DNA from: a virus
Length of the DNA: 28,803 nt
IMG/VR virus record: IMGVR_UViG_3300037490_000020
Location: 1-28,803 of that record
Reading direction: 5' to 3' (one strand)
Within the stretch, counting starts at the first letter, position 1; each line of letters starts with the position of its first letter. Of the stretch, positions 1 to 28,803 are shown in pieces. The notes beneath the pieces are model-generated. The model was not told the origin of the DNA. It did not search any database and saw only the letters and a program-made list of their open reading frames with translations. The position numbers and the translations under genes were made by a program.

Positions 1-1
1 G

Positions 2-445
2 ACGGCCGCGACCGAAGCCTCCAAGATGATCCCGATAGCACTAAAGGCTTCGGAGGAAGTTCCTCGCGGTCAGTTCCGGCCGGTTAACCAGCTCATCCAA
101 AAGGGCCAGATCATGACATCTGACCCCAAATTGGCCCGCTTTGCTCAGGCGAATCTCACCTTGGCGAACATCTACGCCCGCGCCGTTAATCCTACGGGCG
201 TACCGACCGATTCAGCTCGCGATCACGCCCTGAGCATCCTCAGCATCGCGCAGTCTCAGGAGTCGTATGCGGGGGTGGTCGATATCATGAAGCGGGAAAT
301 CGAAGCGGCGAGGAGTTCCCCGCCGCAGGTTAGAGAGGACATCCGAGCATCCGTTGCCGGGCAGTACAAAGCGCCGGCTCCGGGACCTGTGGCCGGCGGT
401 GCCACGGGTGGAAGTGCGCAAAATGATCCGTTAGGAATTCGCTAA
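2..445 (+). CDS. C-terminal part of a phage DNA-ejection/internal virion protein (5' truncated)
   Basis: The reading frame is open from base 2, so the gene begins before the window; the first ATG at 26 is internal. About 147 residues are visible: a helical stretch with an N-P-T-G-V-P motif and a conserved-looking segment (YAGVVDIMKREIEAA), then a Gly/Ala/Pro-rich tail. I recall this pattern from C-termini of podovirus ejection or pilot proteins, sometimes fused to lytic transglycosylase domains. The stop TAA at 443-445 directly abuts the next gene's GTG, consistent with a virion operon. The function is inferred from family resemblance and position; any enzymatic N-terminus lies outside the window. 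Confidence 0.6.
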   Translation, partial: TAATEASKMIPIALKASEEVPRGQFRPVNQLIQKGQIMTSDPKLARFAQANLTLANIYARAVNPTGVPTDSARDHALSILSIAQSQESYAGVVDIMKREIEAARSSPPQVREDIRASVAGQYKAPAPGPVAGGATGGSAQNDPLGIR

Positions 446-2062
446 GTGGCCGATATATCCATGAAGGACGTGCGGGAGAAGTACCCGCAGTACTCCGACC
501 TGTCGGACCAGGATTTGGCGATTTCCCTGCACAAGAAGTTCTATTCCGACATGCCTGGGGCTGAGTTTTTCCAGAAAATAGGACTCAAGGATAAGGCCGA
601 CCCCACCACTGGCACTGGTGCAGTTCAGCGCTTCTTTGAAGGTGCCGGCAGGGGTATGGCCGAGGTCGGTAGGGGAATCAAGCAGCTCTCCACTATGGGG
701 CCAACAAACGAGGAAGGCCGACAGAGACAGCAGCAAGTACAAGGCGAGGTGGATGAGGCGAGGAAGCTCGACGCCCCCCTCATGGCTACTACCGCAGGCA
801 AGGTCGGAAACGTCGTCGGCCAGGTAGCCGCTAGCGCTCCAGCCGCCGCAATTCCTGGTGCCAATACCTTGGTGGGGGGTGCCTTGGTCGGGGCTGGGTT
901 AGGTGCCGCGCAGCCCACAGCAACAGGAGAGAGCCGGGGACAAAATGCCCTCATGGGAGCCGCCGGAGGTGCTGCAGGTCAGGCTCTCGGGTCAGTAGCC
1001 GCCAAGGGATTAGGGGCCATGGTAGGCCGAGCTACACCTACTGGTGCGGCTACCGCCGAGACTCGGTTCCTCGATGAGGGACTGAAAATCCCCCCTTCGA
1101 TGTCCAAGGGGAAACCCGGATTCGTAGCTAAGGAACTTGAGGGTTTCAGCGGGAAGATCAAGACCGAGCAGGCGGCTTCTGCTGCGAACGCTCCTAAACT
1201 GACCGATCTTGCCCGCCGTTCAATTGATCTGCCACCACAGGGCGAGCTTTCCCACGGGGAGGTTATTTCTCAGCGTCAAGCCTATGGGCAATCCTACGAT
1301 GCGGTAAAGAAGTTCAAGGGACAGTTCACCGAGACGCCTAAGTTCATCAAGGCGCTCGATTCCATAAAGCAGCGTTCCACGAAGAGCCGCCGTCAGGTGC
1401 TAAAGAACCAGCAGGTGTCAGCTCTGGTGAAGGATCTGCGCGGCAACTACTCCCCAGACGAAGCGGTAGAAGTGGTCAAGAAGCTACGGGCGGATGCCTC
1501 GCTCAACGCCCGCTCGCTCGATCCCAACGTCCGCGGATTGGCACGAGCTCAGAAGCGGGCCGCCCAAGCGGTGGATGACTTGATAGAGGAACACTTGTCG
1601 AGCTCCGGGCAGCAGGACATCTACCTGCAATACCTAAAGGGCCGGGTAGGGGTGGCGAAGACCTACGACGTGGAGAAAGCGCTCAACACGTCCACTCGGC
1701 AGATCAGCCCACCGAAGATCGCCAAACTCGACGCCGCGAAGCCCGGACGCTTGACCGGGGACCTGAAGACGATCGCTGACTTCGCTAAGTCCTACGAGGG
1801 AGCGGCCCGGGACATCAGCCAGCGCGGGAGTCGGGCGGGTCCTTCGCGTTCACCGCTCGACTACGCTGCAGCCACCCTTGCCGGCGTTCATCACCCGATT
1901 GCGGGTGCTGCAATGCTGGCGCGTCCTATGGCTAGAAAGTACGTACTTTCCGACATGGCGCAGCAGGGACTACGGGGGATACCCCCTACGCTTGAGCAGC
2001 AGACTCTTCCTCGGGCGGGCGAACTCATCGGCTCTCAGGCCGTCCAGAGGCAGCAACAGTAG
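446..2062 (+). CDS. Putative internal virion / DNA-ejection protein (538 aa)
   Basis: It starts with GTG immediately after the preceding stop, with AGGAA at 433-437 as a plausible ribosome binding site. The N-terminus carries the short helical motif typical of podophage ejection proteins (KYPQYSDLSDQDLAISLHKK, about residues 14-33). A Gly/Ala-rich segment at about 115-195 could be membrane-active and resembles glycine-zipper regions. The C-terminal half is helical and charged. Such proteins are packaged in the virion and injected to form a trans-envelope conduit. Neighbours (another ejection protein upstream, tail fibre downstream) support a virion role. No catalytic motif was recognised. Confidence 0.65.
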   Translation: MADISMKDVREKYPQYSDLSDQDLAISLHKKFYSDMPGAEFFQKIGLKDKADPTTGTGAVQRFFEGAGRGMAEVGRGIKQLSTMGPTNEEGRQRQQQVQGEVDEARKLDAPLMATTAGKVGNVVGQVAASAPAAAIPGANTLVGGALVGAGLGAAQPTATGESRGQNALMGAAGGAAGQALGSVAAKGLGAMVGRATPTGAATAETRFLDEGLKIPPSMSKGKPGFVAKELEGFSGKIKTEQAASAANAPKLTDLARRSIDLPPQGELSHGEVISQRQAYGQSYDAVKKFKGQFTETPKFIKALDSIKQRSTKSRRQVLKNQQVSALVKDLRGNYSPDEAVEVVKKLRADASLNARSLDPNVRGLARAQKRAAQAVDDLIEEHLSSSGQQDIYLQYLKGRVGVAKTYDVEKALNTSTRQISPPKIAKLDAAKPGRLTGDLKTIADFAKSYEGAARDISQRGSRAGPSRSPLDYAAATLAGVHHPIAGAAMLARPMARKYVLSDMAQQGLRGIPPTLEQQTLPRAGELIGSQAVQRQQQ

Positions 2063-2072
2063 GCGCTTTATC

Positions 2073-2186
2073 TTGCCCTCGGGGACGAAACGGATCACGG
2101 CAACTCGAGCAGGCAGACAGATACCGATGAAGAGCACCAGAACGAAGACCCAACGCAGCAACAGTGCCCAAACGAAGCTCAAGTGA
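2073..2186 (+). CDS. Possible small basic peptide (37 aa, TTG start)
   Basis: A short frame fills the gap between the ejection protein and the PurD-like gene. It would start at TTG 2073, with AGG at 2060-2063 nine bases upstream, and end in a TGA that overlaps the next GTG (GTGA at 2183-2186). That coupling resembles other junctions in this phage. The peptide is rich in Lys, Arg, Thr and Gln, with no hydrophobic segment. An internal ATG at 2127 would give only 19 residues. It may be a leader for translation of the next gene or simply an open frame; low confidence. Confidence 0.28.
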   Translation: MPSGTKRITATRAGRQIPMKSTRTKTQRSNSAQTKLK

Positions 2187-3502
2187 AGGTCCTCATCATC
2201 AGCATGGACTCAATCGGGGAAGGATTGGCACTTGCACTGAGAGCGGTTCAGTCCGGTCACGCGGTGCGCTTTTTCCTGGGAAAGAACGCCAATCCTACCA
2301 TCGGAGAGGGCTTCAAGGGCATCGAGAAGATCGCCAACTGGCTCACTTCCATCCCCTGGGCGGATCTCGTGATACCCACGGGCAACCATGAGTTCATGAC
2401 ACGGCTTCAGGGAGCCCGGGACCGCACTGCCGTTTTCGGACCCTCGGTGTCTTCCGCGAAGCTCGAGATCGACCGCGCCTTGGGGATGGAGTTTTTCGAG
2501 GATCACGATATTGAGGTACCGCCGTTTGAGACATTCGATTCCCTGGAGGAGGCTGAAAGCCACGTTCGCAAGACTGAGAAAAGATATGTCTTCAAACCGT
2601 TAGGCGATGAGGATGATAAATCCCTCTCCTATTGCAGCAAGTCACCGGCCGATATGGTCGCGCGGTTGCAGCGGTGGCAGAAGCTCGGGATGAAGCTCAA
2701 GGGGTCCTGTATGTTGCAGGAATTCATCGAGGGGATAGAGCTCGGAGTCTCGCGGTGGATGGGGGCGGAAGGGTTCATCGGCTTGCCGAACGAGAACTGG
2801 GAGCGCAAGAAGTTCCTGGCCGGGGATGTGGGCCCGAACTGCGGGGAGGCGGGCACCATCCTCAAGTACGTATCGTCCTCCCCGCTCTTTGATGCGGTTC
2901 TCGCCCCGCTGGAGGAAGCCCTCGTGAGCATGGGGCATCTCGGCGACATCGATGTGAACTGCATCATCGATGGCACGGGCAAGGCGTGGCCGCTCGAGTT
3001 CACTGCGCGCCTCGGCTGGCCGGCCTTCAACATCATGATGGCGCTGCACAAGGGCGACCCCGTGCAGTGGATGCTCGATGCCTGCGAGGGGGAGGATACG
3101 CTCGAAGTCTCGCCTAAGATCGCGGCCGGCGTGGTCGTTGCACAACCGGACTATCCCTACTCCAAGCTCACCAAGGCTGAGACCGATGGGATCCCGATCT
3201 ACGGCGTGACAGAAGAGAACAAGCGCTACATATCTCCGCAGTCGGTGAAGATCACGACGGTGCCGGCCATGAACGGCGAATCCCTGACGGAGTCACCCAC
3301 CTGGACGAGTGCGGGAGATTACCTCGCTGTGGTGACGGGTACGGGCAAGACGGTGCTCGAAGCCTGTACCCGCGCGTATAAGACGGTGGATGAGATCCAC
3401 GTCCCGGACATCATCTACAGAGATGACATCGGCGAAGCGCTCGATGAAAAGATCCCCGAGTTGCAGAAGCTCGGCTTTGCGCAGGAGTTCACATACGGAT
3501 GA
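2183..3502 (+). CDS. PurD-like ATP-grasp ligase (GARS family)
   Basis: The 439 residues match the length and domain order of phosphoribosylamine-glycine ligase. There is an N-terminal Rossmann-like start (KVLII, residues 2-6), an ATP-grasp core with FKPLG near 137-141 and a GPNCGEAG segment at 217-224 that parallels PurD GPNTGGMG. LEFTARLG at 271-278 parallels the metal-binding LEFNARFG. A GARS-C-like end follows (VVTGTGKTVLEA, then HVPDIIYRDDIG). PurD enzymes join glycine to phosphoribosylamine using ATP. However, the glycine-rich substrate loop usual near residue 10 (GGGREH) is absent and reads SMDSIGEG, so the substrate may differ. GTG 2183 is preferred because it retains the first beta strand. 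Its stop overlaps the tail-fibre ATG. Confidence 0.8.
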   Translation: MKVLIISMDSIGEGLALALRAVQSGHAVRFFLGKNANPTIGEGFKGIEKIANWLTSIPWADLVIPTGNHEFMTRLQGARDRTAVFGPSVSSAKLEIDRALGMEFFEDHDIEVPPFETFDSLEEAESHVRKTEKRYVFKPLGDEDDKSLSYCSKSPADMVARLQRWQKLGMKLKGSCMLQEFIEGIELGVSRWMGAEGFIGLPNENWERKKFLAGDVGPNCGEAGTILKYVSSSPLFDAVLAPLEEALVSMGHLGDIDVNCIIDGTGKAWPLEFTARLGWPAFNIMMALHKGDPVQWMLDACEGEDTLEVSPKIAAGVVVAQPDYPYSKLTKAETDGIPIYGVTEENKRYISPQSVKITTVPAMNGESLTESPTWTSAGDYLAVVTGTGKTVLEACTRAYKTVDEIHVPDIIYRDDIGEALDEKIPELQKLGFAQEFTYG

Positions 3503-5274
3503 CCGTCACACTTTCCCCACCGATGATGCTGCAGTTCCAGAACCCGAACAATTCGGGGGCTCCGGCTGCGGGCTTCAAGCTGTTCACGTATCTCGCCGGG
3601 AGTTCGACCAAGCAGGCCACCTGGACCGACTCCACACAGGCTACACAGAACAGTAACCCGGTCGTTCTCGATTCGAACGGTGCCTGGACGATCTGGGGCG
3701 ATCCAACGCTCGCCTACAAATTCGTCCTCGCACCGGCGAGTGACACCGATCCGCCCACATCTCCGGTCCGTACGGTCGATAACCTCTATTTCCCGATCAC
3801 GATCAATTCAGGCATCGCACTCGGTAGTTACGCCATCACGACCGCCGAGACCGCGGCGGCCGTTACACCCGCCAACCTGTCGTATCTGCCGTACGACGTC
3901 AGGCGCTACGGTGCGCAGCAGTCGAACCTTAGCGCCCAGAATCTCGCGGCACTCAACACGGCGATCCGTATCGCCACGTTCGATGTGGGCGCCGCGAGTC
4001 TCGGTGGGGTGGTCATCACCGTCCCGGCGTCCTGTCACTACGGTTACCAGGTAACGAATCTCGCGAGCTACCCGCAGTTCTCGGGTACCACACCGATCAC
4101 GGTCTATGACTACAGTCAGGGCGAGTCCTATTCGGGCTATCCCGTACAATACGACGGCGATCAGGTTCGTATCTTCACCTATACGCCGCAGACCTCCGCG
4201 ACGATAACGTTCACGGCTTCGATCGTCTCGGGCGCTACCTCGGCGACGCTGGCCTTGGCCTGGTCCACCCCGACGGGTCTCTATCAGGTGACGTTTTCGG
4301 ACGGTGAAGTGCGCCCCGTTCAACTCACCCTCAACGCAACCACAGCCACCTGGACTCCGGCACTGACCAATACCGTTGCGGCGACGGCGTCCTACATCAA
4401 TCCCGCGCATAACGGAAACGGCCTGCGCATCATCGCCAACTGGTACCCCTACATCTGGATCGATAACAGTTCGGGGATACCAACGACTTCCACCGGCGGC
4501 TTCGACAACCGCCGCGCTAACATACTCTTCGGTGCCGATGGCAGTGCCATGTGGAGCGCCGGCATGGGCGGGCTCGTGGGCGCGGGCTTTTCGCTCGATC
4601 AGCTCAGTAACTTCACCATCACGGCGTATGCCGCGCCGGGTTCCGCGATCACAACTTACGTTCCGCTCATCATCGAGCGCGCGACCGGTAACTGGAGTCT
4701 GGGCAAGGGGGCGAATACTCCCGGGGTCGCGTATCTCTTCACGAGTGTGACGACAGGCTTCGCGCAGGGGTGTTTCGAGAATCCCTTTGCCACGACTTCG
4801 ACCTTGCTGGTGCGCAACAGCGCAGGGTCCGGGAGTGATATCGCCCTGGTGAACCGCGCGGGTCAGGCCTGCATCAACATCGCGGGGGCGGGCGATGCCG
4901 CGACCTTTGACACCGTGACACGGCGGGCGACGTTCATTTCTACGCAGAAGACGGTTGTTCAGCCCACCTATGGCGCAACCATCGCCATCAACAATAACGG
5001 CGGGGACTCGTTCACGATCACCGCTAACAACAACACTGCCTTTAGTATCAGTAATCCGAGTGGCACGACTCCAACTTCGGCACAGAGGATAAAGATCACG
5101 ATCAAGAACGTCTCGGGTGGGGCTTTGGGCACGGCGACCTTCGACACCTTTTATCGTCTCGCCGCGTGGACTCAACCCGCCAATGCCAATAGCCGCTCGA
5201 TAGACTTCGAGTACTACCCGCCCGATAACGTGTGGCGGGAGGTCTCGAGGACTCCGGCGGATGTGCCGAACTGA
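3499..5274 (+). CDS. Tail fibre / tailspike-like protein (591 aa)
   Basis: The ATG overlaps the preceding TGA (ATGA at 3499-3502). Residues 1-100 look like the virion-attachment domain common to phage fibres: an N-P-N-N-S-G-A-P-A-A-G start, an L-F-T-Y-L-A-G-S motif and N-P-V-V-L-D at 53-58, ending in T-V-D-N-L. At 132-139 YDVRRYGA followed by a helical segment resembles the entry to the pectate-lyase-like beta-helix of tailspikes. The rest is Thr/Ser/Gly/Asn-rich beta structure with no recognised catalytic residues. It probably recognises the host surface. Position next to ejection proteins and upstream of lysis genes fits. Confidence 0.8.
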   Translation: MTVTLSPPMMLQFQNPNNSGAPAAGFKLFTYLAGSSTKQATWTDSTQATQNSNPVVLDSNGAWTIWGDPTLAYKFVLAPASDTDPPTSPVRTVDNLYFPITINSGIALGSYAITTAETAAAVTPANLSYLPYDVRRYGAQQSNLSAQNLAALNTAIRIATFDVGAASLGGVVITVPASCHYGYQVTNLASYPQFSGTTPITVYDYSQGESYSGYPVQYDGDQVRIFTYTPQTSATITFTASIVSGATSATLALAWSTPTGLYQVTFSDGEVRPVQLTLNATTATWTPALTNTVAATASYINPAHNGNGLRIIANWYPYIWIDNSSGIPTTSTGGFDNRRANILFGADGSAMWSAGMGGLVGAGFSLDQLSNFTITAYAAPGSAITTYVPLIIERATGNWSLGKGANTPGVAYLFTSVTTGFAQGCFENPFATTSTLLVRNSAGSGSDIALVNRAGQACINIAGAGDAATFDTVTRRATFISTQKTVVQPTYGATIAINNNGGDSFTITANNNTAFSISNPSGTTPTSAQRIKITIKNVSGGALGTATFDTFYRLAAWTQPANANSRSIDFEYYPPDNVWREVSRTPADVPN

Positions 5275-5777
5275 TGGCCGACCGTGATCCAAACGGAGAT
5301 GAGTGGTCGCTGCGGACGCTGCGCGTGCTCGTCGAATCGAATGATAAGCGGACGACCGAACTCATCGCCGCGAATGATCTGCGCTACCAACAGCGCTTTC
5401 TCGCACAGTCGGAAGCACTTACAGCCGCGTTCCTCGCTCAGAAGAGTGCGGTGGAAGCTGCGCTTACAGCTGCAGACCGCGCCGTGATCAAGGCCGAGAC
5501 GGCCTCTGAGAAACGCTTCGATGCGGTGAACGAGTTCAGACAGAGCCTCAACGATCAGTCGCGTCTGCTTATGCCACGCTCCGAGTGCGAACAGGCACTC
5601 AGGACGATGAAGGAAGCGGTAGACAAGCTCGAGAGCAGCGTGAGTCAACGTCGCGATATCACCGCTGGCGTGAAGGAAGGTACGAGAGACAGCTGGGCAA
5701 CGATCATTGCAGTGATCTCACTCGGAGCGACGATCATCATGGGGATCTTCTACATCGCTCATTGGAGTGGGAAGTGA
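5274..5777 (+). CDS. Coiled-coil protein with C-terminal membrane anchor, lysis region
   Basis: The ATG at 5274 shares one base with the tail-fibre TGA (TGATG); a GTG at 5232 in the same frame would overlap the fibre gene and is less likely. The 167 residues comprise a charged, alanine-rich coiled coil (about 15-125) and a single hydrophobic segment near the end (IIAVISLGATIIMGIFYIAH, about 143-162). The architecture is recurrent in phages beside lysozyme genes, but a biochemical role is not established to my knowledge. It may be a holin-like or lysis-accessory protein, or a superinfection factor. The stop overlaps the lysozyme GTG. Confidence 0.75.
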   Translation: MADRDPNGDEWSLRTLRVLVESNDKRTTELIAANDLRYQQRFLAQSEALTAAFLAQKSAVEAALTAADRAVIKAETASEKRFDAVNEFRQSLNDQSRLLMPRSECEQALRTMKEAVDKLESSVSQRRDITAGVKEGTRDSWATIIAVISLGATIIMGIFYIAHWSGK

Positions 5778-6220
5778 CCGATCTCGCCCAAGCCATGATC
5801 GAGCACTTCGAGGGCTGCCGGTTGACAGCCTATAGAGATTCCCGGGGATTGTGGACTATCGGCTGGGGGCATCTCTTGAATAACTCGGTCGACTGGACTG
5901 GACACACGATCACGCAAGAACTCGCGGACTCACTCTTGGAACAGGACATGGATCATGCGCGCCAACTCGCGCAGGGCTTTCCGCATTACCCGGACATGAA
6001 TGATGTGCGCCAGGCGGTTTGCGTGAGCATGTGTTTCCAGATGGGCCAGAGCCCTCTTTACTGGCCGAACTTCACGACAGCGCTTCAGGCGCGGGATTTC
6101 GCGGGGGCTGCACAGGCGGGGCTCGATAGTGATTGGGCCAAGCAGACGCCTCAGAGGGCGGTGCTGGAGATGGACATGATGGAATCTGGGGTATGGGAAC
6201 TACCACAGGAGAACGTATGA
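5774..6220 (+). CDS. Endolysin, T4-type lysozyme (GH24)
   Basis: GTG at 5774 overlaps the upstream TGA (GTGA); ATG 5795 is an alternative. The 148-residue protein carries the GH24 signature: Glu13 in HFEG, Asp22 in YRDSRG and Thr28 in LWTIGWGH, giving the E-x8-D-x5-T catalytic spacing of T4 lysozyme. It would hydrolyse the beta-1,4 glycosidic bonds of peptidoglycan at lysis. The length is normal for a single-domain endolysin. No N-terminal signal or anchor is visible, so export would require a holin. Adjacent membrane proteins and spanins make this the core of the lysis cassette. Confidence 0.93.
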   Translation: MTDLAQAMIEHFEGCRLTAYRDSRGLWTIGWGHLLNNSVDWTGHTITQELADSLLEQDMDHARQLAQGFPHYPDMNDVRQAVCVSMCFQMGQSPLYWPNFTTALQARDFAGAAQAGLDSDWAKQTPQRAVLEMDMMESGVWELPQENV

Positions 6221-6336
6221 GTATCGTGTCATTCATTTTAGGCGTGCTTGTCGGGATGGGTGCGGGAGCCTATCTCTACTACAAGTTCGGTGTGACGTTG
6301 GCGACAGATCTCTCGAAACTCAAAGCCAAGTTATGA
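6217..6336 (+). CDS. Small single-span membrane protein (39 aa)
   Basis: ATG 6217 overlaps the lysozyme stop (ATGA), and AGGAG about six bases upstream is a good ribosome binding site. The peptide has one hydrophobic helix (SIVSFILGVLVGMGAGAYLY) with glycine spacing, followed by a short basic tail. It overlaps the next gene by ATGA. The context suggests a holin or holin-modulating peptide, but many phages carry such peptides with no known role. The longer frame starting upstream at 6133 runs inside the lysozyme gene and is not favoured. Confidence 0.65.
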   Translation: MSIVSFILGVLVGMGAGAYLYYKFGVTLATDLSKLKAKL

Positions 6337-6650
6337 ACTGGCTTCACATGATGTGGCTTCGGCACGGTCAGAAGAGTATTGCGACCGTGCTCGGTAGCGC
6401 TGCACTTGCGGATCTTACCGGCTACCGTGATTCCGTCGTGGCGTTAGTCGGTGAGAAAGGATATGCGGCAGTAAGGCTCGCTGGAGCCCTCGGGATCATC
6501 TGGCGGGCAGTACAAGCCACGCGCACTACCAATGTCATAGTCAGTCAGGGCGCGAGTAATGCACTCGCTGCCGCCGGCGTCCCGTCCGTTGAAGCCGATG
6601 CTGCCATGACTGTTACAGGAACCAAGCCGGTGCCGCCCAATGCCGCTTAA
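6333..6650 (+). CDS. Hypothetical lysis-region membrane-associated protein (105 aa)
   Basis: ATG overlaps the previous stop (ATGA at 6333-6336). The start M-N-W-L-H-M-M-W-L-R-H-G-Q-K resembles a family of small proteins I associate with phage lysis regions. Two moderately hydrophobic stretches (about 14-28 and 44-60) could span the membrane, and the Ala/Thr/Pro-rich end is polar. It could be the holin of this cassette, but no defining motif supports that. It overlaps the Rz-like start by 11 bases. Confidence 0.6.
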   Translation: MNWLHMMWLRHGQKSIATVLGSAALADLTGYRDSVVALVGEKGYAAVRLAGALGIIWRAVQATRTTNVIVSQGASNALAAAGVPSVEADAAMTVTGTKPVPPNAA

Positions 6651-7068
6651 GGATGTCATGTATCTTGCCATTCTCGCCCTCGTGATCGGGGTGGGGATCT
6701 GGATCTACAACAAGGGTGAGGCGAACTGTCTTGCCCGCGAAAAGGCGGCAGCGGAGAAACAAGCGATCGCCGATGTGAAGATCGCACAGGAAACCACCGA
6801 TGCACTCACTGCTGAAATCAACCGTCTGCGGGGCATTGCTCCTGCTTACCCTCCAAGGGTGCAGTGCTACACCCGTCCAGTGTCAGCCCCGACAGGTAAG
6901 CCCGGAGCTCCTACAGCACCCAGCACCCCCGGAGGGAGCGTTCGAGAAGTGCCTGGCGGGCCTGGAAGCGGGCCTGACTTGGGACCAGGCTTGCAAGGAA
7001 TTGCCCTCTCTGCCGACTACGTGAGCGCCCTCTACAGGGCGTGTCTCAAGGAACTCAAGGAGCCGTGA
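6640..7068 (+). CDS. Rz: Rz-like inner-membrane spanin (i-spanin)
   Basis: This 142-residue protein has the i-spanin plan: a short N-terminus, one transmembrane helix (LAILALVIGVGIWIY), then a periplasmic coiled coil (about 28-67). ATG 6640 is used here, but ATG 6658 with an AAGGA at 6649-6653 is an equally good start and leaves the membrane helix intact. The C-terminal half is Pro/Gly-rich, which reflects the embedded second gene in the +1 frame. Together with Rz1 it would span the periplasm and fuse inner and outer membranes at lysis. Its end overlaps the next gene's GTG. Confidence 0.8.
   Translation: MPLKDVMYLAILALVIGVGIWIYNKGEANCLAREKAAAEKQAIADVKIAQETTDALTAEINRLRGIAPAYPPRVQCYTRPVSAPTGKPGAPTAPSTPGGSVREVPGGPGSGPDLGPGLQGIALSADYVSALYRACLKELKEP
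6800..7024 (+). CDS. Rz1: Rz1-like outer-membrane lipoprotein spanin, fully nested in Rz
   Basis: This 74-residue frame lies wholly inside the Rz-like gene in the +1 frame. It has a lipoprotein signal peptide with a Lys at position 6, a hydrophobic core (GALLLLTLQ) and lipobox L18-Q-G-C21. The mature part is proline-rich with Cys and Gln, as in Rz1 o-spanins. After lipidation at Cys21 it would sit in the outer membrane and bind the Rz coiled coil. The embedded arrangement is like that of lambda Rz/Rz1. The signal sequence makes chance overlap unlikely. Confidence 0.8.
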   Translation: MHSLLKSTVCGALLLLTLQGCSATPVQCQPRQVSPELLQHPAPPEGAFEKCLAGLEAGLTWDQACKELPSLPTT

Positions 7069-7538
7069 ACGTCAAGACCTTCGCGCTGGTCGGCCTCTTC
7101 ATCGTGATTCTGGTGGCGCTGTTGTGGCGCTGCTCGGTGGCGAAGGGAGCTGAGTTCGATCTAGACGGCGGCGCTTCATTCGGGCCCGGGAGAACGGGGC
7201 CCGTACTCGGCCTTCAAATCTACCAGCCCATCGGCAATCGCGTGGATGTCTTTGCGGGCACTAACATCTGGGGGAAGACCTCGATAGTCGCTACGACGTG
7301 GGACTGGCACGCCGGAATCCGTACCTGCCGTTGGGAAGTCTGTGCGAGTCTCGGTGCGAGTTACCTGCAGAACGTCGACCGAGTGAACGGCAGCCATACC
7401 AATTACTACCTGGGCCTCGCTTACCTCTTTGACTGGGGGCGGCTGAGATCGTTCGATTACTGTCATCTCTCGGATTTAGGAACGACCCCAATTAACAAGG
7501 GTCGCAACGCAGCGCTAGTGTCAATACGTTTGCAATGA
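7065..7538 (+). CDS. PagL-like outer-membrane beta-barrel (putative lipid A deacylase)
   Basis: GTG 7065 overlaps the Rz stop (GTGA) and has AAGGAG at 7057-7062, so it is preferred over GTG 7041. The 157 residues begin with a basic/hydrophobic signal segment (VKTFALVGLFIVILVALLW), then alternating beta-strand sequence with aromatic girdles typical of small outer-membrane barrels. Near the C-terminus His134-x-Ser136 followed by G and N-K-G-R-N resembles the catalytic H-x-S motif and surroundings of PagL acyloxyacyl hydrolases. PagL removes the 3-O acyl chain of lipid A. The catalytic acid was not identified. An alternative is an uncharacterised phage barrel involved in lysis or exclusion. Confidence 0.55.
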   Translation: MNVKTFALVGLFIVILVALLWRCSVAKGAEFDLDGGASFGPGRTGPVLGLQIYQPIGNRVDVFAGTNIWGKTSIVATTWDWHAGIRTCRWEVCASLGASYLQNVDRVNGSHTNYYLGLAYLFDWGRLRSFDYCHLSDLGTTPINKGRNAALVSIRLQ

Positions 7539-7551
7539 TTGGAGGTGTCCA

Positions 7552-7737
7552 GTGTTAATGACCGTCGTCCTGATCTTCATCATACTCGCGGCCTTCGCAT
7601 TAGTGTGGTGGGGCGTACAGCGTCTGGCGATCCCAGAACCGATCAAGACCGTGGTGTTGGTTATTCTCGGGCTTGTGGCGCTGGTGTTGATCTACAACTT
7701 CATAGCTGGCGGCGGGGTGCGTCTTAATTTCCGTTGA
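7552..7737 (+). CDS. Small two-helix membrane protein (61 aa)
   Basis: A strong ribosome binding site GGAGGT at 7541-7546 precedes GTG 7552 by five bases; ATG 7558 is a weaker choice. Two hydrophobic helices are separated by a short Pro-Glu-Pro-x-Lys turn (IPEPIKT). Similar peptides occur in phages and bacteria as uncharacterised membrane proteins, and the topology would suit a class II holin. It is the last rightward gene of the lysis block and its end overlaps the convergent HNH-type gene by 46 bases. No terminator hairpin was seen between the two. Confidence 0.65.
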   Translation: MLMTVVLIFIILAAFALVWWGVQRLAIPEPIKTVVLVILGLVALVLIYNFIAGGGVRLNFR

Positions 7738-8204
7738 CGGCGATTGTGGACTTGTTCAAACGCAGTAGCCCAACGACAGTTGGTTGGCTCGTAATCACTA
7801 TCGTTGTTAATTCGGTCTATAGATTTGCCTTTGGGACGCTCACCCATGTCTGCTAAGAACGTCTCAAATCTGTGCCACGCAACGCAGACTTTAATGCCTC
7901 GGCCTCCATACCTGTCATAGGCTGGATTCTTCTGGTTTTCGCAGCGTTGAATCATTAAAGACCAGATTCGATATTCGGTTGTGCGGGAGAGCCCATGAGT
8001 TCTATGGATGTCTCCGTTGATCACGGGTTTTTGGCAACCGCATGAGGTAGATAAACCTCGGTAGACATTTTGGAAATTTATTGCCTTTTTTACACCGCAA
8101 ACACACTGATATTCAGCGAACCTTCGTCCGTTTACTGATGGTAATAGCCTGATGAGCGTTAAAGACCCGAAGACAGTTCCCAATTCAAATTGTTTCGGTC
8201 GCAT
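7692..8204 (-). CDS. Zinc-finger HNH-type (putative homing) endonuclease-like protein
   Basis: The 170-residue protein has an N-terminal half with paired cysteines (C34-x-C36 and C55-x-C57) like the CDCG...SCGC zinc modules of phage homing-type proteins. A second module runs from HGLSRTTEYRIW through YGGRGIKVC to GERPKGKSIDRINNDSDY and NCRWAT, a well-known phage family related to HNH/AP2 proteins. The DNA is visibly AT-richer than the flanking genes, suggesting later acquisition. It sits at the left end of the leftward operon, tail-to-tail with the lysis block. Cleavage activity is inferred from the family, not from a defined active site. Confidence 0.75.
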   Translation of the reverse strand: MRPKQFELGTVFGSLTLIRLLPSVNGRRFAEYQCVCGVKKAINFQNVYRGLSTSCGCQKPVINGDIHRTHGLSRTTEYRIWSLMIQRCENQKNPAYDRYGGRGIKVCVAWHRFETFLADMGERPKGKSIDRINNDSDYEPTNCRWATAFEQVHNRRQRKLRRTPPPAMKL

Positions 8205-8216
8205 TTACCGTGAATT

Positions 8217-8369
8217 ATGCCAGATAATTATGGTGTATGTGATGCAATTCAGGTGAAGTGTCCGAAGACCGTCAAGCTGACGCGCGGTCGCACACAGAAG
8301 CCGCGCGTCTTTCGGTGTCTGCTCGAGTCAGGGCATAAGGGACGCTGTAAGTTCGCTGAAAAAGTCTAG
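8217..8369 (+). CDS. Possible small Cys-rich protein (50 aa)
   Basis: An ATG frame of 50 codons lies in the gap right of the HNH-type gene, starting only 12 bases from that gene's divergent start. It is basic and contains C8, C15, C34, H40 and C44; the end (FRCLLESGHKGRCKF) looks like a small zinc-binding knuckle with C-x5-H-x3-C spacing. I recall similar short tails in phage proteins but no function. There is no clear ribosome binding site and it faces against its neighbours. If not a gene, the stretch would be a non-coding spacer. Confidence 0.35.
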   Translation: MPDNYGVCDAIQVKCPKTVKLTRGRTQKPRVFRCLLESGHKGRCKFAEKV

Positions 8370-8373
8370 GCGG

Positions 8374-8508
8374 CTAACCTGGGGTTTCTGGGTAGGGATC
8401 ACACTCTCCACAGCGTACGCAACGTAGCCTGAAGACCAAGTATCCGCCAACGCGCTTATTATCAAGCGTAAAACGATGACCAAATAGTTTGCAGATCAAC
8501 TTGGCCAT
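8374..8508 (-). CDS. Small DUF1660-like zinc-ribbon protein (44 aa)
   Basis: ATG at 8508-8506 lies eight bases after the stop of the upstream leftward gene, and the frame runs 44 codons to TAG. The start (MAKLICKLFGHRF) and a C-V-R-C-G-E-C cluster at 30-36 fit small prophage proteins of the DUF1660 type, which begin with a Cys-x-x-x-Gly-His motif and end in a CxxC knuckle. A structural zinc site is likely; the role is unknown. It is the penultimate gene of the leftward operon. Confidence 0.55.
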   Translation of the reverse strand: MAKLICKLFGHRFTLDNKRVGGYLVFRLRCVRCGECDPYPETPG

Positions 8509-8516
8509 AGGATGAG

Positions 8517-8888
8517 TTAAACGTGCGACTGAGGTGGATCAGGCGCCACAAAGATACCGGGCGGCCGTGGAATCTCGCAATCAGTGGGACGCCACAGGTG
8601 CAGGCAATAGGGATGGCAGTTGCGGTGATCACTCACCGGCACATGCAACTGCATCACAGTATCGGTGTCCTGCCAGAACCGGCGCTTGACCTCTTCCATC
8701 TCGTCCCACGTCGGGCAGCGATCCTTGACGCTGACAGAGACGTGCTCCCAGCCTTCGCCATTCGAGAAGATGATCACCATCTGGCGCTTGGGGATTCGCA
8801 GGTGACCATTGAACCGGTCGCCCAGTTCGCTGCTATCCCAAGGCGAGGGACGACGATAGATCTCCCAGTCCATCGGACAACGCATCAT
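8517..8888 (-). CDS. Phage hypothetical protein, DUF7694-like
   Basis: The core HVSVSVKDRCPTWDEMEEVK, then F-W-x-D-T-D-T-V-M-Q-L-H and C-L-H-L-W-R-P, is a pattern I recognise from a widespread phage family annotated as DUF7694; its function is not known. The 123-residue length fits. Several starts are possible (ATG 8888, 8885, 8873); a GGAG about ten bases upstream favours the first two. It belongs to the leftward early operon, followed after eight bases by the small zinc-ribbon gene. Confidence 0.8.
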   Translation of the reverse strand: MMRCPMDWEIYRRPSPWDSSELGDRFNGHLRIPKRQMVIIFSNGEGWEHVSVSVKDRCPTWDEMEEVKRRFWQDTDTVMQLHVPVSDHRNCHPYCLHLWRPTDCEIPRPPGIFVAPDPPQSHV

Positions 8889-8939
8889 GATCGACTATCT
8901 CCCACGGTTAGAGCGGGTCGGGTGGGGCGGTCGTATTCT

Positions 8940-9221
8940 CTACGCTTTCCTGATCCATGGCCGGGCGATTGGTTTCTCGCTCTCCGGTTGTATCAACTCC
9001 TGTCCGCAGTGCGGGCACACCGGACAGATCAAGTCCGCAGCCTCTCGCATAATCCGCGCTATCCGATCATCAACGCTCTCGCTCTTGTCCGCGGGCTCAC
9101 GCCTTGCCAGAGAAACGAATGCTGAAGCCGCTACGGCGAGCGCTGCGGTGCCTTCGGAGTGGGCGCTGTACTCACGTAGGATGCGGCCCGCGTGCGCTAC
9201 AAGGCGCTTGGATTCGTTCAT
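8940..9221 (-). CDS. Hypothetical early protein with CxxCxxC knuckle (93 aa)
   Basis: ATG 9221 is chosen; the frame extends upstream to 9311 but that would overlap the preceding gene by 74 bases. The protein is helical (residues 1-65) and ends with C-P-V-C-P-H-C-G-Q-E, a likely metal-binding knuckle, and a short Pro/Arg-rich tail. I do not recognise the family. It follows the upstream leftward gene by 16 bases and is presumably translated from the same early transcript. Confidence 0.65.
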   Translation of the reverse strand: MNESKRLVAHAGRILREYSAHSEGTAALAVAASAFVSLARREPADKSESVDDRIARIMREAADLICPVCPHCGQELIQPESEKPIARPWIRKA

Positions 9222-9237
9222 TGAGGCGCTTCCCCGT

Positions 9238-9690
9238 TCACTTGTTGCACACGTTCGGACCGTGCGGCCTAGAGCTGGTGAAATAACTCTCTCCGCAGAA
9301 GGGGCATGCACCGCCGGTAGCTTGAATGTTTACAGGCTCGACCCCCGGCGGAATGCTCAGCGGACTCGCCGTCGTCTCGTCCGGTGCTATAGCGTCATTG
9401 ACGATGTTGCACACGTCGTACTCATCTAGAGCGGTGTAGTTCTCCCTGATCTTCCGCAACGCCGCGCGCAGCCGCTCGTATTCAGCACAAAGCCTCAGCC
9501 CGCCAGACTGGGCGGTCGAAAGCGCCTTTTTATACTCATCCCGCTCGCACGTCAGCCGCTCGATCTCGTCGGCTCCGCCGTCAGCACAGGCAGCGTCTAT
9601 CTCCCTGCCTTCGGCGCGCAGATCAATAGCGATAGAACGCAGGTTGTGCACAAAAGCGGCGCGCTGATTTGAGGACAGCGGCTCGGTCAT
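9238..9690 (-). CDS. Hypothetical early protein, coiled coil plus C-terminal zinc knuckle (150 aa)
   Basis: ATG overlaps the upstream stop (ATGA at 9687-9690). Residues 1-100 are helical and charged with a leucine-spaced coiled-coil stretch (about 40-85). The C-terminus has G-A-C-P-F-C-G-E-S-Y-F and a later Cys, resembling half of a zinc ribbon. Proteins with this layout are common in phage early regions and have no assigned function. Confidence 0.7.
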   Translation of the reverse strand: MTEPLSSNQRAAFVHNLRSIAIDLRAEGREIDAACADGGADEIERLTCERDEYKKALSTAQSGGLRLCAEYERLRAALRKIRENYTALDEYDVCNIVNDAIAPDETTASPLSIPPGVEPVNIQATGGACPFCGESYFTSSRPHGPNVCNK

Positions 9691-10256
9691 GCGACGTGCT
9701 CCTTCGGAATGGCAGCGGTCTTGGCTTCGTCACGTTCACGCCGCTCTAAATCGCGGTAGGCGTCCCACATGCGCAGGCTGGCGAGCCTAGCAATATGCAC
9801 GACTTGCTCTGCGGTAAGGATCGACACGTCGCGGCACGGCTTGGCGCGCTTCACGCACTCGATGGTCGGTGTTCCGCGATGCGTTTCGTCCACCAGTAGA
9901 ACACCACTCACCGGCTGTATGAAATCGAGCAGGGCATCGGTCCATAGAGCCGCCGGCATGGCGTAGTAGTGCTTCCACACCTTGCGCGGCCACGGCTTGG
10001 CAATCTTCGCCGGCTGCACCCATTTGCCGTCCACCCAATCGCCCCAAGGCTGGTGCCACCACTTGCTCTTGTCGCGGTCCTGTTTGAGATCGGCCCGGCT
10101 GACCTTGATTTCGACATCGATTATGCGCAGGTCGCGCGTCACCACGAGCAGGTCTATCTCGTCGCCTGTCCACGTACAGTTGGGCAGCACGCACAGATCC
10201 GATTTGAACGTGTGACGCGCCAGAATGCGACCGATTCTGCCCTCGGTCCATGTCAT
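9687..10256 (-). CDS. Putative PD-(D/E)XK-fold nuclease (189 aa)
   Basis: Residues 31-53 read GDEIDLLVV then a beta hairpin and DVEIKVSR, matching the restriction-endonuclease-like core with Asp35 and Glu49-x-Lys51. Downstream is a Trp/Lys-rich segment (W-W-H-Q-P-W-G-D-W) and a basic helix. The fold would cut or bind DNA in replication, recombination or host DNA turnover; the specific role cannot be read from the sequence. It is in the leftward early operon and its stop overlaps the next ATG. Confidence 0.6.
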   Translation of the reverse strand: MTWTEGRIGRILARHTFKSDLCVLPNCTWTGDEIDLLVVTRDLRIIDVEIKVSRADLKQDRDKSKWWHQPWGDWVDGKWVQPAKIAKPWPRKVWKHYYAMPAALWTDALLDFIQPVSGVLLVDETHRGTPTIECVKRAKPCRDVSILTAEQVVHIARLASLRMWDAYRDLERRERDEAKTAAIPKEHVA

Positions 10257-10280
10257 GCACGCTCATCCGATGAACGAGGG

Positions 10281-10520
10281 TCACTCATCCGTCAGACCCA
10301 TTCCGAAACACTCAAGCCTCCTGCCTTCCGCCTGCATACAGCAAGGGTGGAAACATGGGCCTGTTTGGTGAAACAGACATTTCCCGTCAGGCACGCCCTC
10401 GTGCCACAACTTCCATATCGCGTTCATAGCGCGCGCCAGTCGTTGTTTGCCAGTGCTACATTCCGGCGGTACTTGCGAGTAAGTACCGCGCTTCGGATCG
10501 ATAGTCTTGTGGTCGCTCAT
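10281..10520 (-). CDS. Hypothetical Cys/His-rich early protein (79 aa)
   Basis: ATG 10520 overlaps the upstream stop (ATGA). The middle is helical (QRLARAMNAIWKLWHEG), followed by a Cys/His cluster (C-L-F-H, then P-C-F-H-P-C-C) likely to bind metal. No family recognised. Membership of the tightly packed leftward operon and clean coupling support a real gene. Confidence 0.65.
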   Translation of the reverse strand: MSDHKTIDPKRGTYSQVPPECSTGKQRLARAMNAIWKLWHEGVPDGKCLFHQTGPCFHPCCMQAEGRRLECFGMGLTDE

Positions 10521-10828
10521 AACGCGGCCTCGAATTCTTCGTCGGTCATGTCGTAGCCTGCCGCTGCCAAAGCGGTCTCAAGGGCTGTCACTAGCGGCTC
10601 AGGAAACGCGCAAAGGTCGTCCTCGTAGTAATATCTGCCAGTCGGTTCATTCACCAGCGCCTTCGCAGCCACAGCGACCGCGCGTAACCACACGACCTCA
10701 GCCAGCAATTCGTCGTAATCCTCGAAGTGCACAAAGCCACCCTCGGGGTGTTCGTCCATGCCGGTATGGTCGCCGGGTGGCGGATCAAATCGCTTGAGCT
10801 TCTGATCTGCAGTCTTCGGCTCATTCAT
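10517..10828 (-). CDS. Hypothetical acidic early protein (103 aa)
   Basis: ATG overlaps the upstream stop (ATGA at 10825-10828) and its own stop overlaps the next ATG. It is acidic, with an HFEDYDELLAEVVWLRAVAVAAKALV helix region (about 34-59) and an acidic C-terminus. I do not recognise a domain. The double coupling argues that it is translated. Confidence 0.65.
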   Translation of the reverse strand: MNEPKTADQKLKRFDPPPGDHTGMDEHPEGGFVHFEDYDELLAEVVWLRAVAVAAKALVNEPTGRYYYEDDLCAFPEPLVTALETALAAAGYDMTDEEFEAAL

Positions 10829-11631
10829 GCCGCAATCCCCGCGCAGAACGGCACGACTGGCGCATCGGCCATGAACTGCAGAAGCTTCTCCGCCATTCGC
10901 TCATAGCACTTGCGCCGAGCGGCGGCGGCGTAGGCGGCGGCGTCGGCGGCGTTGACGGCGTCGGCGGCGGCGTAGGCGGCGGCGTCGGCGGCGTCGGCGG
11001 CGTAGGCGGCAGCGGCGTAGGCGGCGTTGACGGCGGCGTAGGCGGCGTTGGCGGCGTTGGCGGCGTTGGCGGCGGCGTCGGCGTTGACGGCGTTGGCGGC
11101 GGCGTCGGCGTTGACGGCGGCGTAGGCGGCGTAGGCGGCGGCGTCGGCGGTCCACGCCTTAGACCGAGCCTCTAAAGCGGCTCGCCGCGCCAGATCTGCG
11201 GCGTTGCGATCACATGGCTCACCCTTTGTGAGTGGGATCAGCACATCCGCGCAGGCTTTGATCTCCTTAGAAACGCGCGGATCGTCGCGGCTCGCGAGGT
11301 CTTCCGTGAGGAGCCAATAGAGAAATTGCCAGCCCACGCGCGATAGGTCGGAGCCTGGCGTAATGGCATTCAGGAAGCGAGCCGGGAATTGCTTGGAGTT
11401 GCCGTTCGCCATCCCTTCAAATAATCGATCCTCAAGCCGCGCCAGCATGATTGGGATGCCGAGCTCGGTCTCGAACGCTTTATGAGACGAGCTGTGGACA
11501 GTGCAACCAACCGCGCACCCTTTGCCACGCTCCCAATACTTGCCGTGAATAATTTCGTCCTGAGCTTCGTGCAGACGCACGCGGTTGAGGTACTTCTCTT
11601 TGATGGCCGGATCGTTGTGGAAAGCTAGCAT
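10825..11631 (-). CDS. Early protein with a long Ala-rich triplet-repeat insert (268 aa)
   Basis: The N-terminal about 155 residues (MLAFHNDPAIKEKYLNRV, then G-K-G-C-A-V-G-C-T-V-H-S and LEDRLFEGM) resemble a family I recall from phages and bacteria with unknown function. Residues about 160-237 consist almost only of Ala with Tyr, Asn, Asp and Val, encoded by GCC, TAC, AAC, GAC and GTC. A short normal C-terminus follows (CYERMAEKLLQFMA). The insert likely forms a long helix. The end overlaps the next gene by ATGA. Repeat length probably varies between relatives by strand slippage. Confidence 0.75.
   Translation of the reverse strand: MLAFHNDPAIKEKYLNRVRLHEAQDEIIHGKYWERGKGCAVGCTVHSSSHKAFETELGIPIMLARLEDRLFEGMANGNSKQFPARFLNAITPGSDLSRVGWQFLYWLLTEDLASRDDPRVSKEIKACADVLIPLTKGEPCDRNAADLARRAALEARSKAWTADAAAYAAYAAVNADAAANAVNADAAANAANAANAAYAAVNAAYAAAAYAADAADAAAYAAADAVNAADAAAYAAAARRKCYERMAEKLLQFMADAPVVPFCAGIAA
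10919..11152 (-). repeat. GC-rich triplet tandem-repeat array inside a coding region
   Basis: About 230 bases are built of near-identical 9-15 base units (on the plus strand GGCGGCGTAGGC, GGCGGCGTCGGC, GGCGGCGTTGGC and GGCGTTGAC variants). Read on the minus strand every codon is NNC apart from a rare GCT, so the units change the protein only among Ala, Tyr, Val, Asn and Asp. The frame is kept throughout. Confidence 0.9.
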
Positions 11632-11771
11632 TGTTTCACCCGTGCAATTAGCTGGAGTTCAGTGGTCTGCTGCTCGGCCATCAGCGTAGCCTCAGCGCAA
11701 ATAGGGCCGGGGATTCGTCAGGGTGCAGAACCCAGCAGGACTCAGCCCAGGACCAGCGATACCTGACTTTT
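11632..11771. other. Short gap in the leftward operon without a convincing gene
   Basis: The 140 bases between the HNH/AP2 gene and the Ala-repeat gene hold only an 18-codon leftward frame (ATG at 11681) whose TAG overlaps the next ATG region. It may act as a leader for the Ala-repeat gene or be a scar left beside the inserted HNH gene. No hairpin with a T-run was seen. Confidence 0.3.
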
Positions 11772-12302
11772 TTATTCACGCCAATACTCCCCGAAGACTT
11801 CTCGTGCCCTTTTGCAGTAGACCGCATATGCTTCTTCCCTCGAAGTGAAGAATCCGAGGTGATATTGCTTCCGGTTGTACTTTATGGATGCCATCCATTT
11901 ACCGGTCCTCTTGTACAAGAGGACGCCCCTAAGACCGCTCGTATTGTTGGATTGTTTGGACCGATTCGCTGAATTCTGGGCGGCGGAGGCAAGCCTTAGA
12001 TTGGAAATTCTATTATCGTCTTTGATGCAATTTTTATGGTCGAGCATGGCGGGGAAAGATCCGTAGGTTAGTAGCCATGCGATCCGATGGGCGTAATAAG
12101 ATCGGCTGTTAACCTTCAAAAGCCGATAACCCAGCTTGCAGATCCAGCCCGCTGGCATTCCGGCTTTGGCTTTACCTCTTCTAGGAATTTGGCGCCACCA
12201 GAAATGCCCGGTAGCGGGGTCATATTCGTATTTGGCTTCAGCGTCAGCTCGAAGCGTTGATGGCGGGAATTGCCCCGGGTCCTGGCTGTTCTTCGATGTC
12301 AT
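11772..12302 (-). CDS. HNH endonuclease with C-terminal AP2 domain (homing type)
   Basis: From ATG 12302 the protein is 176 residues. YEYDPATGHFWW opens the usual HNH_3 homing-endonuclease layout; His72 in YYAHR, Asp88-His89 in LDHKN and N-R-I-S-N-L-R with A-S-x-x-Q-N-x-x-N complete it. An AP2 DNA-binding domain follows (SGLRGV, W-M-A-S-I, HLGFF, EEAYAVY; about 122-172). Such genes move by cutting unoccupied sites. The coding DNA is AT-richer than its neighbours and its start overlaps the 3' end of the DUF3653-like gene by 59 bases, both signs of insertion into the early operon. Confidence 0.85.
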   Translation of the reverse strand: MTSKNSQDPGQFPPSTLRADAEAKYEYDPATGHFWWRQIPRRGKAKAGMPAGWICKLGYRLLKVNSRSYYAHRIAWLLTYGSFPAMLDHKNCIKDDNRISNLRLASAAQNSANRSKQSNNTSGLRGVLLYKRTGKWMASIKYNRKQYHLGFFTSREEAYAVYCKRAREVFGEYWRE

Positions 12303-12612
12303 CGCGGCTCGCCTCAAGGCTCGCGATTTTCGCCCGCAGCGCGGCGATCTGCGAGTGCATCAGCGGCACGATGAGGGCGTCGTTCCGATTCACGCACCAG
12401 CCGGAAGGCGCGACGAGATCGGGGCCGTTCACGGTCCAGCCTTGCCATTCCTTCGCAAAGCAGCCGAGGTCCCGCGTGAGCACCGCTAGTTCGCAATAAC
12501 CGGGACAGATTGTCCCGGCTTTCCATCGGCTCGCGGTCTTGAGACTGACTCCGCAAGTCTCCGCTATGTGCTTGATCGAGAGACCATAAAGGATGCTGTG
12601 CGGCTGGCCCAT
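12244..12612 (-). CDS. DUF3653-like phage regulatory protein with HTH
   Basis: ATG 12612 is preferred over GTG 12630. A helix-turn-helix fits SIKHIAETCGVSLKTASRWKAG (about 12-33), followed by I-C-P-G-Y-C-E-L-A-V-L-T-R-D-L-G and a W-x-G-W motif characteristic of phage DUF3653 proteins. The C-terminal part is a short coiled coil. A role as DNA-binding regulator is likely. Upstream, an 84-base gap carries a perfect inverted repeat that could be its own operator. The 3' end is overlapped by the HNH/AP2 gene. Confidence 0.75.
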   Translation of the reverse strand: MGQPHSILYGLSIKHIAETCGVSLKTASRWKAGTICPGYCELAVLTRDLGCFAKEWQGWTVNGPDLVAPSGWCVNRNDALIVPLMHSQIAALRAKIASLEASRDDIEEQPGPGAIPAINASS

Positions 12613-12653
12613 GAGCCGAATATATCGCACCTGCTACTTCGCATAATGTATAC

Positions 12654-12667
12654 AAAGACAAGTCTTT
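12654..12667. promoter_or_regulatory. Perfect 14-bp inverted repeat upstream of the DUF3653-like gene
   Basis: AAAGAC-AA-GTCTTT lies in the 84-base gap between the two HTH genes, next to a leftward AT-rich stretch (TATACATTAT on the minus strand) that could serve as a -10 region. It may be an operator for an internal early promoter. No binding evidence exists. Confidence 0.4.
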
Positions 12668-12696
12668 CAGCGAGATTAATCGCATGTGCGAACTTC

Positions 12697-12942
12697 CTAA
12701 GTCTCAGTCGAGGTTCTGGACGTTGACGATGATCTGCGGGAATTCAAACGGACAAGGTGTCTTTTGTGTTGCGGGAGCTTCTCGGCGCCGAACTTCGCTC
12801 GTAGCTCGGCCAGGATCTCGTGGACCCGGCGCTTGCCGATGTGCCACATGCCGGCAATGCAATCAATCGAGATACCAGCCTCGCGCGCAAGCCGCATCTC
12901 GAACTTATCGAGCTCGCGGATGCTGGTCGGACGGCCGCGCAT
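12697..12942 (-). CDS. Small HTH DNA-binding protein (81 aa)
   Basis: ATG 12942 overlaps the stop of the ATPase gene (TAATG) with AAGG just upstream. Residues 1-50 (MRGRPTSIRELDKFEMRLAR, then GISIDCIAGMWHIGKRRVHE) resemble the resolvase/Hin-type helix-turn-helix, in which a G-R-P-x start contacts the minor groove. The C-terminus is basic and Ser/Arg-rich. It lacks a recombinase catalytic domain, so it is probably a regulator or a replication accessory protein. Confidence 0.65.
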   Translation of the reverse strand: MRGRPTSIRELDKFEMRLAREAGISIDCIAGMWHIGKRRVHEILAELRAKFGAEKLPQHKRHLVRLNSRRSSSTSRTSTET

Positions 12943-13943
12943 TACGCCGCCCTTGCCGCCTTCGGCAGTTCCTTCTCGCGCGCCTGATAGGCTTCGCGCA
13001 ATGACGCCACATCGGCCGGGATCATCTGCGCCTTGAGTTCGGGCGTGATCAGATTGCCCACCGACTTCAGCGCTTCATACGACTTCGCGAGATTGATCTT
13101 TGAAGTCCACTCCTTCACGAGCTCGCTCGAGTGCTGCGCGCGCTGCGTTTCTTCCGCGGCGAGTTGCTCGGCATCCTTGACTGCGGTCGCCTCGAGCGAT
13201 TCGAGCTGTGCCTGAGTCGCGCCGAGGAGTCCCAACAGCGGACGGCAGAGTGTCTCGAAGGTCGGGTCAATGAAGCTGCGACCCGCGAGCACGCCCGTCC
13301 GGTCCTTCTCCGCATAGGCCACGATCATCGCCTTCTCGTTGGTTTTCTTTGGCTTGATCGCTTCCATGCGAATCAGAATGTGCGGCTCGTAGGGCGTCTC
13401 GCCTTCGGCCTTCATCTTGACGCCGATCGCCTGCAGCTCCTCGGTCTCTTCATTTGTCGCGTACTCCACGCCCTGACGCCCGCAGATGATCACGTGCATG
13501 GGCGAGGACAGCGCGAAGGTCATCAGTTCCTTGTAGGGCTTTTTGATGCGGCCCCATGCGTGCATTGGTATGGTATCGGCGCGCGTGCGGCCACCACTGT
13601 AGGCTTCCATGCACGCCTGCCACAGGTGCGTGATCGAATCGATGATGACCATACCGTACTCATCAGTCGAAAGACTACGTAGCGCGGCCATCGTCTCCGT
13701 GATAGAGCGCGTGTAGAGCGCATCGAAGTCGAATGCTTCGGGATGAATCGAGCGCGTCGGCACCGCCTGGCAGTAGAAGTCCGAGCCGTGCTCGGTATCG
13801 ACGAGCGCCACGCGCTTCTTCGTGAGCTTCGCGATGCCCTCAGCGATCAGGAGCGATGTGAATGTCTTGCCTGACCCCGGCGGTCCATAGACGCCCATCT
13901 TCAGTGCGGCCTGTTCGGCCTTTGCTTTGCGGAAACCAGCCAT
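12942..13943 (-). CDS. RecA-like AAA ATPase (AAA_24 / Sak4-like)
   Basis: The 333-residue protein has Walker A GPPGSGKT (20-27), DTEHGSD (49-55) and Walker B MVIIDS with Asp102. This is the layout of phage AAA_24 or Sak4-like single-domain RecA-fold ATPases, which act with single-strand binding proteins in recombination or strand annealing. The C-terminal about 90 residues are helical and may be an oligomerisation or DNA-binding tail. An excellent ribosome binding site (AAAGGAGGG) precedes the ATG. It is the largest and best-marked enzyme in the leftward early operon. Confidence 0.82.
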   Translation of the reverse strand: MAGFRKAKAEQAALKMGVYGPPGSGKTFTSLLIAEGIAKLTKKRVALVDTEHGSDFYCQAVPTRSIHPEAFDFDALYTRSITETMAALRSLSTDEYGMVIIDSITHLWQACMEAYSGGRTRADTIPMHAWGRIKKPYKELMTFALSSPMHVIICGRQGVEYATNEETEELQAIGVKMKAEGETPYEPHILIRMEAIKPKKTNEKAMIVAYAEKDRTGVLAGRSFIDPTFETLCRPLLGLLGATQAQLESLEATAVKDAEQLAAEETQRAQHSSELVKEWTSKINLAKSYEALKSVGNLITPELKAQMIPADVASLREAYQAREKELPKAARAA

Positions 13944-13964
13944 GCGATTACCCTCCTTTGGGTG

Positions 13965-14165
13965 TTAGCTAGCTAAATCTTCCATCTGCTCTTTGAGGTC
14001 AGCGATCGCTTCTTCTTCGGTGCGGCCGTAGCCGATGGGATGCGTAGAGGTCCATTCCCCGTCTTCAACCCAGGCTTCGTAGTTCTCCGTCGTCGCCGAC
14101 CAGTCGAAGCGTCGGTCGGGAATCGGCTTTAGCCAGTAGTCCGTGATGATCTTGGGAACACTCAT
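13965..14165 (-). CDS. Conserved phage hypothetical protein (66 aa)
   Basis: The sequence K-I-I-T-D-Y-W-x-K-P-I-P-x-R-x-F-D-W-S-A, then P-I-G-Y-G-R-T-E-E-E-A-I-A-D-L, is a pattern I recall from many phage genomes, function unknown. The ATG overlaps the stop of a 45-residue gene upstream (ATGA at 14162-14165). It precedes the ATPase by 21 bases. Confidence 0.75.
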   Translation of the reverse strand: MSVPKIITDYWLKPIPDRRFDWSATTENYEAWVEDGEWTSTHPIGYGRTEEEAIADLKEQMEDLAS

Positions 14166-14299
14166 GTGACAGCCTCAGTTGTGTTACGTCGGGTCGAGTG
14201 ATGCGGCGTCATCAGAACCTTGTTCTTCCTTAACCAGCGCCGATGCCGCCGCACCATTCGATTCCAGTTCCACGCGTGCCAGGCGCGCAAGAGTTTCAT
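14162..14299 (-). CDS. Arg/Trp-rich basic microprotein (45 aa)
   Basis: A frame of 45 codons fills exactly the gap between two leftward genes: its ATG overlaps the upstream stop (ATGA at 14296-14299) and its TGA overlaps the next ATG (14162-14165). The product is strongly basic, with Trp and Arg/His clusters (WHAWNWNRMVRRHRRWLRKN, residues 7-26). It might bind nucleic acid or membranes. The perfect coupling at both ends is the main evidence; a longer frame on the same strand at 14184-14366 overlaps more and looks less protein-like. Confidence 0.6.
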   Translation of the reverse strand: MKLLRAWHAWNWNRMVRRHRRWLRKNKVLMTPHHSTRRNTTEAVT

Positions 14300-14547
14300 G
14301 TGCCGGTCTTGAGAAGTGCCGCGCGCTCTTCCTCAAGCGCCTTCCTCTGGCGGCGGAAGTCGGCATCGACGGCTACCTGACGCTTGTTGAGTTCGGTCAG
14401 ATCATCGGCCACTTTCCTCTCAGCGTCAGTGAGTGCTGGGAACTCGATATCAACCCAACCAGAGACCTGTACATAACCGCCGCTGTAAGGGACGTCCTTC
14501 CAGGGATGTACGTGGTCAAACGGATCACGAAACAGAGCGACTTTCAT
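14296..14547 (-). CDS. Hypothetical early protein (83 aa)
   Basis: ATG 14547 has GAGG upstream on the minus strand. The first half (DPFDHVHPWKDVPYSGGYVQ, then V-S-G-W-V-D-I-E-F) looks globular; the second half is a charged coiled coil (LTDAERKVADDLTELNKRQ onward). No family recognised. It overlaps the preceding gene by 23 bases and couples to the Arg/Trp-rich microprotein downstream. Confidence 0.7.
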   Translation of the reverse strand: MKVALFRDPFDHVHPWKDVPYSGGYVQVSGWVDIEFPALTDAERKVADDLTELNKRQVAVDADFRRQRKALEEERAALLKTGT

Positions 14548-14737
14548 GTTGAGCCTCGTCGTTGAGTTGAATTTCCTCGGCGATCGCTTTCAGGCGCCGG
14601 TTGATCGCGAACATGCGATGCGATAGCTGCCAGCGCTGCGGATCATCGAGCGCAAGCGTGTTAGCTCGGCCCGCGGTCTTGATCGCCTCATCGCCGAGCT
14701 CACAGGCCTCAAGGCACAGTTCGGCAGCGGTTCTCAT
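14525..14737 (-). CDS. Hypothetical helical early protein (70 aa)
   Basis: ATG overlaps the upstream stop (ATGA at 14734-14737). The product is a single helical domain (ELCLEACELGDEAIKTAGRA and RWQLSHRMFAINRRLKAIAE) without recognisable motifs. Codon pattern and coupling are as in the neighbouring genes. Confidence 0.65.
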   Translation of the reverse strand: MRTAAELCLEACELGDEAIKTAGRANTLALDDPQRWQLSHRMFAINRRLKAIAEEIQLNDEAQHESRSVS

Positions 14738-14961
14738 AACTCACCCTTGCGCTTGATACAGACCTGCTCGGCGTAGTCGTTGTCGTCCCAGTACCAGTAG
14801 TGGGTATCGTCCTCATCCCGTTTGTCGTCGTCGCACGCTTCATGGAAGCTCTCGGTGTCTGCGATGAATTCCGGCGTGTAGCAGACGGTGCAGCGCGAGT
14901 CGGCGTGACAGGGCGGGTCATGCTGCGCATCGCATTCCGGGAAGAGCTCGAGCGTCTTCAT
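14734..14961 (-). CDS. Acidic Cys-rich early protein (75 aa)
   Basis: ATG 14961 is preferred: GGAG lies about six bases upstream and the ATG overlaps the stop of the 37-residue gene before it. A start at 15021 in this frame would overlap that gene. The product has a Cys/His cluster (ECDAQHDPPCHADSRCTVC, about 9-27) and a very acidic end (DDDKRDEDDTHYWYWDDND). It may bind metal and perhaps mimic DNA charge; that is inference. Confidence 0.65.
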   Translation of the reverse strand: MKTLELFPECDAQHDPPCHADSRCTVCYTPEFIADTESFHEACDDDKRDEDDTHYWYWDDNDYAEQVCIKRKGEL

Positions 14962-15071
14962 CGCGGGCTCCGTAGCGCGTGACGCAGCGAGCGCCAGAAC
15001 CGCGGGCGCCCGTACATCCACGCCGTGACGGCGCGGTACTGGCGGAAGCGAAGGATGCGGGAGGAGATCAT
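14958..15071 (-). CDS. First gene of the leftward operon: Arg-rich microprotein (37 aa), probably leaderless
   Basis: From ATG 15071 the frame runs 37 codons and its TGA overlaps the ATG of the next gene (ATGA, 14958-14961). The product is rich in Arg, Trp and Tyr (ILRFRQYRAVTAWMYGRPRF, residues 6-25). No ribosome binding site precedes the ATG; instead the leftward promoter's predicted start point falls on or within two bases of it, implying a leaderless mRNA. The function is unknown; its position matches that of early regulators in lambdoid left operons. Confidence 0.55.
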   Translation of the reverse strand: MISSRILRFRQYRAVTAWMYGRPRFWRSLRHALRSPR

Positions 15072-15077
15072 GTGGGG

Positions 15078-15106
15078 AGGCTACACAAAGCGTGTGCCTC
15101 TGTCAA
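15078..15106 (-). promoter_or_regulatory. Leftward early promoter
   Basis: On the minus strand a perfect -35 TTGACA (15106-15101) and a 17-base spacer lead to TAGCCT (15083-15078), a weak -10. Transcription would begin at about 15073-15071, at the ATG of the first leftward gene. One operator-like site fills the spacer and another touches the -35 from upstream. Confidence 0.6.
15083..15095. promoter_or_regulatory. Operator-like site 1 (ACACAAAGCGTGT)
   Basis: It matches the 13-bp consensus ACACA-nnn-YGTGT and lies in the spacer of the leftward promoter, where bound repressor would block RNA polymerase. Confidence 0.65.
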
Positions 15107-15118
15107 CACATAACGTGT
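15106..15118. promoter_or_regulatory. Operator-like site 2 (ACACATAACGTGT)
   Basis: It is centred 23 bp from site 1, about two helical turns, and overlaps the edge of the leftward -35 hexamer; this suits cooperative binding. Confidence 0.65.
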
Positions 15119-15179
15119 TTCCAATAGTCGAGCGTCTGAGATCCAGAAGGATCAGGCGAAAGAAGGGCGGGTTTCTAAG

Positions 15180-15482
15180 CTAGGGCTGAAGCTGACGTAT
15201 AGCCGAGAGGAGGGCGGCCCGGGCTCCGTTAGGAGCCATTAAGAGGTCCCTGTCGGCCTCATCGACGAGACCCATGAGATAGGCCGCCGGGACGCCGGTC
15301 GCCTGCTGGGCGCGCACAGCGAGCCTTATAGGGAGTTTTCTGAGGCCCTGCTCGTAGTTTCCGAGCGTCGAGGGGAGGATCCCCAGGAGTTTGGCGAACT
15401 CTGACTGACTGCGGTCGCCTCGAGCTTCGCGCATGCGCTGGCCGCAAAGCACCGCCTCGGCCGTCTTTTTCCCCTTCCCCAT
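15180..15482 (-). CDS. XRE-family repressor, HTH only (100 aa)
   Basis: ATG 15482 is chosen; an upstream ATG at 15548 would start within operator site 4's neighbourhood and adds an unconserved-looking segment. Residues 25-47 (SQSEFAKLLGILPSTLGNYE) form a classic XRE/Cro-CI helix-turn-helix. The rest is short and helical, with no LexA/S24 peptidase domain, so inactivation would not be by RecA-stimulated self-cleavage. The gene lies between the two early promoters and reads leftward. It has an operator-like site directly at its start codon, consistent with autoregulation. Likely the lysogeny repressor or its functional equivalent. Confidence 0.8.
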   Translation of the reverse strand: MGKGKKTAEAVLCGQRMREARGDRSQSEFAKLLGILPSTLGNYEQGLRKLPIRLAVRAQQATGVPAAYLMGLVDEADRDLLMAPNGARAALLSAIRQLQP

Positions 15483-15495
15483 ACACAAATTGTGC
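15483..15495. promoter_or_regulatory. Operator-like site 3 (ACACAAATTGTGC)
   Basis: It abuts the repressor ATG and matches the 13-bp consensus except for the last base. It could mediate autoregulation. Confidence 0.55.
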
Positions 15496-15541
15496 TGGAA
15501 CGGTAGGCGACCCTGCCACGAACGAATCGTGTGCGGTTCTA

Positions 15542-15570
15542 TTGCCATCCTACACAGTATGTGTTAAAAC
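15542..15570 (+). promoter_or_regulatory. Rightward early promoter (cro-like gene)
   Basis: TTGCCA (15542-15547, five of six matches to the -35) and a 17-base spacer lead to TAAAAC (15565-15570). The predicted start is at about 15576-15579, on the ATG of the Cro-like gene. Operator-like site 4 occupies the spacer and touches the -10. Confidence 0.6.
15552..15564. promoter_or_regulatory. Operator-like site 4 (ACACAGTATGTGT)
   Basis: It lies in the spacer of the rightward promoter in the same place as site 1 in the leftward promoter. A degenerate fifth copy with a good right half is visible at 15520-15532. Confidence 0.65.
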
Positions 15571-15578
15571 CGGCCACA

Positions 15579-15791
15579 ATGGAACTGCCTGAGTACATCC
15601 GACTGCTCGGAGTTCGCGATTTCGCCCGGAAGTTCGGCGTCACAGAGCGATCGGCTCTCGCGTACCGGCAGCGCACTCGGCGCCCGCGTCCACCGGTGGC
15701 GCAGCGCATCGTGGACGACTCCCCGGTCACCTGGGAGGGCATCTACGCGCCGGAGTTTAAGCCTAAGAAGCGCAACGGCGCCCCGAAGTGA
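15579..15791 (+). CDS. Cro-like HTH protein (70 aa)
   Basis: ATG 15579 is chosen because the promoter start point coincides with it and the HTH begins soon after; a GTG at 15531 would lie upstream of the promoter. Residues 4-33 (PEYIRLLGVRDFARKFGVTE, then SALAYRQ) fit the Cro/YdaS-type helix-turn-helix. A basic Arg/Pro stretch follows, then D-D-S-P-V-T-W-E-G-I-Y, a tail I associate with phage Cro-like proteins. As first gene of the rightward operon and divergent from the repressor it probably acts as Cro. It lacks a ribosome binding site. Confidence 0.75.
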   Translation: MELPEYIRLLGVRDFARKFGVTERSALAYRQRTRRPRPPVAQRIVDDSPVTWEGIYAPEFKPKKRNGAPK

Positions 15792-15806
15792 TGGGGACGT
15801 CGGCGG

Positions 15807-16568
15807 GTGAGCAACCGTGAGCTGCCGATGATGCCGTGGTACCCGGACCAATTTCGATCGTCTACGGCGACCTTCTGCTGGCAGGAGAGGGCGCTTTACC
15901 GGTCGCTGTTAGACGCTCAATGGTCAGCAGGAACGCTTCCCAACAATGAAAAGTTGCTCGCACGTGCCGCTCGAATGGATGTGCGCATCTTCCGTAAATT
16001 TTGGCCGCTAGTCTCGACGAAATTCCCGGACATTGGCGATGGCAAGCTACAGAACTTTCGTCTTGAACAACATAGGCTTGCGGCTATAGCAAGAAGAGAT
16101 GCACTGAGTGAGGCAGGCCGTCGTGGTGTGCAAGCCAGGCTTGCTCCTGGCTCGAAGCCACCCTTAAGCCGAGTTAAAGCCAGGCTTAACACTCTATCTC
16201 TATCTCCATCTCTAGAAGAAGAAGAACACCCCCAACCCCCTCAAGGGGGCCGACTTGGCCTAACGGCCAATGGGGGGAGAAAACCGAGAGAGACTCGGAA
16301 CTCGAGCTTGGTGGCCTGGAGGGAAGCGCCACATCCCATAGATACCGTCGCAAAGACGGCCTCACTCCCCGCGGAGCAGCGGCTCACTTGGGCGTACGTG
16401 CGCGAACGCTTCAGCGCTGACCCCGCCACGATCCAAGCCATTACGGAGCTCGGCAACGGAGATTTCGATCACGGCTGCCGCCTGATCGCCGGGCGTGATC
16501 GCTTCACTACGGGCGATCTCGAAAGTCGCTTCCGCGAGGCTTACGAGTCCGCTTCGGGTGCAGCATGA
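15807..16568 (+). CDS. DUF1376 (YdaU-type) replication-region protein (253 aa)
   Basis: GTG 15807 is used; ATG 15828 and 15831 are alternatives. Residues 8-90 (MPWYPDQFRSST, ERALYRSLLDAQW, G-x-L-P-N) are a clear DUF1376 domain, a winged-helix-like module found in phage replication initiators and helicase-loading proteins. A low-complexity linker (LSLSPSLEEEEHPQPPQGG) separates a C-terminal domain of about 60 residues. The DNA encoding the region before the linker contains three iteron-like repeats and the linker DNA is a simple pyrimidine/purine tract, as in lambda O. The stop overlaps the next ATG. Confidence 0.8.
   Translation: MSNRELPMMPWYPDQFRSSTATFCWQERALYRSLLDAQWSAGTLPNNEKLLARAARMDVRIFRKFWPLVSTKFPDIGDGKLQNFRLEQHRLAAIARRDALSEAGRRGVQARLAPGSKPPLSRVKARLNTLSLSPSLEEEEHPQPPQGGRLGLTANGGRKPRETRNSSLVAWREAPHPIDTVAKTASLPAEQRLTWAYVRERFSADPATIQAITELGNGDFDHGCRLIAGRDRFTTGDLESRFREAYESASGAA
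16132..16230. other. Candidate replication origin: three iteron-like repeats plus pyrimidine/purine tract
   Basis: AAGCCAGGCTT (a perfect 11-bp palindrome with a central A) occurs at 16132-16142 and 16177-16187, and AAGCCACCCTT at 16155-16165. Starts are 23 and 22 bp apart, about two helical turns. A TCTATC-type pyrimidine tract and a GAA-repeat purine tract follow at about 16193-16228. The whole set lies inside the putative initiator gene, the arrangement of lambda ori in gene O. Confidence 0.5.
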
Positions 16569-16897
16569 ACACGCTGCGCGAACGTTGGACCGTCGCGGCG
16601 AACTTCCATCTGCTCGCGTATTTCCGAGCAAGAATCGCCCGGGATCCACGATGCTACGGCGTGCCAGCTTCCTACTTGGCGATGAAGAACACCACCCGCG
16701 AAGAATCCCCAAACGCCGATGCCTCGCCAGAGTGGATCGCCAACGTGTACCGCATCGTCGCCGCTAAAAACGCCTGGGTCGCCGAAATGCTCGATATCGC
16801 TGACAACAACCTCGGCGAAGTCCCTACCGAGATCCAGAAGCAAATCTGGGACGACCTGATCGGCAACGCTGACCCACAAGGCAGGGTGCCGTTTTGA
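16565..16897 (+). CDS. Hypothetical protein in the replication operon (110 aa)
   Basis: ATG overlaps the stop of the DUF1376 gene (ATGA at 16565-16568). The product is mainly helical (R-E-R-W-T-V-A-A-N-F-H-L-L, then I-A-N-V-Y-R-I-V-A-A-K-N-A-W-V-A-E-M-L) and ends R-V-P-F. I do not recognise a domain. The next gene starts in its stop codon at a TTG. Confidence 0.65.
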   Translation: MNTLRERWTVAANFHLLAYFRARIARDPRCYGVPASYLAMKNTTREESPNADASPEWIANVYRIVAAKNAWVAEMLDIADNNLGEVPTEIQKQIWDDLIGNADPQGRVPF

Positions 16898-17208
16898 AAC
16901 GCCCCACCACTCACCTGCGCCTCTTCCGCTCGCCGAACTGCGACCCGCAGCACCCGCGCTATACCGGCACACTCCTAGTCCCCGGCGTCCCACCCACCGC
17001 CTACAACGTCCAGGCGTGGATCGAAGAACAGGACGCCGGCGATGGCACCGGCACGCGTAAGTGCCTCTGCGGCTTCATCAGCGGAGGCCAGGAGGTGAAG
17101 AACGCCTCAAAGGCTGGGCAAAAAGCGGAAGTAGGGGGGTCACAGGATCTGCTCTCACCGCTCGAGAAACTCCCCTTCGATGACCCGCTGCCGGAGAAGC
17201 CGTTTTGA
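16894..17208 (+). CDS. Hypothetical protein (104 aa, TTG start)
   Basis: The start TTG at 16894 overlaps the upstream TGA (TTGA). The N-terminal part (LRLFRSPNCDPQHPRYTGTL) and K-C-L-C-G-F-I-S-G-G look globular with three cysteines; the C-terminus is polar with two P-F-like ends (L-P-F-D-D-P, E-K-P-F). No family recognised. Its own stop region repeats the same ten bases as the upstream junction and again couples to a TTG. Confidence 0.6.
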   Translation: MKRPTTHLRLFRSPNCDPQHPRYTGTLLVPGVPPTAYNVQAWIEEQDAGDGTGTRKCLCGFISGGQEVKNASKAGQKAEVGGSQDLLSPLEKLPFDDPLPEKPF

Positions 17209-17507
17209 GTCGGTTCAACCACCACCGCCGCGATGAATCCCACCGCGAAATCGTCACCGCACTCGAGGACCTCGGCTGCTCCGTACGCGACTTGAGCCAA
17301 GTCGGCGACAAGGGCGCAGACCTCGAAGTCGGCCTCCTCGGGCGTACCTACAGCGTCGAGTGCAAGACCGGCAAGGAAACCCTCTCGGCCGAACAGTGTG
17401 AGTACTACAGCGGCTGGCGCGGCGCCACAGTAGTCGTCCTCCACAACCGCGATGAAGCCTACGCCTGGGTCCAGTCCATTCGACTCGCGTACCTGGAGAG
17501 CGCATGA
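17205..17507 (+). CDS. VRR-NUC / Holliday-junction-resolvase-like nuclease (100 aa, TTG start)
   Basis: TTG 17205 overlaps the preceding TGA. The core GADLEVGLLGRTYSVECKTG places Asp39, Glu52 and Lys54 as the PD-(D/E)XK catalytic set, preceded by a helix with Glu15 and followed by A-E-Q-C-E-Y-Y-x-x-W-R-G, typical of small VRR-NUC phage nucleases. It likely resolves branched DNA or processes replication intermediates before packaging. The stop overlaps the next ATG. Confidence 0.75.
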   Translation: MSRFNHHRRDESHREIVTALEDLGCSVRDLSQVGDKGADLEVGLLGRTYSVECKTGKETLSAEQCEYYSGWRGATVVVLHNRDEAYAWVQSIRLAYLESA

Positions 17508-17656
17508 TGCACATCACCGAACAGAAAACCCCGCCCGATCCGCGCCAGTTGTGGGCACGACCCGCTGAACGGTGGTTGTGGCGCGAACGAATCAGAACCT
17601 ATCACCGCCAGAACATGAACATGCGCTATCACGTCATGTGGAGGGACCGACGATGA
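17504..17656 (+). CDS. Small basic protein (50 aa)
   Basis: ATG 17504 overlaps the nuclease stop (ATGA), a second ATG follows at 17507, and the TGA at 17654-17656 overlaps the next ATG at 17653. The product is rich in Arg, Trp, His and Met (W-L-W-R-E-R-I-R-T-Y-H-R-Q-N-M-N-M-R-Y-H). No domain recognised. Coupling at both ends is the evidence for translation. Confidence 0.55.
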   Translation: MMHITEQKTPPDPRQLWARPAERWLWRERIRTYHRQNMNMRYHVMWRDRR

Positions 17657-17877
17657 CACAGGACGAATGCCTGAACCTACAGAGCCACTTCACGCACCTC
17701 GGCGTCTGCTACCCGGGCTCGGTCGCATGGGTCCAAATCTCTAACCCCCAAGACCCGAAGCCCGCGACGTTCCACACCAACGCCTCGGTCCCCGAACCCA
17801 GTACCTTCGCGTTGTTCGCGCTTGCAATGCTCGTGGCGTGGGTGTTTCATGTACGTCCAAGGTGCCGCTACCGGTAA
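17653..17877 (+). CDS. Small protein with PEP-CTERM-like C-terminal sorting signal (74 aa)
   Basis: ATG 17653 overlaps the preceding TGA; the frame extends upstream to 17572 but that lies within the previous gene. Residues 46-74 read S-V-P-E-P-S, a 16-residue hydrophobic stretch (TFALFALAMLVAWVFH) and a basic end (VRPRCRYR). This is the tripartite PEP-CTERM signal that exosortase recognises on exported proteins of Gram-negative bacteria. Unusually no N-terminal signal peptide is visible; the first 45 residues are polar with two cysteines. It could instead be a simple tail-anchored membrane protein. The end overlaps the next gene. Confidence 0.6.
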   Translation: MTQDECLNLQSHFTHLGVCYPGSVAWVQISNPQDPKPATFHTNASVPEPSTFALFALAMLVAWVFHVRPRCRYR

Positions 17878-18074
17878 CACTCACGTGCGCGAAGTGCCAG
17901 CAAGAGGGACTGCACCACTGGCTCGGGGGACGGTGGCTCTCAGTGTGTTGCGAAAGTGAGTGGCAGGCAATGGACGCAGCGAAAAGGATGCTGTCATACG
18001 CCGACGCTAACGCCCACCGGAGAACTGGTGGGGGATATCACCCAAGCTCCAAGTACGCGAGGCTACGACGATGA
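17838..18074 (+). CDS. Small zinc-ribbon-like protein (78 aa)
   Basis: Two GTG starts are possible, 17838 and 17862; the latter reduces the overlap with the PEP-CTERM-like gene from 40 to 16 bases. The product has C-A-K-C (about 17-20) and a V-C-C at about 36-38 around a H-H-W-L-G-G-R-W-L turn, suggesting a small zinc-binding fold, then a basic tail. Function unknown. The stop overlaps the next ATG (ATGA at 18071-18074). Confidence 0.6.
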   Translation: MGVSCTSKVPLPVTLTCAKCQQEGLHHWLGGRWLSVCCESEWQAMDAAKRMLSYADANAHRRTGGGYHPSSKYARLRR

Positions 18075-18304
18075 GATACAGCACCATGAAAGCCCTCGGA
18101 GCTGATCACTGCCACCAGTGCGCACCACGTGCTTGGCGCGGACTCCCCAACCTCACCGGCGACTACGACCTCGATGCCACCATCGCTCACCGCAACAACA
18201 AGGATCTGCCGCACCGCCTCGGGCTCTACACCAAACGCAGCAGGGAGTCCTACGGCCCGAAAACGGCGTACGGCGGATACCACGGCTACAGCGGGGATGA
18301 CTGA
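18071..18304 (+). CDS. Hypothetical protein (77 aa)
   Basis: ATG overlaps the upstream TGA. A C-H-Q-C pair (about 14-17) and a Tyr/Gly-rich end (TAYGGYHGYSGDD) are the visible features. Two other frames across the same DNA are also open but lack coupled starts. Its last codons and the following ATG belong to a 20-bp sequence that recurs at the next junction. Confidence 0.55.
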   Translation: MRYSTMKALGADHCHQCAPRAWRGLPNLTGDYDLDATIAHRNNKDLPHRLGLYTKRSRESYGPKTAYGGYHGYSGDD

Positions 18305-18306
18305 TG
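18287..18306 (+). repeat. Gene-junction direct repeat, copy 1
   Basis: TACAGCGGGGATGACTGATG encodes the YSGDD end of one gene, its stop and the next ATG. It matches copy 2 at 18538-18557 in 19 of 20 bases and contains a GGGGA ribosome-binding-like core. Confidence 0.8.
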
Positions 18307-18555
18307 ATGACTGAGTTGGTACAGATCCGATTCGAGCGCTGGGCAGGACAGGCAGGTCTGGATCTCAAGCGACAGAACGGCGCGACGACCGGCGACTTAT
18401 ATCTGTCGCTTGAGACCAAATGGGCTTGGATCGGTTATCAAAGCGCGTTGCTTGATGAGGAAATGATGGGGGATAGTGTAAGCGCACACGGGGCGGTTAA
18501 CCCCGTAGAGCCGGGTAGCGTCGGATCACCCCAGCCATACAGCGGAGATGACTGA
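18304..18555 (+). CDS. Conserved-looking phage hypothetical protein (83 aa)
   Basis: ATG 18304 shares a base with the upstream stop (TGATG). The pattern R-F-E-R-W-A-x-x-A-G-L-D-L, then G-D-L-Y-L-S-x-x-T-x-x-A-W-I-G-Y-Q-S-A, occurs in small phage early proteins, function unknown. The end (PQPYSGDD) repeats the end of the previous gene although the rest of the two proteins differ. Confidence 0.7.
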   Translation: MMTELVQIRFERWAGQAGLDLKRQNGATTGDLYLSLETKWAWIGYQSALLDEEMMGDSVSAHGAVNPVEPGSVGSPQPYSGDD

Positions 18556-18557
18556 TG
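18538..18557 (+). repeat. Gene-junction direct repeat, copy 2
   Basis: TACAGCGGAGATGACTGATG repeats copy 1 with one change. Again it supplies the YSGDD end, the stop and the next ATG. Confidence 0.8.
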
Positions 18558-18647
18558 CCTGAGCGCCCCGGCAACGATCCCGAACCACTCGAGCCGGGTA
18601 ACGACCCGCCGCCAGTCGATGAACCCGAGGATGACGAGAAAGCGTAA
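18555..18647 (+). CDS. Acidic Pro-rich microprotein (30 aa)
   Basis: ATG 18555 overlaps the previous stop (TGATG) and lies in the repeated junction with GGAGA upstream. The 30 residues are mostly Pro, Asp, Glu and Asn with an internal duplication (PGNDPEPLEPGNDPPP). It may be disordered. It is the last gene before the terminase unit. Confidence 0.5.
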   Translation: MPERPGNDPEPLEPGNDPPPVDEPEDDEKA

Positions 18648-18676
18648 CTCGCTCAATTGTTTGACCCGTGAATCAA

Positions 18677-18997
18677 ATGGCTGACAGAGGCGCTCCTGAA
18701 GGAAATGACAACGCGAGAGAAGGCCGTCGCTGGCGGGAAGCTCTTAGGCGTGCCTTATCGAGAGCAGGGAACGATATCGATCGCGGACTTGATAGATGCG
18801 CAGATAAGCTCGTCGCTGCCGCTATGGAAGGAAAGCCGTGGGCTATTGAGCATCTCGCAGAGCGTTTCGATGGCAAAGCAGTCATGCATGTCGCGGGTAC
18901 CATCGAACACACGGTAACCACCGGTGATACAGCTACCCTCGCCGAACGTCTCGGACGCCATATTACAACAGCGACTCGCGAAGACACCGTTCAGTAA
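18677..18997 (+). CDS. Putative small terminase subunit (106 aa)
   Basis: ATG 18677 is preferred over GTG 18668 on codon grounds; neither has a strong ribosome binding site. The start (MADRGAPEGNDNAREGRRW) and R-A-L-S-R-A-x-x-D-I-D-R-G-L-D-R-C-A-D-K-L-V-A-A-A with G-K-P-W-A-I-x-x-L-A-E-R-F-D-G-K resemble small terminase-like proteins next to podophage TerL genes. It would recognise phage DNA for packaging. It overlaps TerL by 74 bases, and that position supports the call. Confidence 0.65.
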   Translation: MADRGAPEGNDNAREGRRWREALRRALSRAGNDIDRGLDRCADKLVAAAMEGKPWAIEHLAERFDGKAVMHVAGTIEHTVTTGDTATLAERLGRHITTATREDTVQ

Positions 18998-20543
18998 AAT
19001 CCTCGCGGCCTGGGACGCACTAGACCTCAACGGCACCGACGTCCCCGCCATCCGCTGGCTCTGTCTCTACGATCGCTATTACCTGTTGGTGAAGATGCTG
19101 CGGCGCTATGACGCTTGGCACCCGTGGATCTATGCGCGCTGTCGCGAAGTGGAAACCTCACCCGATGGTCACTGCGACATCTGGGCGCGCGAACACTACA
19201 AGTCAACGATCATCACCTTTGCCGGCATCGTTCAGGAGATCATCAGGAATCCTGAGATAACAGTCGGTATCTTTTCGCACACGAAGCCGATCGCGAAGTC
19301 GTTCCTTGCTCAGCTGCAGCGCGAGCTCTCGGTCAATCTCAACCTGATCCACAGCTTCCCGGAAGTGTTCTACGAGAACCCCGAGAAGGATTCACCTTCG
19401 TGGTCACTCGATGCCGGTATCACCGTCAAGCGGCAGGGCAACCCGAAAGAGGCAACAGTCGAAGCTCACGGACTCGTCGATGGTCAACCCACCGCCAAAC
19501 ACTTCCAACTGATGGTCTATGACGATGTCGTCACGCGAGAATCGGTCAACACGCCTGAACAGATCCAGAAGACCACCGAAGCGTGGTCGCTGTCTGACAA
19601 CCTCGGCACGGTCGGCGGGCGCAAGTGGATCATTGGCACGCGCTATCACTACGCCGACACCTACAGCTTCATCATCGAGCGACACTCTGCGACGCTGCGC
19701 AAACACCCCGCCACTCACGACGGAACTCTTAGTGGCACTCCTGTTTTGTTCACTGCAGAAGTCTGGGCTCGAAAGCTCATCGATCAGCTCGAAGCCGATG
19801 TCGCCTGTCAACTGCTTGCAGATCCTCAAGCGGGTCACCAGCGGATGTTCGATATCCGCGACCTCCGCGTATACGAATACCGGCCGATGACTCTCATGGT
19901 CTACATCATGGTCGACCCCGCACACTCGATGCGAAAGGGATCTGACCACACCGCAATGGCCGTGATCGGAGTGGACTATGCGGGGAATAAGTACTTTCTC
20001 GATGGCGTCGATCACCGCATGGAGCTCGTGGACAAGTGGCGAAACATGCGTAACCTCTGGGAGAAGTGGCACGCGGAGACGGGAGTGCAGGGCTGTCACG
20101 TCGGCTACGAACGCTATGGAGCGATCTCAGACCTTGCGTACTTCAAGGAACAGATGGAGCGCGAGCGGCTCTCGTTCGAGATCTCAGAGCTCGAGTGGCC
20201 GCGGAGCGGGGAGGGTTCGAAGAACGACCGGGTACAGCGCTTGACGCCGGACCTCAAGAACCACAGGTTCTATCTGCCCTATCCGACCGATCCCGAACAC
20301 CTCACCTCGGGTCAGCAGCGCCGGGTGAACGAGGGTTACGGCTACTGTCTCTCGCAGCGGGTGCGACGCCTCGATCAGGACAAGAAGCTCTATGATGTCA
20401 CCGAGCGACTGCGCATGCAGTTCTCGTACTTCCCGTTCTGCGAGCGCAAGGACCTGATTGACGCCGTCGCAAGAATCTATGACTTAGAGGTCCGTCCTCC
20501 GGTATATATCGATCCGGGCACCTTGGAGCCTGAGTACCTGTGA
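18924..20543 (+). CDS. terL: Terminase large subunit (539 aa)
   Basis: GTG 18924 starts inside the small-subunit gene. The ATPase part has a deviant Walker A W-A-R-E-H-Y-K-S-T (87-95) and Walker B L-M-V-Y-D-D (196-201). The C-terminal nuclease part has IMVDPAHSMRKGSDHTAMAV with Asp331 and Asp341, and a later acidic site near R-K-D-L-I-D-A (about 509-514), as in RNase-H-like TerL nucleases. It powers DNA translocation into the prohead and cuts concatemers. The length is normal. The stop overlaps the next GTG. Confidence 0.9.
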   Translation: MIQLPSPNVSDAILQQRLAKTPFSKILAAWDALDLNGTDVPAIRWLCLYDRYYLLVKMLRRYDAWHPWIYARCREVETSPDGHCDIWAREHYKSTIITFAGIVQEIIRNPEITVGIFSHTKPIAKSFLAQLQRELSVNLNLIHSFPEVFYENPEKDSPSWSLDAGITVKRQGNPKEATVEAHGLVDGQPTAKHFQLMVYDDVVTRESVNTPEQIQKTTEAWSLSDNLGTVGGRKWIIGTRYHYADTYSFIIERHSATLRKHPATHDGTLSGTPVLFTAEVWARKLIDQLEADVACQLLADPQAGHQRMFDIRDLRVYEYRPMTLMVYIMVDPAHSMRKGSDHTAMAVIGVDYAGNKYFLDGVDHRMELVDKWRNMRNLWEKWHAETGVQGCHVGYERYGAISDLAYFKEQMERERLSFEISELEWPRSGEGSKNDRVQRLTPDLKNHRFYLPYPTDPEHLTSGQQRRVNEGYGYCLSQRVRRLDQDKKLYDVTERLRMQFSYFPFCERKDLIDAVARIYDLEVRPPVYIDPGTLEPEYL

Positions 20544-20818
20544 GCAGTACCGAGATCGAGCAGCTGACGCGTTCGCGCGATAACGCGCTAAAGAACATGG
20601 ACCAGTGGAAGCACGAAGCCAATACCTTGCGCTCTGAAAATGAGCGGCTGCGCGCGGCGCTGGAGTGGTACGCGAAGGCGGATTACGACCAGCGAATCTG
20701 CAACGACGGTGATGGTTACACTGATGTATGGGGCGGAGAAGAAATTCTCGAAGACAAAGGCAAACGTGCCCGCGAAGCCCTGAGAGACGCAGCAACTACT
20801 CCCACCGATAAGGATTGA
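20540..20818 (+). CDS. Coiled-coil protein (92 aa)
   Basis: GTG overlaps the TerL stop (GTGA). Residues 3-45 are a heptad-like coiled coil (IEQLTRSRDNALKNMDQWKH and onward); the C-terminal part is acidic with W-G-G-E-E-I-L-E-D-K-G-K-R-A-R-E-A-L. I do not recognise a family; small proteins of this kind occur among phage packaging genes. Confidence 0.65.
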   Translation: MSSTEIEQLTRSRDNALKNMDQWKHEANTLRSENERLRAALEWYAKADYDQRICNDGDGYTDVWGGEEILEDKGKRAREALRDAATTPTDKD

Positions 20819-20821
20819 GTC

Positions 20822-21136
20822 ATGTCCACCACCCAGAACGCCGTTCTCGCCGTAGCCTATGTCTCACTCACCGCTCCCGCAGGCAGCGTCGTTGATCACG
20901 TCACGATCACCGCTACCGCGCTCACACCCGCCAACAGCCCCCCGAATCAGAGCGTGCCTCCTGGGACGACGGCCGTGACCTTCAGCAATCTCACGCCCGA
21001 CACGTATACCTTCACGGCGCAGGCGTTTCCGGCTTCAGGGCCCGGCTTCGGGACGGCGGTTTCCACCACGCTCGTCGTGACCGGTACAACGGTGATTCTT
21101 CAAATTCCCGGCACTCTCAGCGCGACTCAGCCCTAG
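20822..21136 (+). CDS. Small Ig/Fn3-like beta-sandwich protein (104 aa)
   Basis: ATG has AAGGA upstream (about 20811-20815). The sequence is Thr/Val/Ala-rich with strand-turn spacing and T-F-S-N-L-T-P-D-T-Y-T-F-T-A-Q-A, the typical E/F-strand signature of fibronectin type III or Ig-like domains. Such proteins often decorate phage heads or tails. It stands between the terminase and portal genes, which fits a virion accessory. Confidence 0.65.
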   Translation: MSTTQNAVLAVAYVSLTAPAGSVVDHVTITATALTPANSPPNQSVPPGTTAVTFSNLTPDTYTFTAQAFPASGPGFGTAVSTTLVVTGTTVILQIPGTLSATQP

Positions 21137-21236
21137 CCCGGGCGCCGTCCGTGTGGAACTGGCTCATCAGTTGCATTAACTGGCTGCGCCGGAGACGGCG
21201 CATCTCTGTGCCCGGTTCGATCAAAGCGAGGGAAGT

Positions 21237-21632
21237 GTGGCGTATCAAGATACCGGGATCGATCAAAGCGCGCGTATCGTAGAGCCTGGGGATGCCGATG
21301 AATCGCTCGATCTCCAGAAAGCCCATGAAGTCGCCTCCACCCTTGAGCAGCACTACCCCAACCATCCCTGGCTGGTCTCATTTCAGGGCAGGGTGCTCGT
21401 CGTCCGCCACCTTGGTATATCGGACCTCGTTCGTACGGAACTCGGTAGGGACGGCTTCGGCTTCGTCCTCAAGCACCTCGACAGCCATTGCGCCGCTCAA
21501 CTTGCGCATGCCGCGATGCTAGCCGGGGGCGAGATGCTAGAAGCGTTCGGCCTCAAGCGCGGGTCGTGGGATGGGCGAGAGCCGGTAGTACCCGCGGGCT
21601 GGAAGCGCAAGGAACCGAAGAGTTTCAACTGA
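21237..21632 (+). CDS. Conserved phage hypothetical protein between terminase and portal (131 aa)
   Basis: GTG 21237 is preceded by GAGGG at about 21228-21232. The middle (VSFQGRVLVVRHLGISDLVR, then DGFGFVLKH and AAMLAGGEMLEAFGLKRGSW) is a pattern I recall in proteins encoded just before podophage portals; function unknown. Its TGA overlaps the portal ATG. The 100 bases before it hold a 43-codon frame of doubtful reality and a 12-bp direct repeat. Confidence 0.7.
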   Translation: MAYQDTGIDQSARIVEPGDADESLDLQKAHEVASTLEQHYPNHPWLVSFQGRVLVVRHLGISDLVRTELGRDGFGFVLKHLDSHCAAQLAHAAMLAGGEMLEAFGLKRGSWDGREPVVPAGWKRKEPKSFN

Positions 21633-23995
21633 TGGCTCAGTCCACTCCCTGGCGCCCGCAACCGCCCTCCATCAGTGACCCCGAGGCGGGTGAAGCCCCG
21701 CAGTGGAATGCCGGTATCGAGGAAGAATCTTCCGGTATGGAGACGGAAGCGTCCGAGTCGGCTGCGGCCGAGCGTGAACAGCCGAACTGGCTCAAGCTCG
21801 CCAAGGACGCCTTCAGGGACTCGACCACCTATCTCGATCAGAACTACCGCAAGAACTGGGACGATAGTCTGCGGATGTTCAACGGCCAGCACGCGTCCGA
21901 CTCGAAGTACAACTCGGAACTCTTCGCCAAGCGCGCGCACAGCTTCATCCCAAAAACAAGGTCGATCATACGAAAAAATGAGGCCGCGGCGGCTGCGGCC
22001 CACTTTTCGAACCTCGACACCGTGAGTATCAAAGCGCAGAACCAGGGCGATAAGCGCCAGCGCATCTCGGCCGAGGTGATGCAGCACCTGATCCAGTATC
22101 GCCTGACGCACACGATCCCCTGGTTCCAGTTCGTCATGGGCTCAGTCCAAGACGCCCAGGCGCAGGGCGCGTGCATTGCGCATATCTACTGGAGCTTCAG
22201 GTCGAGGAAGGTCGGCGATGAGCTCGAGATCTACGAGGACAAGCCCTGTATCGAATTGCGCCCGATCGAGAACATCCGCTTCGATCCGGCGGCGTGCTGG
22301 TACGACCCGTTACACACTTCTCCCTACATCATCGACATGATCCCGATGTACGTCGGCGAAGTGAAAGAGCGGATGGAGAATCCCGACCCCAAGGGCCGAG
22401 TGTGGAAAGAATATACCAACACTACTTTCCGGATGTACATGGATAACCCCGACGACTCGACCCGTCAGAGTCGCCTGGGAGCAGGTCAAGATCCCACTAA
22501 GGTACGTCGTACAGTCTCAGAATATGACATCGTCTGGGTACACCGTCACATACACCGTTTTGACGGCCAGGACTTCGAGTTCTACACCTTGGGGAGCGAA
22601 AAACTTCTCACCGATCCTGAACCGCTGAAGAAGACGGTCTTCCACGGTCGCCGGCCCTACGAGATGGGGACGACCGTACTCGAAACTCACAAGCCGCTCC
22701 CGACGCCCATACCGATCCTCACCAAGTCGTTGCAGGATGACCTGAACGAAACCCGCAACCAGAGATCGGATAACGTCAAGTTCGTCCTCAACAAGGGTTG
22801 GCTGGTGCGACGCGGGAAAAACGTCGATACCGCGGCGCTCACGCGTAACACTCCGGGGCGTATCGTGCTGCTCGACTCGCTCGCCAAGGATAATCCGGAC
22901 GTCGAGGAACAGAGCTGGCCGGATGTCACGCAGAGCGCCTATCTGGAAGAGGACCGCATCTCGGCTAACTTTGATGAACTCGTCGGTAACTTCAACCCGA
23001 TGCAGGTGCAGCAGCAGAGAACGCCGCGCGAGAGCGAACGCACGATGCTGGCGCTGCAGTCGCCATCGAACCTCCTTACTGAATATCTCCTTAAAACTCA
23101 CGCGACGACATTCATCGAGCCCGTTCTCAGGCAGCTGGTGCTGCTCGAGCAGTTCTACGAGACCGATGAACGCGTGCTAACCATCGCGGGGGAGAAAGCC
23201 CAGGTAAGGCAGAAGTTCGGTGTCGACCAGGTCACCGACACGATTCTGGAAGAAGAACTCACGGTCAACGTGAACGTCGGCATGGGAGCGACAGATCCCG
23301 CGCAGAAGCTCGCGCGCTTCAGCCAGGCGGTCCTCATGTACGCGAAGATATCGGTGAAGCCCCCGCCGGGACTTAACCTTACTGAGGTTCTGAAAGAGCT
23401 GTGTGCACTGTCGGGTTATCAGGACGGTGAGCGGTTCGCGATTCAGGGAGATCCCGAGAAGGTCGCTCTCACCCAGCAGATCCAGCAGCTCATGAAGATC
23501 GTCGAAATGCTCAAGATGAAGGTCGGCGACAAGTCGGACGCCAACAAGGTGAAACTGCAGACTTCACGCGAGACGAACTTCACCAACCTCCTCATGCAGG
23601 ACAAGGAACACGCGCACGAGAAGATCATGGAGCTTGCGGGCTACATTCAGACGATGGAGCAGGGCGAGCAGGGCCACGCGCACGAGATGGAGAAAGGCGG
23701 GCAAGCCCCTCCCATGGACCCGAACAAGATGCAGGCGCTGCAGTTCAAGGCCGAAGAGAACGCGCAGAACGCTCAGGCCCAGCGACAGCAGGAAGAGGAG
23801 CAGAAGCGGCAGCAGGCAGAGAAGACCCAACAGGACCACGTAAAGCCGCTCATGGAAGCGATCAAGCAGAGCACGCAGGCGCAGAGCGAGTTTAGGGACG
23901 AACTCAAGAAACTGAACCAGGCGCGCCGGAAAAAGAAGGGCAGGGCGAAGCTACCGTCCGGCCAGATGATGGAATTCGAGATGGAAGAGTCATAG
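21632..23995 (+). CDS. Portal (head-tail connector) protein (787 aa)
   Basis: ATG 21632 overlaps the preceding stop (TGATG); an open frame back to 21488 lies in the previous gene. The protein is large, as in P22-like podophages, with the typical portal middle: A-Q-G-A-C-I-A-H-I-Y-W, I-E-N-I-R-F-D-P-A-A, long helical stem segments with L-Q-D-D-L-N-E-T-R-N-Q-R-S-D-N-V and the E-R-T-M-L-A-L-Q region. The last about 130 residues are a Gln/Glu/Lys-rich coiled coil, likely the barrel. It forms the dodecameric DNA entry ring. Confidence 0.85.
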   Translation: MAQSTPWRPQPPSISDPEAGEAPQWNAGIEEESSGMETEASESAAAEREQPNWLKLAKDAFRDSTTYLDQNYRKNWDDSLRMFNGQHASDSKYNSELFAKRAHSFIPKTRSIIRKNEAAAAAAHFSNLDTVSIKAQNQGDKRQRISAEVMQHLIQYRLTHTIPWFQFVMGSVQDAQAQGACIAHIYWSFRSRKVGDELEIYEDKPCIELRPIENIRFDPAACWYDPLHTSPYIIDMIPMYVGEVKERMENPDPKGRVWKEYTNTTFRMYMDNPDDSTRQSRLGAGQDPTKVRRTVSEYDIVWVHRHIHRFDGQDFEFYTLGSEKLLTDPEPLKKTVFHGRRPYEMGTTVLETHKPLPTPIPILTKSLQDDLNETRNQRSDNVKFVLNKGWLVRRGKNVDTAALTRNTPGRIVLLDSLAKDNPDVEEQSWPDVTQSAYLEEDRISANFDELVGNFNPMQVQQQRTPRESERTMLALQSPSNLLTEYLLKTHATTFIEPVLRQLVLLEQFYETDERVLTIAGEKAQVRQKFGVDQVTDTILEEELTVNVNVGMGATDPAQKLARFSQAVLMYAKISVKPPPGLNLTEVLKELCALSGYQDGERFAIQGDPEKVALTQQIQQLMKIVEMLKMKVGDKSDANKVKLQTSRETNFTNLLMQDKEHAHEKIMELAGYIQTMEQGEQGHAHEMEKGGQAPPMDPNKMQALQFKAEENAQNAQAQRQQEEEQKRQQAEKTQQDHVKPLMEAIKQSTQAQSEFRDELKKLNQARRKKKGRAKLPSGQMMEFEMEES

Positions 23996-23998
23996 TCC

Positions 23999-25183
23999 GT
24001 GCTGAAGTCCTGGCAACGGGTACTCCGTCGGCGGCAGGAACCCTCCATAGCGAGTACGCATGCCGCGCGACTCGAGCGGTGGTTAGGGACTGAGACCACC
24101 GAACAGCTCTCGCGTAACTTCCGTGGGTGGTTTGGGCCTCCCGTCCCAGTCGGGAGTGTACCGGGCGCAGTATTCGTCTGCGGCGATGGGGACTTCATCG
24201 GTGAATATCGCGGTAGCCGGGTAGTCACTGCTCTTGAGAATGCGGGGGAGATATTCCGCCGTGAAGAACGGCGACGGTTCCAACGCGCATTAGGTTACCA
24301 ACGCGGTTCATTCGCTTCGCTTTCCGCACTCATCGCGGCGGCAACGGGTGGCAAGACGTGCCGTATGCCGTTTTCCAAAACCGGTGCGGCGCCGACTGCG
24401 ATTTATGGCGCTATGGATACGTGGATGGAAGGGCCGGCGCCGGCGGCTGGAGCGGCTGGCGGGGCACTGACATCCGCTCCCACGGTGACGACTTCGGCGA
24501 CTACTGGGGCGCTGCCGTTCGTGAATGCGGTTGTGAACGCTAACACGAGCCATTTCGTAAATGCCTGGGTAGAAGCGAGCGCCATCAACGTATTGCTGAT
24601 GGTCGATCAGTTGTTCCGTGGTGCTTACATATTATCCACAGGTGGTGCGCAGACGGTTTTGAACAGCAGCGCGGCGAACTGGACGCATTATCAATCGACA
24701 ACCGCGACCGATCCGAGTTATGCCGGCGGCACCTTTGCATACCCTGCAGTTACCGGCACGTTGCTCGCCGCTACCGCGCATAACTGGCATCTCTGTACAT
24801 ATCGCAATCAGGCGAACGCCGCGACCAATACGATGCCGGATATCGCTGGTATTTCAGCGTGCGCCAAGTGGCAGATCGATCTTTTGCTGCAGTCGTGGTT
24901 CGTACCGCTCGCCGCTGGCGATACGGGCATATTTAACTTACAAGGCGACAACGTGCAGACTTCGGCGACCGTTGCGACGGGGACAGTCGATTGGGTGGTT
25001 GCGCATCCGATTACTATATTGCCGTGTCCGATAGCTGCCGTTGCGCAGAACATCGATGGCGTTGCGAGCGCGTTCAATCTCGCGATTGTGTATGACAACG
25101 CGTGTTTGAATTTCATCGAGTTGCCAAAACCCGCCACCACTGCGACAACTTATTCGGGGATTATCACGACGGTCAGTGAATGA
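23999..25183 (+). CDS. Virion structural protein (394 aa)
   Basis: GTG 23999 follows the portal stop by three bases. The protein has a basic N-terminal region with arginine runs (about 1-110), then an Ala/Thr-rich beta-structured part. A-S-L-S-A-L-I-A-A-A-T-G-G-K-T, with M-P-F-S-K-T-G, is a pattern I recall from phage structural genes located near the capsid. Its exact place in the particle is unknown. No enzymatic motif was seen. Confidence 0.65.
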   Translation: MLKSWQRVLRRRQEPSIASTHAARLERWLGTETTEQLSRNFRGWFGPPVPVGSVPGAVFVCGDGDFIGEYRGSRVVTALENAGEIFRREERRRFQRALGYQRGSFASLSALIAAATGGKTCRMPFSKTGAAPTAIYGAMDTWMEGPAPAAGAAGGALTSAPTVTTSATTGALPFVNAVVNANTSHFVNAWVEASAINVLLMVDQLFRGAYILSTGGAQTVLNSSAANWTHYQSTTATDPSYAGGTFAYPAVTGTLLAATAHNWHLCTYRNQANAATNTMPDIAGISACAKWQIDLLLQSWFVPLAAGDTGIFNLQGDNVQTSATVATGTVDWVVAHPITILPCPIAAVAQNIDGVASAFNLAIVYDNACLNFIELPKPATTATTYSGIITTVSE

Positions 25184-25186
25184 TCC

Positions 25187-25981
25187 TTGGCGACCATCAA
25201 TCAACCGTTCTATGACTCTCCGATCTGGATCAGGAATGACGATCAAGTCGATCCGTTCCCCTGGATCACGCTTTCGACAGATCAGGATTTGGGACTCGCG
25301 ACGCAGACGATCACGAGTACCGAGGGGATTATCGCTTATCAGGAGGCTTATTCCCTCACAGCACAGACTGTTTCGGGTGCCGAAGGAATTATCGGGTCTG
25401 AAGCTGATTACGCTCTAACCGCTATAACAGCGACCTTCACCGAAGGGACGCTCACCGACACGGGTTCCTCTGTCCCGACGGGGCAGACCGCGACGTTCAC
25501 CGAGGGCGTAATCAGTGCGACCGGCGGGGATCTTCCGGTGGTCGCGAAGCCCGGCGGGTCCGGCAAGCGCCGCCGGATCAAACGCGCGGCTGAGGTGTTC
25601 GAAGAGGAGATGGCGAGACTCGAGGAGAGCCTCGCGGAAGCCACTGCGCAGCGGATAGAAGTCGAGGAGCAACTCTCCGCTACCCCGCAATACGGCCCGA
25701 CCCCGGCGGAAGTACTGCGCTATATCGCGAACTTCGAGCGGGCGCTCCGACGCGCCCAGGAGCGCGAAAAGCAGCAAGCCATCGAAGTTCCTGTATATTT
25801 CAGGCTCCCGCAGAAATCCGCCGGGGTGCGCCGCGTTGAGGCCCATCAGCGTCTGCAGTCACTTGCCAAGGTCGCGCGCTACCGCGAACAGGTGGCGCAA
25901 GAGCGTCTGCGCAAAGTGCGCGAACGAATCGACCTCGAAGCCGCGACCTATCTCATGGAATTCCTGATGTGGGATGACTAG
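25187..25981 (+). CDS. Structural protein with four 20-residue repeats and coiled-coil C-terminus (264 aa)
   Basis: TTG 25187 is the only in-frame start that keeps the N-terminus; it lies three bases after the previous stop and no strong ribosome binding site is present. Residues 37-116 are four 20-residue repeats each with Thr at position 5 and (T/A)-E-G near position 10, followed by a basic patch (KRRRIKR), a coiled coil (about 134-165) and a second helical part. I do not recognise the family. Repeats of beta type in a head-gene cluster suggest a fibre or decoration protein. Confidence 0.65.
   Translation: MATINQPFYDSPIWIRNDDQVDPFPWITLSTDQDLGLATQTITSTEGIIAYQEAYSLTAQTVSGAEGIIGSEADYALTAITATFTEGTLTDTGSSVPTGQTATFTEGVISATGGDLPVVAKPGGSGKRRRIKRAAEVFEEEMARLEESLAEATAQRIEVEEQLSATPQYGPTPAEVLRYIANFERALRRAQEREKQQAIEVPVYFRLPQKSAGVRRVEAHQRLQSLAKVARYREQVAQERLRKVRERIDLEAATYLMEFLMWDD
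25295..25534 (+). repeat. Four 60-bp coding repeats (20-residue period)
   Basis: The units at residues 37-56, 57-76, 77-96 and 97-116 share Q/I-T-x-x-x-(T/A)-E-G-x-(I/L) at the same phase. Nucleotide similarity has partly eroded, so this is an old duplication under protein-level constraint. Confidence 0.75.
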
Positions 25982-26258
25982 TTCCCTAGTGCGAAAGAAC
26001 CTCTATGACCTGCCGGTGTGCGGTTGCTCGCGTAACCCATAGAAACGAAGGAGGCCCGACGGCAGGTCTCCCTGGAGTCTATGCTGATGGAAGAGGGGGC
26101 GCGTCCCGACGGTTTTTGCGCAGACGGCCAGTCGGCTTCTAGAATCCAACTGGGCAGATAGGGCACCCCACGGTGATCACCTTTCCGACTACGAGAATCG
26201 GCTCCTGCTTTCGACCGTTATTCTTTCGCGGCGCTCTCCCCCAGACTTCGGATTATAC
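25982..26258. other. 277-bp gap in the head operon with an inverted repeat
   Basis: No convincing gene fills this stretch; short frames (for example ATG at 26005, 45 codons, and ATG at 26081, 26 codons) lack coupling. GACCTGCCG (26007-26015) and CGGCAGGTC (26060-26068) are perfect inverted repeats enclosing 44 bases. No T-run follows, so a simple terminator is unlikely. It is the longest non-coding stretch in the otherwise packed head cluster. Confidence 0.5.
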
Positions 26259-26537
26259 ATGCTAGACCCTGATCAACCCACCGTGCGCTGGGCGGCTTTT
26301 GGTCGCCAGGTGGAGCTCTTTCTCGAAGGCGATATCGGCAGCTTCCTGCTCGCCCGCGCCGAGCGACAGATCGAAGAAGCGGCCAAGGATCTCAAAGTCG
26401 CGGACCCGTACGATTACAAAGCCGTACAGAAAGCCCAGAACCGGATCGTCGTGGCGGAATCCATCATTGAGTGGCTGGGTGAGGCGATCGCCGCCGGACA
26501 CTCGGCTATCGAGGAGTTGAAGAATGCCCAGACCTAA
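26259..26537 (+). CDS. Hypothetical helical protein before the scaffold (92 aa)
   Basis: ATG 26259 lacks a clear ribosome binding site. The product is helical and charged (LLARAERQIEEAAKDLKVAD, then AVQKAQNRIVVAESIIEWLG), a pattern I recall in small proteins beside podophage scaffold genes. It overlaps the scaffold gene by 14 bases, suggesting coupled translation. Confidence 0.7.
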   Translation: MLDPDQPTVRWAAFGRQVELFLEGDIGSFLLARAERQIEEAAKDLKVADPYDYKAVQKAQNRIVVAESIIEWLGEAIAAGHSAIEELKNAQT

Positions 26538-27510
26538 ACAAGCGACGCCCGAAGACAAGAAGGCCGAGGAAGCCGAGAAGAAACTCGAAGCGGCCGTCGG
26601 CAATACCAATCAGGAACAGGTGGACAAGCGCAACGCCATAGCCGACAGCGCGGATGCAGCCCGAGAACTCCAGGACTTTGATGGTGAGAAACCGGTCCCT
26701 CCGGATCCCGAGGAAGCCCGCGCCGCGCAAGAAGCGCAGGCGGCGGAAGAGCAGCGCGCACGTCTTGAGCGTGAAGCGAACGAAGCCGAAGCCAAGGCCC
26801 TCCAGGAAGGCGCACAGCCTCGTACCTTCACCGTCCGGGTGAACGGACGCGATGTGGAGATGACCGAGACGGAACTCATGGCGCGCGCCGCCAAGGTGGC
26901 CTCCGCGGATGAGTATTTGCAAATGGCGCAGGAAGCTGTAAAACGGTCCCAAGCGCTGGTGCCATCGCAAGACGTATCGGCGAGTGACGTGGAAGACGTC
27001 ACCGCGGACACCCTCACCGCGGCCTTGCAGGGGGATCGGGAAGCGATCGACAAGGTCGCACGGCGACTGAACGGGCCATCCCGGCAGACACTCAGCCCGG
27101 ACGTCCTCAGCGCCGTCGATGACCGTATGACCTTCCACGATGCGGTGAACTGGTTTCGCGGCGAATATCAGGACGTCGTGAAAGACCCGTTCCTGTACCG
27201 GCTGGTGGTCGAAGAAGACAAGAAGATCGCTCAGAGCGAACCTTCTCTCGCTTACCGTGAACGCCTCAAGAAGGCCGGCGATACCATCCGGACGTGGAAA
27301 CAAGGTTTTTCCAAAGTGACTGATTCCAACTCGAAGCTAACCCGCAAGGCAACCACTCCCGCGGTCCCGGCAGCCGGTAGTCGGCAATCGCCTCCACGGG
27401 AAGAGGATGTCGAGGAACCCGTCGAGAGCGTCATCGATGCCATGGCGAAAGCTCGCGGGCAGGAACAGGCGATCCGGACTCCGCAGGGGATGTTCGGAGG
27501 AAAAACCTAA
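26524..27510 (+). CDS. Putative scaffolding protein (328 aa)
   Basis: The protein lies directly before the coat gene and is highly charged and helical: Glu/Ala/Lys-rich at 8-95, then a small folded motif (RTFTVRVNGRDVEMTETELM, about 99-118) recurring in phage scaffolds, and a basic C-terminal helix region (about 240-275) of the kind that binds coat. It would template prohead assembly and leave before DNA packaging. No protease motif was seen. Confidence 0.75.
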   Translation: MPRPKQATPEDKKAEEAEKKLEAAVGNTNQEQVDKRNAIADSADAARELQDFDGEKPVPPDPEEARAAQEAQAAEEQRARLEREANEAEAKALQEGAQPRTFTVRVNGRDVEMTETELMARAAKVASADEYLQMAQEAVKRSQALVPSQDVSASDVEDVTADTLTAALQGDREAIDKVARRLNGPSRQTLSPDVLSAVDDRMTFHDAVNWFRGEYQDVVKDPFLYRLVVEEDKKIAQSEPSLAYRERLKKAGDTIRTWKQGFSKVTDSNSKLTRKATTPAVPAAGSRQSPPREEDVEEPVESVIDAMAKARGQEQAIRTPQGMFGGKT

Positions 27511-27518
27511 GGGTCATA

Positions 27519-27547
27519 GGTGATGGCCCTTAGCAGGGGTCATCACC
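27519..27547 (+). promoter_or_regulatory. Hairpin enclosing the coat-gene ribosome binding site
   Basis: GGTGATG (27519-27525) pairs perfectly with CATCACC (27541-27547), and the inner bases add a G-U, three C-G pairs and a U-G, leaving a five-base loop. The coat ATG follows directly at 27548. The only Shine-Dalgarno-like sequence, AGGGG (27535-27539), is in the 3' arm. Confidence 0.6.
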
Positions 27548-28519
27548 ATGTCAGGTCAAGTTTGGGCGGTTAACTCTCTCGGCGGCTACTTCTATTCGCG
27601 TCAGCTCTCGAACGTCCTGAGAGCGGCGGTCCAACCGCTCACCAAGTTCCGACAGTTCTCGGACGTCCACGACATCTCCCAGCAGGGGAAGAAGAAGGGC
27701 GATACCTTCACCTGGGACGTGTTCTCCGATGTCGCGACGGCGGGCGGGGTATTGACCGAAACCAATACCATGCCCGAGACGAACTTCACCATCGTACAGG
27801 GCACGCTCACCATCACCGAAGCCGGGAACTCGCTTCCCTATTCCGGCAAGCTCGACAACCTCTCGAAGTTCCCCGTCGAGGATGTCATCAAGAAAGTCCT
27901 CAAGAACGATGCGGTGAAGAGCTTCGATCGGCTCGCGTGGACACAGTTTAACCAGACACTGCTGCGGGTAATCGCATCGAGCGGTACGGATACATCGGCC
28001 ATTCAGCTCTACACCAATGGCACCGTCACGGGTACCAACACGGTCGCCTACTCCAACTCCCATGCGAAATCCATCGTGGACACGATGAAGGAACGCAACA
28101 TCCCCGCTTACATCGCGGATGACTACTACGCGCTCGCCTGGCCGACGACGCTGCGAACGTTCAAGAACAACCTCGAGACGATCCACCAGTATTCCGACAC
28201 CGGCTTCAATCTCATCATGAACGGCGAGATCGGCCGCTACGAGAACGTGCGCTACATCGAGCAGACCAACATCGCCAAGGGCACCGGGACGGACGGCATC
28301 ACAACGACCGCCTGGAGTCAGGCGAAGTCCGACTGGATCTTCTTTTTCGGTAACGACACGGTCGCTGAAGCAATCGCGGTACCCGAGGAGATGCGCGGCA
28401 AGATCCCGACCGACTACGGACGGAGCAAGGGTATCGCCTGGTACTACTTAGGTGGCTTCGGCATCGTTCATACACTCGCCGCGAACGTCCGCATCGTGAA
28501 ATGGGATAGTGCGGCATGA
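27548..28519 (+). CDS. Major capsid (coat) protein, N4-gp56-like (323 aa)
   Basis: ATG 27548 follows the hairpin. The sequence fits HK97-fold coat proteins of the N4-gp56 type: an N-terminal helix, Q-Q-G-K-K-K-G-D-T-F-T-W-D, L-T-I-T-E-A-G-N-S-L-P-Y-S-G-K, then A-L-A-W-P-T-T-L-R-T-F-K-N-N-L and G-E-I-G-R-Y-E-N-V-R-Y-I-E-Q-T-N-I. It follows a scaffold-like gene. It forms the capsid shell. The stop overlaps the next ATG. Confidence 0.85.
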   Translation: MSGQVWAVNSLGGYFYSRQLSNVLRAAVQPLTKFRQFSDVHDISQQGKKKGDTFTWDVFSDVATAGGVLTETNTMPETNFTIVQGTLTITEAGNSLPYSGKLDNLSKFPVEDVIKKVLKNDAVKSFDRLAWTQFNQTLLRVIASSGTDTSAIQLYTNGTVTGTNTVAYSNSHAKSIVDTMKERNIPAYIADDYYALAWPTTLRTFKNNLETIHQYSDTGFNLIMNGEIGRYENVRYIEQTNIAKGTGTDGITTTAWSQAKSDWIFFFGNDTVAEAIAVPEEMRGKIPTDYGRSKGIAWYYLGGFGIVHTLAANVRIVKWDSAA

Positions 28520-28710
28520 CGCTCCAGCAGCTCGAAGCGATCTACAAAGCCAACCTCGATGTGGGTGAACTCGAGGGACTGGAAGCCGTATACACCCACG
28601 GGTATTACGACGGCGCGGGACTCACGATCGCGGTGAACAGCCCGAGCGTAGTTCCCGACAGAACCGCTCCCACGACCATCATGAAGTTGAAGAAGCCCGA
28701 TAAGCGCTAG
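28516..28710 (+). CDS. Small hypothetical protein after the coat gene (64 aa)
   Basis: ATG overlaps the coat stop (ATGA). It has an N-terminal helix (LQQLEAIYKANLDVG), then a compact beta part (YTHGYYDGAGLTIAV) and a basic tail. The family is not recognised; the position suggests a minor head component. Confidence 0.65.
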   Translation: MTLQQLEAIYKANLDVGELEGLEAVYTHGYYDGAGLTIAVNSPSVVPDRTAPTTIMKLKKPDKR

Positions 28711-28770
28711 GCGGGGCCTGCTTCCCGGTAGCGAGTGAACACAAGGTAAGAGGCACCACGAAGGATATTT

Positions 28771-28803
28771 ATGGCGACTAAAAGCATGGCGTACGACCAC
28801 CCG
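28771..28803 (+). CDS. Start of a further structural gene (3' truncated)
   Basis: ATG 28771 has AAGGA at 28761-28765 as a ribosome binding site, and eleven codons are visible (MATKSMAYDHP). The start resembles proteins encoded just after coat genes, possibly decoration proteins. Nothing more can be read before the window ends. Confidence 0.5.
   Translation, partial: MATKSMAYDHP

Follow-up and report, generated by a model that had tools for sequence, protein, structure and literature searches.

The window analyzed here is the whole of an IMG/VR virus record, 28,803 bases long and probably a fragment, in which two short regulatory genes diverge from one another. The leftward gene (15180..15482, minus strand) codes for a 100-aa repressor with an HTH_3 match (1.4e-7), and the rightward gene (15579..15791, plus strand) codes for a 70-aa Cro-like protein that has no Pfam match and no curated family above its cut-off. 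The leftward operon contains genes for a Sak4-like ATPase and HNH endonucleases, and the rightward operon contains a gene for a DUF1376 primosomal-type protein followed by the terminase. Rfam gave no match.

AlphaFold2 predicts seven helices for the repressor (pLDDT 88.6). The best fold matches, namely C.Csp231I, SinR, a Salmonella phage repressor and P22 c2, are ordinary XRE proteins with E > 0.001 throughout, which left the repressor without a closer family assignment. A start at the upstream ATG 15548 was considered and rejected, as the extra codons are kept mainly where they overlap operators and as a -44/-77 register of the operators fits ATG 15482.

Elsewhere in the record, positions 2183-3502 encode a protein resembling phosphoribosylamine-glycine ligase (PurD), with a GARS_C match at 2.8e-9 and a TIGR00877 match at 2.8e-24 that falls under its cut-off. 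In the early leftward operon, 10825-11631 encodes a protein of 268 aa, which contains an extended alanine/asparagine/tyrosine/aspartate-rich repeat (AAYAAVNADAAAN...) and gives a weak tail-fibre profile match. The HNH endonuclease genes at 7692-8204 and 11772-12317 have a third-position GC of 0.47 and 0.58, respectively, below that of most of their neighbours, and are possibly recent arrivals; the latter has a 38% relative in another phage record, L179.

Operator sites and predicted promoters

The switch carries a set of 13-bp palindromes, for which ACACA-N3-YGTGT was the form searched for exact sites and ACACR-N3-YGTGT is the looser form that covers the operators. OL1 (ACACAAAGCGTGT, 15083..15095) lies in the spacer of a predicted leftward promoter, PL, with its outer T forming the first base of the -10, a slot shared with the compared relatives. 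OL2 (ACACATAACGTGT, 15106..15118) is an exact match that adjoins the PL -35, and the centres of the two sites are 23 bp apart. The predicted PL consists of a -35 TTGACA (15101..15106, minus strand), a 17-bp spacer and a weak -10 TAGCCT (15078..15083, minus strand) 6 nt before an ATG. Directly after this -10 lies a 37-codon ORF (14958..15071, minus strand) whose stop overlaps the next ATG and which would be leaderless provided that the PL prediction holds.

On the right side, OR3 (ACACAAATTGTGC, 15483..15495) touches the repressor ATG at 15482, as the earlier note had said of its third site, and covers a predicted PRM -10 (CACAAT, 15489..15494, minus strand) 6 nt before this ATG. OR2 (GAACGAATCGTGT, 15520..15532) is degenerate, and its centre lies at -44 relative to the repressor ATG. 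OR1 (ACACAGTATGTGT, 15552..15564) is an exact match centred at -76 within the spacer of a predicted rightward promoter, PR, so that OL1 and OR1 do occupy the matching slot that had been described for them. The predicted PR has a -35 TTGCCA (15542..15547, plus strand), of which TTGC is kept in five phages, and a putative -10 TAAAAC (15565..15570, plus strand) 8 nt before the Cro ATG. A strict sigma-70 promoter scan of the switch found none, and the -10 hexamers are weak. The predicted PR and PRM -10 hexamers lie only 6-11 nt from the ATG, which is too little for a Shine-Dalgarno leader, and both messages therefore look leaderless. With these predicted promoters, all three early transcripts (PL, PRM and PR) would begin at or a few nt from an ATG (15069-15071, 15480-15482 and 15579-15581, respectively), and the one switch thus appears to have three leaderless messages.

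The earlier note had counted four exact sites. Exact ACACANNNYGTGT matches occur at 15083, 15106 and 15552, the last of these on either strand, and the record contains no further exact copy; 0.09 are expected in 28,803 bases, and shuffling gave 0.09 +/- 0.35 without ever reaching four. At 15483 a single base departs from the motif, though the identical variant is kept in another phage, L032 (L178 is on the same contig). An open scan for any palindrome in ~2 kb around the switch ranked the ACACA-gap3 family, with 4 copies, at the top. We also scored the record with a cross-phage matrix trained on 15 sites from four other phages, with the window left out. The top four positions in 28.8 kb were 15483, 15106, 15552 and 15083, with scores of 17.0-18.2 bits (17.0 for OL1), whereas in shuffled controls the fourth-best score averages 8.6 with a maximum of 11.4. 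The degenerate fifth site that had been proposed at 15520-15532 has two mismatches to the exact motif and ranked fifth at 10.8 bits, followed by 8.4 at rank six. Two-mismatch matches as such have the same frequency in shuffled DNA. In most records the loose core CACRNNNYGTG is no more numerous than in the reversed control, and only its clustering at the switch stands out.

Conservation of the switch in other phages

Homologues of the switch genes are few (four or five), and scans of viral and bacterial contigs with the repressor gave no useful new relative. L032, a 36-kb phage record, encodes homologues of the repressor (46%) and of the Cro-like protein (66% identity, 8e-26; weak HTH_3 and Cro profile matches), and no other window gene was found in it. 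It has OR1, the identical OR3, OR2 at the same place and an OL pair at the same 23-bp pitch. Records L179, L054 and L068 likewise share only switch genes with the window, apart from the one HNH gene in L179. In the window and these four phages both OR1 and OR2 lie upstream of the repressor ATG, with centres 76-78 bp and 43-45 bp away from it, respectively, the Cro ATG follows 19-23 nt beyond the OR1 centre, and the predicted PRM -10 lies 6-8 nt before the repressor ATG. PR and PRM messages look leaderless in the four further phages also. Leave-one-out matrices found a candidate in the OR2 slot of each of the five phages, at locus rank 4 to 8, and OR2 is degenerate in three of them (the window, L032 and L179). 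The 23-bp OL pair that brackets TTGAC recurs in L032, L054 and L068, and an OL pair with a -35-like TTGAC between its sites is found in L181 as well.

Profile searches detected no S24 protease domain in any of the five repressors (P0001, P0004, L054, L179 and L180, the last on the same contig as L068). All five have Y43, Q45, G46 and R48, which lie in and beside the recognition helix. The operator system around an HTH-only repressor suggested by the earlier note is thus well supported, with the exact motif absent elsewhere in the record and the motif conserved, in the same slots, along with homologous switch genes.

A homology search with a Cro alignment, blind to the motif, recovered L178, L179, L180 and L181, and sites were present at the Cro start in 4/4. 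L181 combines a homologous Cro with a different, 110-aa repressor, and all five of its sites read GCACR-N3-YGTGC (L181:1054-1579). The outer base pair is therefore changed to G...C in every site, which suggests a concerted change of operator specificity. Cro homologues on plasmids of Chromobacterium and Iodobacter (L174 and L175) have no sites, and annotated phages yielded no Cro homologue but only weak HTH matches. Among relatives of the window phage by Sak4, terminase or capsid, the loci first examined contained no site cluster, and the Cro protein was found in 0/31 whole records. Collectively, nearly the same layout to the base pair appears to recur in otherwise unrelated phages, and to judge from these comparisons the repressor-Cro cassette is a compact, transferable form of the lambda lysis-lysogeny switch that probably moves between them.

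A scan of IMG/VR for the pair pattern gave 67 contigs with site pairs, some of them near duplicates; a pair lies beside an HTH gene start in 36/67, compared with 2.7 expected on rotating positions. ACACR-N3-YGTGT operators lie beside other XRE repressors in L027, L034, L060, L071, L079 and L088, some of them with an S24 domain, which was detected in the repressors of L027 and L051. One operator type thus lies beside many XRE repressors, with S24 present or absent. In L027, L034, L060, L071 and L088 the sites are at about -66/-43/-20, so that the OR1-OR2 distance of the window group departs from theirs by roughly one helical turn.

Proposed working of the switch and alternatives

The arrangement matches that of lambda and of the prophage CP-933P, and we infer, with good though not full confidence, an immunity switch of lambda logic with a short HTH-only repressor. 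Repressor dimers would bind the ACACR-N3-YGTGT palindromes, blocking PL and the leftward early operon (the Sak4-like recombinase and others) from OL1/OL2, and PR and the rightward Cro/replication operon from OR1. At OR2, centred 44 bp upstream of the predicted leaderless PRM start, the repressor would contact RNA polymerase and activate its own promoter as lambda CI does, and when abundant it would occupy OR3 over the PRM -10 and shut PRM off. The Cro-like protein would be expected to compete for these sites, but in reverse order. As the S24 domain is missing, induction should differ from that of lambda, and for a repressor that has no cleavable domain it could proceed by repressor loss, by Cro winning the competition or through a separate antirepressor. 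Such a route would not be unusual, since phages with short repressors that are not cleavable have been described (PMC4752584, PMC3121763). No antirepressor-like family was found among the left-operon proteins scanned by profile in this incomplete genome. A fuller proposal, which we offer tentatively and hold to be plausible but short of probable, is a transferable cassette whose HTH-only repressor blocks PL/PR and, from an OR2 whose distance to OR1 exceeds that in lambda by one helical turn, also activates the leaderless promoter of its own gene; operator specificity would shift jointly from phage to phage, and an antirepressor would inactivate the repressor.

The closest alternative is a variant of the favoured reading that differs only in the OR2 step, with PL, PR and PRM all blocked, OR2 a remnant without activation, and PRM constitutive with autorepression through OR3. 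The degenerate OR2 in 3/5 phages would fit pure repression of this kind, and certain HTH-only phage repressors are known solely as repressors. However, five phages keep the OR2 slot within -43 to -45 despite diverged sequence, and a -43/-44 slot recurs with the other XRE repressors of L027, L034, L060, L071 and L088, so we regard pure repression as possible but rather doubtful.

It is unlikely that the Cro-like protein is the main binder and that the 100-aa repressor gene controls something else. In four phage loci, L181 with its different repressor among them, the sites do accompany a Cro homologue, but they also stand in fixed register with the repressor starts, they recur beside many XRE repressors that lack this Cro, and the recognition region is common to the repressors. 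We consider it equally improbable that the genes are early regulators of a lytic phage with no lysogeny. The 28,803-base record has no integrase match, as such a phage would predict, but it is probably a fragment, and tyrosine integrases are present in two records with the same switch (L032 and L179), which indirectly supports a temperate lifestyle. The claim of a complete, self-contained immunity switch is partly supported, by the presence of the repressor, the Cro-like gene, OR and OL, and is weakened by the fragmentary contig and its lack of an integrase match. A chance origin of the palindromes beside two divergent genes, to which the background-level counts of two-mismatch matches and of the degenerate core could point, can be dismissed given the exact matches, the cross-phage matrix ranking and the conserved slots, and the conservation seen in L032 and L179 refutes it.

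Comparison with known switches

Immunity repressors that are HTH-only and leaderless are already known, as P2 C, the Gifsy repressors and PaaR2/YdaS of CP-933P illustrate, and a literature search on the motif sequence found no description of the present switch among the titles and abstracts listed. The 136-aa Gifsy repressors have no autocleavage signature and are inactivated by antirepressors under LexA control (PMC3121763), and there are also small proteins that inactivate master repressors by a route not dependent on DNA damage (PMC10432266). The window repressor is similarly short and has no S24 match, but unlike in Gifsy no antirepressor was identified in the window. P2 C is a 99-aa HTH repressor with no protease domain that binds two direct repeats about 22 bp apart flanking a -10 (PMC4752584). 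The window repressor resembles it as a short HTH protein without protease domain and with two sites at a similar pitch, whereas each window site is a palindrome and not a direct repeat.

CP-933P of E. coli O157:H7, a cryptic prophage with a toxin-antitoxin pair, has a divergent HTH repressor, PaaR2, and a Cro analogue, YdaS, which both bind overlapping operators that are 18-bp palindromes of consensus GTTTAGTAA (PMC8630535). PaaR2 undergoes leaderless translation; at low level it activates PRM while repressing PR, and PL is repressed too (PMC8630535). The window shares the divergent HTH repressor and Cro-like gene, and its predicted PRM -10 would give a leaderless repressor message. It differs in its operators, which are ACACR-N3-YGTGT and not GTTTAGTAA, and in its Cro-like protein; the Pfam YdaS profile matched neither P0003 and P0005 nor the Cro proteins of L179, L180 and L181. 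These likenesses to CP-933P and lambda favour repression from OL/OR1, activation from OR2, autorepression from OR3 and Cro competition.

S24-type lambdoid switches are approached by L027, which pairs an S24 repressor with the same operator type as the window. In lambda, CI at OR2 activates PRM, OR2 lies at about -42 to -43 from the repressor start, and the cI message is leaderless. The window likewise has a repressor gene and a cro-like gene that point away from each other, with common palindromic operators at PR/PRM and PL, and its group has OR1 in PR, OR2 at -43 to -45 relative to the repressor ATG, near which the message is predicted to start, and an OL pair at PL. Unlike lambda, the window group has OR1 and OR2 32-33 bp apart (about 23 in lambda), OR3 at -7 and no cleavable S24 C-terminal domain. 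Lambda-like geometry without the cleavage and cooperativity domain, compressed into roughly 500 bp, would allow a direct test of the extent to which lambda's behaviour depends on this domain.
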